A stretch of DNA of 64,000 nt from an uncultured Granulosicoccaceae bacterium (lineage in GTDB: Bacteria; Pseudomonadota; Gammaproteobacteria; Granulosicoccales; Granulosicoccaceae), in NCBI GenBank assembly GCA_938007995.1, contig CALLLW010000001.1, positions 1-64,000 of the forward strand, read 5' to 3'. The notes beneath the pieces are model-generated. The model saw only the letters and a list, made by a program, of their open reading frames with translations, searched no databases and was not told where the DNA came from. This document shows positions 1-64,000 of this stretch, piece after piece. The position numbers and the translations under genes are program-made. Each line of letters opens with the position of its first letter. Within the stretch, counting starts at the first letter, position 1.

Positions 1-228
1 GACTGCATGTACATCTAGACCTACATATTTGTTAGACTCTTTCATGACCTGTCCTCTTCAATTTGGCTCTGTTGTGGTGGTTCCATCTTCTACGATAACC
101 CAAGGCGTTGAAGATGGGCAGGTCACTACATAATGTCTACTCAGGTTTGCGCGATGACAGTGATACCTATTGTTATCAAACGCCGGCACACCTTCATACC
201 TCCCTATTAAAAGGACCAACACAACACC

Positions 229-370
229 GTAGGGGAGATAAGCTAAAAGCGCATCTACCAACATGCAGCACGTCAAAAAAACACAGCTGTTATCACCACC
301 AATAAACTGTATTATATGTACAGTTCTTTACAAGTGATCGGTGGATGCGCTTGAAGCTTATCCCCCCTAC
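229..370. repeat. Foldback (long inverted repeat) in repeat unit 1
   Basis: The left arm at 229-260 (GTAGGGGAGATAAGCT..., ending in GCGCATCTACCA) is nearly the reverse complement of the right arm at about 340-370 (GGTGGATGCGC... ending in TTATCCCCCCTAC). About 27 of some 31 positions pair, across a ~79-nt loop. In RNA or single-stranded DNA it would form a long imperfect hairpin. Confidence 0.8.
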
Positions 371-456
371 TCATGTTTGCGCTCACGCGATGACAGTGAT
401 ACCTATTGTTATCAAACGCCGGCACCCCTCCCTATTAGAAGGACCATTACAACCCC

Positions 457-594
457 GTAGGGGAGATAAGCTAAAAGCGCATCTACCAACATACAGCAGA
501 AAAAACACAGCTGTTATAGCCACCTATAAACTGTATTGTATGTACAGTCCGTTACAAGTGATTGGTGGATGCGCTTGAAGCTTATCCCCCCTAC
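457..594. repeat. Foldback (long inverted repeat) in repeat unit 2
   Basis: This is the same foldback as in unit 1, with arms at 457-488 and about 563-594 around a ~75-nt loop. The arms are kept between the two units while the loop has diverged by substitutions and indels. That suggests the paired arms are the functional or mobile part of the element. Confidence 0.8.
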
Positions 595-623
595 TCATGT
601 TTGAGTGATGACACTGATACCAA

Positions 624-1199
624 TCACAATGCAAGCAGGTAAAAAACAATCCAGCCCAGTGGTATAAAAGCCAGCGTAAGTTCAAGTCTACCGCGTAACG
701 TACATACCAGAAGAGCGATTGTCCCTAACGCCGTTTGCTCTGCCCCATAACCAAAAAGCAGGAATGACTCTCTGGTATTGTCAAGCAGATAACTCACTGG
801 CAGAAATGCTGTGCATCCATAAATACACAGAGCAAACTCTTTTACTGGTACTCTACTCAAGCCGCTCTCTTTACGCTCCACCAACTGATCCGTTGACTGA
901 CGGCGAAGCACTTTCAAATAGAAAACGGCTAGCCCCTGAACAATGAATACGCCACCCATCGCAAGTGCAAAGGTATGCACCTGCTGCACATAGGACATAA
1001 AGTAGTAAACACCGAGAAAAACCCAGCAAAGTGACACATAAATAAAAGCCAGCGGCCGCTGGCTTTTAAGCAGCGCCAGTAAATTAAGCAGTACAAAACC
1101 AAGCCACCATGGCCCGAGTGATTCTGCATACCGCAAATGCAGATCCTGCCAGACCTCGGGTGAGACCATAACGAACTGCTGCAGCTCGTAACCAGACAT
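624..1199 (-). CDS. DUF6064-like integral membrane protein
   Basis: This 191-residue protein is almost entirely hydrophobic, with about six predicted membrane segments. They are separated by a short basic loop after the third or fourth helix (around residues 98-117, with several Arg, Lys and Glu). The N-terminal pattern (MVSPEVW, then an amphipathic stretch before the first helix) and the late FGYGAEQTALGTI motif resemble the DUF6064 family, whose function is unknown. The ATG at 1199 is the only sensible start. It is followed 27 bp downstream by an aldo/keto reductase on the same strand. The gene is convincing; the family name is from memory of its pattern. Confidence 0.7.
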   Translation of the reverse strand: MSGYELQQFVMVSPEVWQDLHLRYAESLGPWWLGFVLLNLLALLKSQRPLAFIYVSLCWVFLGVYYFMSYVQQVHTFALAMGGVFIVQGLAVFYLKVLRRQSTDQLVERKESGLSRVPVKEFALCIYGCTAFLPVSYLLDNTRESFLLFGYGAEQTALGTIALLVCTLRGRLELTLAFIPLGWIVFYLLAL

Positions 1200-1226
1200 T
1201 ATTATTATTTCCGGGTCGGCTTTGTT

Positions 1227-2135
1227 TTAAATGCTTTCGATATATTCCGACATCAGCTCTCGGCCAGCAGCATCCGGTAATTTGCCATAGCAGGCCCCCA
1301 TGTTCTCCTGCATGTGTTCTACTTTCGATGTTGCTGGTATGGCACAGGTCACTGCTGGATGAGAAACAATATATTTAAGAAACACCTGCGCCCAGTTTTG
1401 ACAATCATAGTCTGCCGCCCACGCAGGTAAAGGCTTGCCCTGAACGGCATTGAACAGTTCGCCCCCATCGACCGGCCGATTAGCAATAACGGCAACACCT
1501 TTTTCAGCTGCAAGTGGTAACAGCCGCTGTTCAGCTTCTCTGTGTGTGATGTTGTACGTCAGCTGGATAAAATCGAGAGGTTGTTCCTGTAGGATCTGTT
1601 CACATTCCTCGTGACGAAGACCGTGCGATGTAGTGATACCGATATATCGCACCCGACCCTGTTCTTTCAAATCCCTGAGAGTCTCCAGGTGTGGTCGCCA
1701 GTTAACCAGATTATGTACCTGTACAAGATCGAGCTGCTCTAGTCCCCATAGCTGCTGCATCTCGTTGTATTGCGCTTTCCCTTCTGCGGTTGAGTTGGTC
1801 CACAGCTTGTCTGCGCTGAATAACCCGTTGGGGTAATCAAGCTTGCGTAACCCCTCGCCAATCACTGAGCGCGCTGATCCGTACATCGGTGAGGAATCCA
1901 CCATGCCGCCGCCTGCTGCAAAAAACGCTTGTAATACCTCGGTGCGGTTGTCGCGTAATCTTTGGCTGTCACCAACATTGAATGTAATCCACGTGCCCAT
2001 TCCGATCACCGGCACCATCTCGCCACTGGATGGTATGGGTTTGGTGATTTTTGCCGCCGTGGATTGTGCACGGGCTATAGCCAGAGGACTAAGCGTCAAT
2101 GCCGATAAGGTAGCGATGAAAGTTCTTCGATCCAT
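1227..2135 (-). CDS. Aldo/keto reductase with Tat signal peptide
   Basis: The start is placed at the ATG at 2135 because the resulting 302-aa protein opens with MDRRTFIATL, a twin-arginine motif, followed by a hydrophobic stretch ending near ARAQS. Export of a folded, cofactor-loaded enzyme to the periplasm is therefore likely. The body is an AKR TIM barrel: GMGTWITFNVG near the first strand, the DSSPMYGSA motif with the catalytic Asp and Tyr, SADKLW with the Lys, and a VQVHN motif with the His. The C-terminal part (NRPVDGGELF, then a PATSK motif) fits the NADP-binding region. The substrate is unknown. It may share a transcript with the DUF6064-like gene downstream. Confidence 0.85.
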   Translation of the reverse strand: MDRRTFIATLSALTLSPLAIARAQSTAAKITKPIPSSGEMVPVIGMGTWITFNVGDSQRLRDNRTEVLQAFFAAGGGMVDSSPMYGSARSVIGEGLRKLDYPNGLFSADKLWTNSTAEGKAQYNEMQQLWGLEQLDLVQVHNLVNWRPHLETLRDLKEQGRVRYIGITTSHGLRHEECEQILQEQPLDFIQLTYNITHREAEQRLLPLAAEKGVAVIANRPVDGGELFNAVQGKPLPAWAADYDCQNWAQVFLKYIVSHPAVTCAIPATSKVEHMQENMGACYGKLPDAAGRELMSEYIESI

Positions 2136-2369
2136 TGGGCTTGTTTGCCCGTTTTTTCTAAAATTATCAATGGGACAGATGTGCAACTGAAACGTTCCGG
2201 ATTGAAACGGTGTACATTGTGGTGGTCGATGAACCTGGTTTTTGTTTGTTACTGGCGGACCTGATACGGGTGGTGAACAAACTGTGAGCGTGGCGCATGT
2301 AAGAGCTACTCATCGCTACGATCCGTTCGATGCGATTTACGCTTATAGCCCCTACGAAAGACCGCGTCA

Positions 2370-3626
2370 CTACTTCATCTCCTGTTCCCACTTGGTGCGC
2401 TGATAGCGTAGGAAAGACCAGATACCTACCAGCACGAATGGCACCATAACAGCAATGGCGGTGTTCTGTGATACCGGCAGCCAGACAGCACCCTTGATGA
2501 TGTATGACAACAGTCCGATCGCGTAGTACGTTATTGCCACCGCAGATAAGCCCTCCACAGCCTGTGCAATAACAATCTGTTGTCTGTGACGTGCATCCAT
2601 GGATTGCAGCAGTGCCTGATTGTCGCGGTTGATGCTGAGGTCGATTTGCGTTTGCAGTAGCGATAAAGCGCTGTTTATTTCATCAGCGAGCACGACCTGC
2701 CGTTTGGCAATACTGTTAATTGTCGCGTTGCCCGGTCTGAGCCTTGATCGGACAAAACCACTAATCGTTTGAATGTTATCCGTTTTGGTTTCTTCCAGTG
2801 AGTCAAGGCGTTGCTGGGTGAGATCAAAATAGGCACCGCTGGCCGAGAAGCGAAAACGGGTGTCGGCAAGCAGTTTATTGCTGTCTTTAGAGAGTTGCGT
2901 TAAATCGTTGAACAGCTGTTGGGTCTCTTTATCCTCGTCATTGTTCATTTGTGCAATCGTGCGGTTAACTCCACCCTCAAGGGTGAGCAATTTCTGGCCT
3001 GTGCGGCGTGCGACCGGTAGGCCAAGCAAACACATGGTTCTATAGGTCTCCATTTCCAACAGCCGTTGAATCCTGCGACCGACTTCCTCATTTGACCCTG
3101 ATTCTGCATGCGCAAAATAGACCAGACAGCCATCAAAGTTTGGTGTCAGTGTGGAGCGCACATTAAGCCCACCCCGCATGACTCCACCGTAGACTGTATG
3201 GTTGTCAGACAAACACTGCTGCAAATCAGAAATGTCAGCACACATAACCACCTGTGTCATCACTATCATTTCAAGATCCGGTTTTGGTAGCAGTAAATCG
3301 ATAACTTTGTAGATCTCGTCGTGCTTGTTTATCCCTGCTGCGATGCAAGTCAGGGTGACAAACTCGGTGTGGTGCTCAAGCTTTACTCTGACATTATCGA
3401 ATGTTTTGGAATAATGACGCTGGCTGTCTGTAGCCGAAGCGCTATCAAGCGTCAGCATAAGCTGCTCTGTCACTGACTTGCTGCAGCTGAAACCAAGATG
3501 GACAATAAAATCGTTCGGTGAAACCGGCAGTGATGGTCTGGCGTGCGGCTCGGTAATTACCGATTCACGATCCGGGTGGTAATTCCAGCTATCCGCATTT
3601 AGTAGTCCTTCAGCAGTCATAATCAT
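2370..3626 (-). CDS. DUF3422 family protein
   Basis: A 418-aa protein with the DUF3422 hallmarks: an HARP motif near the N-terminus (EPHARPSLPVSP), a long alpha-helical middle (about residues 210-340) with coiled-coil character, and two C-terminal membrane helices separated by a short loop (SAVAITYYAIGLLSYI and a second helix near residue 395). The segment RRTGQKLLTLEGGVN and the helical region after it resemble those of other members. Function is unknown; the two-helix end resembles CorA-like topology. The start is uncertain: GTG 3632, ATG 3626 and ATG 3620 are in frame. ATG 3626 is preferred because an AGGG lies a few bases upstream. Confidence 0.8.
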   Translation of the reverse strand: MIMTAEGLLNADSWNYHPDRESVITEPHARPSLPVSPNDFIVHLGFSCSKSVTEQLMLTLDSASATDSQRHYSKTFDNVRVKLEHHTEFVTLTCIAAGINKHDEIYKVIDLLLPKPDLEMIVMTQVVMCADISDLQQCLSDNHTVYGGVMRGGLNVRSTLTPNFDGCLVYFAHAESGSNEEVGRRIQRLLEMETYRTMCLLGLPVARRTGQKLLTLEGGVNRTIAQMNNDEDKETQQLFNDLTQLSKDSNKLLADTRFRFSASGAYFDLTQQRLDSLEETKTDNIQTISGFVRSRLRPGNATINSIAKRQVVLADEINSALSLLQTQIDLSINRDNQALLQSMDARHRQQIVIAQAVEGLSAVAITYYAIGLLSYIIKGAVWLPVSQNTAIAVMVPFVLVGIWSFLRYQRTKWEQEMK

Positions 3627-3673
3627 CCGCACCCTGCGCTACAAACATTGATCAAGCGACCACAAGCAATAGT

Positions 3674-3832
3674 TCAGGCAACTTTATCATCGGACGCCGC
3701 GTTCGCCCTGGCCTCTTCGTTGCGCCGCCGTGTTTCCCTGCTTAAGCGCTCCGCCTTACGCCACTCATAAAAAGCGAACGCCAGTACAGCGCCAAATACC
3801 AGCACCATTTCGATCAGAAACAGATGTGTCAC
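3674..3832 (-). CDS. Small single-pass membrane protein downstream of crtB
   Basis: A 52-codon frame begins with GTG at 3832, overlapping the crtB stop as GTGA, which is the coupling style used throughout this operon. The product starts VTHLFLIEMVLVFGAVLAF (one membrane helix). A Trp and a strongly basic, Arg-rich tail with an acidic end follow (EWRKAERLSRETRRR). This topology fits a small inner-membrane accessory protein with a cytoplasmic tail. It is the last gene of the ~21 kb bch-puh operon. No family is recognised. The overlap and the composition make a real gene likely, although no expression evidence can be read from the sequence. Confidence 0.6.
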   Translation of the reverse strand: MTHLFLIEMVLVFGAVLAFAFYEWRKAERLSRETRRRNEEARANAASDDKVA

Positions 3833-5001
3833 GAGCGCACCACTCCGCCGAAGCCTTCCGGTACTTTGCCTGTGTTAGCCTGTAAATCATAGCGTTTGAT
3901 CTGCTCCATACGTTGCAGCACCTGCAGCACAGTAACCAGTTCTTCTTTGGTTGACTCACTGGTTATCAGCAGACCACGATAGATGTTGACCGGTGTCGTA
4001 ACCGGTTCATCAGTGACAGCGTTTACCAGAAATCTGTTTGCATTCAGGCAAGGTTGAGTCAGATTTTTTTGTTGATCACTCGTCAGTGTTTTACTTGCAG
4101 CACTTACCCTGAAACCATATTTTGCCAACAATTTAAGTTTGCGATAGATCGGTACGTAGGCGCGTTGATTGATCGAGTCATAATCAATTCTTTGAATTTC
4201 ACCACCAATGGCAGAATACACTTGTCTGGCCATCCTGATGCCGCGTTGGCAGTTGTGCGGCAACATGGCAATGCCGCTGTCAGCGCGCTTGTAAAGAAAA
4301 TCTGCGCGATTAAGTAGTTTAACTATCACATCTTTTACAACTGCAGCAGAACCTGGTTGTAGAATAGTCTCAGGTGTAACCGACTGTGCTTGTAGCCAGT
4401 CAATTGGCAGGTAACAACGACCTGCGCGTGCATCTTCGCCCACGTCCCGACAAATATTAGTCAGCTGCATGGCGACCCCCAGGTCACAGGCTCTGGCCAG
4501 AATGGTCGGGTCGCGTACGCCCATTAAAACAGCCATCATCGCACCGACGCTACCGGCAACTCTGGCCGCATAGTCTTCGACTTCTTCGAGTGTCTGATAG
4601 GTTCTGCCCGAGGTGTCCCACTCAAAACCCTGCAATAAGGCATCGAGTAAGCCGCGGGGCAAATGATAGTGCTGCACGACAGATCGTAAGGCACGATCGG
4701 TTGAATTATCTAGTGGCTTACTGGAGTAGACATTGTTGATGCGCTGCTGCACTGTGTCGAGCGCCTGTTTTAACGCCTCCGGCTCACCGCTGTTACCGTC
4801 GATCAGGTCATCTGCTTCACGACAAAAGCCATAAAGCGACGTCGCTGCAAAGCGAACCTGTTTTGGCAAAAAGTGACTGGCAAGTAAAAATGATTTAGAC
4901 CCGTCATTCAATGCGGCAGCGCAGTATTCGAGATCGCGCAGCGCGAGGCCCGGATTGTCAGCTTTTCTGGTCGCTGTATCGATACTGTCCGTTGTCATCA
5001 T
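3829..5001 (-). CDS. crtB: Phytoene synthase CrtB
   Basis: This squalene/phytoene synthase family member (390 aa) condenses two geranylgeranyl diphosphates to phytoene, the entry step of carotenoid synthesis. The two Asp-rich substrate/Mg2+ sites are visible: READDLID near residues 61-68 and NICRDVGEDARAGRCYLP near residues 185-202. It is longer than many bacterial CrtB proteins because of a C-terminal region after about residue 310 that I do not recognise. The start codon overlaps the bchO stop as ATGA. crtI, the usual neighbour, is absent from the window, so crtB has been placed at the tail of the bacteriochlorophyll operon. Confidence 0.93.
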   Translation of the reverse strand: MMTTDSIDTATRKADNPGLALRDLEYCAAALNDGSKSFLLASHFLPKQVRFAATSLYGFCREADDLIDGNSGEPEALKQALDTVQQRINNVYSSKPLDNSTDRALRSVVQHYHLPRGLLDALLQGFEWDTSGRTYQTLEEVEDYAARVAGSVGAMMAVLMGVRDPTILARACDLGVAMQLTNICRDVGEDARAGRCYLPIDWLQAQSVTPETILQPGSAAVVKDVIVKLLNRADFLYKRADSGIAMLPHNCQRGIRMARQVYSAIGGEIQRIDYDSINQRAYVPIYRKLKLLAKYGFRVSAASKTLTSDQQKNLTQPCLNANRFLVNAVTDEPVTTPVNIYRGLLITSESTKEELVTVLQVLQRMEQIKRYDLQANTGKVPEGFGGVVRS

Positions 5002-6068
5002 GCCGGGTGCCTCCGATTATCCGCTGAGTCTTGATGGTGAAAGTTATTGCTGTCACTGCTACCTGCACTGCTATCCAGACCGGCTTGCTCAGCTGCGTTT
5101 GTGATTGCGTTGTCTGTACTGTTTGCAGAACGTTGAAAAAGCTTCTCCAGTAACGCTGCAACTTTCTCTGGTGCTTCCTCGTGTGCCAGATGGCCAAGTG
5201 TTGGCAACTTGTGCACCTGTGTGGAACCAAGCTGCTCACAGATCTTGTCAGATTGCTTTGGTGAGACCGTTCGATCACCGGTTCCAACGACACAGTGCAA
5301 CGGAATGTTCAGACCCGGTAACCTGCGCCACAGTGGCACCAGATCCCAGTTAGCCATCATGCTCAACGCACCACTGATGTGCTCTTTGCGTCGCAACAAT
5401 TGCGAGTAACATTCAAGCCCGGTTGCATCGAGTGTTGAGCCTGTGTCTTTGATTAATTTTTGCACAAGGTTTGAATGCTTCGCACGCCAGCTGACTAATC
5501 TGGGTACCACCGGATTGACCGCCAGCAGGTTGGCCATCGGCGCAAAAAACTGCCCGGCCAATCCATCAAATGGCATTAATGCTCCATTAATACTGACAAT
5601 GCATCGTGCTGTGACTTTCTGCTCCAATGCCAACTGACAACACAGTGCAGCGCCGGCAGAGTGACCCACCAGATAGTCAGGCGCTATATCGATATCGTTA
5701 AGTAACCCGGTGATCAGGCGACCCATTCCATTTAAAGACATTGCCGAATTTCGTGGTCTTGTGGTATAGCCATGACCGGGTAAATCGCAGGCCACGACCT
5801 GATAGTTATCTGTCAGGTGCGGGATCACATCGCGCCATGAATGTGTGGATGCACCGGTGCCGTGCAGTAAAAAAACAATCGGCCGTTTATCATCAGCAAG
5901 GCTGAACTGCTGAACGTGCCAATCGATTCCAACGGAATGCAGCGAATAGCTTTGCCTTGCATGCGGCCAGCTTGCAGGGCACCTGGCTGGTTGGCGCTGA
6001 TGAGTGTGGCGGTTACCGGAACGCTGAGTATTGTGACTGGTATTTGCGGCAGGGTTTGACTGCATCAT
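4998..6068 (-). CDS. bchO: BchO, magnesium-chelatase-associated alpha/beta hydrolase
   Basis: This 356-aa alpha/beta-hydrolase-fold protein lies directly after bchD, the standard place for BchO. The oxyanion-hole motif LLHGTGASTHSW lies near residue 87, the nucleophile elbow GHSAGAALCC near residue 140, and the late His in LPTLGHLAHEEAP. About 40 N-terminal residues rich in Gln, Arg and His, and a Ser/Asp/Asn-rich tail after residue 320, are additions to the fold. The biochemical role of BchO is unproven; it is linked to Mg-chelatase by genetic context. The start overlaps the bchD stop (ATGA) and the stop overlaps crtB. Confidence 0.9.
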   Translation of the reverse strand: MMQSNPAANTSHNTQRSGNRHTHQRQPARCPASWPHARQSYSLHSVGIDWHVQQFSLADDKRPIVFLLHGTGASTHSWRDVIPHLTDNYQVVACDLPGHGYTTRPRNSAMSLNGMGRLITGLLNDIDIAPDYLVGHSAGAALCCQLALEQKVTARCIVSINGALMPFDGLAGQFFAPMANLLAVNPVVPRLVSWRAKHSNLVQKLIKDTGSTLDATGLECYSQLLRRKEHISGALSMMANWDLVPLWRRLPGLNIPLHCVVGTGDRTVSPKQSDKICEQLGSTQVHKLPTLGHLAHEEAPEKVAALLEKLFQRSANSTDNAITNAAEQAGLDSSAGSSDSNNFHHQDSADNRRHPA

Positions 6069-7870
6069 GCAACACCCTGTTCGCTGAGCTGCCTGGTCTG
6101 TGAGACTGCACCGCTAATCAACTGTGCATCTGCACCCGGCAATGGCAGGTATCGCGCGCTCATCGCACCCGCCAACTGCGGTGCAAAGGCTGAAGCACGC
6201 ATGGCAATATCAATCACCACGCTATGCGGCACCGAGCGCGATAGAACGCTAGCGGCTTTCAGTGCATCTGCGCGGGCTTTAACCCGACCACCAATACCGT
6301 CACTGTCAACATTTGCTCGACCATCAGTTAACAGACAAACAATCGGCGTATTGCCAGCTCGCTTAATGTCTTTAACCAGTTGGGTGGTCAGTTGCAGTGC
6401 TGAAGCTAGCGGCGTTCCGCCACCGGTGGGTAGTCTGGCCAGTTCACGTTGCACACGTACTAGTGAACGCGTCGGTGGTAAGACCAGTTGCGCTTTCGCT
6501 CCCTGAAACACAATCATCGCGACCTGATCACGCCGCACATAGCAGTCGGCCAGCAACATCTCAACCGCGGCCTTGGCCTCGTTTAAGCGACGTGCTGCTG
6601 CAGAACCCGATGCGTCAACACAAAACACCGTGACAGTCTGAGTTGACTGTTGATATCGCGCTGCACGCAAGTCTTGTGGATGGATAACGGTTTGTGTTTT
6701 TTGCGTCTTACTGCGACGCCATTTTTGCCAGGGGGCCGCTGCTTGTAACGTTGCCAGAATATGAATCTTCTGGCCCGCACCACGCTGATAAGGCTCAGTG
6801 CCTGTAACACGACCACGAGTTTTGGATTTTGCCTGTTGCCCGCTGTTGCCGCTGGTATTGTGTCGCTCGGTACTTTGTGACGCGGCGGCATGCAGTTGCA
6901 GTAAATTGTCTGGCAGTGAAAGTGTTGATGGTTTGCTTGCAGGTGGTGGTTGAGTTGTTTGTGAGTCTTGTGAATTGCCGTCGCTGTCTGTGTGATTAGG
7001 CTCTTGAAGTTCACTGTTACTATCGTCAGGGAGATTTTCTTCTAATTGATTGTCTTCCGACTCAGCTTGTTCAGGTTGCGGCACTTCAGCGGTAATCAGC
7101 GGTGCACGCCATGCAACAACCAGATCTATCGCCTGCTCACAATCAGTCTCGTTAAGCTCGGTGCGCCCTGCCAGTGAACTGATGCGTCGTGCAACCGACA
7201 GTGCCTTAATCGGGATACGCATAGAAGTGATGCCGCGCATTAATGCCGCCATGCAAAGCTGTGCGTAGAGATCATCCGGCACCACCACATTGCAGGCGTT
7301 GTTAACAGCATTGACTATCGCGTCACAGGGCAATTGCCAGCCAGTCCAGTCGATTTCAACGCTGCCTTCAAGGCTTATTCTGAATGCCATACGTTCGAGT
7401 AAAGCTGCATCGATATCATTATCTGACTCGCTCAGGACCTCGGGATTTAACGCAATCACGCAAGGCTTCTTTGAATCCACACTTTCGCGGGTTCCATTAT
7501 CAAGCGCATTGCTAATCGTTGTAATCGTCCTTTGCGAGTGCTCCGATGCATAAGGTAAGGTGAGCACACCACCGTTGGCTTTATCTATTAGCCCGACTAC
7601 TTGTTTACTCTGTCCCTCAAGCAGCGTACCAATAACATCAACACCACCGTTCAGGTGACTAACATCACAACCGAGTGGTATACGCACAGAGGTAGCAGAT
7701 GGAACTAAGCGTTGCCGTAATTGACTAACACTGTCGCACCAGTGATCCGCTGCACGAGAGTCCTGATAGTCGAGCACTGCACCACCGAGTTGATGACCAT
7801 CCAGTGCAAGCAGTACAGCCGCCTGTTGCGCCACCGGTAAGTCACCAAGATTAAACTGTGCGGTGCTCAC
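6065..7870 (-). CDS. bchD: Magnesium chelatase subunit D (BchD)
   Basis: BchD is the AAA+/integrin-like subunit that with BchI powers Mg2+ insertion into protoporphyrin IX by BchH. The N-terminal half is a degenerate AAA+ domain without a clear Walker A. A Pro/Gln/Glu/Asp/Ser-rich acidic linker follows, near residues 270-370. A C-terminal von Willebrand A domain has the MIDAS motif DASGSAAARR. The reading frame is open upstream into bchI, but homology begins at STAQFNLGDLPVAQQAA. GTG at 7870, 7 nt after the bchI stop, is therefore chosen, giving 601 aa. An obvious Shine-Dalgarno is lacking, which fits translational coupling to bchI. Confidence 0.92.
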   Translation of the reverse strand: MSTAQFNLGDLPVAQQAAVLLALDGHQLGGAVLDYQDSRAADHWCDSVSQLRQRLVPSATSVRIPLGCDVSHLNGGVDVIGTLLEGQSKQVVGLIDKANGGVLTLPYASEHSQRTITTISNALDNGTRESVDSKKPCVIALNPEVLSESDNDIDAALLERMAFRISLEGSVEIDWTGWQLPCDAIVNAVNNACNVVVPDDLYAQLCMAALMRGITSMRIPIKALSVARRISSLAGRTELNETDCEQAIDLVVAWRAPLITAEVPQPEQAESEDNQLEENLPDDSNSELQEPNHTDSDGNSQDSQTTQPPPASKPSTLSLPDNLLQLHAAASQSTERHNTSGNSGQQAKSKTRGRVTGTEPYQRGAGQKIHILATLQAAAPWQKWRRSKTQKTQTVIHPQDLRAARYQQSTQTVTVFCVDASGSAAARRLNEAKAAVEMLLADCYVRRDQVAMIVFQGAKAQLVLPPTRSLVRVQRELARLPTGGGTPLASALQLTTQLVKDIKRAGNTPIVCLLTDGRANVDSDGIGGRVKARADALKAASVLSRSVPHSVVIDIAMRASAFAPQLAGAMSARYLPLPGADAQLISGAVSQTRQLSEQGVA

Positions 7871-7877
7871 TTTGGCG

Positions 7878-8912
7878 TTACGCGGCGTTGGCGTTAAAGA
7901 GTTTGGCGACCACCCGCTCGACCCGCGCACTGCTGCCGGATTCATCCAGCGGGTCACGACGTAATCTGTGCCGCAGTGCCATTCCTGCCACATGCGACAA
8001 ATGCGAGCGCTCGATTTGTGTCGCACCGTTTAATGCTGCGAGAGCACGGGCGGCGCGTAACAAGGTTAAGTCACCGCGCAGACCGTCGGTTTCGAGTGCC
8101 ACACAGAGCTCTGATACAGCGCGGCGAATATCGTCAGTGATCTCAAGCTTGTGCAGCGCGTTTTGCGCCTGTAACACCCGACGCTGTGTGCGTTGATCTT
8201 CGCTTTGCCATTTAGCGCTGAAACCCTCCGGGTCCTGATCAAATTCATCACGACGCTTGACGACTGTCATCCGGTCTTCAAGATCCGTTGGAGTGGTTAC
8301 CTCAACACTTAAACCAAAGCGATCGAGTAGTTGGGGTCGCAGTTCACCCTCTTCCGGGTTACCGCTACCGATTATGACAAACCGTGCCGGATGACGAATA
8401 CTGAGTGCATCGCGTTCCACCACATTGACACCGGATGCCGATACGTCAAGCAACACATCAACAATGTGATCATCCAGTAAATTAACTTCATCAATATATA
8501 AAAACCCGCGATGCGCCTCTGCCAGCAACCCTGGCTGAAAACGCTTTTCACCAGTGCTGAGCGCATGCTCAACATCAAACGCACCGACCACACGGTCTTC
8601 TGTTGCTCCAAGCGGTAAATCAACAACCGGTACCGGACGCTTGATAGACGCGGGCTTTTTACCTGCTAGCTGACTACATGAAGTACACCGGCAGCTGGCT
8701 GCATCCTTAAGCTCAATGTGGTAGTCACACTCTGCGACACACTCGATCTGTGGCAGCAACGATGCAAAGCCTCTGACCGCAGTCGATTTTCCGGTACCTC
8801 TGTCACCAAGTACCAGTACACCGCCAATCTCCGGATCAACGGCTGCTATGAGCAGTGATAACTTGACCTCGTCCTGACCGACGATGGCCGAAAATGGAAA
8901 TGGTTTTGTCAT
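7878..8912 (-). CDS. bchI: Magnesium chelatase ATPase subunit I (BchI)
   Basis: An AAA+ ATPase of 344 aa. The N-terminus FPFSAIVGQDEVK is typical of BchI/ChlI. Walker A is GDRGTGKST near residues 35-43, and Walker B is in the FLYIDEVNLLDDHIVD segment. The sensor region GSGNPEEGELRPQLLDRFGL follows. A Cys-containing insertion (CRCTSCSQLAGKK) lies between Walker A and B. The ATG at 8912 is chosen over an upstream in-frame start at 9041 because homology starts there and a GGAAGGAAAG ribosome-binding site precedes it; the longer version would overlap the 93-aa gene. BchI forms the hexameric motor with BchD. Confidence 0.95.
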   Translation of the reverse strand: MTKPFPFSAIVGQDEVKLSLLIAAVDPEIGGVLVLGDRGTGKSTAVRGFASLLPQIECVAECDYHIELKDAASCRCTSCSQLAGKKPASIKRPVPVVDLPLGATEDRVVGAFDVEHALSTGEKRFQPGLLAEAHRGFLYIDEVNLLDDHIVDVLLDVSASGVNVVERDALSIRHPARFVIIGSGNPEEGELRPQLLDRFGLSVEVTTPTDLEDRMTVVKRRDEFDQDPEGFSAKWQSEDQRTQRRVLQAQNALHKLEITDDIRRAVSELCVALETDGLRGDLTLLRAARALAALNGATQIERSHLSHVAGMALRHRLRRDPLDESGSSARVERVVAKLFNANAA

Positions 8913-8979
8913 ATTACTTTCCTTCCTGCCACCGCTACAAGTTACTGCACTTAGTGGTGATGTTGGTTGCAACACACTG

Positions 8980-9261
8980 CTAGTCGTCACACAACTCAAG
9001 CAAGTCACATAAATACCAGACACCGACGGCCAGACTGGCAAACACTACCGACGCCAGTTGCAGTACAGGCTGGCCGCTAAAGACAAACAACATCCCAACC
9101 AACACGACCAAAAACAACATACCGAGCAACATAGCGCTGAGTTTTGCCATGCGTGCCCGACGCTGGTCGCCATCGACCTCATGGGCATCGAGTTCTGCCA
9201 TGGTTTCGTAGTAATAAATGTCACCGTCTGCTGGTGCGATCACACCACTGATCGTGCTCAT
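8980..9261 (-). CDS. Unrecognised two-helix membrane protein between hemA and bchI
   Basis: This 93-aa protein has an acidic soluble N-terminus of about 37 residues (containing APADGDIYYYETMAELDAHE). Two hydrophobic helices follow (about residues 42-62 and 68-85), and the end is very acidic (LLELCDD). A GGGGAG ribosome-binding site precedes the ATG at 9261. It sits 67 bp upstream of bchI inside the bch-puh operon, so a role in pigment synthesis or complex assembly is plausible but unproven. No family is recognised. Confidence 0.75.
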   Translation of the reverse strand: MSTISGVIAPADGDIYYYETMAELDAHEVDGDQRRARMAKLSAMLLGMLFLVVLVGMLFVFSGQPVLQLASVVFASLAVGVWYLCDLLELCDD

Positions 9262-9333
9262 GTCATATCTCCCCGTAACTGGTTTACGGTGCGTTGTTCT
9301 TGTTTAAACTTCATCATCTGGCAAGGTGTTTGA

Positions 9334-10563
9334 TCAGGCTGCACAGGTGGCGCGTGCTGTGGTGTGTTGTCGCACGTCCAATACGTCTTGCAATGCACAG
9401 ACAAGGCGATCTATATCCTCGTCACTATGCTGTGGCGACGGTGTGATACGTAGCCGCTCTGTTCCACGGGCAACCGTCGGATAGTTGATCGGCTGTACAT
9501 ATATATCGTACTCATCCATTAATCGATCACAAACCTGCTTGCACTTTACAGCATCACCTATCATGACCGGAATGATATGACTCGGGTTATCCATCACTGG
9601 AATACCGGCTGCTTTTAAGCCGGCACGCACCTTTGCCACCCTTTCACGCTGCTTTAATCTTTCTACCCGGCTCGACTTTAAATGCTGAATACTGGCGCAT
9701 GCCCCTGCAGCAATCGACGGTGGCAGCGCCGTGGTGAAGATAAATCCCGACGCATGACTGCGGATAAAATCACACAGTGAATTACTCGCAGCGATGTAGC
9801 CACCCATCACGCCAAAAGCTTTCGCCAGTGTGCCTTCGATGACGGTTAATCGATCTGCTACACCTTCCCGCTCAGACACACCGCCACCGCGTTTGCCATA
9901 CAAACCAACCGCGTGCACTTCATCAAGATAGGTCATCGCACCGTGCGCCTCTGCCACATCACAGATTTCTGCCAGTGGTGCGATATCTCCATCCATTGAA
10001 TAGACCGATTCAAACACAACAATTTTTGGGCGCTCCTCAGGCAGTTGTGACAACAGCCGATTGAGATCTTCCGGATCATTGTGCTTGAAGATAAGTTTCT
10101 CGGCGCGACTGTGGCGAATGCCTTCTATTATGGATGCATGGTTCATCGAATCCGACAATACTGCGCAGTCTGGCAACCGTGAAGCAAGCGTGGTCAATGC
10201 TGCCCAGTTGGAAACGTAGCCGGAAGTAAACAACAGCGCAGACTCCTTGGCGTGCAGATCGGCAAGTTCCTGCTCAAGTAATACGTGATAGTGATTGGTG
10301 CCTGCAATGTTGCGCGTACCACCGGCACCGGCACCACACTCATTGATGGCATCGTGCATGGCTTTTAACACCAGCGGATGCTGACCCATTGCAAGATAAT
10401 CGTTTGAGCACCAAACCGTTACTTCGCGTCCATCACAACCATGGTTGCAATCGGTAGCTTTTGGAAACTGACCGGCCTTGCGCTTGATATCATTAAACAC
10501 ACGGTAGTTACCCTGACCGCGCATGTCTTCAAGCCCTTGCTGGAAAAATCTTTCATAGTCCAT
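9334..10563 (-). CDS. hemA: 5-aminolevulinate synthase (C4 pathway)
   Basis: A PLP-dependent alpha-oxoamine synthase (409 aa) that condenses glycine and succinyl-CoA to 5-aminolevulinate. Visible features are the family start [11 protein letters not shown], the [13 protein letters not shown] segment, [17 protein letters not shown], the [10 protein letters not shown] motif and the PLP Lys in [16 protein letters not shown] 10563 is chosen because it matches the conserved family N-terminus; an in-frame ATG at 10638 would overlap puhE. Its place after puhE matches the puhABC-acsF-puhE-hemA order of many purple-bacterial PGCs. It is ALAS, not the glutamyl-tRNA reductase that shares the name hemA in most gammaproteobacteria. 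Confidence 0.95.
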
Positions 10564-10603
10564 CGATTTGCTCACTATCTCTATATTATATTTTTTGCCG
10601 CTA

Positions 10604-11374
10604 TCATTTGGCTGCCGCCGCTTTGGGTCTGTTTTCAACCCAGGCCCACAATGCAGTACCCTTCATTGGTATGACCAGCATCCAGTGTTCGATTATTGCC
10701 AACAGTAACAAGGTGGCTACCAGGGTTTGCGACGTAGCCGCTACGGGATTTGTAATTGCATTTTCAAGACTCATAAAGAGCCAGATACAAACAGCGCTTG
10801 CAACCGCCACCGAGAACGGGAAAAAAGCGTTAACCGGTTTTACCGATCTAAAACTCATCAAATAGCGAACCTTGTTCGGCAACCATTCCTCCGGCAGATT
10901 GGCAACTCCCAGAAAAACGTTAAGCTCGGCACTGACGCGCATCAGCCATAATACAAGATATGTATAGAACGCTGTCTGGTTCACCCCGCCTGTACACAGC
11001 ACCCAGATAAGTGCTGCAATACTAACCATTAACACTTCATGGTAAAGCACAGCATGGCAGGCAACCACAAAGCGGCGCGGTGTTGATAAGCCGGGCTTAC
11101 AAGGCTCAACACCCGGGCCTGCAAGAACACCACTGTAGTGCATAACCTCTGACCATCCCCAAACCACCAGTGTGGCAATAAAGCTCAGGTACACAGCCCA
11201 CAGTGTGTTGCTGTTGCTGAGCAATGCAATCACAACCACACTTAAAAGTGCGCACAGGCTTGTGACCAGTACTGTGCGACCACTGTGCTGTTGAGTATTC
11301 AGCCACAGCACAACACCGGTACCTGCCCACCAGAGCAACACGCAAAACCCGATTGGCAGCAGGTAATCAACCAT
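10604..11374 (-). CDS. puhE: Photosynthetic complex assembly protein PuhE (DUF3623)
   Basis: A 256-aa polytopic membrane protein with about seven helices, starting [18 protein letters not shown]. It contains the family-typical region [15 protein letters not shown] and the [19 protein letters not shown] segment near residues 155-175. PuhE is a negative modulator or assembly factor in bacteriochlorophyll and complex production in Rhodobacter; the mechanism is unknown. The gene lies between acsF and hemA, its conserved position in PGCs, and ends 40 bp before the hemA start. Confidence 0.92.
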
Positions 11375-11426
11375 TAGTAATCTGTATCGCTGTTATTCAT
11401 TGTTCTGATTGAATGGCTCACAACCG

Positions 11427-12542
11427 TTACCATGCAGGCTTTAGGCGCACAGTCTCGGGCAACTCATTGCTGATGACCGGTAACATATACAGCTTGATGA
11501 AGGTAATACCCGCACCGGCTGCACTGCTGATCTGCGTGAGCTTTGCTGCAAAACCCTTTTGCCGTGATGCTTCGTTCATTTTTTCAATATTGTGCGATAT
11601 CTTTTGCAGGTGCTGCAGAAACTTCGGGTTTTCATGATCAATCTTGAATGGAAACACTTGCTCTGAAATAGTTGAGGTGATATCGAATACCTGCATGTCA
11701 TATTCAGTGGTGTCCACCCCCAGTGCGGCGTGAAATACCGGCCGCTGGTGATCGCGTACAAACATGGTGGCGTATACGGCATTCAGAAAAAAACGGATCC
11801 ACAGTTTATTCGTACCGCGCAGTAATTCGGGCTGTGAGCGCATTAGCAAGGCCAGCGCGTCACCATGTCTGAACTCATCGTTACACCATTGCTTGAACCA
11901 TCTGAAGATCGGGTGAAAGCGTTTTTCAGGGTTTGCTTCAAGTTGTCTGTATATTGCGATATAGCGCGCGTAACCGATTTTTTCAGACAGATACGTGGCA
12001 TACAAAATAAACTTAGGCTTAAAGAACTTGTACTTTTTCTCTCGCCGCAGAAAACCGAGATCCACTCCAACACCGAAATCTTTCAGGCAATGATTAATAA
12101 AACCCGCATGACGTGATTCATCACGCGCCATGTAACCCATCAGGTTTTTGATATCAGGATTCTGCGACTGTTTTTTAGTATCGGAATACAGCACACAGCC
12201 AGAGAATTCACTGGTGACCGAGCTGATTAAAAATTCCAGAAACTCCTCATACAACTCTGGTGACAGCTCCTGCAGCTCATCAACAAAATCTTCAGGTCGC
12301 ACAAAATGCTCACGATTAGTGTCGAGATCAAACTCGGCCATCAATGCATCCCACTCTTCGCGTACCGGTGTGACATCAAAACGATCCATAGCTTTGAAAT
12401 CAGTGGTGTAGAAGCGCGGGCTGAGGATGGTGTCCTGCTTGGCGCGACTGGTGGATTGCTCGCTGTGTTTCCTGGCGGGCTTTCCAGTACGCGTTGCTGC
12501 TGTTGATTCTGTTGTTGAATCCAGGGCGACGGTTTCTTGCAT
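11427..12542 (-). CDS. acsF: Mg-protoporphyrin IX monomethyl ester oxidative cyclase AcsF
   Basis: A diiron enzyme of 371 aa that closes the isocyclic E ring using O2. The diiron ligand motifs are visible: the [17 protein letters not shown] helix, DESRHAGF (ExxH-type) and [12 protein letters not shown] (ExxH-type). About 45 N-terminal residues rich in Ser, Thr and Arg precede the conserved part ([15 protein letters not shown]), so the extension looks disordered. A GAGGA ribosome-binding site precedes ATG 12542. No oxygen-independent cyclase (BchE) is in the window, so pigment synthesis here is predicted to need oxygen. Confidence 0.96.
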
Positions 12543-12559
12543 CGTTCTATCCTCTTTTT

Positions 12560-13060
12560 TTAGCTTTTAGTCTGGCTGCGTAGCCTGGCGAGCTGTTTAT
12601 CTACCGCGATATCGGTATTAACCCGATTGATTGCATTACTGTCAGGCTCAAACAAGTTGGCAAAAGTCTTTACATTATCCGGCCCGAAGGCATCCAGGAG
12701 CAGAGTCGTATCGGTTGCTTTATCGATGAGTAGCAACTGCCCCGGCTGCGTCAAACGCAATTCAAACTGTGCCTGCTCTGTGTTGCCACGAAGCCGCCGC
12801 TCGCGTACCAGTGATCGCATCACGCCGCGTACAAATGAACCTTCGCCACTGACAAATACAGAGACTGATTCATTACTAACAAGATCAATAACTTCGAGCG
12901 AGCCATCTGAGTGATCGATGAAGTTCAGCAATCTTGAATTTTGCACTGATGCATTGACAAGGTTGTCCGTGGTTAACTTTCTATCACCTGATGCTGTACC
13001 TACAATGACAATAACACCTGCCAATAGAGCGGCAATAAATAGTGCCGGAAGTGTTTTCAC
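12560..13060 (-). CDS. puhC: Photosynthetic complex assembly protein PuhC
   Basis: This 166-aa protein has one N-terminal membrane anchor (about residues 5-22) and a beta-rich periplasmic domain. Segments such as [16 protein letters not shown] and [18 protein letters not shown] are characteristic of PuhC. In Rhodobacter, PuhC assists reaction centre and LH1 organisation. It starts with GTG at 13060, directly after the puhB stop, with a strong AGGAGG located inside the end of puhB. The next gene, acsF, starts 17 bp downstream. Confidence 0.9.
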
Positions 13061-13768
13061 TTATGCCTCCTGCATCTGAGTAACACCGACAGGATCAGTC
13101 AGTTGCACATCAGGATTACGTGGTGCATCGGAGTTATGTGGGACAGGGGAATTAAGTGCAACAGCGGATTCCTTTGCATCGTTAGCCGATTCAGCCAACG
13201 CCTCAGACAGCAGTGCGGAGACTTTTTCAAGATCGGCAATACAACACAACATGGGTTGTGCAGAAAACCAGTGCCATGGTCGGGCGTTTGGCCATAAAAT
13301 CCAGTGTGAAACGCGCGCATCCGCTGATACACTGAAAGCAATATTGCCGCTATCTGCGCTACCGCGCTGTGCAGCATCGGCACTGATGATCTGACTGAAC
13401 GGTAGGTTCATGGTGATGGGTACAGCCAGTCCAAACCGCATTACGATTCGTCGATTGGTTAGCGTATAAATGGTAGAGCGCGAATATAGCCATGCGAGCA
13501 AACTGACGATGACCAGGGCCAGTGTCAGCGCCAGTACCGGTGTATGCAGTAAGTCAACAGACCAGCTGCCGGTTGCCTGTTTATTCGCCAGTAGACGCCA
13601 CAGGGCAATGACACTGAACCATAAACATATTTTGTGAAAGTGAAAAACATAGCGCGCCATTAAACGCGTTTGTGGTGTTCCCTGCCATAGCAGGCGTTCA
13701 CCTTGTGGTAAACGTTCCGGCAAACCTAACAAGGGCTCTGTTTCATGTTCGCGAACAAAGGCAGTCAT
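13061..13768 (-). CDS. puhB: Photosynthetic complex assembly protein PuhB
   Basis: A 235-aa protein with the bacterial PH-like (bPH2) architecture. It opens with EPLLGLPERLPQGERLLWQGTP, typical of PuhB. Two membrane helices follow around residues 45-65 and 78-100, then the TIYTLTNRRIVMRFG motif of the PH-like domain. The last ~40 residues are a low-complexity Asn/Pro/Ser/Asp-rich tail. PuhB helps reaction-centre assembly in Rhodobacter. The start overlaps the puhA stop as ATGA, and the stop abuts puhC. Confidence 0.92.
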   Translation of the reverse strand: MTAFVREHETEPLLGLPERLPQGERLLWQGTPQTRLMARYVFHFHKICLWFSVIALWRLLANKQATGSWSVDLLHTPVLALTLALVIVSLLAWLYSRSTIYTLTNRRIVMRFGLAVPITMNLPFSQIISADAAQRGSADSGNIAFSVSADARVSHWILWPNARPWHWFSAQPMLCCIADLEKVSALLSEALAESANDAKESAVALNSPVPHNSDAPRNPDVQLTDPVGVTQMQEA

Positions 13769-14541
13769 ATTAATGCCTCGGCACGTTCTGGTGTGGCGTA
13801 CAGGTAACCGGCACCGTAGTAGGCGACAATGCGCTCTTCTTCAAGCAGGGTGATCTGTGTTTCATTGGCGATTCCAGGCACATTAGCAAACTGCTCTGCG
13901 GTGATCGAGGTGACATCGACACGTCTGGCACGGTGATGCACCTTTGCCATGTTCATCGGTAACAGCACGCGCCGATGATCATCGGTCACGGCAAGCTCAA
14001 CCTCAAGATAACGCAACAGCATCTCGGAACAATCTACCCAGACATCAACCACCGTACCGGCCGTGGTTTTATCGCAACCTACCACCGCCATGCCACGCGG
14101 GTCTGGGTCACGCGGGTTGAGGCTGAACTCGTGTTGCGAACGCATGGGGACGATTCGCGGGTGGCCTTCCATTGTCACGTCCACTACATCTTCGCGCTCG
14201 GCCCATGCACCGGGTCCGACGCCGGCTAACATCGGGTCACCTTCAGGTACCAGTGGCGAGCCGGTCGGGTAGCGCAGCTTGCTTGCCGCAGGTGTGCGTT
14301 TATCACCATTGTCTCTTGGTGCACGCACGGTTCTGCCATCAGCCAGTAAGAATGTTTTAGGTTTTGGTATGCGATTATCCGCATTGATAGAACGCCTGCG
14401 AGGTTGCTCGCCCTGCAGCGGGTAGCCTTCGCGCCGGTCTTCGTTACGCAGATAAATCAATAACCCTGCAAAAAATATCCAGAACAGGTACAAAACAATT
14501 TGTGCAACATCCAGGTACTCCGTAATTGCCCCTTGTGGCAT
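13765..14541 (-). CDS. puhA: Photosynthetic reaction centre H subunit PuhA
   Basis: The 258-aa reaction-centre H subunit caps the cytoplasmic face of the L/M heterodimer and guides protons to QB. One N-terminal membrane helix (about residues 11-31, in AQIVLYLFWIFFAGLLIYL) is followed by RNEDRREGYPLQ and a large beta-rich cytoplasmic domain. That domain contains the typical GPGAWAEREDVVD, DPDPRGMAVVG and DVWVDCSEMLLRYLE segments. L, M and cytochrome subunits (pufLMC) are not in this window, so the reaction centre is encoded at two loci. ATG 14541; puhB overlaps its stop. Confidence 0.97.
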   Translation of the reverse strand: MPQGAITEYLDVAQIVLYLFWIFFAGLLIYLRNEDRREGYPLQGEQPRRRSINADNRIPKPKTFLLADGRTVRAPRDNGDKRTPAASKLRYPTGSPLVPEGDPMLAGVGPGAWAEREDVVDVTMEGHPRIVPMRSQHEFSLNPRDPDPRGMAVVGCDKTTAGTVVDVWVDCSEMLLRYLEVELAVTDDHRRVLLPMNMAKVHHRARRVDVTSITAEQFANVPGIANETQITLLEEERIVAYYGAGYLYATPERAEALI

Positions 14542-14561
14542 GCTGTTCTCCGCTACGTGAT

Positions 14562-16064
14562 CTAGGTGGGGAAGACCGACAGCCCGACGCGGTGACGCGT
14601 TTGATCCGCATGTGTGCGATCAAGTCGTCCGACAATCGGGCCCAGAATCACCAAGGTGATAAATAACAACACAATCTCGATCAGATAAACCGCCTGATAG
14701 CCGGTGTTGATGCTGTTTAATGTTTGGCCAAAAATGTTGTGCGTCGCCAACTGCGACACCAGATCTCGAAAGCTGCCGCCGAGTGCAATAGCAACACCGG
14801 CTGCAGTCGCCTGTACTGCACCCCATGCACCGAGTGCCATGCCTGCATATACTGTATTTTGCTGACGCGCCATTTCAGTGGCCAGCATGCCAACCGAGAA
14901 CATACCGCTGCCCATACCGATCACAAACGTGCCGGTCTGAATCATCGGCACAGAACCAAACGGTGCGGCAAGGATAATCGCGCTGAAAGCAAACGCACCG
15001 AGTGTGGCACCGTAGGCGGCAATTCGACTCGGGTCGGTGCCCTGCCGCTTTGATTCTGGTTTACTAAATTCTGGCTCACTACCTGTTGATGCTGATGTGG
15101 CTACTGTCTTCGCCGCCATCAGCTTTGCAGCAACTGAAAAACCGCCCAACATGCCGGTCACCAGTATGCCGGTAAGCAAGGTAGTTGCCCCCACCCCGAG
15201 GCCGAGTGCATGCCCTGCATAAGGTTCAAGTAATATGTCCTGCATACCGAAGGCAGATGTGCCCAGTGCCAGTGCAATCAAAAAACGTCGCGTGTGTTTA
15301 TGGCTGATGTACTCAAGCCAGACAGACGCAAAAGCCGGTCGCGTTCGTTGATGATTTGTGACCGCTCGATTGCGCGCTTCCTGTTTGTAACAGGCGGCAA
15401 GATTCAAAAAAAGAGTCAGTACCGCCGCTGCCTGTAACACTTGTATTAATCGGATCTGACTGAATGGTTCAAGCAGTGCAGCAAATACCAGTGAGCTGAC
15501 CACCATGCCGACCAGCAGCATCACATATAAAAGTGCGACAACGCGGGTACGGCTTTTTGCAGGAGCAATATCAGTCGCCAGTGCCAGACCTGCAGTTTGT
15601 GTGGTGTGCATACCCAGACCGACGAGTAGAAATGCCAGCGCGGTTGCCGCTTTGGCATACCAGGCCGGCCAGTGGGTATCACCCGACAGAATAATTAACG
15701 CAAACGGCAAAATAGCCAGCCCGCCAAATTGCAACATGGTACCGATAAACAAAAACGGCACCCGACGCCAGCCGAGATAAGACACATATTGATCAGAACG
15801 ATGCCCGATTAAAGCCCGCAACGGTGCGATCACCAACGGTACCGCAATCATCAATGACACCAGTGTTGCCATAACACCCAGCTCAACAATCATTACCCGA
15901 TTTAACGTACCGTTGAGCAACACGAAACACATGCCCGCGCTGAATTGAAACAGCGCCAGCCGCAGGATGCGCGATAACGGTAAATCCGTGCTCGCAGCGT
16001 CTGCAAATGGCAGCAGTCGCAAACCATATCGTCGCCAGAAATCGGTAGACGAACGCACACTCAT
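14562..16064 (-). CDS. lhaA: LhaA, BCD-family LH1 assembly protein
   Basis: A 500-aa, twelve-helix MFS-type protein of the bacteriochlorophyll delivery (BCD) family. It is encoded between bchM and puhA, the fixed position of lhaA. The N-terminal LPFADAASTDLPLSRILRL and the first-helix motif GTLNRVMIVELGV are shared with pucC in this window. LALATDIAP and PYAGHALG are also family motifs. LhaA is needed for LH1 assembly in Rhodobacter. A ~35-residue Ser/Thr/Glu/Lys loop near residues 310-345 separates the two six-helix halves. The start overlaps the bchM stop (ATGA). Confidence 0.93.
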   Translation of the reverse strand: MSVRSSTDFWRRYGLRLLPFADAASTDLPLSRILRLALFQFSAGMCFVLLNGTLNRVMIVELGVMATLVSLMIAVPLVIAPLRALIGHRSDQYVSYLGWRRVPFLFIGTMLQFGGLAILPFALIILSGDTHWPAWYAKAATALAFLLVGLGMHTTQTAGLALATDIAPAKSRTRVVALLYVMLLVGMVVSSLVFAALLEPFSQIRLIQVLQAAAVLTLFLNLAACYKQEARNRAVTNHQRTRPAFASVWLEYISHKHTRRFLIALALGTSAFGMQDILLEPYAGHALGLGVGATTLLTGILVTGMLGGFSVAAKLMAAKTVATSASTGSEPEFSKPESKRQGTDPSRIAAYGATLGAFAFSAIILAAPFGSVPMIQTGTFVIGMGSGMFSVGMLATEMARQQNTVYAGMALGAWGAVQATAAGVAIALGGSFRDLVSQLATHNIFGQTLNSINTGYQAVYLIEIVLLFITLVILGPIVGRLDRTHADQTRHRVGLSVFPT

Positions 16065-16780
16065 CGGCAGACAAGCTCCTGCGCATGCGACTTATAGAAT
16101 GCGGTATCAATGCGTTTATCGCGACCGGGTTGCCAGTGACTCAACGCCTGGCTATTGGTCAGTTGGCGATGCAGATGTGCACAGCCAATCGGTACTATTG
16201 CCGGAGACCGATCTTTCTTTGGAAAAAGTTTACCGGCTTTATGCATAACCGTGAGCAATGGTGTACGCGGCGCAAACGTAAATAGCACACTCGATGTGGT
16301 AGAGCCTGCCAGGGTTTCAATAGCGTTCTGCATGTCCTGCGTCTCATAGTGGATCAGTGAGTCCATTGCAACAACATGATTAAACTGCCCGTGCTTAGTG
16401 GATAACATATCACCACTGATAAACCGTATCTGTCCGGGCTGTTCGCTTTGTTGTTGTACTCGCTGTTGCGCAAGCTCAACAAGTTTTGGCGATAAGTCTA
16501 TGGCCAGTACGTCTGCACCGCGACTGGCAAGCTCTATTGCCATTAAGCCGGTACCGCAGCCTGCATCAAGGATGCGACTTCCCTGTAAATCATCCGGCAG
16601 CCACGACAGCAAAGTACTTTGCGTTTCCATGCGGCCTGCACGTACCGTGGCCCTGATACGACTGACCGGTGCATCACTGGTTAATCGCTTCCATGCCTCC
16701 ATGGCTGTGTCGTCAAAGTAGGTTGCGACTTCATTGCGTCGAGACTGATAGCTGGCCCGGTTCATATTAGTAAGGTTCAT
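16061..16780 (-). CDS. bchM: Mg-protoporphyrin IX O-methyltransferase BchM
   Basis: An SAM-dependent methyltransferase (239 aa) that methylates the ring-C propionate of Mg-protoporphyrin IX, making the substrate of AcsF. The BchM signature SYQSRRNEVATYFDDTAMEAW is followed by RLTSDAPVSRIRATVR and the SAM-binding DAGCGTGLMAIELA near residue 70. A TTG at 16786 overlaps the bchL stop, but ATG 16780, 2 nt after that stop, is a more ordinary start; ATG 16765 is also possible. The stop overlaps lhaA. Confidence 0.94.
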   Translation of the reverse strand: MNLTNMNRASYQSRRNEVATYFDDTAMEAWKRLTSDAPVSRIRATVRAGRMETQSTLLSWLPDDLQGSRILDAGCGTGLMAIELASRGADVLAIDLSPKLVELAQQRVQQQSEQPGQIRFISGDMLSTKHGQFNHVVAMDSLIHYETQDMQNAIETLAGSTTSSVLFTFAPRTPLLTVMHKAGKLFPKKDRSPAIVPIGCAHLHRQLTNSQALSHWQPGRDKRIDTAFYKSHAQELVCR

Positions 16781-16782
16781 TA

Positions 16783-21494
<4,712 letters not shown>

Positions 21495-21501
21495 GCGTCA
21501 G

Positions 21502-23148
21502 TCAGCTCCCACTGTAGTGCGCTTTGGCATCGTAGAGTGTTTCGAGCGTGATGGTTTGCAAGCCGAATTGCCCGGCATAACGCTCCGTGTTGCGTTTCGC
21601 TTTACCACGTACAAAAAACGGGATTTTTTTGAGTTCACGTTCTGCATCGACAGTCCATAAACTGTCATTGCCCTGTAATCCGTCAGCTTCAGTTTTTATC
21701 TGGCTGGTATCTGTTTGAGCAGTATTCGTCTGGCTTGCAGCAGCATTGGCAACAGCATCGATGTTGCCAGGCGTTACCTGTTGAGGTGTGATCGCATCGC
21801 CTGTTGGTGAATCACTTGCATAACTCGCATGACTACCAAGATGTGAAGGCGCTGCATCGCTGAATTCAAAATCATCGGTAAACATGCCCAGCAGATGTTC
21901 TTCCAGACCCATCATTAACGGATGCACCCAGCTGTCAAAAATCACATTCGCGCCTTCATAACCCATCTGCGGTGAATAACGCGCTGGTACATCTTCAACA
22001 TGAAACGGCGCTGAAATCACACAGCAGGCAATGCCCAGGCGCTTGGCCATGTGGCGTTCCATTTGTGTACCGAGTACCAGCTCGGGCTCGGTGCTTTTTA
22101 CCGCATCTTCTACTTCCAGGTAATCATCTGTGATCAGTGCTTCGATGCCATAGCTTTCCGCTGCAGCACGTACCTCGCGACCGAACTCACGGCTGTAAGT
22201 GCCAAGTCCGACAACTTCAAAGCCCAGTTCTTCAGACGCGACTCGCGCAGCGGCAATAGCATGAGTAGCATCGGCAAAGATGAATACACGCTTACCGGTT
22301 AAATAGTTGGAATCGATGGAACGCGAGTACCACGGTAAGCGGGACGCATGGTTTTGCAGAGCGGCCGTTGCATCTACACCAACAGCTTCTGCAACCGCTT
22401 TAACAAACTCACGGGTGGCGGTGACACCGATTGGCACCACGTCTATCACCGGTTGTTTAAACTGGCGCTTTAACCAGTCACAGGTGGTACGCCCGACTTC
22501 TGAGTAAAGACACACGTTGGCAGTTGCCTGCGGCAGGCTTTTAATATCTGCAAGTGTTGCGTTTAACGGCACAACTGCATTGGTTTGCACGCCAATGGAT
22601 TGCAGCAGTGCCATAACTTCTTTTATGTCATCACGACAGCGAAAGCCCAGTGAACTGGGGCCAATTAAGTTAACTGAAGGTGTGCGCTGATCCGGTATAA
22701 CATCATCTTTTAGCACCGCCCTGACCACGGCGTACAAGGCTTCACTGGCGCCGTAGTTTTCTTTGCGGGAATAGGCCGGATGTTCAAGCGGCACCACCGG
22801 TACATCAAGACCTTCTATACCCAGTGCCAGTGAACCCGGCTGGTCCTGAATCAGCTCGGCGGTGCACGATTCACCGACAAACATCACGTCCGGTTTAAAC
22901 CTTTCTGCTGCATCAAGCACTGATTCTACAAAAAGATTGGCGGTATCAGAGCCGAGGTCGCGTGCCTGAAACGTAGTGTAGGTAACAGGTGGTCGATGAT
23001 TCTGCCGTTCGATCATTGTGAACAACAGATCGGCATAGGTATCACCCTGTGGCGCATGTAACACATAGTGCGCATTTTGCATGGAGTTAACCACGCGCAT
23101 CGCGCCGATGTGCGGCGGTCCTTCATAAGTCCACAGAGCGAGCTTCAT
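21502..23148 (-). CDS. bchB: Light-independent protochlorophyllide reductase subunit BchB
   Basis: The NifK-like subunit of the dark-operative protochlorophyllide reductase (548 aa). It starts [19 protein letters not shown], typical of BchB, and contains [15 protein letters not shown] with a cluster ligand and [13 protein letters not shown]. The C-terminal DPOR domain ([23 protein letters not shown] form) is present. Between residues about 435 and 495 is a low-complexity linker rich in Ser, Thr, Asn, Gln and Asp, which makes the protein slightly long. The start overlaps the bchN stop (ATGA). Confidence 0.96.
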
Positions 23149-24488
23149 GCGGGCACCTTCAATAGTTGCCGCCGTTTAAGCGGTTTAACAAACAGTGCTG
23201 CCAGATCTGCCGCCTGTTCAAAACCATGTATCGGGCTGAACACCAGCTCGATACTCCACTTGGTTGCCAAACCCTGTGCTTCCAGCGGATTGCCAAGGCC
23301 CATGCCGCATACCGTAAGATCAGGTTGATCCTGATGCAGCCTTGCTAGCTGTTCATCAACGTGTTGCCCTTCAACGAACCGAATGTTGTCGGGTAGTAAG
23401 TCGAGCTCGGCACCGATGCACTGGCGATCAAAAAACGGCACACCAATTTCAACCGGCTGCATGCCGCACTCTTCATAGAGAAAACGAGCCATTGGAATTT
23501 CCAGCTGGGAGTCCGGAAAAAATGACACACGCCTGCCCTGCAACGGCTCTGCGACTTTTTTCATCGCAGTGCGAGCGCGCGACAACGGTGCTTCAACAAC
23601 ACGATCAAAGTGCTGTGAGTCAATGTCAAACGCATCTGCAATGGCTTTTAACCATCGTAGTGTGCCCTCTGCACCGAAAGGAAATACGGTCTGTATATGC
23701 TGCAAACCGTGACGGGTGAGTTCGCGTAACGACTCACCGACAAACGGCTGTACCAGTACCACTTTGGTGTTTTGATCTATAAGCGGTAACCGCGATGCAC
23801 TGCGAGTTGGCAAAAATGCAACTGAGTTAATCCCCATGGCTTGCAGTAATCGGGTGAATTGATCTTCGACCACATCGGCCACGGTACCAAGCACTAATAA
23901 TTCACAGGGTCGGGAAAACGCTACATCATCGTCACCGGCCGGACTACCCTGCACCATATCTGCTATCAGCGCTTTCAGGCAGTTGTCTTCACCCTGAGTA
24001 AAAGTAGTTTCTATACCACTGCCGGAAAAACTCAGCACGCGTAACGGATGAATTTTGTTTAATCGCTCGGCGGCTTTTTCAAGATCGAGCTTGATCACCT
24101 CAGAAGGACAGGAACCGACAAGAAACAGGGTTTTGATTTCCGGCCTGCGTACAACCAGATCATTAACTATACGTTCGAGCTCATCGTTGAAGTCAGCAGA
24201 GCCTGACAGATCGCGATCATCAAGGATTGCGGTACCAAAACGCGGCTCGGCAAATATCATCACACCGGCGGCTGACTGCAAAAGATGCGCACAGGTACGC
24301 GAACCAACGACCAGAAAAAACGCATCCTGCATACGTCTGTGTAGCCAGACAATACCGGTTAAGCCGCAAAACACTTCACGCTGACCGCGCTCCTGCACGA
24401 TATCGATAGTTTTATGCTTAGCTTCAGCTGTTTTATGCTCAGCCGCCGGGGTTTTACACTTTGCCACTGAAGCTACCGGCATTGTCAT
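23145..24488 (-). CDS. bchN: Light-independent protochlorophyllide reductase subunit BchN
   Basis: The NifD-like subunit (447 aa) that holds the catalytic site with BchB. Motifs include [22 protein letters not shown] with the first cluster Cys, [15 protein letters not shown] with another, and [19 protein letters not shown]. The first ~28 residues are Lys/Ala/Thr-rich and not conserved. Start and stop both overlap neighbours as ATGA (bchF upstream, bchB downstream), so the three genes are translationally coupled. Confidence 0.96.
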
Positions 24489-25075
24489 AGCGCAGACCCC
24501 GCGCTGAATGATTGATCAATACCTGATCTGCCTTTGCGCGCCATACGAAACTTGCGCACAAACTGCCAGGCGTTGATGACATAACTGACATAGGCCGCTA
24601 CAGCGAGTGCGATCAGTGCCTGTGGATCAAGCCAGTTACTTGTAAGCGCAATTAGATAAGCAGTATGAAGTGCAAGCACCAGAAAACTGACTACGTCTTC
24701 CCAGAAAAAAGGCTTTGCAAACAGGTACTGGCCAAAAACCACCCGCTCCCAGATCGCACCGGTCACCATGATGGTGTACAGCACACCTGTTTTTACGACG
24801 ATGGACAGAGTTGCAAGGGCATAGCCCTGACCGCTGACCAGGTACCGTGCAATCAGCCACGCGCTGATTAAAAACACAAGAAACTGTAGTGGGGCAAGGA
24901 CACCCTGGACCGTTGTCCAGTGAGTGCTGTCACGGCGAGCGCGCTGTTCCGGTGTGTATAAATCAGCCTTATCAGAATAAGATTCACTCCGGCCGTATTG
25001 CATACTATTAGCGGAACCGGGCACGCCAATGGTGGAGCTGGCTCTACTACTGTCTGGTGCGCTGCTCTGTGCCAA
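24485..25075 (-). CDS. bchF: 2-vinyl bacteriochlorophyllide hydratase BchF
   Basis: A 196-aa membrane enzyme that hydrates the C3 vinyl group toward bacteriochlorophyll a. Conserved regions are YTPEQRARRDSTHWTTVQG, the APLQFLVFLISAWLIARYL helix, and TGAIWERVVFGQYLFAKPFFWED. It is the first gene of the long bch-puh operon. The start is an unusual TTG at 25075, supported by an AGGAGAAAGGG ribosome-binding site ending about 6-10 nt upstream. The alternative ATG at 25003 has no such site. About 30 Ser/Gly/Ala-rich residues precede the conserved part. The promoter with PpsR boxes lies just upstream. Confidence 0.92.
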   Translation of the reverse strand: MAQSSAPDSSRASSTIGVPGSANSMQYGRSESYSDKADLYTPEQRARRDSTHWTTVQGVLAPLQFLVFLISAWLIARYLVSGQGYALATLSIVVKTGVLYTIMVTGAIWERVVFGQYLFAKPFFWEDVVSFLVLALHTAYLIALTSNWLDPQALIALAVAAYVSYVINAWQFVRKFRMARKGRSGIDQSFSAGSAL

Positions 25076-25104
25076 TCTACCCTTTCTCCTCGAGGCTTTG
25101 CGTC

Positions 25105-25132
25105 AGTCTACGAGTATCGTCAGGAATGTCAA
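25105..25132 (-). promoter_or_regulatory. Putative sigma-70-type promoter of the bchF operon
   Basis: On the minus strand a TTGACA (25132-25127) is followed after 16 bp by TAGACT (25110-25105). A transcript would start near 25098, about 23 nt before the bchF TTG, leaving room for the AGGAG site. The -35 hexamer is the inner half of a PpsR-type box, so repressor binding would block RNA polymerase. Confidence 0.55.
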
Positions 25133-25160
25133 TTCTTATTGACGTCTATTTTCATTGACA
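25127..25160. promoter_or_regulatory. Two adjoining PpsR/CrtJ-type operators upstream of bchF
   Basis: TGTC-N10-GACG occupies 25127-25144 and CGTC-N10-GACA occupies 25143-25160. They share the central CG, so two near-consensus TGTC-N10-GACA boxes lie head to tail, with centres 16 bp apart. This is the motif recognised by PpsR/CrtJ, which is encoded 1.7 kb away at 26818. Cooperative binding of two dimers is plausible. The remaining intergenic DNA up to ppaA (25161-25554) holds no gene that I can support. Confidence 0.7.
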
Positions 25161-25554
25161 GTTGGACAAGCTTAATGCATTCTGCACTTCAACCTGATCA
25201 CCCTTGAAAAAGACTTGCCTGGTCACTACCTGGCAAGCTTGCAGCGATAACACTGCCAACGACTGACAGCAATCGAAACGCAAACACTGCTAAACGCAGA
25301 CCCTTGAGATACAGAGCCTGGTAATTGACTGGTGCTTGCATTGAGTGGCGTTTGAAGTGAATAGCAGATTGTTTACCGGGGTAGTATTTTTGTTTGACAA
25401 GAGCGCCTGGATCAATTGTCGAACTGCTTGTTTCTGTTGATACAGGAGCGCATACTTAAGTCTGACGTTGGCATGTCAAAAGCAGCACGAGGGAAGGTCG
25501 AGGCGCTCGATGTACAGCGCTAAAACAGCTAAAAACAGCGGGGAGTAAGTACAA

Positions 25555-26727
25555 ATGGTGGGGAAAACGACTGCAAAAGCCGAGCTGCCAACCAGAGATT
25601 CCTCTCTTGGTTCTGCACTGGAGCTTGAGATCATTCCTTCATTGCTTGAGGCGTTTACTCAACACGGGATTTTTACCGGTAACGCTGCCAAAACCTTAAG
25701 TAACAAAAGCACAGCTGGTAAAGGTAAAGCCGGCAGAGGTAATGCTGCTAAAAGTAAAACTGACAACCTGATACCGGGGCGTGAAGCTCGCGAAGCGCTT
25801 GTGCAGGACGCCGTTAAACAGGGTCATCGCCGCGGCAAGCCCGATACACGAGACGCGCTACAAACCGGCATCGCAGGTACTCCGCGCGCAACCCATCTGA
25901 ATGGTGTGTCGACAACCAAAACTGTCAACCTACCTTCACTCAAAAGCACACCACGAACAAACAACACGCCCAGGGCCACGCCTGCCAGACAGACAGAAAA
26001 CACCAGGGCGGCTGCAAGCCAGACAGAGCGCCCACGCGCTGATCGACTGTCCAAAGCCCGCATCGATCACTGGATCGGCACCGATGAATTTGCGTTGATG
26101 GTAATGGCCGATGAAGGGCAGCAAGCTCAGTCACTGGTCAACTCACTGCGTGATGCCGGCATTCCGGACGAGGCTATATTGCTGGATTTACTGGCCCCCA
26201 CCGGCGCCGTTCTGGGAAGACTGTGGGAAGAAGACCTAAGCTCGTTTGCTGAAATAACCGTCGGTGTGTGCAGGCTTCATTCAATACTGCGAGCATTGCA
26301 TCCGGCGGACCGTCGCAGTCTGGAAAAAGATGCTCACGGAGGCCGGGCTTTGCTTTTTACCGCACCGGGCGAGCAGCACTCATTCGGCCTGATCATGATC
26401 AGTGAGTTGTTGTTTCGATCCGGATGGTGCGTCGATGTACAGATAGAGCCAGGGCAGCCAACGATACTCGACTCGCTCTCACGACAGTGGTTTGAATTTG
26501 TCGGCATATCATTGAGTGGTGAAACTCACATCGACTCCACGGCCAGATTAATCGCAGAAATCAAGCAGAAATCCTGCAACCCGTCCGTTGCCGTGGTTAT
26601 GGGTGGCACTATTTTCCATGATAACCCCGATCTTTGCAGTCAGTTAGGAGCAGACAATGTAGTACTTAGCGGTGCAGATGTAGCCAAGATGACAGAACAG
26701 TACATTCCTGCACAAAAGGTGATGTGA
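25555..26727 (+). CDS. ppaA: PpaA/AerR, B12-binding co-regulator of PpsR
   Basis: A 390-aa protein encoded just upstream of ppsR, the normal place of aerR/ppaA. The C-terminal half is a B12-binding domain: W224 in the helical cap (GRLWEEDLSSFAEITVG), PGEQHSFGLIMISELL with candidate axial His275, then SLSGET and VVMGGTIF. AerR-type proteins sense light or oxygen through cobalamin and antagonise PpsR/CrtJ. Unusually, about residues 40-170 are a basic, low-complexity Lys/Arg/Thr/Ala region absent from short AerR proteins. A GGGGAG ribosome-binding site precedes ATG 25555. Confidence 0.88.
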   Translation: MVGKTTAKAELPTRDSSLGSALELEIIPSLLEAFTQHGIFTGNAAKTLSNKSTAGKGKAGRGNAAKSKTDNLIPGREAREALVQDAVKQGHRRGKPDTRDALQTGIAGTPRATHLNGVSTTKTVNLPSLKSTPRTNNTPRATPARQTENTRAAASQTERPRADRLSKARIDHWIGTDEFALMVMADEGQQAQSLVNSLRDAGIPDEAILLDLLAPTGAVLGRLWEEDLSSFAEITVGVCRLHSILRALHPADRRSLEKDAHGGRALLFTAPGEQHSFGLIMISELLFRSGWCVDVQIEPGQPTILDSLSRQWFEFVGISLSGETHIDSTARLIAEIKQKSCNPSVAVVMGGTIFHDNPDLCSQLGADNVVLSGADVAKMTEQYIPAQKVM

Positions 26728-26817
26728 GATAACTTTGGTAAACCCAAGGTAGGATATAATGGGGAGTTGACATAAGTAGACTGCTTCTAAACACCTTTCG
26801 CTCCACAAGAGAATTCA

Positions 26818-28194
26818 GTGACCAAGATACCCTCAAAAGTTCAGGCAGAAATGCTGCAACAAGTCGCCGACCTGATACTGGTTGTCGATCGTGCAGGCGT
26901 GCTGCTTGAAGTTGAGCATCAGGACGCACGTCGATTCAACGCTGATCTCAGCTCGCATATTGGCGAGCCACTGATCAACACAATGACCGTGGAAAGCGAG
27001 AAAAAAATAAGTGAGCTATTGCTGCACAAACAATCTGCTCCCAGCCGCTTCAGACAGGTTAATCATGTGGTTGAGGGCGGTGACGATATTCCAGTGCGTT
27101 ACAGTGCTATGCCTGTTAACAGCAAACAAATTTTGCTGGTCGGCCAAAGCCTGGTTGAAATCGCTTCTACACAACAACTGTTAATGCGTACCCAACGCGC
27201 ACTGGAAAATGACTTTGCCAGTTTGTCACAAGCAAAAGCGCGATATCAGATGCTGCTTGAACTCAGCAATGAGGCAGTGGTAGATATTGATGTTACGACG
27301 GGAAAAATTGTTAATGCAAACGCCGCAGCTCAGCGATTGCTGGGGCGGTTTATCACACCACTCAAGGGTGCTAAGTTTCCGCAAGGTTTTGACAAACCAA
27401 GTACCAAAGCACTTGAAGAGCTCATGGTACTGGCGCGTACCAAAGGCAGAGCCGCAGATCTCGCGGTAACCGCAGTAGATAAAAGCAGTTCGTTTCTGGC
27501 TTCGGCCTCTTTGATTCAGGATGTCAGTGGCAGCACGTTAATGCTGCGCTTTACACCCATGACCGAATCTCATGATGACATTTCTGCAGCCAGTTTAAAT
27601 CGCTGGATCAAAACCATCTTTTCGGATTCACCGGATGCAGTCGTGGTGTGCGATAACAACGGCAACGTGATCACAGCCAACGATGCACTGGCTTCAATGA
27701 CTCAGGTCGCAAGCGTTGATCAACTGGTGGGCAAGCCGGTTGACAACTGGCTGGGGCGCAGTTCACTGGACCACAGACTTCTTAACAGTAACCTGAAAGA
27801 ACATGGTGAAGTGCCAAAGTTTTCAACCATTGTGTCGAGTGATCACGGCGTTAACATTGATGTTGAAATTTCTGCAGCCACAATAAACCACGAAAAACTG
27901 CCTTACACTCTGCTGATCATCCGCAATGTGCAAAGCCGCCTTAACGTCAATGAAGACATCGTTGCACAAACACCTGGCGCACCACTTAAAGATCTGGTCG
28001 GGCGTGTACCGCTTAAAGAACTGGTCAGGGAATCGACTGATCTTATTGAAAAGCTGTGCATTGAATCCGCACTGGAAATGACCAGCGACAATCGTGCCTC
28101 TGCAGCTGAAATGCTCGGCCTGAGTCGCCAGAGTTTATACACCAAGCTGCACCGGTTCGGTATTGCTGACGGGTCTGATAACAACAGCCAGTAA
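26818..28194 (+). CDS. ppsR: PpsR/CrtJ, PAS-domain redox repressor of photosynthesis genes
   Basis: A 458-aa regulator with an N-terminal PAS-like domain (about residues 10-110), a helical linker (about 115-140, MRTQRALENDFASLSQAKA), two PAS domains (about 140-250 and 260-375) and a C-terminal Fis-type helix-turn-helix (NRASAAEMLGLSRQSLYTKLHRFGI). Cys278 in the second PAS and Cys414 just before the HTH occupy places comparable to the redox cysteines of Rhodobacter CrtJ/PpsR. The start is GTG 26818, 90 bp after ppaA. A TATAAT at 26755-26760 hints at a separate promoter. Its predicted targets are the boxes at bchF, bchG, 33795 and puc. Confidence 0.93.
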   Translation: MTKIPSKVQAEMLQQVADLILVVDRAGVLLEVEHQDARRFNADLSSHIGEPLINTMTVESEKKISELLLHKQSAPSRFRQVNHVVEGGDDIPVRYSAMPVNSKQILLVGQSLVEIASTQQLLMRTQRALENDFASLSQAKARYQMLLELSNEAVVDIDVTTGKIVNANAAAQRLLGRFITPLKGAKFPQGFDKPSTKALEELMVLARTKGRAADLAVTAVDKSSSFLASASLIQDVSGSTLMLRFTPMTESHDDISAASLNRWIKTIFSDSPDAVVVCDNNGNVITANDALASMTQVASVDQLVGKPVDNWLGRSSLDHRLLNSNLKEHGEVPKFSTIVSSDHGVNIDVEISAATINHEKLPYTLLIIRNVQSRLNVNEDIVAQTPGAPLKDLVGRVPLKELVRESTDLIEKLCIESALEMTSDNRASAAEMLGLSRQSLYTKLHRFGIADGSDNNSQ

Positions 28195-28222
28195 GCTGCA
28201 TCGCTAAAGAGGCATGCGTTGA

Positions 28223-28250
28223 GAAAGGGCAGAGATCGAGCCCTTTTCTT
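28223..28250 (+). terminator. Likely rho-independent terminator after ppsR
   Basis: AAAGGGC (28224-28230) and GCCCTTT (28240-28246) form a 7-bp stem with a 9-nt loop, followed by a short T/C-rich run (TCTTT). It lies about 30 nt after the ppsR stop and would separate ppaA-ppsR from bchG. Confidence 0.6.
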
Positions 28251-28323
28251 TGAGCTCGTGATTCGTAGGATGGCGTGAAGTTGTTGATCGCAGTTCTTGC
28301 CTGGCCGCATTGTAGTACTTTGT

Positions 28324-28527
28324 TCAAGAAGGCGTATAAAAGAGACGCAGTCCGTGCGGCTCGCCACCTGCCACGGAATAGTGCTCACTGTGCTGCATAT
28401 TCTTAAACCGGTACTTCGCTTTCTGTGCGCTACTAACACCAACAACCACGTTACACGGTAACTTGAGGCCAGGGTCAAGGCTGGCTACATCCAATAGTTT
28501 TAATGTAATTTTATATGGACACTCCAA
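28324..28527 (-). CDS. Unrecognised 67-codon ORF divergent to bchG (doubtful)
   Basis: The frame begins at a TTG (28527) with no ribosome-binding site. It encodes a 67-aa peptide of ordinary composition, including KITLKLLDVASLDPGLKLP and GGEPHGLRLFY near the end. It starts 2 nt from the PpsR box at 28529-28546 and reads away from bchG. It could be a small gene sharing that operator, a degraded gene remnant, or chance. Otherwise the 28195-28575 interval contains only the ppsR terminator and the bchG control region. Confidence 0.25.
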   Translation of the reverse strand: MECPYKITLKLLDVASLDPGLKLPCNVVVGVSSAQKAKYRFKNMQHSEHYSVAGGEPHGLRLFYTPS

Positions 28528-28528
28528 C

Positions 28529-28546
28529 TGTCATATATAATTGACA
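28529..28546. promoter_or_regulatory. Consensus PpsR/CrtJ operator upstream of bchG
   Basis: TGTCATATATAATTGACA is an exact TGTC-N10-GACA match, 29 bp before the bchG ATG. Its right half forms TTGACA (28541-28546), which could serve as a -35 with TAACCT (28564-28569) 17 bp downstream. In that case transcription would begin at or very near the ATG. A TATAAT (28536-28541) inside the box is an alternative -10. Confidence 0.75.
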
Positions 28547-28575
28547 TACCATAAGATCGCCGTTAACCTGCGATC

Positions 28576-29457
28576 ATGTCCTATCCACAACCATCGGCTG
28601 TACTGGAGCTGCTGAAACCGATCACCTGGTTTCCACCGATGTGGGCTTTTGCCTGCGGAATTTTATCCATCGGTGCACCGCAACTGGATAATCGCTGGCT
28701 GATACTGGCAGGGTTGATACTCTGTGGCCCGATGGTTTGCGGCGCAAGTCAGGTAGTCAATGACTGGTTTGACCGGCGTGTCGATAGCATCAATGAACCT
28801 AACCGGCCTATCCCTTCCGGTCGAGTGCCTGGGCGCTGGGGTTTGTATGTAGCAATCACCTGGACACTATTGTCGTTGTTGGTTGCTAGCTCGCTTGGCA
28901 ACATTGGCTTAATCACCGCCAGTATCGGGCTGGCACTTGCCTGGGCCTATAGTGCACCGCCGTTTCGTTTAAAACGCAACGGATGGTGGGGTAACTCAGC
29001 GGTTGCTGCCTGTTATGAAGGTCTGCCGTGGATTACCGGCGCCGCAATCATGGCTACCACCATGCCAACCAAATCTATTATTGCAGTCGCCCTGCTCTAT
29101 AGCGTTGGTGCGCACGGCATCATGACACTTAACGATTTCAAATCAATCAATGGTGATCTGCAACTGGGCATCCGTTCACTGCCAGCGCAGCTCGGGGTAG
29201 ATAAATCTGCAAAGCTTGCGTGCCTGATGATGTTGTTACCGCAATTGCTGGTGATTGCTTTACTGGCTATCTGGCAACAACCTTACTTTGCAGCATCTGT
29301 AGCCGCATTGGTATTGGTGCAGCTTTTTTTAATGCAAAAGTTTCTGCAAGACCCGAAGAGTAAAGCAATCTGGTATAGCGGCACCGGTGTCACTTTATAT
29401 GTGCTTGGTATGATGGTCACAGCATTCGCACTACGTGCGCACACCGTAGGCAGCTAG
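28576..29457 (+). CDS. bchG: Bacteriochlorophyll synthase BchG
   Basis: A UbiA-family prenyltransferase (293 aa, about nine membrane helices) that esterifies bacteriochlorophyllide a with geranylgeranyl or phytyl diphosphate. The N-terminal LELLKPITWFPPMWAFACG and the Asp-rich motif NDWFDRRVDSINEPNRPIPSGR (about residues 62-83) are diagnostic. A second motif is TLNDFKSINGDLQLGI. No Shine-Dalgarno is visible before the ATG, which together with the promoter position suggests a leaderless or very short-leader mRNA. It heads the bchG-carrier-bchP-tspO-crtF operon. Confidence 0.95.
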   Translation: MSYPQPSAVLELLKPITWFPPMWAFACGILSIGAPQLDNRWLILAGLILCGPMVCGASQVVNDWFDRRVDSINEPNRPIPSGRVPGRWGLYVAITWTLLSLLVASSLGNIGLITASIGLALAWAYSAPPFRLKRNGWWGNSAVAACYEGLPWITGAAIMATTMPTKSIIAVALLYSVGAHGIMTLNDFKSINGDLQLGIRSLPAQLGVDKSAKLACLMMLLPQLLVIALLAIWQQPYFAASVAALVLVQLFLMQKFLQDPKSKAIWYSGTGVTLYVLGMMVTAFALRAHTVGS

Positions 29458-29485
29458 AGCAAACTGTTACGTGGAGGAACTCACA

Positions 29486-30877
29486 ATGAAGAGCGACAAA
29501 CTTGGATGGCTCGGTATCTTCCGTCTCGGGCTGGTGCAAACCGCACTGGGTGCGATGGTGGTGCTCACTACCTCAACGTTAAACCGGGTAATGGTCGTTG
29601 AACTGGCACTCGCTGCCATGCTACCCGGGGCACTGGTTGCTCTGCACTATGCGGTGCAGATAACACGACCGAAAATGGGCCACAGCTCTGATGTGGGCAC
29701 AAGACGAACGCCATGGATTATTGGCGGTATGGTCGTGTTGGCTATCGGCACTGTCAGCGCTTCATTGTCTACCGCTTTAATGGCAAGCTCCACCAGTTTG
29801 GGTATTGCGGCGGCTTGTCTATCTTTTGTACTGATCGGTTTGGGTGTAGGCGCTTCAGGCACATCATTGCTTGCGCTGCTAGCCTCACAGGTTGAACCAC
29901 ATAGAAGACCCGCAGCGGCTACCATAGTCTGGGTCATGATGATTGCAGGCTTTGTTATTACCGCAGGCGTTGCAGGAGCCAACCTTGACCCGTTCACGAT
30001 GCAACGATTAATTGTGATCACCACCATCGTAGCCTGCATAGCAGTACTGGTCGCCATTTTTGCGATTTGGGGCGTGGAAAAAAAATCCCCTGTACTCAAT
30101 GCACGACCTGATCAGTCAGACAACACAACGCAGCAACAAACGCCTGCCTTTAAAGATGCACTCAGATCTACCTGGCAGGATCCACAGGCAAGACAATTCA
30201 CCATTTTTGTTTTTGTATCGATGCTTGCCTATAGCGCACAGGATTTAATTCTCGAACCGTTTGCAGGTTCCGTGTTTGGCTATAGTCCCGGTGAGTCCAC
30301 CCAGCTTGCAGGTGTGCAACACGGCGGAGTGTTACTGGGCATGATTATCGTCGCCATTCTCGGAACACAGCTTGCCAAGCGCTACAACGGCAGCCTGAAA
30401 CCCTGGTGTGTTGGTGGCTGCATTGCCTCTGCTGCCTCACTTGCCCTCCTCGCTATGGGCGGATTGATGGGTGACAGCTTTCCATTGCGACAAGCCGTGT
30501 TTGTATTGGGCTTGTCCAACGGTGTGTTTGCCGTGGCCGCTATCGGCTCAATGATGGCGTTAGCCAGCACCGGTAAAACACAACGCAGAGAAGGTATAAG
30601 AATGGGTGTCTGGGGCGCGGCGCAGGCAGTCGCGTTTGGACTTGGCGGCTTTATGGGCACCGCGCTGATCGATCTATCCCGCGCACTGATCAATGATACG
30701 TCAATGGCTTATGCACTGGTATTTGCCATACAGGCGATACTTTTTATTGTTGCTGCATGGCTTGCGGTGAATCTTGGTTACGCTCCTGTGCAACGTCATA
30801 TCAACACTTCAGGTATGCCAACGCGGGGACTACCTCAGCAGGCCTATACAAAACAGGGAATTGCAGAACATGCATAA
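29486..30877 (+). CDS. BCD-family MFS carrier between bchG and bchP
   Basis: A 463-aa twelve-helix protein related to PucC and LhaA: GTLNRVMIVEL-like motif here as STLNRVMVVELALAAMLPG, then LILEPFAGSVFG and RMGVWGAAQAVAFG. Homologs between bchG and bchP are common in PGCs (often called orf428 or PucC-like) and are thought to handle pigments or assist light-harvesting assembly. ATG 29486 is chosen over GTG 29471 because GGAGGA lies 7 nt before it. The end overlaps the start of bchP by 8 nt. It is one of three paralogs in this window. Confidence 0.88.
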   Translation: MKSDKLGWLGIFRLGLVQTALGAMVVLTTSTLNRVMVVELALAAMLPGALVALHYAVQITRPKMGHSSDVGTRRTPWIIGGMVVLAIGTVSASLSTALMASSTSLGIAAACLSFVLIGLGVGASGTSLLALLASQVEPHRRPAAATIVWVMMIAGFVITAGVAGANLDPFTMQRLIVITTIVACIAVLVAIFAIWGVEKKSPVLNARPDQSDNTTQQQTPAFKDALRSTWQDPQARQFTIFVFVSMLAYSAQDLILEPFAGSVFGYSPGESTQLAGVQHGGVLLGMIIVAILGTQLAKRYNGSLKPWCVGGCIASAASLALLAMGGLMGDSFPLRQAVFVLGLSNGVFAVAAIGSMMALASTGKTQRREGIRMGVWGAAQAVAFGLGGFMGTALIDLSRALINDTSMAYALVFAIQAILFIVAAWLAVNLGYAPVQRHINTSGMPTRGLPQQAYTKQGIAEHA

Positions 30878-32084
30878 GTCACCCTCGGCAACTACAAACT
30901 TTGATGTGCTGGTAGTCGGCGGTGGCCCTTCGGGTGCAACTGCAGCAAATACTCTGAGTCGCGCGGGTTTTTCTGTTGCACTGCTCAGCAGGCCGGGGCG
31001 CATCAAACCCTGCGGCGGTGCCGTGCCACCAAGGCTGATCAAAGACTTTGATATTCCAGAGCACCTGATTGAAGCCAAAGCCAATTGCGCACGCATGGTG
31101 TCGCCTGCGGGTGTAGAAGTAGATATGCCAATCGAAGGTGGTTACGTTGGCATGGTTGATCGAGAACAGTTTGATGAATGGTTGCGTGAACGTGCATGCA
31201 GCAGCGGCACAACTCGCATCGATGGATTTTTTACCGCAATTGACGACAGTGATGACATTTGCACCGCGCACTATGTGCCGTGTGATGCCAGGGGAGCTAA
31301 ACAAAAGACAGAGCCCAGAACATTGACAGCGCGGTATGTCATCGGTGCAGATGGCGCCAATTCAGCAGTCGGTAAAAAAACTATTCCCGGTGCAGATCGA
31401 ATACCTTTTGTCGCCGCCTATCACGAGATTGTGAAATCAAAACTCGAAGACGGATTCGATCCGGCGCGTTGCGATGTTTATTATCAGGGCCGGATCTCTC
31501 CTGACTTTTATGGCTGGGTATTTCCGCATGGCGATGTCACCAGCATTGGCGTTGGCAGTGCGGTTAAAGGTTTTAAACTCAGAGATGCCACCAGTCGCTT
31601 GCGCGATGCATCGGGTTTTAACAGCGCGCAGACGATTCGTCGTGAAGGTGCGCCCATTCCGCTAAAAGTACTCAAGCGATGGGATAACGGCCGCAATGTT
31701 ATTCTCACTGGTGACGCCGCGGGTGTGGTCGCACCGGCATCAGGAGAAGGGATATACTACGCCATGCTGTGCGGAAGGCAGGTAGCGACAGCCGTTGCTG
31801 AATGCCTGCAAGAAAAATCACCGGCGGCACTGAAGTCTGCACGTAAAAACTTCATGAAAGAATGCGGACGTGTGTTTTTTATCCTGCGTATCATGCAAAC
31901 CTTCTGGTACCGATCTGATCGACTGCGTGAAAAATTTGTACATATATGCAAAGATAAAGATGTACAGCAGCTCACCTGGGAGGCCTATATGAATAAAGCA
32001 CTGGTGAGGCGCAAACCCATGGCACATGTACGGATTTTCTTTAAAGACATGGCGCATCTTGTCGGTATGGCTCCGACAAAATAA
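30870..32084 (+). CDS. bchP: Geranylgeranyl reductase BchP
   Basis: A FAD-dependent reductase of 404 aa that reduces the geranylgeranyl tail of bacteriochlorophyll to phytyl. The FAD dinucleotide-binding motif VLVVGGGPSGATAANTL is near the N-terminus. GRIKPCGGAVPPRL, YVIGADGANSAVGK and LTGDAAGVVAPASGEGIYYA follow, all typical of BchP/ChlP. ATG 30870 gives the family-like start; the upstream open frame overlaps the carrier gene. The next gene, tspO, starts 21 bp downstream. Confidence 0.95.
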   Translation: MHKSPSATTNFDVLVVGGGPSGATAANTLSRAGFSVALLSRPGRIKPCGGAVPPRLIKDFDIPEHLIEAKANCARMVSPAGVEVDMPIEGGYVGMVDREQFDEWLRERACSSGTTRIDGFFTAIDDSDDICTAHYVPCDARGAKQKTEPRTLTARYVIGADGANSAVGKKTIPGADRIPFVAAYHEIVKSKLEDGFDPARCDVYYQGRISPDFYGWVFPHGDVTSIGVGSAVKGFKLRDATSRLRDASGFNSAQTIRREGAPIPLKVLKRWDNGRNVILTGDAAGVVAPASGEGIYYAMLCGRQVATAVAECLQEKSPAALKSARKNFMKECGRVFFILRIMQTFWYRSDRLREKFVHICKDKDVQQLTWEAYMNKALVRRKPMAHVRIFFKDMAHLVGMAPTK

Positions 32085-32105
32085 CCACAATTCACTGCAG
32101 GCTTT

Positions 32106-32624
32106 ATGATATTCGGCTATCCATCCTGGACTGTAATCATTGTTGCATTACTGACCGCCGCAGTAGCACTGGCCGGGGGACTGCTCACACAAATCGGCCC
32201 TTGGTATCGGCAATTAAAAAAGCCAACCTGGCAACCACCCGACTGGTTGTTTGGCCCTGCCTGGACCATCATCTTTATACTTGCCGCCTATGCAGCGATT
32301 GACAGCTATACCAACACGTCAGGCAATGCCCGTACCGCAGTAGTTGTGGTGTTTGCCATTAACGCAGTACTGAACATCGCATGGAGTGCTTTTTTCTTTA
32401 CGCTGCGCAGCCCAATGATGGCATTGTATGAAGTTGTGCTGCTGTGGCTGTCGATCATTTCAATTATGGTGGTGATCTCACCCTACTCGCCACAGGGTGT
32501 CTATGCACTGATACCGTATTTGCTGTGGGTCAGCTTTGCCGCCTTTCTGACCTACACCATAGTGCAACTGAACGCACCGGGTGCTACCCGAAACAGTTCA
32601 TCTGATAACGCAGAAAATTCATGA
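32106..32624 (+). CDS. tspO: TspO/MBR tryptophan-rich sensory protein
   Basis: A 172-aa, five-helix membrane protein. Family motifs include GPWYRQLKKPTWQPPDWLFGPAWTI and an Asn-Ala-Trp-type segment NAVLNIAWSAFFFTLRSP. In Rhodobacter sphaeroides TspO (CrtK) is an outer-membrane protein that modulates photosynthesis gene expression in response to oxygen, probably by handling porphyrin intermediates. Its operon position between bchP and crtF supports the same link. The stop overlaps the crtF start (ATGA). Confidence 0.93.
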   Translation: MIFGYPSWTVIIVALLTAAVALAGGLLTQIGPWYRQLKKPTWQPPDWLFGPAWTIIFILAAYAAIDSYTNTSGNARTAVVVVFAINAVLNIAWSAFFFTLRSPMMALYEVVLLWLSIISIMVVISPYSPQGVYALIPYLLWVSFAAFLTYTIVQLNAPGATRNSSSDNAENS

Positions 32625-33768
32625 AAAGCTGTAGCGTTGTGCAACGGTGGTGCCATCATCTGTACATTAGCCTGATTGGCAATGAAACTCTCGGTCGCAT
32701 CATGATGCGCGTGTGGCCACGCCGGGTGCAAGGCGATGCAGAGTCACTGTTTGATTTAATCAGCGGGTTTGTCTATTCACAGGTTTTGTTTGCTGTGGTG
32801 AAACTTGATCTTTTACCCTTGTTAAAAAAAAAGCCTGCCATCTTGATGACATCGCCCGCTTTACAGAGCTTGATCTGCCGGCAACCCGTCGCCTGCTAAA
32901 AGCTGCAACTGCACTACAACTGACGCACGAGTTGTCGACTGACACTTACGGGCTCGGTAAACATGGTGCCGTTCTGCTTAGCAACCCCGGTCTGCTTAAC
33001 ATGGTGCTGCACCATGAACACCTTTACCGCGACCTTGCCGATCCGATTGCCTTATTCAAAGGTAACGTACCTACAGAACTGGCAAGCTACTGGAGCTATA
33101 CGCAGTCAGACGTAACAGCTGCGCACAAAGAGGCGACTGCCACCTACTCACAACTCATGGCAGACACACAGCCTATGGTTGCAGCCCAGGTATTGGCTGC
33201 ATATTCATTCAGCAATACGAAAAGAATGCTCGATCTCGGTGGTGGCACCGGTGCATTCCTGCGCGCGGTCAATGCGCGTTACGAACATATTGAAGCAACA
33301 GTCTATGATTTGCCTGCAGTTATCGAGAGCGCGGTTAAAAACAATCGTTCAGATGTAAACCTGCACCATGAATCAGGAAAAGCGGATAGCAGCAACAATA
33401 AAAACTCCGTTCAATTTATCGCAGGAAATTTTTTTAACGATCCACTACCCGATGGATACGACACGATTTCTGTCGTCAGAATACTGCACGATCACAATAC
33501 GGATGCTGTCACTGCCCTGCTGAAAAAAATTTATCTGTCACTGCCGCCAGATGGCACGCTATTAATTGCAGAGCCGATGGCGAACACACGCCGTGCAGAG
33601 CGCGTTGGCGCTGTGTACTTTAATTGCTACTTTCTGGCCATGAACCAGGGCGAGCCGCGATCTATTCAGACGCTCGAACGGATGTTACAGGAAGCAGGTT
33701 TCTCAAAAATCGACCATCACCCGACAACACTGCCCTTGGTCTGCAGCGTCATGACAGCCACCAAATAA
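32621..33768 (+). pseudogene. crtF: CrtF hydroxyneurosporene O-methyltransferase, split by a -1 shift at an A9 run
   Basis: The 5' part (from ATG 32621, coupled to tspO) encodes ESLFDLISGFVYSQVLF and LDLLPLLKKK, the CrtF N-terminal region. It then goes off frame and stops at 32897-32899. The other frame, entered at GCC 32833, continues as ACHLDDIARFTELDLPATRR, then GLGKHGAVLLSNPG and the SAM motif MLDLGGGTGAFLRA, to the stop at 33768. Joined, they give a normal-length protein of about 382 aa. The break is at nine A's (32824-32832) within A-AAA-AAG. It could be a true frameshift, a homopolymer error, or programmed or transcriptional slippage. CrtF methylates hydroxyspheroidene-type carotenoids. 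Confidence 0.85.
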
Positions 33769-33794
33769 TGACTATTATTGTGGACATATTTTAT

Positions 33795-33836
33795 TGTTGA
33801 TATAAATTGACATAATTCAGCACTTACAGGTATGGT
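33795..33836 (+). promoter_or_regulatory. PpsR-type operator and promoter upstream of the 33913 gene
   Basis: TGTTGATATAAATTGACA (33795-33812) fits TGT-N12-ACA with the right half GACA intact. TTGACA (33807-33812) overlaps it and is followed after 18 bp by TATGGT (33831-33836). The arrangement of box over -35 is the same as at bchF. Confidence 0.6.
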
Positions 33837-33912
33837 TTTATCAGTCGCACCACAGCAACTATCATTGAGAGTATTACTGGCACGCACCAGTCAATCCAAT
33901 CGGGAGACAAGC

Positions 33913-34602
33913 ATGGCAACGGTAGCACGCGCATTTGAAACAACGCATCAGGCAGAGGCCGCAATATCAACACTGCTTGAGAAAGGTATCCCTAAAGACA
34001 GAATTCAGCTGGTTGACCCTCATGGCGCTGATTACACAGCAGCCGATGCGCTAAAGGCAGGCACTCAGCTGAGTGCGCATCGAGACACCTCTGCCTACGC
34101 CCAGGCACTTGAAAAAGGACAACCGTTGCTGATTGTTGAGCCATTCTTCGGCACCGCATCGCGCATTCTGGCAGTACTGGACGACTGTGACGCAATACCC
34201 GTCGAGACCTCCGGGGAATATGACGATCCTACACATAGCGCCACCCCTTTTTCTTTTATGTTCAACCTGCCAGTGCTGATTCGCAACAATCCGGCACCGC
34301 TTTCCAGAATGTTCGGATTGTCTACAGAAACAGCCAGCAAAGGCTTTCTGACCAGCTCGTTGAAATCGGGTGCAGCGCGCAGCACGTTCGGGATCCCGCT
34401 ACTGACCCGAAACAGCGGCACGACCTTCGGCAGGGAACTGACCACTGAACAACTGGTGGCCGATCGCGCAATGGGAATACCGTTACTAAGGAAAACTACT
34501 GCAAAAGCCCGCCTGATTGACAACCCGGCACCTTTCTCACGCTTGTTTGGTTTGCCGCTTTTGTCCAGAAAAGCAGGTGATTCAAGCAGCAATACCCGCT
34601 AA
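33913..34602 (+). CDS. Unrecognised PpsR-box protein with repeated PLLxR motifs, upstream of pucBA
   Basis: A 229-aa soluble protein. ATG 33913 follows a GGGAGA ribosome-binding site; an in-frame start at 33832 lacks one and would lie inside the promoter. The first ~90 residues (MATVARAFETTHQAEAAIS, LIVEPFFGTASRILAVLDD) look like a YflT/general-stress-protein-17M-type alpha/beta domain. The rest carries imperfect repeats: FNLPVLIRNNPAPLSRMFGL, FGIPLLTRNSG, MGIPLLRKT, then NPAPFSRLFGLPLLSRKAG. Between photosynthesis genes and behind a PpsR-type promoter, it is probably photosynthesis-related. Its function is unknown. Confidence 0.8.
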   Translation: MATVARAFETTHQAEAAISTLLEKGIPKDRIQLVDPHGADYTAADALKAGTQLSAHRDTSAYAQALEKGQPLLIVEPFFGTASRILAVLDDCDAIPVETSGEYDDPTHSATPFSFMFNLPVLIRNNPAPLSRMFGLSTETASKGFLTSSLKSGAARSTFGIPLLTRNSGTTFGRELTTEQLVADRAMGIPLLRKTTAKARLIDNPAPFSRLFGLPLLSRKAGDSSSNTR

Positions 34603-34636
34603 CAATCGCTCCGCGGCCGGCGAGCACTGGACGGGC

Positions 34637-34664
34637 CTTTTAGCTTTTAGCTTTTAGCTTTTAG
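34637..34664. repeat. Four tandem copies of CTTTTAG
   Basis: A perfect 4 x 7-bp array follows the 33913 gene, preceded by a GGCC...GGCC pairing that could make a weak terminator stem. It may be a variable-number repeat. Confidence 0.8.
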
Positions 34665-34719
34665 CACCTGGGGTTAAAGTTTTATGCAGTTCCCTCGCTT
34701 CTGTTTTGTTTTTAATTTC

Positions 34720-35035
34720 ATCGCGGAGACAGGCAAAAGCGGCAGGACGCCGCGTTAGCGAAGCGGGCGCTTCCATGGATGTGCCTTCTGAGCGTGCCTG
34801 TTGGAGCGATGAAATACAAAATGGCGCAGCCACCCGAAGGGCAAAATGGCAGCAAAAAGACTTTTTGCTTCCGTTTTTGGTCTTTTCAAAAATGAAGGCC
34901 GCCGGCAGGGCAAGTCAGAGCGACAAGCCGCCTGCAAGACAAGCCAAAGCGACAAACCACCCCCAGCGCAAGCCAGAGCAAGCCAGAGCAATGGCCGCCC
35001 GCAGGGCAAGCCAAAGCCATAACCCGGCGCAACAC
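34720..35035. repeat. Repeat-rich non-coding stretch upstream of pucB
   Basis: The 34603-35215 interval has no supportable gene. One open frame (34706-35086, plus) is Arg/Ala/Gln/Lys-rich and is probably not coding. The stretch contains the perfect palindrome AGCAAAAAG-A-CTTTTTGCT (34851-34869). Runs of CAAGCC(A/G)(A/G)AGC-like copies follow (about 34908-35015), two of them preceded by GCAGGGCAAG. The composition looks like a dispersed intergenic repeat inserted upstream of the puc promoter. Confidence 0.5.
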
Positions 35036-35058
35036 AAAACTCAAACAGCATCCATAAG

Positions 35059-35076
35059 TGTCCATTATTATGGACA
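35059..35076. promoter_or_regulatory. Consensus PpsR/CrtJ operator upstream of pucBA
   Basis: TGTCCATTATTATGGACA is an exact TGTC-N10-GACA box and also a complete palindrome with a 4-bp spacer (TGTCCAT-tatt-ATGGACA). It lies upstream of the puc promoter, 26 bp (centre to centre) from a weaker AGTC-N10-GACT box at 35085-35102. Confidence 0.8.
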
Positions 35077-35084
35077 GCTATTTT

Positions 35085-35126
35085 AGTCATTTTAATTTGA
35101 CTCAGTACGCAGTAATTGTGTATCTT
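35085..35126 (+). promoter_or_regulatory. Putative puc promoter with a degenerate PpsR box
   Basis: TTGACT (35097-35102) and TATCTT (35121-35126) are spaced by 18 bp. The -35 overlaps AGTC-N10-GACT (35085-35102), a one-mismatch-per-half version of the PpsR box. This would give a leader of about 80 nt before pucB. Confidence 0.5.
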
Positions 35127-35215
35127 CAACGGTAGCGAGTGGCCTTAACTATCCCTCGCAAACCGCTTCCCGGCGGAATCAATCACATGTGTGTCCAATG
35201 AGGAGATGAACAGTT

Positions 35216-35380
35216 ATGGCAACAGATCTGAACGACCCGGACCGAGTCTGGCCTACCGGCCTGACGATTCGTGAATCGGAAGAAATCCACAAACATGTCA
35301 TCGACGGTGCACGAGTTTTCTTCGTGATCGCACTGTTTGCCCATGCATTGGCATTCATGTTTAGCCCCTGGTTTGGATAA
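35216..35380 (+). CDS. pucB: LH2 (B800-850-type) beta subunit PucB
   Basis: A 54-aa light-harvesting 2 beta polypeptide. The N-terminal pattern [20 protein letters not shown] and the [12 protein letters not shown] segment match LH2 beta rather than LH1 beta. The membrane helix [15 protein letters not shown] carries the conserved His that ligates B850 bacteriochlorophyll, and the end is PWFG. An AGGAGA ribosome-binding site lies 9-14 nt before ATG 35216. pucA follows 11 bp downstream with its own GGAGA. Confidence 0.93.
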
Positions 35381-35391
35381 GGAGACCTGTT

Positions 35392-35535
35392 ATGAATCAA
35401 GGTAGAATCTGGTGCGTTGTCAGCCCCAATGTCGGCCTGCCACTGTTCCTCGGTGCAGTCGCATTGATATCTCTGATTGTTCACTATAGCGTGCTTTCCA
35501 ATACCACATGGATGGCTGCGTTTTTTGGTGGATAA
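35392..35535 (+). CDS. pucA: LH2 alpha subunit PucA with Phe44-Phe45 (low-energy-shifted type)
   Basis: A 47-aa LH2 alpha polypeptide. [10 protein letters not shown] matches the canonical LH2 alpha start, where Met1 contributes the B800 ligand. One helix contains LIVHYSVL with His31, the B850 ligand. The C-terminal [11 protein letters not shown] aligns without gaps to the family. Positions 44 and 45, normally Tyr-Tyr or Tyr-Trp and hydrogen-bonded to the B850 acetyl groups, are both Phe here. That substitution is known to blue-shift the long-wavelength band, so a B800-820/830-type complex is predicted. Confidence 0.93.
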
Positions 35536-35544
35536 GTTCTGCTT

Positions 35545-35594
35545 TTTTCCCGCTTCGGGAAAATCGATTGATCGAGCCGGCGCTTTGCCGGCTC
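35545..35594 (+). promoter_or_regulatory. Two stem-loops between pucA and pucC
   Basis: TTTTCCCG-ctt-CGGGAAAA (35545-35563) and GAGCCGGC-gcttt-GCCGGCTC (35574-35594) are perfect 8-bp hairpins within 60 nt of the pucA stop. Neither has a proper T tract on this strand, apart from the A/T ends of the first. They probably protect the abundant pucBA mRNA 3' end and limit read-through into pucC. Confidence 0.7.
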
Positions 35595-35656
35595 GTGACA
35601 CTGCTGCTTGACCGTGGTTTTTTCGTCACTTTTAACCTGATCACTCGCGACTGCTA

Positions 35657-37075
35657 ATGAACAGTCTGTCACGCAAATTAATCAATACGTGGATCCGTGT
35701 CGGATCTCGCTATTTGCCATTTGCGGACCTTGCAACAGCTGATCTGTCGCTATCACGTTTGTTGCGACTCTCACTATTCCAGATTTCCGTCGGCATGACG
35801 CTGGTGCTGCTGGTCGGCACATTGAATCGGGTGATGATTGTCGAGCTTGGTGTACCCGCCTCACTGGTCGGCATCATGTTAGCCATCCCGCTGGTTTTTG
35901 CACCGTTTAGAGCCTTGATCGGTTTTCGCTCAGACAACCATCGTTGTGCACTCGGCTGGCGACGCGTGCCGTTTATCTGGAACGGATCTCTATTAACCTT
36001 TGCCGGACTTTCAATCATGCCATTCGCACTGCTGGTGCTTGCCGGTAGCGGTGAAGCTGCAAAAGTCCCTGACTGGATCGGCCAGATAGCAGCATCACTG
36101 GCCTTTTTGCTGGCAGGAGCTGGTATTCATGTTGTGCAGACAGCAGGACTGGCCCTGGCCACTGACCTGACACCGCAGTCATCGCATGCAAGAGTTGTAG
36201 GCTTTATGTATGTTGCGCTGCTAGTTGGCATGTTGGTCAGCGCGCTGCTCTTTGGTGCCTTGCTGGCCGACTTTACCCCGGGACGGCTGATCCAGGTAAT
36301 TCAGGGTGGTGCAGTGCTGAGCGTGGTGCTCACCGTGACAGCAATCTGGAAACAGGAAGCCAGACGCTCATGGCAAGCGGTAAATGCCGAACCGCAACCT
36401 GATGCAACCTTTAGCGAGACCTTTAAAACCTTTTGCGCCGGACCGCACACCAAAAGACGATTAACCGTTGTAGGTCTTGGTACATTAGCGTTCGGTATGG
36501 CAGAGATAATTCTCGAGCCTTTTGGCGGACAGGTATTATCGATGAGCGTCAGTGCAACCACAAAACTTACTGCACTGTTAGCACTAGGTGGTTTAATCGG
36601 ATTTTGCTTTGCATCAAAAGTACTGGCGAATGGCTATGACGCCTATCGTATAAGTCGTGATGGTGCGCTTGTTGGCCTACCCGCTTTTGCACTGGTTATT
36701 TTGTCAGCACCGCTGGAACTGCAGTCGATTTTTATTATTGGCAATTTCTTAATTGGCTTTGGTGCCGCACTCTTTGGACAGGGCACACTGACCGCAACGA
36801 TGCACAGCGCACCAGCCGACAAAGCCGGCCTCGCGATTGGTGCGTGGGGTGCGGTTCAGGCAACTGCTGCAGGTGTAGGTATAGCGCTGAGCGGCATAGT
36901 ACGCGACCTTATTACCCGCTTTACAGAACAGAGCACGCCGACAACCGGCTACTACACTGTGTACAGTATAGAGCTCGTTCTACTGGTACTGACTATCGTT
37001 GCCACATGGCCGCTGATAAAAACGGTTCGTGTTTCAAGTAACAACAATTTGACTTCAGGCAAAGTAACTACATGA
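35657..37075 (+). CDS. pucC: PucC, BCD-family LH2 assembly protein
   Basis: A 472-aa twelve-helix BCD-family protein placed directly after pucBA, the usual place of pucC. It shares with lhaA the start SRYLPFADLATADLSLSRLLRLSLFQ and the motifs VGTLNRVMIVELGVPASLVG, TAGLALATDL and LAIGAWGAVQATAAGVGIALSG. PucC is required for normal LH2 levels in Rhodobacter. The stop overlaps the start of the deformylase gene as ATGA, so the latter is translationally coupled. Confidence 0.92.
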   Translation: MNSLSRKLINTWIRVGSRYLPFADLATADLSLSRLLRLSLFQISVGMTLVLLVGTLNRVMIVELGVPASLVGIMLAIPLVFAPFRALIGFRSDNHRCALGWRRVPFIWNGSLLTFAGLSIMPFALLVLAGSGEAAKVPDWIGQIAASLAFLLAGAGIHVVQTAGLALATDLTPQSSHARVVGFMYVALLVGMLVSALLFGALLADFTPGRLIQVIQGGAVLSVVLTVTAIWKQEARRSWQAVNAEPQPDATFSETFKTFCAGPHTKRRLTVVGLGTLAFGMAEIILEPFGGQVLSMSVSATTKLTALLALGGLIGFCFASKVLANGYDAYRISRDGALVGLPAFALVILSAPLELQSIFIIGNFLIGFGAALFGQGTLTATMHSAPADKAGLAIGAWGAVQATAAGVGIALSGIVRDLITRFTEQSTPTTGYYTVYSIELVLLVLTIVATWPLIKTVRVSSNNNLTSGKVTT

Positions 37076-37581
37076 CAGCGCTCCGCATAGTCGAATATCC
37101 CGATGATGTGCTTAGTCAGATAGCAGCGCCGATCAATGAATTTGGCAATACACTTGCCGAGCTGGTAGAGCGAATGGCAGGCACACTCGATGAGGTTGGC
37201 GGTATCGGCTTGTCTGCACCACAGGTAGGCAGCTCACTACGTATTGCACTGGCAAAACTCGATGACGGTGCGATATCCGCCTTTATCAATCCGACAATCA
37301 CAGCCAGTGCCCGGCCCGGCTTTGTACAGGAAAGCTGCCTGTCGATCCCCGGCGTTGTCGGGCACGTTACCCGGGCCACAATGGTGACTGTGAGCGCACA
37401 GAATGTGCACGGCGAGTTATTTGAAATGCAACTAAGCGGCATGCCCGCCGTGTGCTTACAACATGAAATAGACCACCTCAACGGTGTACTGTTTATCGAT
37501 AGATTAAATGTACTGCAAAAGCTCTATCTGCGATTGAAGAACCCACATTTGTTTAAACGCCCATCACTTGTAGCTCGATAG
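37072..37581 (+). CDS. def: Peptide deformylase encoded in the puc operon
   Basis: A 169-aa metalloenzyme that removes the formyl group from nascent N-formyl-Met proteins. All three motifs are present: motif I GIGLSAPQVG, motif II ESCLS (with Ser in place of the usual Gly of EGCLS) and motif III HEIDH with the two His metal ligands. It starts at ATG 37072, overlapping the pucC stop, so it is coupled to LH2 expression. The housekeeping def normally sits beside fmt, which is not here, so this is probably a second copy. A link to the N-terminal Met of LH2 alpha is conjecture. Confidence 0.88.
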   Translation: MTALRIVEYPDDVLSQIAAPINEFGNTLAELVERMAGTLDEVGGIGLSAPQVGSSLRIALAKLDDGAISAFINPTITASARPGFVQESCLSIPGVVGHVTRATMVTVSAQNVHGELFEMQLSGMPAVCLQHEIDHLNGVLFIDRLNVLQKLYLRLKNPHLFKRPSLVAR

Positions 37582-37721
37582 CATCTCACCCGAAGCATCT
37601 CGTGCGGCACATGGACACTCAGGTTGTTCATTTCGCGTAGTCAGACACAGTGCATAATAAAAAAATTGCTCGCTTTAGTAAGCGCCTTGCATGCATGGCT
37701 GTTTTGGATTACTACTAAACA

Positions 37722-38108
37722 ATGGAAGACAACAAGTATCTATTCACTTATGGCACGCTCGCACCGGGGCGGGAAAATCATGATGTGATCGCCAAAGTAC
37801 CTGGAGTCTGGCTACCAGCGACCATTAAAGGCAATTTTTATCAGCATGACTGGGGCGCTGCGCACGGATGCCCCGGTGTAGTTCCTGATTTAAACGGCAG
37901 CTAAGTCAGCGGCTACTTATTTTGCTCTGATGAGTTGCCACAATACCTGCCTATGCTGGATGAATTTGAAGGCGCTGATTACCAGCGGGTTTTAGTGCCA
38001 GCCACTTTAAACAACGGCACACAACTGCAGGCTTTTGTATACGCAATCAACAACATGTTGCAGCGACTGCTTTCGACACAGCACGCTGTTAAAACAGGTT
38101 TGGCCTGA
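37722..38108 (+). pseudogene. Gamma-glutamylcyclotransferase-like gene broken by an in-frame TAA
   Basis: The frame opens YLFTYGTLAPGRENHDVIAK, the hallmark of the GGCT/YtfP-like fold, and continues GNFYQHDWGAAHGCPGVVPDLNGS to a TAA at 37902-37904. After it the same frame resumes with VSGYLFCSDELPQYLPMLDEFEG, the expected continuation including the catalytic-type Glu region, and ends at 38108. A single substitution would restore a protein of ordinary length (about 128 aa). It is either a recent nonsense mutation or a base error. The C-terminal tail looks diverged from the family. Confidence 0.8.
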
Positions 38109-38117
38109 AGCGCACCT

Positions 38118-39281
38118 CTACCGACCAGACTCAAGCCATTCAATAATCTCATCAGTATGCTCACCCAATGCCGGCGCAGCACCGACCGGACGATAGACAT
38201 CCGCTCCATTGATGCGAAATGGCAGTGTCGGCACATGAACCTGATCATCGGTTGTTTGCACATAGCCACGTGCCTTCACCTGCTCAGATTGCAGCGCTTC
38301 CGGCAGGCTGCGCAGCCTTGCTGAAGGAACACCTGCTGATTGCAGTAGCGGCTCCCATTCAATCGCTGTTTTAGTAGCAAGCTCGGCTTCGATTTCCTCC
38401 GCCAGTTGTGATGCATTTAATTTACGCGCCTCTCTTTGTGCATAACGGCTATCACTGAGCCAGTCATCACGCTTAAGTGCACGTGCCAGACTGATGAAGT
38501 GCGCTTCTTCATTTACGCCCAGAGACATCACCCCTTCCCTGCATGTAAAGCTGCCGGCGCCGGGTGAACGACTGTTCGCAAGGTTGCCACGTCGCTGAGG
38601 AGCGTTACCGGTTTTCAAAAAGTCCGTGACCGTTGAGCTCATCAAAGATAAACCGGTTTCGAGCATTGAAACATCAATGAATGTGCCCTTGCCGCTTTGT
38701 CTGCGTTCGTACAATGCAGCGGATATAGCGAATGCTGCTGCCATCGCTGTGGCGTAATCAAGCACAGGTGCACCGGTTCGAACCGGCCCGCTCTCTGTGG
38801 TGCCGGTGGCCTCCATCAGTCCGCAGGCAGCTTGTATATTCACATCATACGCAGCGGTATTTTCCTGTGGCCCGCCGCGACCGTATCCGGTCAGTGCACA
38901 GTGAATTAAATGCGGGTGCTTGTCGGTAAGCGTCTGCTCATCGAGTTGCAGTCGCTTCATGGTCTGCGGTACGTGATTCTCAACCAGCACATCAGCGCGC
39001 GACAACAATTGATGAAAGCGATCAAGATCGACAGGTGCTTGTAGATCGAGGGCGACAGATCGCTTGCCCGCGCCCTGTGTTAGGTACGACGTACTCTTCC
39101 CAACAGATGCCGCCTGTGCGTCTGTACCGCCACGGTGCCGTATGGCGTCACCTTTTACACTGGATTCTACCTTGATAACCTCAGCCCCCAACAAGCCGAG
39201 ATAGTACGAGCACGCAGGACCCGCCAGCACGTGGGTGAAATCGATTACCAGTAAACCGCTTAGCGGGTGTGTTGCTGACAC
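38118..39281 (-). CDS. CaiB/BaiF (family III) CoA-transferase
   Basis: A 387-aa CoA-transferase. GTG 39281 is chosen because a GGAG lies 7-8 nt upstream and homology begins right after it (PLSGLLVIDFTHVLAGP). Family features are GAEVIKVES, the ALTGYGRGGP segment and the conserved Asp in AAYDVNIQAACGLM, the site of the aspartyl-CoA thioester intermediate. It is divergent from tctC, 139 bp away, so it may act on a carboxylate imported by that transporter. The substrate cannot be read from the sequence. Confidence 0.88.
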   Translation of the reverse strand: MSATHPLSGLLVIDFTHVLAGPACSYYLGLLGAEVIKVESSVKGDAIRHRGGTDAQAASVGKSTSYLTQGAGKRSVALDLQAPVDLDRFHQLLSRADVLVENHVPQTMKRLQLDEQTLTDKHPHLIHCALTGYGRGGPQENTAAYDVNIQAACGLMEATGTTESGPVRTGAPVLDYATAMAAAFAISAALYERRQSGKGTFIDVSMLETGLSLMSSTVTDFLKTGNAPQRRGNLANSRSPGAGSFTCREGVMSLGVNEEAHFISLARALKRDDWLSDSRYAQREARKLNASQLAEEIEAELATKTAIEWEPLLQSAGVPSARLRSLPEALQSEQVKARGYVQTTDDQVHVPTLPFRINGADVYRPVGAAPALGEHTDEIIEWLESGR

Positions 39282-39420
39282 CAAAGTTCTCCAGGCAGGG
39301 TGAAAATGATGATGAAACGTCGCGCAAGTGTCTCGCAGTTCATCAAAGTGAGGCAATTTTAGTTTTGGCGAAAGGCCTTTCGGGTTACACTTGTCGCGTC
39401 AAACCTACTGGAGGACAAAA

Positions 39421-40395
39421 ATGACATTCGCAAGAAAAATAGCAACCGGCCTCGCTGCGTCGGCCCTGTTCGTCAGCACCGCGGCACTGGCAGATTACCC
39501 TGAAAAGCCGGTAAAAATCATGGTCGGTTTCTCTGCCGGCGGTGGTACTGACACCACTGCACGTGGCTTCGCTTCCTATATGCATGAAGCACCTTCCATG
39601 AACGGATTGCCAGCTTACATCGTTAATCTGCCGGGTGCGTCAGGTCAGAAAGCGGCCAACGCAGTACTGGAGGAAGATGCAGACGGTCATACACTATATA
39701 TGATCAACATCGGTACTTTCATTGCCGGTGAGCTCGCCAAAGGTGACGAGCGCCCGTATCACATTCCTGATGATTTCGTGAATCTTGGCTGCGCTTCGCA
39801 GCTGGTTACCTCACTGCAGGTACACGCATCCAACCCTGCACAAAACATGGAAGAATTCATTGCCAATGCGAAAGAGTCTGGCGAAGAAATCACCTGGGGT
39901 ACTTCAGGCGCTGCAACCATGCACGCGACTATCGGCCACATCTTCTTTGATACTCATGGTATCAAGCACAAGAAAGTGCCATTTCAGGGCGGCTCCAAAG
40001 CAAGGGCAGCGTTGGTCTCACAATCAGTTGAGGCGGTTTTTGGTGGTGTGAATACAGTGGTTGGATTTGAAGCAGACATCCGTGCACTGGCATCTGCAGG
40101 CGCAGAGCGTGATCCGATGGCTCCTGATCTGCCAACCTTCAAGGAGCAAGGCACTGACGGTATCGACTTCACTGGTCTGATGTGCCTGTTTGGCAAAAAC
40201 GGTGTACCGGATGAAGTGAAAGAGGACGTTGGCGCTGCAATCGGACACATCGCCGAGCTGAAAGGCTATCAGCGCTATATGTCAGGCAACGATCTGGCCG
40301 CCTTTCATACAGACGGCGAAACTGCTACCAAAGCGCAAGACACTATGTTCAACGTGATGGGCCCGGTAGTTGCCGAGATTATAAAAAACCAATAA
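39421..40395 (+). CDS. tctC: Tripartite tricarboxylate transporter substrate-binding protein (TctC)
   Basis: A periplasmic binding protein of 324 aa. ATG 39421 follows GGAGGA. The signal peptide (MTFARKIATGL... ending ALA) is cleaved before DYPEKPVKIMVGFSAGGGTDTTARG, the typical first strand and carboxylate-binding loop. NLPGASGQKAAN is another family motif. It feeds substrate to TctB-TctA encoded downstream. A hairpin terminator after the gene suggests that the binding protein is made in excess over the permease. Confidence 0.9.
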   Translation: MTFARKIATGLAASALFVSTAALADYPEKPVKIMVGFSAGGGTDTTARGFASYMHEAPSMNGLPAYIVNLPGASGQKAANAVLEEDADGHTLYMINIGTFIAGELAKGDERPYHIPDDFVNLGCASQLVTSLQVHASNPAQNMEEFIANAKESGEEITWGTSGAATMHATIGHIFFDTHGIKHKKVPFQGGSKARAALVSQSVEAVFGGVNTVVGFEADIRALASAGAERDPMAPDLPTFKEQGTDGIDFTGLMCLFGKNGVPDEVKEDVGAAIGHIAELKGYQRYMSGNDLAAFHTDGETATKAQDTMFNVMGPVVAEIIKNQ

Positions 40396-40414
40396 GGCAG
40401 TTGTTTTTATGTAG

Positions 40415-40445
40415 AGGCAAGTCCGCAATCGGGCTTGCCTTTTTC
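40415..40445 (+). terminator. Rho-independent terminator or attenuator after tctC
   Basis: AGGCAAGTCC and GGGCTTGCCT form a 9- to 10-bp stem around GCAATC, followed by TTTTT. It lies about 20 nt after the tctC stop and before tctB, so it should lower tctBA expression relative to tctC. Confidence 0.85.
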
Positions 40446-40498
40446 TATTGTGGTCATCTGATCACAACCACATTGCGGTGATTATTTAGCGATTTCGG

Positions 40499-41023
40499 GT
40501 GCCGGGGGATAAATTGGGCGATCAAAACTATAAGGTCAAAATCGAATACGGCGTTGGCGCCGTTGTGCTGTTGATCGGTGTATTTTTTATCTTTCAGGCA
40601 TTCACTATAGATACGTCACGAGAGTCTATAGGCCCGCGTACTTTGCCAATGACTCTGGCTGTAACACTTGTAATCAGTGGTTTATACCTGGGATTACGCG
40701 CCTACCTTGGCAAGGTGGGTGATATCAAAGAAGGCTACGGCTTCCTTGAAAGCGATGTTAAACGCATCTTTCTGGTAGTTGCCTGCGGAATTTTATTCGT
40801 CTTTACCTTCTGGGGCTTTGGCTATTTTTGTGCAGTCATAGTGACCTTGATCGCTATGCTCTACACGTTTGGTGTGCGCAACTGGCTGGTGATGATCATC
40901 GGCGCTGTGGTACTGGCTGTTATTTTTCAGTGGGTCTTTATGGGAGTCATGCTGTTGAATGACCCTAAAGGAAAAATTGTAGACCTGCGGGAATACACCA
41001 ACCTGATCTCGGGAGTTAAGTAA
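40499..41023 (+). CDS. tctB: Tripartite tricarboxylate transporter small permease subunit (TctB)
   Basis: A 174-aa protein with four membrane helices. GVGAVVLLIGVFFIFQAFTI is followed by GPRTLPMTLAVTLVISGLYLGLRA, the family motif at helix 2. The start is uncertain: GTG 40499 is kept, but TTG 40514 lies just after a GGGGGA and is equally plausible. The inverted TGTGGT...ACCACA around 40450-40473 could be a regulator site. The stop directly abuts the tctA GTG. Confidence 0.85.
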   Translation: MPGDKLGDQNYKVKIEYGVGAVVLLIGVFFIFQAFTIDTSRESIGPRTLPMTLAVTLVISGLYLGLRAYLGKVGDIKEGYGFLESDVKRIFLVVACGILFVFTFWGFGYFCAVIVTLIAMLYTFGVRNWLVMIIGAVVLAVIFQWVFMGVMLLNDPKGKIVDLREYTNLISGVK

Positions 41024-42670
41024 GTGCAGAGCCAGTGTGCAGGAGTACAAGCCTTTTTCGAATCGACCGGTTTTCTGTCGATATTTTTTGATATCTCCTG
41101 CGGCTTTGTCATTCTGTTTAATGACCCGTTCGCTGTGATGTTTGTGGTACTAGCCGCGTTTGTCGGTATTATTTTCGGCGCTCTGCCCGGCCTTACTGCC
41201 GCTGCAGCAATCGCTATGATGCTGCCAATACTGATTGCCTATAACGATGAGATCGGTGGTCTGGCAGGACTCGCGTTTTTATATGTGATTGGTAAATCCG
41301 GTCGTTACGGCGGCTCTATAGCGGCAATCCTGTTTAATACACCGGGCACTGCGGCATCAGCTGCCACCATGCAGGACGGCTACCCGATGACGCTGAAAGG
41401 GCAAGCCGGTAAAGCATTAAAAACCGCCACAGTGTCTTCGGCTTACGGTGATTACTTCGGTGAAATCGTGCTTATTTTCGGTGCAGTATCAATTGCTGCC
41501 TTCACCCGCCAATTCGGACCACCGGAAAACTTTGCAATCTATCTGATGGCATTTGTGGTTATCGGGTCTGTCGTTAGCGATAGCATTATTAAAGGCATAA
41601 TCTCTACCTTGTTTGGTGCGGTAATCGGTTTGATTGGTGAGGACATCATCACCGGTCAGTTCAAAATGACTATGGGCATTGATGAACTTGAATCAGGAAT
41701 GGCATTGGTCCCGCTGTTGATTGGCGTGTTTGTTATCTCTGAAGTGATTATTCAGGCAGAGAAAGCAGCCAAGGTGAAGATGATCGATCTGGCACCAAAC
41801 AAGGTGGAAGATCCAACGGCACACTACTTCACGTGGGCCGAGTTCAAACGCTGTATACCGTTGATGTTCCGCTCTTCAATCTACGGATCATTGATTGGCA
41901 TGATGCCCGGGCTGGGTTCTTCCGTTGCCTGTTTTGTGGCCTACGGTGAAGAAAAACGTAAAGCCAAAAACCGCCATGAATGGGGCACCGGTGTGGTCGA
42001 AGGCGTTGCAGCACCAGAGTCTGCGAATAACGCAGTTTCCGGCCCATCAATGATTCCGCTGTTGACTCTGGGCATACCCGGCTCAACTATCGCTGCTGTT
42101 CTTATTGGTATGTTTCTGGTTAATGGCTTGCAGCCAGGCCCGTCAATCTTTGCAACCGAGCCTCCGCTGTTCATGGGCGGTCAGCTTATCAGCCCGCGTG
42201 AATTTATTTTCGGCATCTTTGCAGCCGGTCTGATTGGTATCGCCTGCTATGCGCTGATCGGGTATTTCGCCGCGCCATATATTGGCCGCGCTATTGCACT
42301 GCTACCCACGCAATACCTGTATCCATTTATTTTTATGACGGCACTGGCAGCAAGTTACTCATCGCGTGCTTCAATCTGGGATGTTGGCTTTGCAATACTG
42401 TTTGGCGTTATCGGTTATGCCATGCGTCGCACCAATTTTTCCGCTGCGGCTTTTATTATTGCTTTTGTATTAACCGCCAGTATGGAAGAGGCTTTTCGTC
42501 AGTCGATGATCATCTCTGATAAAGGCTTCCTGATATTTACCAGTTTCGAATATCAGGGCAAATTCTCATATGCACCGATTTTTCTGATCATTGGCGCATC
42601 GGTAGTCTTGTTCAGAGCGTGGTCAACCTATCGTATAAGCAAGGCAGATAAAGCCGCTGCTGCGGAGTGA
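41024..42670 (+). CDS. tctA: Tripartite tricarboxylate transporter large permease subunit (TctA)
   Basis: A 548-aa, roughly twelve-helix permease. GALPGLTAAAAIAMMLPIL near residue 50, GGSIAAILFNTPGTAASAATMQDGYP near residue 95, and the symmetric second repeat GMMPGLGSSVACFVAYGEEKR and LTLGIPGSTIAAVLIG are the duplicated TctA signatures. GTG 41024 is used because it immediately follows tctB. About 30 extra N-terminal residues precede the usual family start. Confidence 0.9.
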   Translation: MQSQCAGVQAFFESTGFLSIFFDISCGFVILFNDPFAVMFVVLAAFVGIIFGALPGLTAAAAIAMMLPILIAYNDEIGGLAGLAFLYVIGKSGRYGGSIAAILFNTPGTAASAATMQDGYPMTLKGQAGKALKTATVSSAYGDYFGEIVLIFGAVSIAAFTRQFGPPENFAIYLMAFVVIGSVVSDSIIKGIISTLFGAVIGLIGEDIITGQFKMTMGIDELESGMALVPLLIGVFVISEVIIQAEKAAKVKMIDLAPNKVEDPTAHYFTWAEFKRCIPLMFRSSIYGSLIGMMPGLGSSVACFVAYGEEKRKAKNRHEWGTGVVEGVAAPESANNAVSGPSMIPLLTLGIPGSTIAAVLIGMFLVNGLQPGPSIFATEPPLFMGGQLISPREFIFGIFAAGLIGIACYALIGYFAAPYIGRAIALLPTQYLYPFIFMTALAASYSSRASIWDVGFAILFGVIGYAMRRTNFSAAAFIIAFVLTASMEEAFRQSMIISDKGFLIFTSFEYQGKFSYAPIFLIIGASVVLFRAWSTYRISKADKAAAAE

Positions 42671-42700
42671 TACTCTCCGCGCTGCTACATCTGTTTAATT

Positions 42701-43756
42701 ATGGATAGCCGCTATCTATTAATATTTATATTCGGGCTGGCTGGCGGCGTGGCAGCATACGTTATCGGCGCACCAATGCCGTTTATGCTCGGCGGCATTT
42801 TTGGCGCGGCCTGTTTTGTACTCTGGTACGAAAGAGACGGTAAATCGCTACCAAAATTATCACGCTGGGTAAGACTGGTTTCCATGTCGATCATCGGTGC
42901 AGTGATCGGCTCGCGCTTCTCACCGGAGCTGCTCAGTCTGCTGCCACAATTCTGGCTGTCGTGGCTGGCATTGATCCCGTATATTCTGCTGGCCCATGGT
43001 GGCAACTACGCCATTATGCGCGGGCTTGGCCGTTACGAAAAACTGGATGCCTACTTTGCTGCATTGCCCGGCGGCATCATTGACTCGGCAGCATTAGCTG
43101 AAGAAGCCGGTGCAGACTTACGTGTGGTGACTGCTCAACATTTCATACGCATCATCATTGTTGTTAGTTCAGTACCTTTATTATTTTTATTCATCCGGGG
43201 GGATGCAGTGGGCTCTCTTGCCGGTGAGTCGATGGCGAGCAGCGATTATGATGTGATAGATGTTTTATCAATTCTGGCCATCGCGCTTACCGGTCTTGCT
43301 TTTGGCAGAATGACAAAGCTACCGGTATCCCACATGCTGGGCCCACTGCTGTTTGCACTGGTGTTGTCTGTAGGCGGTGTTGTCAGCATTGATATCCCAC
43401 CCTGGCTGAGCCATTCGGCGCAGTATGTTGTCGGTACTGCACTAGGTGCGCAGTTTTCAGGTGTATCCCGCAAACTGCTTGTACGCGGCCTTGGCATGGG
43501 CTTACTGGCAGGCGCTTATATGCTTTGCCTGGCCGGATTCTTTGCAGGGATACTCGTCAGGTTTGTACCGGCAGAGTTCGAAGCACTGTTTATCAGCTTC
43601 ACCGCCGGCGGGTTGGCTGAAATGAGTTTGATCGCATTGTCACTGAACTTTAATCCGGTGGTGGTAGCACTTCATCACCTGATTCGAATACTGCTGACCG
43701 TGTACATCGGTAACTTTCTGTCACGCCGCGTGTTCAAACTGGTACCACCTGCGTAG
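42701..43756 (+). CDS. AbrB-family membrane protein
   Basis: A 351-aa polytopic protein made of two related halves, each with the AbrB duplicated motif: GAPMPFMLGGIFGAACF near residue 25 and LPVSHMLGPLLFALVLS near residue 210. LPGGIIDSAALAEEAGAD and TAGGLAEMSLIALSLNFNP are matching segments in each half. AbrB proteins are poorly characterised and often sit beside TTT transporters or in acid-catabolic operons. It follows tctA by 30 bp and is probably co-transcribed. Confidence 0.82.
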   Translation: MDSRYLLIFIFGLAGGVAAYVIGAPMPFMLGGIFGAACFVLWYERDGKSLPKLSRWVRLVSMSIIGAVIGSRFSPELLSLLPQFWLSWLALIPYILLAHGGNYAIMRGLGRYEKLDAYFAALPGGIIDSAALAEEAGADLRVVTAQHFIRIIIVVSSVPLLFLFIRGDAVGSLAGESMASSDYDVIDVLSILAIALTGLAFGRMTKLPVSHMLGPLLFALVLSVGGVVSIDIPPWLSHSAQYVVGTALGAQFSGVSRKLLVRGLGMGLLAGAYMLCLAGFFAGILVRFVPAEFEALFISFTAGGLAEMSLIALSLNFNPVVVALHHLIRILLTVYIGNFLSRRVFKLVPPA

Positions 43757-43777
43757 CAGCGATGACTCAATACTTTG

Positions 43778-44599
43778 TCAGGTAACAGTGTCTATATCGG
43801 GCACTGTTGGTACGCCGTTTCGTATTACATTTGCCAGACTCTCAACTGTAGATCGGGTCATAAGCGACTCAAGCCCGAGCTCAGCCAACTGTTCAACTGA
43901 AGCCTGCATTTCATGGAACCGTCTTTGCGCATGGATGCCCGTACCACGCACCAGTCTCTGCAGCATTTTTTCATCCATGGCGGTAAATTCATCAACAAGG
44001 TTTTTCCATAACCACTGTTCGCATCCGGCATTTTCAGCGCCTTCAAGTGATTCAATCAACAGAGCCGCCAAACCTTTTACAACAACACTCCTGAGTAACT
44101 TGCGTTGTGCGGCATCACCGGCATGATCACTGACCACTTCTGCAGGCATACCGAAGCCAGTCATCAGCTCTTTTAAATGCAGAGCTCCATCACCGGCGAA
44201 CATTGAAGGTGTGCGAACACCATTACCCGGCACCATTGCCATTAATGCAACATCACAAAAACGAAAGCCCGCCCGATCAGCAGTGACGGCAAGCTGTCTT
44301 TTCAGCGCTGCACTGGCACTGGCAAAATCTGCATAGACAGCGGTTTGAGGTATCTCATCGATCGCCTGCTCCAATGCAGTTGTGGCGTCGACGGACGCGG
44401 TAAAAGACAGTACATAATCGGCACCGGAGACAGCTTGCTGAGCATTCGCATGCCGGCTTACACCTGCAGGTGTTTTCACATCTGCAGGATCGTATGCTGC
44501 AATTTCAATGTCGAGCTTGTCTGAACCCGCTGTTTGCAGGATATCTGCTGCGATCAGGCTGCCGGCCTCGCCAAGGCCGAAAATAGCGATTTTGGTCAT
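43778..44599 (-). CDS. DUF1932 / 6-phosphogluconate dehydrogenase-like NAD-binding protein
   Basis: A 273-aa dehydrogenase of the beta-hydroxyacid dehydrogenase fold. The Rossmann motif IAIFGLGEAGSLIAADI is at the N-terminus. FCDVALMAMVPGNGVRTPS lies near the catalytic-domain boundary, and the C-terminal half is the helical DUF1932 domain (AQRKLLRSVVVKGLAALLIE with the expected Lys). ATG 44599 is chosen over 44632 because the Rossmann strand then begins at residue 2. It is divergent from the crotonase gene and probably part of the organic-acid region. Confidence 0.85.
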   Translation of the reverse strand: MTKIAIFGLGEAGSLIAADILQTAGSDKLDIEIAAYDPADVKTPAGVSRHANAQQAVSGADYVLSFTASVDATTALEQAIDEIPQTAVYADFASASAALKRQLAVTADRAGFRFCDVALMAMVPGNGVRTPSMFAGDGALHLKELMTGFGMPAEVVSDHAGDAAQRKLLRSVVVKGLAALLIESLEGAENAGCEQWLWKNLVDEFTAMDEKMLQRLVRGTGIHAQRRFHEMQASVEQLAELGLESLMTRSTVESLANVIRNGVPTVPDIDTVT

Positions 44600-44643
44600 T
44601 GTATTATTCTGTACCGGACTTCCGTGCTGCAATGATACTCCTG

Positions 44644-44670
44644 TTGATCGAATCAGAAACTATCTATAAT
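44644..44670 (+). promoter_or_regulatory. Possible promoter of the crotonase gene
   Basis: A consensus TATAAT at 44665-44670 lies 42 nt before the ATG at 44712. The best -35 is TTGATC (44644-44649) with a short 15-bp spacer, so the -35 assignment is weak. Confidence 0.4.
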
Positions 44671-44711
44671 TACGCACAGACGCTCAAATAAAAGCCATGA
44701 GAAAACACATA

Positions 44712-45518
44712 ATGAATGATCTTGCTTTAGCCACCGATAAAATACAGGCAAAACTCGACGGCGCAACCGGACATATAATTTTTAACAACCCGGAACGCTA
44801 CAATGCTGTATCCCTTGAAATGTGGGATGCGGTCGATCACGCACTTTCTGCATTCGCTGCCGATGATCAGGTTCGAGTTGTCGTGTTATCCGGCGCCGGT
44901 GGCAAGGCCTTTGTATCTGGTGCAGACATCTCTAAATTTGAAAAAGAACGCGGCTCTAAAGACGCCACAGAACACTACAATGCTCGATTAAAAGTGGTCT
45001 ACGAGCTGATCGAAAATTACCCTAAACCGACAATCGCTATGGTCAACGGCCATTGCATCGGCGGTGGTTTAAACCTTGCCGCCTGTACCGACTTTCGAAT
45101 TGCATCAACCAAGTCACGATTTGCCATGCCAGCTGCAAAACTGGCACTGGGTTATCCGTTTGACGCGATCCGCCGCTTAGTCAATGCGGTCGGCGCTGCC
45201 TCTGCCAAACAACTGATGTTCACTGCCAAATCCATAGATGCAGAGACTGCACTCAGGCTTGGATTGATTCAGGAAACTGTTGCAGAGGATGAGCTGGAAA
45301 CGCGTGTTACAGAGCTGGCAGAAACCATTTCAGCCAATGCACCGCTCACGGTTCGAGCAATGAAATACATTGCAACCCAGGTGATGCAATCTGATCCAGC
45401 AAAACGGGATCTCGCTAAATGCGATGAAATGGTCGCTGCGTGCTTTGCGTCAGAAGATTATATTGAAGGTCGCAAAGCTTTTATGGAAAAGCGTAAACCT
45501 GAATTTAAAGGCTTGTGA
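44712..45518 (+). CDS. Crotonase-fold protein lacking both hydratase glutamates
   Basis: A 268-aa enoyl-CoA hydratase/isomerase family protein. The oxyanion-hole segments are clear (KAFVSGADISKFEK and MVNGHCIGGGLNLAACTDF). At the two positions where true hydratases have Glu (GGGCEL and the PE motif), this protein has Asn (GGGLNL) and Ala (MPAAKLAL). It is therefore unlikely to be an ordinary hydratase and may be an isomerase, decarboxylase or hydrolase of an acyl-CoA. ATG 44712 follows GAGAAA; ATG 44697 is in frame but has no ribosome-binding site. Confidence 0.85.
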   Translation: MNDLALATDKIQAKLDGATGHIIFNNPERYNAVSLEMWDAVDHALSAFAADDQVRVVVLSGAGGKAFVSGADISKFEKERGSKDATEHYNARLKVVYELIENYPKPTIAMVNGHCIGGGLNLAACTDFRIASTKSRFAMPAAKLALGYPFDAIRRLVNAVGAASAKQLMFTAKSIDAETALRLGLIQETVAEDELETRVTELAETISANAPLTVRAMKYIATQVMQSDPAKRDLAKCDEMVAACFASEDYIEGRKAFMEKRKPEFKGL

Positions 45519-45547
45519 TTATTCAGGAGATTAATCAGGCCGCGTTA

Positions 45548-46279
45548 CTACAATTCACGTCGGGCTTTATTTATCCACTCAGAGTGCAAGTTTCGATAGT
45601 GCTTCGGGGATAAATCTGCTTTATCAATAATCTGCTTAAACAGCACATTTGCTCGATCAGACTTTCCGGTCTTTTGCAGCAATTTTGCGAAACGATAAGT
45701 CGGTTCAGGACCGGTGTAGTAGTTAATCAGCGTTTCGTATTCTTCTGTTGCACCACTGATATCATTCAGCTCAGCCAGTGTACGCGCATACAATAAATGC
45801 GCGTCCTGATTTTTGTAATCGGGGTTATTTGCTATCAGTGTATCAAGCGTGTTTTTTGCCTGATCGAATTGCTGCAATTCAAATCGTGCATGAGCCAGCT
45901 TGCGCATGATATCCGGATTATTTTCGTTATGGCCGGTCAGTGCGCCATGATAGAGGTCTGCAGCTTCAGCGTACTCTTCGCGTTCACAATGAAGATCTGC
46001 AAGGTTGCATGCGCTTTGCGCCGACTTTGACAATGTGTAGTCTCGTTTTGCCTCGTCAAAAGTACGGCCTTGATTCAGTGTTTTTGTGATCGTATTGGTG
46101 AACATGCGTGATGTTCTGCCTTGCACAAGACCGGGTAACACTTCAACCGCCAGGTAGGCAAGAACACCAATGCCGGGCAATGCCAACAGCACCATAATCC
46201 ACAATTGACTACGATCGGTTTTAACAACATGCACGATAGCGACAATTGAAAACAGCAGTGATATTCCAATAAACGGCAT
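45548..46279 (-). CDS. Membrane-anchored TPR protein
   Basis: A 243-aa protein. Two N-terminal membrane helices (about residues 3-20 and 27-50) have the PLDc_N look (IVHVVKTDRSQLWIMVLLALPGIGVLAY). The rest is helical repeats of TPR type: DLHCEREEYAEAADLYHGAL, KLAHARFELQQFDQAKNTLD and LARTLAEL-like turns. It is probably a scaffold at the inner membrane; partners are unknown. It is convergent with the crotonase gene. Confidence 0.78.
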   Translation of the reverse strand: MPFIGISLLFSIVAIVHVVKTDRSQLWIMVLLALPGIGVLAYLAVEVLPGLVQGRTSRMFTNTITKTLNQGRTFDEAKRDYTLSKSAQSACNLADLHCEREEYAEAADLYHGALTGHNENNPDIMRKLAHARFELQQFDQAKNTLDTLIANNPDYKNQDAHLLYARTLAELNDISGATEEYETLINYYTGPEPTYRFAKLLQKTGKSDRANVLFKQIIDKADLSPKHYRNLHSEWINKARREL

Positions 46280-46385
46280 GACATCCTCACTTTTAATTCG
46301 TGGTGCTAAAATTCACCTGTTTGCAGTTAGTTATAGATCCACGGGCGCGCCAACTCAACGTCCGCCGGGGGCTTTTTAAGCCCGC

Positions 46386-47138
46386 TCACACAACTACTCC
46401 ACCATTAACCTGTAACAGCTGGCCGTTAACAAACCCGGCTTTATCACTCGCCAGATAACATACCATTTCACCGATATCATCCGGCGCACCCAGTTTACCT
46501 GCCGGATGTTGACTCTTCAGCGATGCATACTGCTGCATATCTTCATGCTCACTATCTGCAACGATAGTCCCAGGTGAAACAATGTTTGCGGTGATACCGT
46601 TTTTTGCATACTCGCGGGCAATGGATCTGGTAAGCCCCAATGATGCATGTTTAGAGATACTGACTGCCGACTTACCGGTGTAGCCTTGATGCGCATTCAT
46701 GCCGGTGAAGTTAATGACCCTGCCCCAGTTGTTGTTTATCATGCCCGGCAGACACGCGCGGGCTAACCACCAGGCAGCCTGGAAGTTCACATTCATCACC
46801 CGGGTGAAATCGGCCTCATCATCATTTATTAAGTCAAACGACGGGCGAATAGCCGCGTTGTTCACCAGAATATCAATCGTGCCGAAGTGTTTAATACCTT
46901 GCTCTGCGATTGACTGCACCTGCTCCCGGGTTCCCACATCACCCATCGCGATTAATACATCAACACCGGTTGAACGAATCTCTTTTGCAACTGACTCACA
47001 GGCTGCACGATCCGAAGACCCGTTGAGGACGATATTCGTGCCGCTATCTGCAAGCTTCAATGCTATCGATCGACCAATATTACGGCCGGAGCCGGTAATC
47101 AGCGCAGTACGTCGTTGCTTTGTCGTTGTTTTTGTCAC
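46386..47138 (-). CDS. SDR-fold protein without the catalytic Ser and Tyr
   Basis: A 250-aa short-chain dehydrogenase fold. The NAD(P) motif TGSGRNIGRSIALKLA and LVNNAAIRPSF are normal. Aligned to FabG over GRVINFTGMNAHQGYTGKSA, the active-site Ser becomes Gly (TG) and the Tyr of YxxxK becomes Val (VSISK); the Lys remains. It is therefore either a non-classical reductase or a pseudo-enzyme. It lies just downstream of the second CoA-transferase on the same strand. Confidence 0.85.
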   Translation of the reverse strand: MTKTTTKQRRTALITGSGRNIGRSIALKLADSGTNIVLNGSSDRAACESVAKEIRSTGVDVLIAMGDVGTREQVQSIAEQGIKHFGTIDILVNNAAIRPSFDLINDDEADFTRVMNVNFQAAWWLARACLPGMINNNWGRVINFTGMNAHQGYTGKSAVSISKHASLGLTRSIAREYAKNGITANIVSPGTIVADSEHEDMQQYASLKSQHPAGKLGAPDDIGEMVCYLASDKAGFVNGQLLQVNGGVVV

Positions 47139-47186
47139 TGTTTTATACGAGTAGCTTTTCTATATGTGAGATGGGATTTAGTAGGA

Positions 47187-48380
47187 CTAAATAATATGTT
47201 CTTTAAGCATTCTTTCGATGTCTTCTTCCTCAATACCAAGCTCAAGCAGAATATCTTTGGTATCGCGGCCGCGCTCAGGCGGAGCCACTTTGATACTGCT
47301 TGGTGTGCGATCCAGTACCACTGGCTGATTGATCAATGAGATCTCTCCCATTACTTCAGACGTAACAGCACTGCTCATATTAAGATGCTGTACCTGAGGA
47401 TCAGCAAAAGTTTTATCGATGGTATAAATCGGACCACAGGGCACACCGGCTTCAGTAAACGTTTTAATCCACTCATCACTGGTTCGATCTTTTGTGATCT
47501 CACTGATCTGGCTATTCAGTTGATCGCGATTGTTTGAGCGAAGTTCTGCGTCTTTGTAATCAGCGTGATTCTGCCATTCCTCCCTGCCTACCGATTGACA
47601 GAACCGGCCCCACGTTGCCTCGCCTGCCACAGCAATATTGATATAACCATCTTTGGTTTCAAACACACCAGTGGGAATACTTGTTGGATGATTATTGCCA
47701 GCCTGCTTCGGTACCTGCTCGCTAACGGTCCAGCGTGCAGCCTGAAAATCCAGCATGGCGATCATCGCCTGCAGCAGTGACGTATGCAGCCACTGCCCTT
47801 TGCCGGAGCGTTCGCGTTCATATAGCGCCAGTAAGATACCCTGCGCACAGAAATGCCCGGCGCAAAGATCAGCTATTGGAATACCCACTCGCATCGGCCC
47901 CTCACCCGGAGCACCGGTAATTGACATCAGCCCGCCCATGCCCTGTGCCACCTGATCAAAGCCCGGTCGTTTTGCATATGGGCCGGTTTGACCAAACCCG
48001 GAAATACTTGCGTAGATCAAGCGCTGATTTGATTTAGACAAGGTCTCATAATCAATGCCCAGCCGCTGTTTTACATCGGGCCGGAAGTTCTCAACAATGA
48101 CATCCGCTGTGTCTGCGAGTTTTTTGAATAGCGCCATACCTTCTTCATTTTTCAGATTCAGTGTGATGCTGCGTTTATTGCGTTGCAGATTTTGAAAATC
48201 CGCAGTGTGACGTGCAGCCCCGAGCGCACCGTCCGGTTCCAGTGCTTCCGGTTGCTCAATCTTTATGACATCAGCCCCCCAGTCTGCGAGTTGCCTGACT
48301 GCAGTCGGACCGGAGCGCACACGAGTCAGATCAAGTACGCGGACATTCTCAAGCACAGAGGATGCAGGTTGATAAGGCAT
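47187..48380 (-). CDS. CaiB/BaiF (family III) CoA-transferase
   Basis: A 397-aa family III CoA-transferase. ATG 48380 (MPYQPASS) is preferred to 48422 because homology starts at LENVRVLDLTRVRSGPTAVRQL. GADVIKIEQPE, the ASISGFGQTGPYAKRPGFDQVAQG segment with the catalytic Asp, and a C-terminal GRDTKDILLELG motif are typical. The RSGP (rather than AGP) in the first motif resembles the succinyl-CoA-dependent transferase subgroup. The substrate is unknown. The SDR-fold gene follows 48 bp downstream. Confidence 0.87.
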   Translation of the reverse strand: MPYQPASSVLENVRVLDLTRVRSGPTAVRQLADWGADVIKIEQPEALEPDGALGAARHTADFQNLQRNKRSITLNLKNEEGMALFKKLADTADVIVENFRPDVKQRLGIDYETLSKSNQRLIYASISGFGQTGPYAKRPGFDQVAQGMGGLMSITGAPGEGPMRVGIPIADLCAGHFCAQGILLALYERERSGKGQWLHTSLLQAMIAMLDFQAARWTVSEQVPKQAGNNHPTSIPTGVFETKDGYINIAVAGEATWGRFCQSVGREEWQNHADYKDAELRSNNRDQLNSQISEITKDRTSDEWIKTFTEAGVPCGPIYTIDKTFADPQVQHLNMSSAVTSEVMGEISLINQPVVLDRTPSSIKVAPPERGRDTKDILLELGIEEEDIERMLKEHII

Positions 48381-48577
48381 ATTTTCCAGACTCCTTATTT
48401 TGATCCGGATATCGTACCGCACATCGCTGGTTCATGCAGATATCCGGCATCACCGGGACATCGCTCGTCCATGAATCGCTGAGTAAGCCCAAATCTACGG
48501 TTGAGCACACACCGTTCGTAAAAAAAACGCCATTTTATGATATACATACCGTCAGAGCTGGATAAGGAGCCTGAGTG

Positions 48578-48928
48578 ATGTCAGACAATCTCGATAAGCT
48601 CGTTGCCTCAGCAAGAGCTGACTACGAAAAACGCGAAGACGGTTATCGCCAACGGGCGTTAAAGATGTACCCGTGGGTATGTGGCCGATGCATGCGGGAG
48701 TTTGATCAAAGCAATCTGCGCGAGCTGACCGTTCATCATCGTGATCATAATCATGACAACAACCCACCGGACGGTTCAAACTGGGAACTACTTTGCGTGT
48801 TCTGTCACGACAATGAACACCAGCGTTTTGTTGAACAGATTACCTATGGCGAAGATACCGCAGCGGTTACCACACACAACCCGTTTGCAGACCTGAAGTC
48901 AATGATGGATAAAAGCAAAGACAGCTAG
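48578..48928 (+). CDS. yajD: YajD-like HNH nuclease
   Basis: A 116-aa HNH-family protein. The zinc-binding pair WVCGRCMREF and LLCVFCHDNEH bracket the catalytic ELTVHHRDHNHDNNPPDGSNWE. The pattern matches the small YajD family. ATG 48578 lies 8 nt after AAGGAG; GTG 48575 directly before it is less likely. It probably acts on nucleic acid; its biological role is not established. Confidence 0.85.
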   Translation: MSDNLDKLVASARADYEKREDGYRQRALKMYPWVCGRCMREFDQSNLRELTVHHRDHNHDNNPPDGSNWELLCVFCHDNEHQRFVEQITYGEDTAAVTTHNPFADLKSMMDKSKDS

Positions 48929-49113
48929 CACCTGGCTGTAACCCGATTGCTGCAGCTCATGGGTGAATTGCTTTAGTAAAATTTCAAAGAGATGCAGTAC
49001 TTCGGCTATTCACAATCCATCGTGACGGTTGAATAATAGACGTTGCACAGGTGTACGTGGCGTAGTTGACGTATCACTGTCGTAGACTTCAAGCTTTACA
49101 TCAATAACAATCG

Positions 49114-49138
49114 TCCTGATATACCCGGAGTATCAGGA
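49114..49138. promoter_or_regulatory. Inverted repeat (possible operator) before the HTH-DUF4019 gene
   Basis: TCCTGATA and TATCAGGA form a perfect 8-bp inverted repeat with a 9-bp spacer, ending 8 bp before the ATG. The position suits autoregulation by the encoded HTH protein, or an mRNA hairpin at the ribosome-binding site. The rest of the 48929-49146 gap shows nothing recognisable. Confidence 0.55.
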
Positions 49139-49146
49139 TTAGAGAA

Positions 49147-49695
49147 ATGATAGATCAAGAACTCATCAAAAAGCTTCGCTCAAAGAAAAGCTGGTCACAG
49201 GAGCAGTTATCGCTGGTAGCGGGGCTAAGTCTGCGGACTGTTCAGCGTATTGAGAATGAAGGGAAGTGCTCTTTCGAATCGAAAAAAGCTATTGCGGCTG
49301 CGTTTGACCTCAATCCGGATTCACTATCAGCCGCTGGCGGCGTATCCATTAGCGAGGATGACGACAGACTGATATCAGCGATGACCTGGTTGAAGCGGGT
49401 AGATTCTGCTGACTATGAGAATTCTTGGGAAGATGCGGGCCAGGCCTTTAAGGCACGTGTAAGCCGATCGGACTGGATTGAAAAGATCAAAGCCGTGCGT
49501 GATCCACTCGGCAATAGTGAAATGCGTGCCATACATCATTGTAGTGAGCATGTGACGCTTCCCGGTGCACCAGACGGTGTCTATGTTGTTTTGCTTTTTG
49601 AGTCTGCCTTCAATAACAAGCGATCGTGCGAAGAGAAAATTGTGTTAGAAAAATCAGTGCAACAATGGAGTGTTGTCGGGTACTTTATTAACTGA
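49147..49695 (+). CDS. HTH-XRE regulator with DUF4019 domain
   Basis: A 182-aa protein. An XRE-type helix-turn-helix occupies about residues 5-60 (KSWSQEQLSLVAGLSLRTVQRIENEG). A DUF4019 domain follows (about residues 75-180) with its WEDAGQAFKARVSRSDW start, LPGAPDGVYVVLLFESAF core and a WSVVGYFI end. This HTH-DUF4019 combination is known in gammaproteobacteria, but its ligand and targets are unknown. It is the only gene of its transcription unit. Confidence 0.85.
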   Translation: MIDQELIKKLRSKKSWSQEQLSLVAGLSLRTVQRIENEGKCSFESKKAIAAAFDLNPDSLSAAGGVSISEDDDRLISAMTWLKRVDSADYENSWEDAGQAFKARVSRSDWIEKIKAVRDPLGNSEMRAIHHCSEHVTLPGAPDGVYVVLLFESAFNNKRSCEEKIVLEKSVQQWSVVGYFIN

Positions 49696-49765
49696 ATCAG
49701 TCAACATAGGTAAATGTCCAACGTAAACGAATTTCACTCCGTGTGGCAAGCACGGAGCAGGATAT

Positions 49766-50353
49766 TTATCGCAGCCCGTCTTCACCCACGGCATCAGCGG
49801 CCTCAAGACCCCCTACTCGCGGCAATGGTCTGCCTGAATCGGTAACAGCAACTGCCACCAGTATCTCGTTGGCTCTGGGGGCATCCGTGACTCGCACTTC
49901 CATCCCATCAAAATGACTGCGTACATAAGCGGCATCTTTATGGCCCAGTGGTACATCCAGCGGATGCCCACAGGAACCCATTTTTTTATTCGATGGAACC
50001 AGTGCGGCACCCTTCTCTACTGCTTTGCGCAATGGCGCCCCAAGTGCCGGGTGAAGTATTGCCGCCGCGTGCTCTAGCTCTCCCTGCATACCAACCAATG
50101 CAGCCTTGCCATAGCTTTCTGTTTGTGACGGATCGACACCCAACGCTGCTACCGCTTTATCACCCAGTAGCTGCCCCAGTTGCTCACCGTATGAAATCAA
50201 CTCTGACAAATCTTTGCTAAATTTGCCGGCGCAGGGATTCTCAATCACAGCAACAGCAGCACATTTACGTGTGGGTGGATCAATGGCCTGACCAATTTCT
50301 GTGTTGGTATCTTCGACTACAGTGATAATTTTTCGAATTTTCATGAGTGGCAC
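49766..50353 (-). CDS. AA_synth-family protein (paralog 2)
   Basis: A 195-aa protein of the Pfam AA_synth ('amino acid synthesis') family, whose biochemical function is not established. Shared landmarks with its upstream neighbour are IRKIITVVEDT, VIENPCAGKFSKDLSELI, ESYGKAALVGMQGELEHAA, LDVPLGHKDAAYVRSHFDGMEV and the end GLEAADAVGEDGLR. GTG 50353 aligns with the paralog start; ATG 50344 is an alternative. It is the last gene of the molybdenum-hydroxylase cluster. Confidence 0.85.
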   Translation of the reverse strand: MPLMKIRKIITVVEDTNTEIGQAIDPPTRKCAAVAVIENPCAGKFSKDLSELISYGEQLGQLLGDKAVAALGVDPSQTESYGKAALVGMQGELEHAAAILHPALGAPLRKAVEKGAALVPSNKKMGSCGHPLDVPLGHKDAAYVRSHFDGMEVRVTDAPRANEILVAVAVTDSGRPLPRVGGLEAADAVGEDGLR

Positions 50354-50389
50354 TCAGGCAACATTTTTATGTGTATTACTCAGCTGCCC

Positions 50390-50974
50390 TTAACGCAGAC
50401 CGTCTTCACCCTTGATATCAGATGCCTCGAGACCACCAGACCGGTTATGAACTCGGGCACCTGTTGACATCACCAGTACCAGTACCAGTTCGTTGGCACG
50501 AGGTGCGTCGTTAACACCCACTTCCATCGCATCAAAATGTGATCTTACATAGGACGCGTTGGTATGCGTCATCGGCACATCCAGCCTGGTGCCGGGTGCA
50601 CCAACTTTTTTTGTCGATGGCACAATCGCCATGCTATCCGTGATCAGTTCCCGCATTGAATAACCACCGGGCACATGCCAAAGTGCGCCGTGTTCTATTT
50701 CACCAGCTTCACCAACGATTGCACCTTTGCCGTAGCCTTCAATCAAGGATGCATCACCGCCAAGCGCTTTTATAAGACGTTGAGCCATATCAATACCCAG
50801 CGGTTTCAGATCATCCATAAACCCGGCAATATCTTCCTCGTATCGGCCTGCATACGGGTTTTCAATCACGGCAATACACGAGGCTTTGCGCAGTGGTTTG
50901 CTGGCAATCGGGCCACCCTCGTGAAAGGTTTCTTCCACACTGACAAGCATCTTTCTGATATTGACTTCAGGCAC
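50390..50974 (-). CDS. AA_synth-family protein (paralog 1)
   Basis: A 194-aa AA_synth-family protein, a tandem duplicate of the gene at 49766-50353. It contains IRKMLVSVEETFHEGGP, VIENPYAGRYEEDIAGFM, EGYGKGAIVGEAGEIEHGA, LDVPMTHTNASYVRSHFDAMEV and the end GLEASDIKGEDGLR. It starts with GTG 50974, with GGAG 9 nt upstream. The retained pair suggests a heteromeric complex or two related substrates. It follows the UPF0280 gene by 20 bp. Confidence 0.86.
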   Translation of the reverse strand: MPEVNIRKMLVSVEETFHEGGPIASKPLRKASCIAVIENPYAGRYEEDIAGFMDDLKPLGIDMAQRLIKALGGDASLIEGYGKGAIVGEAGEIEHGALWHVPGGYSMRELITDSMAIVPSTKKVGAPGTRLDVPMTHTNASYVRSHFDAMEVGVNDAPRANELVLVLVMSTGARVHNRSGGLEASDIKGEDGLR

Positions 50975-50994
50975 TTTTACTTTGCTCCTGTAAT

Positions 50995-51927
50995 TTAGTG
51001 CTGCGATTGTTTTTGGCTTGCAGTTTTCGCTACAGGCAACCGGGTTTTGGCAGCCAGAGACTCAAATGACGCTGTTGTCGCAGTGCGTCCCTGCAGTAGT
51101 AGGTATGCTGCATGTATTCGACCAGCTTGAACTAATTTTTCGGCTAACTCAAGGCCACTCGATAGCGCGGCATTTTTCTCAGATTCACTGAACGGCTGCA
51201 CATCTACCGTGACTAACTGATCACCAAGATCAGAGTCCGGATCGATTGTGATCGCCGGTGCTTTTTCAATCTTTGACCCACCAGGGTGATCTGACGGTAA
51301 ATTGATCGCGTTGGCAATAATAGTGGCAGAAGCATCGGCGCTTGCGGCATTCTGCGCAAGTACGGTGACAGAATCTGCCACACCAAGACTCAGGCTACGA
51401 CCGTGACGACCACTGGTAGCAATCCCGCCAATACCGTCAGCGGAATGTAGGCTAACCTGCGCCAGAAGTGTTCCGTTTAACGGATCTGCAACGCCTACAT
51501 TACTTTGGTGAGTATCGGCAAGCCACAGTGCGATATCACCACCGTTGTTGACGCTGATCGCGGTTAAATCATCCGAGTTATGCAGTATGGCGGCAAGTAT
51601 TTCATCAGCCACTGATCCCGCTACAGCGGCCATGGGGGTAATGAAGTGAGTCGATGCAAAACAGTTTGTCGCATGCCACATACGCTGTGCTGTCGGATCT
51701 TTGAAAGCACAACTAACAGCTACCGGCTGGGCTACCAGCTGAGCTACCGGCTGACGCAGCTTTTCAAGTTCTGCAACCAGCCCTTCGAGCACGGTGGCGA
51801 ATCGGCTTTCAGCTCGTTGCCACGCGTATGCTATTTGTTCGCGGGGGCCTTCTATCCGGATAATCAGATCAATGGGACCGTGCTGCAGGTGCAGGTCACA
51901 TCCGTTGTTAATTAATGCTGTTTGCAC
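50995..51927 (-). CDS. UPF0280 / ApbE-like protein
   Basis: A 310-aa protein with the UPF0280 core: THFITPMAAVAGSVADEILAAI near residue 92, VNNGGDIALWLAD near residue 125 and IGGIATSGRHGRSLSLGVADSVTVLA near residue 165. These segments resemble the FMN-transferase ApbE, so flavin handling is possible. It is encoded between the 6-hydroxynicotinate-reductase-like gene and the AA_synth pair. The C-terminal ~90 residues are less conserved and acidic. Confidence 0.8.
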   Translation of the reverse strand: MQTALINNGCDLHLQHGPIDLIIRIEGPREQIAYAWQRAESRFATVLEGLVAELEKLRQPVAQLVAQPVAVSCAFKDPTAQRMWHATNCFASTHFITPMAAVAGSVADEILAAILHNSDDLTAISVNNGGDIALWLADTHQSNVGVADPLNGTLLAQVSLHSADGIGGIATSGRHGRSLSLGVADSVTVLAQNAASADASATIIANAINLPSDHPGGSKIEKAPAITIDPDSDLGDQLVTVDVQPFSESEKNAALSSGLELAEKLVQAGRIHAAYLLLQGRTATTASFESLAAKTRLPVAKTASQKQSQH

Positions 51928-51968
51928 CTGAATAAAATCTTTTTTCAGACTGGCTCAGTCAGAGCCAA

Positions 51969-53492
51969 TCAGCTATCAGACCATGCATATAAAGTTGATT
52001 TTGTCGGCCAGGCGTTTGAGGCTGGCTCTATCTCGCTCCCGCTTAGGATATGATCGTTCTGACCACCCAGCTGTCCTTTTAGTGCGTCTGTTACCGGTGT
52101 TACATGTTTAAGATGACCACCGAGCGCCTCATAATCCTGCAGTCGCATGGTAAATTCTACCGGTGCCACCAGTGCGGGCGTGGGTACGTATCCAAAGGAA
52201 TTGCGTGGCAGGCGCGTGACATCGACCATTAACGTAATGCCACCACCAGGCCACACATAAACAGGAGCACCACCACAGGTAACTCGAGTCAGCATGTTCC
52301 TGACAGAGCGGGTAAGCATGACCGGGTTTTCGGTTACCCCTGCTCGCAACGAACCACCGGCACCACCCACAAACAACACGCTACAGAGTGCCGGCTCACA
52401 ATTTTCAGCGATGCGCTCAACCGTTTGCTGTAATGCATCTGGCAGATCCATTTTGCAAGGCTTGAGGTTATCGTCAAGCTCATAGTAACCATACTGCTCG
52501 CCCGTGGTTGAAACCATCAACAGTGAGCTGCCGGGCTTTGCGTGTTTCGGGTTGAAGTCGCCAAGGATTGCAAGCGGGTCTGTGATGTCTGTGCCACCCC
52601 AGCCGGTACCCGGCTCTGCCACCTGAAAATAGCGCCCGGGTGTTGACTTACGACCCAGCACCTTAATGCCGGTTGGTTGCCAGCCAATGACCTTACCAGC
52701 CTGGTGTTCCGATACCACACCGGTAATATGATCATCAACGACTACCACCTCATCAACCAGACCCTGCCACTGCGAGGCAAACATACCGATGGTTGCCGAA
52801 CCACAACCGACACGCATCTTTTCTTCAGTAACGCCGTCAACAACTGGTGGTTTACCCGCTTGCACAAGCAGTGAAGCACCATTGTCGATGGTCAGCTCAA
52901 CCGGTTCACAGTTACACAGTTGCAGCAGACTGTCACAGGTAGTTCGGCCCTCTTTTTTTGAGCCACCGGTTAGATGCTGAACGCCACCCAGTGACAACAT
53001 CTGTGAACCATACTCACCGGTTGTGACATGACCAATGGCTTCACCTTTTGCACGTACCAGACTTTGCTCCGGACCGATATGCCGATCAGTGTCTATTTTT
53101 ACTTTAACACCACAGTAACTGTAGATACCTTCAGTGACGACCGTAACCATATCGATACCATCAATCTTCTGCGATACGATAAAAGGCGCTGGTTTATAGT
53201 CGGGATAAGTTGTACCGGCACCCACGGCAGTGATGAAACACTCTTCTTCACGTAGTAACGCTCCTGAACCGTTGCCTTCTACAAACTTAACTAATTCGCC
53301 GCCACTTTCTATGGTGCTTGCCAGAACCCGGTGCGGGTCGGTGCGTACCAGCTGACCCTCACTGTTGGCGTAGCGATCACAGGCGCCGGATTTACCATCT
53401 GCGATATAACACATGACCGGACAGGCATCGCAGCGAATTTTACCAGCGTTTTTGTTTGACTCTTTGCCAGACGATGTTTCAGATTCACTCAT
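51969..53492 (-). CDS. 6-hydroxynicotinate reductase-like iron-sulfur protein
   Basis: A 507-aa protein resembling 6-hydroxynicotinate reductase of nicotinate-fermenting Eubacterium and homologs in aerobic nicotinate degraders. The N-terminus has a CDACPVMCYIADGKSGACDRY cysteine cluster suited to a 4Fe-4S centre. Further conserved parts are GTTYPDYKPAPFIVSQKIDG, VTEGIYSYCGVKVKIDTDRH and VGCGSATIGMFASQW. It overlaps the molybdenum hydroxylase gene by 4 bp (ATGA). Reduction of a hydroxylated N-heterocycle is inferred; the actual substrate is open. Confidence 0.82.
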   Translation of the reverse strand: MSESETSSGKESNKNAGKIRCDACPVMCYIADGKSGACDRYANSEGQLVRTDPHRVLASTIESGGELVKFVEGNGSGALLREEECFITAVGAGTTYPDYKPAPFIVSQKIDGIDMVTVVTEGIYSYCGVKVKIDTDRHIGPEQSLVRAKGEAIGHVTTGEYGSQMLSLGGVQHLTGGSKKEGRTTCDSLLQLCNCEPVELTIDNGASLLVQAGKPPVVDGVTEEKMRVGCGSATIGMFASQWQGLVDEVVVVDDHITGVVSEHQAGKVIGWQPTGIKVLGRKSTPGRYFQVAEPGTGWGGTDITDPLAILGDFNPKHAKPGSSLLMVSTTGEQYGYYELDDNLKPCKMDLPDALQQTVERIAENCEPALCSVLFVGGAGGSLRAGVTENPVMLTRSVRNMLTRVTCGGAPVYVWPGGGITLMVDVTRLPRNSFGYVPTPALVAPVEFTMRLQDYEALGGHLKHVTPVTDALKGQLGGQNDHILSGSEIEPASNAWPTKSTLYAWSDS

Positions 53493-56338
53493 ACTGATTG
53501 TCCATTGTGCTTTAGTATCGCTGCTCTAACTCTGGCGGGTGTTGCCGGGAGTTCACGCAGCTCTGCACCACAGGCGTGCGTGATTGCATTGATTATTGCT
53601 GGCGCCGTGGGTATCAACACGTGTTCACCAAGGCCTTTCGCCCCGTAAGGTCCTTCAGCATCAGGCACCTCTATGATGTGATGTTCGAATTCGGGAATAT
53701 CACCAATTGTGGGGATCAGGTAGTCGTGAAGATTCTCTATTCTGCCGGGTTCAAACTCCTCCATCAGTGCCATGCCAATACCCTGGGTTGCACCACCCTC
53801 TATTTGCCCTTCGATGAGCTGCGGATTAATCGCGCATCCAACATCGTGCGCTGTAGTGATTTTTTCAAGCTTGACAGTACCGAGTTCAGTGTCCACCAAA
53901 AGCTCAACTACCTGCGCACCATAACCATACTGTGCATACGGTATACCCTGCCCGTTATTGTCTAGTGCGCCAACATCCGGGTTATAGGTTTCCTGTGCTT
54001 CAAATACATACTCTGATCCTTTTGCCAAAGCCTGCAGATCGATTCGGTGTTCAGTACCAGCGTCTTTAACCAGTACAGCATCGATTATAAATTCAAAATG
54101 AGAATCTTCTGATGCATTCACACATCGCAACAGTTGTTGTCGTAATGCATTCGCTGATGCAATAGCTGCATTGCCGGTCACAAACGTCTGGCGTGAGGCG
54201 GAAGTCTTACCCGCATCCGGTGTGAGATCGGTATCCGCACCCACCAGGTTAATCATTGAAAGGTTCACACCCAGTGCATCCGCAACCATTTGCGTAATGA
54301 CAGTATTTGATCCCTGACCCAGATCAATTGCCCCCTGGTGCAAAACAATTTCACCACTCGGCTTCAGACCGATTTTTATTGTCGACGGATTGGGCAGAGA
54401 CGTGTTGCCACAACCATACCAGCAGCTGGCAACACCAACGCCACGCTTAACGATTGAATCAGACAGATTATGTTGCTTTGCCTGGTAAAGTGCGTTTTGC
54501 CATGCCGGTATCAGTGCTTCAAGACAATCGGCGATACCCACTCCCTGGTTAAAGACCTGTCCAGTCACGGTAGGCTGATCGTTTCTGATCGCGTTGTCCA
54601 AGCGGAACTGAAGTCGATCAATAGAGATTTTTTCCGCCAGCTGATCAAGTAATGATTCAACTGCGAAGGCTGCCTGCGGCACACCAAAACCACGGAACGC
54701 ACCCGCTGGTACCACATTAGTTGTGACCGCTTTGGTGTGCGCTTTGTAGTTTGGCACATAGTAGGGCCCGGACGCATGTACCGGCACCCGATTGGCAACT
54801 GTCGGCCCCCAGCTCGCATAACTGCCGGTATTAAAGACACCGAAAAAATCAATAGCCTCAAGCTTGCCATTTTTGTTGCAGCCAATAGCAACCTGCATAT
54901 CTGACGGGTGACGTTTGGTTGTTGATTGCATCGACTCGGTGCGGGTGTAGATGCCGCCAACCGGTTGATCAAGCAGACTTGCAGCGATACACAACGCAGG
55001 CTGGATAGAGAGATCAAGCTTAGAGCCGAAACCACCACCGACTGCTGTTGGTATAACTCGCACCTGCGACTTTTCAATGCCGAGAATTTCTGCCAGTGAT
55101 TCCTGAGTCATGCCCGCAGTCTGGGTGCAGGTGTAGACCTCTATACGATCACCTACGCGTTGGGCAAAACCGGCTTCAGGTTCAATGTAGGCGTGTTCAA
55201 CATGCCGTGTTTTAAAGCTACCTGATACCAGGCAATCAACACTTTCAAGGCTGGCAGATGCTTCACCTCTTTGCACCAGCCCTTCAACGAGAATGTTATT
55301 TTTGCGCCCGTCAATAACAGGATCACTTTCAAGCGCCTGAAGCGGATCGGTGACTGCCGCCAATTCCTGCCAGGTGATTGGAAAGGCATCATCTCTTAGA
55401 GCGCTTATGGCTTGCCGGTCGCCAACAACCGCTGCAACTGCTTCACCACGAAAATGCGTTTTGTGTTCCGCGAATACCGGTTGATCGGTAAAGCCCGGTA
55501 TCACACCGAATCTGTTAACACCTTTAATATCTTCAGCGCTGATAACCAGCGCGATACCAGGTGTGGACTTTGCCCAGGTTTGTGTATCGCCCAGTGTGAA
55601 GCTGGCACTGTGATACGGGCTTCTTATGATTTTTAGTCGCAGTGCATCTGATGGAATAACGTCAGCGCCAAATTTCTCTGTACCACGAACCTTGGGCAAT
55701 CCGTCCAGTCGGGAAATTCTGGCACCCACAGCGGATGGTTTGTCTGTAAGCCGCGCATTGTCAGGCAGCGCTGCGTGAGCTACATCACAGGCATCAGCAA
55801 GTTGTCGCTTTACAGCTACCAGAAATACTGCGTCTATTATTTTCGCATAACCGGTACACCGGCATAACACTCCGCCCAGCGCATCTTTGATGCTCTGCCG
55901 GTCAACCGCTTGTGTGGCTGTATCATTCTTACCCGTGAGCTCTGCTTGCCTACGCGCTGCACGCTGAATGAGGGACGCTGCAGACATCAACATACCGGGT
56001 GTGCAGATACCGCACTGCGCAGCACCGGTTTGTAGAAATGCTTCACGCAGTTCGGCCAGTACCGGATCATCAGCCTCTGCGGTTAAAACGTTCGCATCAG
56101 CCAACTGTGCCGCAGGCACCAGGCATGCGCACGCCGGCTCTCCATTCAGCAGGATCGTACAAGCTCCACAATCACCCGCATCACAACCAACTTTGGTTGC
56201 AAGCAATCCCTGATCGCGAAGAAAGTCCGACGTACGCTGCAATGGTTCTGCCGTTGCACTAACCGACCGACCGTTGATGGTAACGATGAATGATGCAGTG
56301 GCTGCATCCACACTGCGCTGTGCACGTATATCATTCAT
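53489..56338 (-). CDS. Fused 2Fe-2S / molybdopterin subunit of a xanthine dehydrogenase-family hydroxylase
   Basis: A 949-aa fusion. About residues 1-180 are the two-[2Fe-2S] small subunit (GCDAGDCGACTILLNGEPACAC, CGICTPGMLMSAASL and CRCTGYAKIIDAV). The rest is the molybdopterin subunit, with the GGGFGSKLD and GAFRGFGVPQAAFAVES motifs and a C-terminal GPYGAKGLGEHV containing the catalytic Glu. ATG 56338 overlaps the FAD-subunit stop (ATGA). Such enzymes hydroxylate N-heteroaromatics or aldehydes. The 6-hydroxynicotinate-reductase-like neighbour favours an N-heterocycle. Confidence 0.9.
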   Translation of the reverse strand: MNDIRAQRSVDAATASFIVTINGRSVSATAEPLQRTSDFLRDQGLLATKVGCDAGDCGACTILLNGEPACACLVPAAQLADANVLTAEADDPVLAELREAFLQTGAAQCGICTPGMLMSAASLIQRAARRQAELTGKNDTATQAVDRQSIKDALGGVLCRCTGYAKIIDAVFLVAVKRQLADACDVAHAALPDNARLTDKPSAVGARISRLDGLPKVRGTEKFGADVIPSDALRLKIIRSPYHSASFTLGDTQTWAKSTPGIALVISAEDIKGVNRFGVIPGFTDQPVFAEHKTHFRGEAVAAVVGDRQAISALRDDAFPITWQELAAVTDPLQALESDPVIDGRKNNILVEGLVQRGEASASLESVDCLVSGSFKTRHVEHAYIEPEAGFAQRVGDRIEVYTCTQTAGMTQESLAEILGIEKSQVRVIPTAVGGGFGSKLDLSIQPALCIAASLLDQPVGGIYTRTESMQSTTKRHPSDMQVAIGCNKNGKLEAIDFFGVFNTGSYASWGPTVANRVPVHASGPYYVPNYKAHTKAVTTNVVPAGAFRGFGVPQAAFAVESLLDQLAEKISIDRLQFRLDNAIRNDQPTVTGQVFNQGVGIADCLEALIPAWQNALYQAKQHNLSDSIVKRGVGVASCWYGCGNTSLPNPSTIKIGLKPSGEIVLHQGAIDLGQGSNTVITQMVADALGVNLSMINLVGADTDLTPDAGKTSASRQTFVTGNAAIASANALRQQLLRCVNASEDSHFEFIIDAVLVKDAGTEHRIDLQALAKGSEYVFEAQETYNPDVGALDNNGQGIPYAQYGYGAQVVELLVDTELGTVKLEKITTAHDVGCAINPQLIEGQIEGGATQGIGMALMEEFEPGRIENLHDYLIPTIGDIPEFEHHIIEVPDAEGPYGAKGLGEHVLIPTAPAIINAITHACGAELRELPATPARVRAAILKHNGQSV

Positions 56339-57207
56339 GCCGCAGTTTCCCCGGCTGCGAGCAGGCATCTGTTCAATGAACGCCTGACCAGTGACAGGCA
56401 GGCATCTTTGCGATAGGCGGCAGTACCGCGAACATCGTTTATCGGACTTAGTGCGCCAAGAGATGCTGGCAACTGGTTTAGTATCGTTTGTTCTGTGGCA
56501 GGTTTGCCAATCAGCAATGACTCGACCTCTTGTAACCTGACTGCAACTTCAGAACACGAGCCAGCAGAGACCGCCGCTTCAATGATGATTCCATCTTCTA
56601 CCAACAACCTCGAAGCCACCATAACAATAGAGATAACCAGATACTCACGTGCGCCGAGTTTTATAAAATCACTCACGCCGCCGAGCCCACTGGCTGGAAT
56701 ACTTATAGAGGTGACTAACTCACCGGGTTTAAGCGCGGTGCGTCTGTTACCCAACACAAAATCTGAAAGCGCAACACGTCGTGTGTTGCTTGCTGATGCG
56801 AGATTCACCACTGCATTGCAGATCAGCAGAGGTGGTAAACCATCTGCCGCAGGTGATGCATTGCAGAGATTACCAGCAATGCTCGCACGACTTTGAATCT
56901 GTACCGAGCCCACTTCTTTGGCTGCGAGTTGTAAGGCCTTAAGTGAAGCAGGCAGGTCGGCGCGGATAATGTCGGTCCAGCTGCACAATGCACCAATAGT
57001 TAAACCATGTTCATCAACCTGCAGGCGCTTTAATTCTTCGATGCCGGTGATGTCCATGACAGCAGAGTCTGGTGTGCTATCACGCAGCGACGGGTAGTAA
57101 TCAGTACCACCAGCCAGAATAGTGTATGCGGTCTGATCAAGCAGCTGCAGTGCTTGCTGCAATGAATGTGGTCTTGTATGCAACAACTGTTGATTAATCT
57201 GCGTCAT
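56335..57207 (-). CDS. FAD-binding subunit of the molybdenum hydroxylase (CoxM/XdhB type)
   Basis: A 290-aa FAD-binding domain protein. TILAGGTDYYPSLRDSTP near residue 32 and SRASIAGNLCNASPAADGLPPLL near residue 105 are the two FAD-binding motifs. A CO-dehydrogenase-flavoprotein C-terminal domain follows. It is the first gene of the catabolic operon and passes electrons from the fused FeS/Mo subunit encoded downstream. Confidence 0.9.
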   Translation of the reverse strand: MTQINQQLLHTRPHSLQQALQLLDQTAYTILAGGTDYYPSLRDSTPDSAVMDITGIEELKRLQVDEHGLTIGALCSWTDIIRADLPASLKALQLAAKEVGSVQIQSRASIAGNLCNASPAADGLPPLLICNAVVNLASASNTRRVALSDFVLGNRRTALKPGELVTSISIPASGLGGVSDFIKLGAREYLVISIVMVASRLLVEDGIIIEAAVSAGSCSEVAVRLQEVESLLIGKPATEQTILNQLPASLGALSPINDVRGTAAYRKDACLSLVRRSLNRCLLAAGETAA

Positions 57208-57251
57208 TTTTTAATCTGCCAATATCAGCTGCGCTGTTTCAGTTCATTCAG

Positions 57252-59513
57252 TCAGATCGTTTTGTTGCGATCAGTCGCCAGCAATACCGGAGGCAGTAAA
57301 AAGAAATCTGCAATCAATGCAAATGCAATGGTCACTGCCGTCAGGATACCCATCTCGGAATTCACCTTAAAACCGGACCAGTATAAAACGAAGAACCCGG
57401 CCACAAGCGTCAGTGAAGTCACGCTCAGCGCGACGCCAACGGTCTCAAAAGTGTTCTGTATTGCCTGCTGTGGCTGCATGCCCTGCTCGCGTCTGGCCCG
57501 AAGATAGCGGCTAAGAAAATGCACCGTATCATCGACAACAATACCGAGCGTTACAGCAACGACGACGGCTATCGATAAACCGGCAACGCCGACGGTATAA
57601 CCCCACAAACCCAGCGCCATGGCGGCCGGCACCAGATTCGGTATCAAACTGAGCAGACCGATTTTCAGGCTGCGCAGTGCGAATATCAATATAAACGAGA
57701 TCAACACCAGCGCCAGCAGCGAGCCGAATAGCATCGAGTTGATATTGCGCTCGGAAATGTAGGCAAAAATCATCGATAGACCACTGCCTTTGGTGTACTG
57801 TTGTGGCGCGTTTTCCTGTAGCCAGATTTCAGCGCGGTTATTCAGGTCTCTCAAGTCTGCAGACGAAGCGTTCTGAATCAGCGCGACCACCCGACTCTGC
57901 GATTTGGCAACATCAATCGTATTGTTTAGATCGAGTCCGTAGGGCAGCGACATCTCGTACAGCAACAGGTACTGTGCAGCCAGCTCCCGCGATTCCGGAA
58001 TAGCCAGATACTCCGGGTTGTTTCCATTCATGCTCTGATTGAGTTCTTTTATTGTGGTGTTTATGCCACCGACATTGGTCACCTGTGGTTGTTGCTTTAA
58101 CCAGCTGACAAAATCATCTACGGTCTGAAGATAAGCCGGATCACTGATACCACCTTCATCTGCCGCCGGTAGTGACCACTCAATACCGTTTAGCCCGGTA
58201 AGCCTGCTTTCGATAAAATCTGTGTCACGGCGGATCTCGAACTTTTCACTGAAGTAAGTCAAAAAATTATCGTCGAGTCTTATTTTTAGACTGCCCAGCA
58301 GCAGCACAAACACCAGCGCGCCCATGGCCCAGAACAACCAGCGATGATTGATAATGACAAAGCGCCCAAGGGCCGCCAGAATCCCCTGCAACACCGAATC
58401 AGAACCGGCCGGTTTAATCTTCACCACCGATAACAGCGCGGGCAGCATGGTCACCGATAAAACAAAACCGGCGACTACTCCGGTGGCGACAATATTGCCA
58501 AGCAACCTGAAAGGCGGCGCATCGGAAAAGTTGAGCGTTAAAAAGCCTATGGCAGTGGTGGCACTGGTGATAAATATCGGTGCCAGATTGACACGCAGTG
58601 ACTCTACAACCGCCTGCTGTTGTTGCATGCCCTTTGCCATGCGCTGCCTGACAGTAACCAGCAAATGAACACAATGCGCTACTGCAAGAGTCGGGATAAT
58701 AATTGGTGCACCGGTTGTGCCGGCGTTTAGCACGGTACCGGCCCATCCAGCCAGCCCCAAAGCGATAGTCACCGAGAATACGATTAGTAGCATCACACCA
58801 ACGGTTGCCCAGACTGTCTTAAGCGCCAGGCCAACCACCAGCAGGATCAACACAAACATGATCGGTATCAGTACCGCTCCCTCGCTATTCGGCAATACTG
58901 AAAACGCCACATCAAACGGAGCGCCACCAGTCAGATAGAAATTGATCTGCGGGTAGCGTGTTTCAAAATCACTAATCAGCGCATTGGTGTAATCGACTAC
59001 CTCGTAGACTGCGTCGCGATTATCTTCCGGCTTCAATATAGTGACATTGACGCCGGAGACTGTTGCATCAGACGATATCAACCGATTAACCAGAAACTCT
59101 TTTTCCAACGCTGTGGCAATCACCTGATCTGCAACGGATTGATCAAGCGGTGAGTCGTCAGGGATCAGATCCGCAACCAGCAGATCATCACCATTCGCCC
59201 GGGTGTGTTGATAGTTTGACAGGGAATCCACCCGGCTTGAATAAGGGATCTGCCAGGCTGCCTCGGTTATTTCCTGCACTGCCGTCAGATAGACCGGATC
59301 TGCCGCTGTGCCACTGACAGGTTCCATGGCAATGAAGACGTTGTCGGTTTTTGTGTAGGTATCTTCCAGCGCTTCAAGCGCCTGCAGTTCCGGGTTGTCT
59401 TCACCAAAAAAGACACGGTTATCCGGGTTACTGGTCAGCTTTGCCATTCCGGCAGATGCGATCAGCGTTATCAGCGTGCAGATAATCAGCACGGTTCGGC
59501 TATGCTGTACCAC
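57252..59513 (-). CDS. MMPL/RND-family exporter
   Basis: A 753-aa protein with the MMPL topology: one N-terminal helix, a periplasmic loop of about 190 residues, five helices, a second loop, then six helices. The motifs GIVVDDTVHFLSRYLRARREQG near residue 665 and PIIIPTLAVAHCVHLLVTVRQRM near residue 275 are typical. GTG 59513 is the first usual start codon and has no ribosome-binding site. The frame stays open 40 codons further upstream, across a 12-bp tandem repeat, so the true N-terminus may be longer. Hydrophobic export such as hopanoids or lipids is common for this family. Confidence 0.82.
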   Translation of the reverse strand: MVQHSRTVLIICTLITLIASAGMAKLTSNPDNRVFFGEDNPELQALEALEDTYTKTDNVFIAMEPVSGTAADPVYLTAVQEITEAAWQIPYSSRVDSLSNYQHTRANGDDLLVADLIPDDSPLDQSVADQVIATALEKEFLVNRLISSDATVSGVNVTILKPEDNRDAVYEVVDYTNALISDFETRYPQINFYLTGGAPFDVAFSVLPNSEGAVLIPIMFVLILLVVGLALKTVWATVGVMLLIVFSVTIALGLAGWAGTVLNAGTTGAPIIIPTLAVAHCVHLLVTVRQRMAKGMQQQQAVVESLRVNLAPIFITSATTAIGFLTLNFSDAPPFRLLGNIVATGVVAGFVLSVTMLPALLSVVKIKPAGSDSVLQGILAALGRFVIINHRWLFWAMGALVFVLLLGSLKIRLDDNFLTYFSEKFEIRRDTDFIESRLTGLNGIEWSLPAADEGGISDPAYLQTVDDFVSWLKQQPQVTNVGGINTTIKELNQSMNGNNPEYLAIPESRELAAQYLLLYEMSLPYGLDLNNTIDVAKSQSRVVALIQNASSADLRDLNNRAEIWLQENAPQQYTKGSGLSMIFAYISERNINSMLFGSLLALVLISFILIFALRSLKIGLLSLIPNLVPAAMALGLWGYTVGVAGLSIAVVVAVTLGIVVDDTVHFLSRYLRARREQGMQPQQAIQNTFETVGVALSVTSLTLVAGFFVLYWSGFKVNSEMGILTAVTIAFALIADFFLLPPVLLATDRNKTI

Positions 59514-59532
59514 CCATGTGCCGTAGACGGTA

Positions 59533-59580
59533 GCTGAAGATTGGCCTGAAGATCGACCTGAAGATCGACTTGAATCGCGG
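59533..59580. repeat. 12-bp tandem repeat upstream of the MMPL exporter gene
   Basis: Four units of (G/C)CTGAAGAT(C/T)(G/C)(G/A) type lie head to tail; the two middle copies are identical (CCTGAAGATCGA) and the outer two diverged. In the exporter frame (minus strand) each unit would encode four residues of a Ser/Arg/Gly-rich N-terminal tail. Confidence 0.75.
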
Positions 59581-59800
59581 CTGTTGATGATACGAATGAC
59601 CCCGGATGAGCGCTGACGGTACGGGCAGCAACTAGATTACACCCTCAGCTGGTATTTCGGAAGTCGTCGTTAAACGCTGAGTTTTCGCCACAACGGGTGC
59701 CATCCACTTCCGGCAACAGGCGTGGTAAACTCGAAGCTTGACCAACCTTCCTTTTTTAACCGGCGCTAACTGAAAAAAGCAGCGCTGCAAGGCCGTGACA

Positions 59801-60151
59801 ATGAGAGACTCAGAAGACATCCGCAGACCCGACCGGGCACGATACGATCAGGAAGACGCATATCGCTACGAAAGTGCTCGGGAAGACAGGTATTTCGAAC
59901 CAAACTATGATTCACACTACGATGAAGGTGAGGATCATGTCGGGTTTGTGAATGTCATTGATATGGACATTCCTTTCTTCCAGTTGGTGTGGCTGATATT
60001 TAAAATTTTTCTGGCAGCTATTGTTGCTGCGTCGATAATTGCTCTGCTGGCAATGTTACTGAGTTGGATAATCAGCCTGCCAGCGGTACAAAACATACTG
60101 CCGGGCGACACCTCATGGTTGACAGATTTACTCGGTTCGCGCGGTAGTTAA
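59801..60151 (+). CDS. Small membrane protein with acidic/tyrosine-rich N-terminus
   Basis: A 116-aa protein. About residues 1-55 are highly charged with many Asp, Glu, Arg and Tyr (for example RARYDQEDAYRYESAREDR). Then come a hydrophobic stretch (FFQLVWLIFKIFLAAIVAASIIALLAMLLSWI) and a short soluble end. The helix may be one long or two short segments. ATG 59801 follows AAGG by 8 nt; GTG 59795 is less likely. No family is recognised. Confidence 0.7.
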   Translation: MRDSEDIRRPDRARYDQEDAYRYESAREDRYFEPNYDSHYDEGEDHVGFVNVIDMDIPFFQLVWLIFKIFLAAIVAASIIALLAMLLSWIISLPAVQNILPGDTSWLTDLLGSRGS

Positions 60152-60224
60152 TGGATCGCAGTACAGCGTGGAAGCGTTTGTCACATAATTAGCGGTAAAC
60201 GCTACCCCGCAAAGTCATGCACAC

Positions 60225-60908
60225 TTACTGAAGCGCAAAGTCAATCGCAGCTTCTGCGTGCAACCAGGTCGTGTCAAAAGCCGGCACAGATAAATCCTGC
60301 TGAGATAACAATAAGCCGACTTCTGTACATCCGAAGATTACTCCATCTGCCCCGGATCGGATAATGATATCGAGATATTTATTTTTTGAATCCGGCAGAA
60401 TCTCACCACGGCATAATTCTTCATAGATGATGTTATGCACAGTGGTGCGATCATCAGCATCGGGCACCATAACCTGAATGTTGTGCCTGCGTTGCAAATA
60501 GGCTTTGTAGAAATCCTGTTCCATCGTATACCGGGTTGCCAGCAGCAGCGGATTTGAAACTGCGGCCTGTTTGATTGCAGGGGCACTGGCATCGGCAATA
60601 TGCAGCAACGGAATATCTATAGATGCCTGCACTTCAGTCGCCATTTTGTGCATCGTATTGGTACAAATAAGAAGACACTGTGCACCACCACGTTCAAGGC
60701 TCTGTGCTGCATCAATCATTAAGCCGGTAACACCGCGCCAGTCTCCACTCGATTGATACCGTTCTATTTCAGCAAAATCGAACGACCACAGCAATAGATC
60801 CGCAGAGTGCAGTCCGCCCAGTCTTTGTCTGGCTAAACGGTTGAGGTGCTGATAATACACCGCAGTGCTTTCCCAGCTCATACCACCGAGCATACCGATC
60901 TTTTTCAT
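60225..60908 (-). CDS. Aspartate/glutamate racemase family protein
   Basis: A 227-aa cofactor-independent racemase. It starts KKIGMLGGMSWESTAVYYQHLN, characteristic of the RacD/YgeA-type group. The two catalytic Cys regions are visible as LLICTNTMHKMA near residue 80 and VIFGCTEVGLLLSQ near residue 192. It is predicted to interconvert an L- and D-amino acid, possibly aspartate or a broader set. It is monocistronic. Confidence 0.88.
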   Translation of the reverse strand: MKKIGMLGGMSWESTAVYYQHLNRLARQRLGGLHSADLLLWSFDFAEIERYQSSGDWRGVTGLMIDAAQSLERGGAQCLLICTNTMHKMATEVQASIDIPLLHIADASAPAIKQAAVSNPLLLATRYTMEQDFYKAYLQRRHNIQVMVPDADDRTTVHNIIYEELCRGEILPDSKNKYLDIIIRSGADGVIFGCTEVGLLLSQQDLSVPAFDTTWLHAEAAIDFALQ

Positions 60909-61101
60909 TGATACTCCATTTGGTAGACACTCACTCTGCTTTGTTTAAGGTTCCTCTATAGTACTGCAATTTTCCCGTATTGGCGTTATCACACCGCTGC
61001 AAGCGCTGTTAACTGCCGCGTTGCGCTGCGTTATGAGTGCTGTAGTATTGATAATGACCGAACTTTTTCAATAGCAGCGGATTCACTCACGGAGCACACA
61101 T

Positions 61102-61920
61102 ATGCCTGTTTATTTTGAACGCAATTTCCAGCGCGCATACGGCACCTGGCCGCTCAAAGATCAGGTACTTGAAGATGCCTTAAACTGCGCTATCAAAACT
61201 GGCTATCGCGCCATTGATACTGCTCAGCTTTATCAGAATGAAGTAGAAACCGGACGCTGCATCGCCAATTCAGGTATTGCACGAGATGAATTTTTAATCA
61301 CTACCAAAGTAATGCCGGCCAACTTTGACGATAAGCTTTTTATGCCGTCAGTTGAGCAGAGCTTAAACAATTTGCAGCTTGATAAAATTGATGTACTACT
61401 GCTTCACTGGCCTCCGGGAGACGGCAACATCGAGCCTACCGTTAAGCTGTTAAACCAGGCACTGGATTTGGGCTATACCCGACACATAGGGGTTTCAAAC
61501 TATACATCAGCGATGATGAAACAGGCACTGAAAATAACCAATCATCAGCTCGTGACAAATCAGGTAGAGTTTCACCCCCTGCTGAATCAGAACATACTAC
61601 TGGATGCTGCAGAAGACACCGGCATTCCATTGGCATCCTATTGCTCAGTTGCCCGTGGAGAAGTATTTAAGCACAGTATTTTTGATCAGCTCGCGGTTAA
61701 ACATAGCAGAACAGCCGGTCAGATCGTATTGCGCTGGATTATGCAGCAAGGGGTGTCTGTAAACACCATGTCAACCACACCGGAAAATATTAAAGCTAAC
61801 TACAACATCACAGACTTTGCACTGAGCAGTGATGACATGCAAAAAATCAATCAGCTAACCACACACAACCACCGAATAGTAAATAAATCGCTTGTGCCGT
61901 GGGCGCCGGACTGGGATTGA
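61102..61920 (+). CDS. Aldo/keto reductase (DkgA-like)
   Basis: A 272-aa AKR TIM barrel. The catalytic tetrad is visible: Asp and Tyr in YRAIDTAQLYQNE, Lys in ITTKVMP and His in VLLLHWPPGD. Next are IGVSNYTSAMMKQAL, QVEFHPLL and a C-terminal STTPENIKANYNI segment for NADPH binding. It lacks a signal peptide, unlike the aldo/keto reductase at 1227. A GGAG lies about 8 nt before the ATG. The physiological substrate is unknown. Confidence 0.9.
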   Translation: MPVYFERNFQRAYGTWPLKDQVLEDALNCAIKTGYRAIDTAQLYQNEVETGRCIANSGIARDEFLITTKVMPANFDDKLFMPSVEQSLNNLQLDKIDVLLLHWPPGDGNIEPTVKLLNQALDLGYTRHIGVSNYTSAMMKQALKITNHQLVTNQVEFHPLLNQNILLDAAEDTGIPLASYCSVARGEVFKHSIFDQLAVKHSRTAGQIVLRWIMQQGVSVNTMSTTPENIKANYNITDFALSSDDMQKINQLTTHNHRIVNKSLVPWAPDWD

Positions 61921-61957
61921 CGTCACTCTGTTTTTAACGTTACCAATGCCCGCGCAT

Positions 61958-62905
61958 TTAAAGTTGTGAAAGACGCTCGACTACCAACGAAAAGAGCCGA
62001 TCACTGTCACCACCGGTCATGACTTTGGCATTGGGCTTTCGATCAGTTACCTGATACCAGTCTGCAACCGTGCGCCCCAGATTCGGACCGTCGTTGCTGT
62101 CGACTGTCACCGCCATGTCTCTGCCGTTGAATATTTCAGGTTCGATTAGCCATGCAATAGTGCAAGGGTCATGTAGTGGTGCGCCATCCCATCCATACTT
62201 TGACATATCGTACTGATTGAAGAAATCAAGAAAGTCAGCAACCGCTTTTCCAACACGACCGGCATGGTTCTTAATCGCTTCGAGTCTCGCAGAAGAAATT
62301 AGCATTTGATGCGTAACATCAAGCCCGAAAACAACGATGTTGGCACCACACTCAAATACTGAACGTGCCGCATGCGGATCGACGTATATATTGAACTCAG
62401 CAGCGGGAGTGATGTTACCCGGTTCATGGAAAGCACCACCCATTATCACTATCTGCTGAAGTCGCTCGACAATGTCCGGTGCCATTGCAATAGCAGTAGC
62501 AATATTAGTAAGCGGACCGGTCGCCACAAGTGTTACCGTTTCAGGTTCGTGCGATCTGACGGTATCAATGATCATGTTTACCGCGTGTGCTGTCTGAACT
62601 TTAGTTTGCGGAACTGCCAGTAATTCACCACTGGCTGTATCAAGACCGGAGTCTCCGTGAACATGCTCTGCGGTGACCATTGGTTGCATTATGGGTCTCG
62701 GGCAACCTGCATATACCGGTAACTCCTCACGATTTGCCAGTAGCGTGGTACGCAGTGCATTAGTGACCGTTGATTGTAGCCCTACATTACCACCGACCAC
62801 CGTTAAACCCAGTAAGTCAATTTCATCTGGTGAAGCGAGCGCGAGAAGGATTGCTACGGCGTCGTCATGACCGGGGTCGCAGTCAAGGATAATTTTGGTC
62901 GCCAT
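61958..62905 (-). CDS. Nucleoside hydrolase (IunH family)
   Basis: A 315-aa Ca2+-dependent ribonucleoside hydrolase. The signature ILDCDPGHDDAVAILLA is near the N-terminus, followed by GLTVVGGNVG, VTLVATGPLTNIATA and IVIMGGAF. The late catalytic His sits in GAPLHDPCTIAWL. ATG 62905 gives the family start; the upstream frame to 62956 is not conserved. It splits purine or pyrimidine nucleosides to base and ribose for salvage. It is divergent from hspQ. Confidence 0.93.
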   Translation of the reverse strand: MATKIILDCDPGHDDAVAILLALASPDEIDLLGLTVVGGNVGLQSTVTNALRTTLLANREELPVYAGCPRPIMQPMVTAEHVHGDSGLDTASGELLAVPQTKVQTAHAVNMIIDTVRSHEPETVTLVATGPLTNIATAIAMAPDIVERLQQIVIMGGAFHEPGNITPAAEFNIYVDPHAARSVFECGANIVVFGLDVTHQMLISSARLEAIKNHAGRVGKAVADFLDFFNQYDMSKYGWDGAPLHDPCTIAWLIEPEIFNGRDMAVTVDSNDGPNLGRTVADWYQVTDRKPNAKVMTGGDSDRLFSLVVERLSQL

Positions 62906-62964
62906 TTTGATCTGCTGATTTGCTAGACTTATGTGCCATGATACCTGACTCCACATAAACTTCT

Positions 62965-63294
62965 GTGACGATAAAATCCGCGAAATTTTCGATTGGTCAA
63001 CCGGTAAAGCACCGGATTTATCCTTTCAGAGGAGTCATCTTTGACGTTGATCCGGTGTTCTCAAACACTGAAGAGTGGTATGACTCCATCCCGAAAGATG
63101 TCAGACCACATAAAGATCAGCCGTTTTACCACCTTTACGCTGAAAACGAAGAAACAGAGTACGTTGCTTATGTTTCAGAACAAAATCTGGTACCAGACGA
63201 CTCCCCCGATCCTTACAGACACCCAATGGTAGCGGAGATATTTGACCGTAATTCAAGCGGTTGGTACACACCCAAGGGCTCAGTCGGGCATTAA
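62965..63294 (+). CDS. hspQ: Heat shock protein HspQ
   Basis: A 109-aa HspQ (YccV) protein. KFSIGQPVKHRIYPFRGVIFDVDPVF is followed by QPFYHLYAENEETEYVAYVSEQNL and the end DRNSSGWYTPKG. HspQ is a heat-shock protein in gammaproteobacteria that affects Lon and DnaA stability in enterics. It starts with GTG 62965. It is one of the better taxonomic markers in the window. Confidence 0.92.
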   Translation: MTIKSAKFSIGQPVKHRIYPFRGVIFDVDPVFSNTEEWYDSIPKDVRPHKDQPFYHLYAENEETEYVAYVSEQNLVPDDSPDPYRHPMVAEIFDRNSSGWYTPKGSVGH

Positions 63295-63411
63295 TTTCCT
63301 GCATCGTCAAGCCGACTGGCCATATCTCGACTGCTCGTGGCATGAGACCGCTATCACAACCCAGAGGATGCTCTGACCCAAATGTGTTTTCATGCGTTTA
63401 GAGAATACAAA

Positions 63412-64000
63412 ATGCAGTCGATAGCAACTGTAAATAATACAAGCAGCAACAAACAGATGGCATTATTATCTGAGAAGGGACACATTCTGGTTGTTGATGA
63501 TGAAGAATCCATCGTCACAGTTGTCAGTGATGTTTTGCAACAGAACGGTTATAACGTGCTCACCGCGAATGGTGGCGAAGATGCACTGGAGGTCTACTCG
63601 GTCAACCCGGTAGACGTAGTACTGACTGACGTACGCATGGGCGGTATGGATGGCTTTGAGTTGATGCGCCATCTGAAACTACTCGATAAAGACCTGAATA
63701 TCATCGTCATGACTGGATACGACAGTTATGAAGCTGTGCTGCAAGCTCTGCAATCCGGAGCTTATGATTACATGCAGAAGCCACTCGATAATCATGAAGA
63801 ATTGGTTGCAACTGTCGATCGCGCCTGTTCCAGCGCCCGTTTGATGAGAGAAAACGCCAAGCTGATTAAAGAGCTTGCTGCCAGTCACACAAAACTTTCA
63901 GAGGCAAACCGGGCACTGGTTGAAGTGAATCATCGGCTTAAGAAGATGGCATCCACCGATGCGCTAACACTGCTCTTCAATCGCCGCTACTTTGACCAGG
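63412..64000 (+). CDS. Response regulator with GGDEF output (3' end outside the window)
   Basis: The frame from ATG 63412 runs off the end of the window after 196 codons. A receiver domain is complete (about residues 25-145): acidic pocket in ILVVDDEESIV, phospho-acceptor Asp in VVLTDVRMGG, and the Lys in YDYMQKPLDN. A short coiled helix follows (about 155-182). Then comes LKKMASTDALTLLFNRRYFDQ, the start of a GGDEF diguanylate cyclase domain. The catalytic GGDEF motif itself is not in the window. It probably makes c-di-GMP on phosphorylation. Confidence 0.88.
   Translation, partial: MQSIATVNNTSSNKQMALLSEKGHILVVDDEESIVTVVSDVLQQNGYNVLTANGGEDALEVYSVNPVDVVLTDVRMGGMDGFELMRHLKLLDKDLNIIVMTGYDSYEAVLQALQSGAYDYMQKPLDNHEELVATVDRACSSARLMRENAKLIKELAASHTKLSEANRALVEVNHRLKKMASTDALTLLFNRRYFDQ

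Follow-up and report, generated by a model that had tools for sequence, protein, structure and literature searches.

Probable recent frame loss in crtF, a carotenoid O-methyltransferase gene of a marine, phototrophic Granulosicoccaceae bacterium, within or next to nine consecutive A's

The gene crtF spans positions 32621 to 33768 (forward strand) of the window, the whole 64-kb stretch of DNA that we analysed, and is divided over two reading frames. We consider it probable (about 0.6) that the gene was recently knocked out of frame by the loss of one base, most likely because replication shortened a tract of ten A's to nine, which would make the allele young and perhaps polymorphic or reversible. 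This reading is supported by the frame break, the deficit of one base relative to the family, the intact catalytic domain, the lack of decay, and the status of the gene as sole crtF. Counting against it are a difference of 2 to 3 bits in favour of a break 3' of the run and six departures among 64 highly conserved columns. The features of the locus are the following:

32106 to 32624, forward strand: tspO/crtK-like gene, directly upstream, with an ATGA overlap with the crtF start; matches NF047825 at 4e-28, under the curated cut-off
32621 to 32899, forward strand: crtF 5' part in the zero frame, 92 aa, stop TGA at 32897-32899; residues 1-71 form the N-terminal/dimerisation region of CrtF, and the last ~21 codons are an out-of-frame tail
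32810 to 32851, forward strand: interval of the one-base deficit by family-profile score, best at 32833-32840
32824 to 32832, forward strand: run of nine A's (A9), with zero-frame codons TTA AAA AAA AAG and the heptamer A-AAA-AAG at 32827-32833
32833 to 33768, forward strand: crtF 3' part, read in the -1 frame; encodes the O-methyltransferase catalytic domain, including the SAM motif DLGGGTG and an HDH motif

The start codon of crtF (ATG at 32621) lies inside the stop of the tspO-like gene. After the run the zero frame goes on with CCT and ends at the TGA; the -1 frame has no stop between 32809 and the TAA at 33766-33768, and reading through on A-AAA-AAG gives 382 aa with the junction LLKKK/ACHLDD. 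Coordinates and translation agree with the earlier note, which had described a gene split over two frames at nine A's and yielding about 382 aa upon a -1 slip. Its description of both halves as intact also holds. The catalytic domain is whole, there is no other stop, and the read-through protein carries its Pfam domains in order on one chain (PF08100 Dimerisation, 9.4e-11, residues 41-121, then PF00891 Methyltransf_2, 2.2e-40). Searched separately, the 3' frame matched Methyltransf_2 at 1.1e-40 and the 92-aa 5' fragment gave a weak, partial match to Dimerisation. The A9 is the longest homopolymer of the window and one of 39 distinct A/T runs of at least nine in the 4.69-Mb genome.

The final steps on the way to spheroidene or spirilloxanthin are methylations of 1-hydroxycarotenoids by CrtF (PMC10604819). 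Judged by its sequence, the gene described here is a CrtF orthologue in a crt/bch context. The window is part of a photosynthesis gene cluster with bch, puh, acsF, ppsR, bchG and bchP genes, and it contains an uninterrupted crtB. Contig C18 of the same genome carries uninterrupted crtI and crtD, adjoining genes that by eye resemble pufL/M/C, together with an uninterrupted crtC homologue; the latter was missed with PF07143 as probe and was recovered with the protein of a relative as query. No second crtF was found elsewhere in the genome. The tspO-crtF order recurs in the nearest relative with crtF (G007), and another genome (G026) has its CrtF homologue between crtE-like and bchC-like genes (by eye). 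The related loci come from known purple and aerobic phototrophs.

Several other features were seen in the window. Two short ORFs at 35216-35535 (forward strand), which by eye resemble light-harvesting beta and alpha polypeptides, lie directly upstream of a PucC/LhaA-like gene at 35657; its product (35657-37075) is one of three membrane proteins resembling the PucC/LhaA/Bch2 family by eye, with no NCBIfam match, the others being encoded at 14562-16064 and 29471-30877. The stretch 34843-35026, located after the ORF at 33832 and before the light-harvesting genes, contains imperfect, G+C-rich repeats of ~34 nt together with a short inverted repeat. A GGACT/AIG2-like gene at 37722-38108 (forward strand; PF06094, 1.5e-15 when read through), cut by an in-frame TAA at 37902-37904, lies 5 kb from crtF and is a second case of disruption, caused here by a stop instead of an indel. 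A ~230-bp unit occurs twice at 150-603, in imperfect copies of 88-94% identity with inverted arms of ~31-33 nt (GTAGGGGAGATAAGC...); next to them, at the edge of the window, an IS110-type transposase seems to begin (by eye).

We recovered 88 CrtF homologues (about 86 distinct), ranging from Granulosicoccaceae to alpha- and betaproteobacteria. None of the 88 is split at the break point; each is encoded in one uninterrupted frame, and the longest A run at the corresponding site is five. One of them (L079) is devoid of the N-terminal motif and begins at a contig edge. The family thus shows the outcome that the earlier note had held to speak against its reading, namely relatives whose gene is cleanly in frame and free of an A run. 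Searches of the genus, family and order gave no relative closer than G007 (46-50% identity); within the family, a single other genus contributed matches of 39-44% identity, from seven genomes. A first contig scan with the window protein as sole query gave no match. Within the genus of the window, a close crtF match is present in only 2 of 14 genomes (G000 and G007, among G000-G013), and our data suggest that phototrophy is patchy in this genus.

The read-through protein has 48 residues from GFVYSQ to ATRRLLKAA, which is the spacing of the great majority of the 88 aligned homologues; G007 has 47. Since the read-through spacing equals the family mode, crtF is, by this alignment, short by one base (ten A's expected, or one base missing nearby), or would have two too many (seven A's expected) if G007 alone were matched. 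The break was then placed with a profile of the family from which the window protein had been left out and against which each possible one-base restoration was scored. Restored CrtF reached 452-457 bits for breaks at about 32810-32851 and less outside this interval. The position claimed in the earlier note therefore stands as far as "at or beside" the run is concerned, and its wording "exactly at" is narrower than these scores permit. The best restorations lie just 3' of the run, at 32833-32840 (456-457 bits, as against 454.3 in the run), because a break there keeps a proline found in 65 of the 88 homologues. These scores would fit a one-base deletion in the CCTGCC stretch to which the A run is incidental, but the advantage amounts to merely 2-3 bits, and the chance that the 42-nt interval overlaps one of the genome's 39 A/T runs of at least nine is about 4e-4. 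A9 runs also have a mutation rate far above that of ordinary sequence. We regard an incidental run as highly improbable and the A9 itself as the likely location of the break.

The gene carries no sign of long-standing decay. The third-position G+C content of its two parts (0.52 and 0.51) matches the value of the genes around it (0.50 +/- 0.03). When relative rates were tested against the intact G007 gene, lineage-unique changes numbered 27 in the window and 31 in G007 (p=0.69), and 21 and 20, respectively, with a broad outgroup. This test, the normal third positions and the absence of further stops speak against an old pseudogene, in line with what the earlier note had argued from the stops alone, and the sequence comparison indicates that crtF was under constraint until very recently. 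At highly conserved columns the window protein departs from the family at 6 of 64, as compared with 4 for intact G007 and a median of 1 for the other homologues. Given that G007 also departs, most of this can be put down to the clade as a whole; a mild relaxation of CrtF before the break is possible.

The earlier note had set four options side by side and preferred none; the dnaX-like slippery site of its heading does not survive these comparisons. Programmed -1 ribosomal frameshifting on A-AAA-AAG would draw on an X-XXY-YYZ heptamer that sits in the correct zero-frame phase, but this phase is no independent evidence, since loss of one A from TT-A10-GCC puts the heptamer into the dnaX phase automatically. 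The note had seen no obvious Shine-Dalgarno stimulator or strong hairpin, and our searches bear it out: four folds downstream of the A9 gave none beyond shuffled sequences (z +0.90, +0.39, +0.43), no Rfam element was found in 32-36 kb, and the upstream sequence TTGATCTTTTACCCTTGTT has by eye no purine-rich, Shine-Dalgarno-like stretch. Heptamers without stimulators shift in Escherichia coli at no more than about ten times the 0.055% background (PMC4066793), which would be too little for a useful level of CrtF. As the frame transition is moreover kept in none of the 88 homologues, programmed frameshifting is not supported, and we give it very little weight. Reinitiation at the first -1-frame start (TTG at 32932) was also considered as a route to active enzyme and rejected, because its product would be devoid of the dimerisation region. 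More can be said for slippage in transcription, by which a fraction of mRNAs with ten A's would yield the useful 382-aa enzyme as the species' normal route to CrtF. An A/T run of at least nine lies at the frame transition, the ORF is restored by +1 or -2, an added A gives a protein of family length, and there is no sign of relaxed constraint relative to G007; nine A's are long enough for efficient bacterial slippage, and the dnaX gene of Thermus thermophilus relies on a run of this kind (PMC5009743, PMC1088944). Against this, the run is kept in no relative, the 92-aa product brings no evident benefit, and a recent inactivation accounts for the same data, so we hold this route to be quite unlikely. 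We similarly think it very doubtful that the A9 is a switch used in this species only, with RNA polymerase slippage or a reversible run length setting the amount of CrtF and hence the methoxylation of the pigment.

An error of the consensus is another explanation: the real gene would have ten (or seven) A's, or a base would have been lost just downstream, leaving one normal ORF. The otherwise undecayed state of crtF and the nature of the source assembly (MAG-like, 94 contigs, 91% complete) are compatible with this, and according to a published analysis, singleton frame breaks are for the most part due to indels and errors of sequencing (PMC3711429). We gauged homopolymer miscalls by surveying all A/T runs of at least nine in the genome. 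Four in-frame genes have an A9 inside or between Pfam domains, namely those for a solute-binding protein (L025), an aminomethyltransferase (L057), a lipoyl ligase (L058) and a DDE transposase-type protein (L065); further ORFs with such runs are open, with the run outside the domain. With at least four A9 genes intact, homopolymer miscalls are not general in the assembly, and inspection of the ORFs in the window showed no other gene broken by an indel. The intact genes tell against an error that recurs throughout the assembly but have no bearing on a single miscall, and we consider a consensus error unlikely.

A recent one-base contraction thus remains our preferred reading. A functional-type crtF with a tract of ten A's would have been contracted to nine by replication slippage, and the resulting allele is probably young; within the population it may be polymorphic, or the change may be reversible. 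Runs of nine A's are described as hypermutable and as prone to slippage in both replication and transcription (PMC1088944, PMC5009743), and in genes of endosymbionts that carry long poly(A) runs 12-50% of the mRNA was corrected (review: PMC5009743). For a real A9 allele, some of the mRNA would be expected to be corrected through slippage of RNA polymerase, and the allele is best seen as a leaky null in which a minority of transcripts would regain the frame. Loss of crtF would then replace methoxy ends by free 1-hydroxy ends on carotenoids made by the otherwise complete crtB/I/C/D set, and, if the run proves variable, the end-group chemistry of the pigments would vary within the population. Annotation pipelines would call such a gene a pseudogene or miss it, predicting an incomplete spirilloxanthin-type pathway. 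A recent break at or beside a hypermutable run is a warning against inferring pathway loss, in a family whose phototrophic kelp-associated Granulosicoccus members are a newly recognised group of aerobic phototrophs (PMC9238374).

Compared with the CrtF of purple bacteria, an acyclic 1-hydroxycarotenoid O-methyltransferase (PMC10604819), the protein has the same domains and conserved residues, with a tspO neighbour here and the order crtE-crtF-bchC in relatives; the difference is the broken frame. The -1 site of E. coli dnaX shares the heptamer in the same zero-frame phase, but crtF has neither the Shine-Dalgarno stimulator nor the stem-loop and is of the opposite sense, as it would need a frameshift for the full enzyme. 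The run of T. thermophilus dnaX, likewise of nine, lies in a gene whose zero frame is full length and both of whose products are used, whereas the zero frame of crtF is truncated and nothing of the arrangement is conserved. In Buchnera and Blochmannia, otherwise intact genes are also out of frame at poly(A) runs and rescued by polymerase slippage (PMC5009743); their genomes are reduced and AT-rich, and corrected transcripts have been measured there, whereas the present genome has 4.7 Mb, with ~50% G+C in the window. The closest likeness is to the disrupted ORFs or "authentic frameshifts" at runs of nine A or T (Baranov et al. 2005, PMC1088944), where +1 RNA slippage at a single break would likewise restore one ORF. 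The kind is therefore already known, a disrupted ORF at a slippage-prone run, and crtF, read from its DNA, is a further case.
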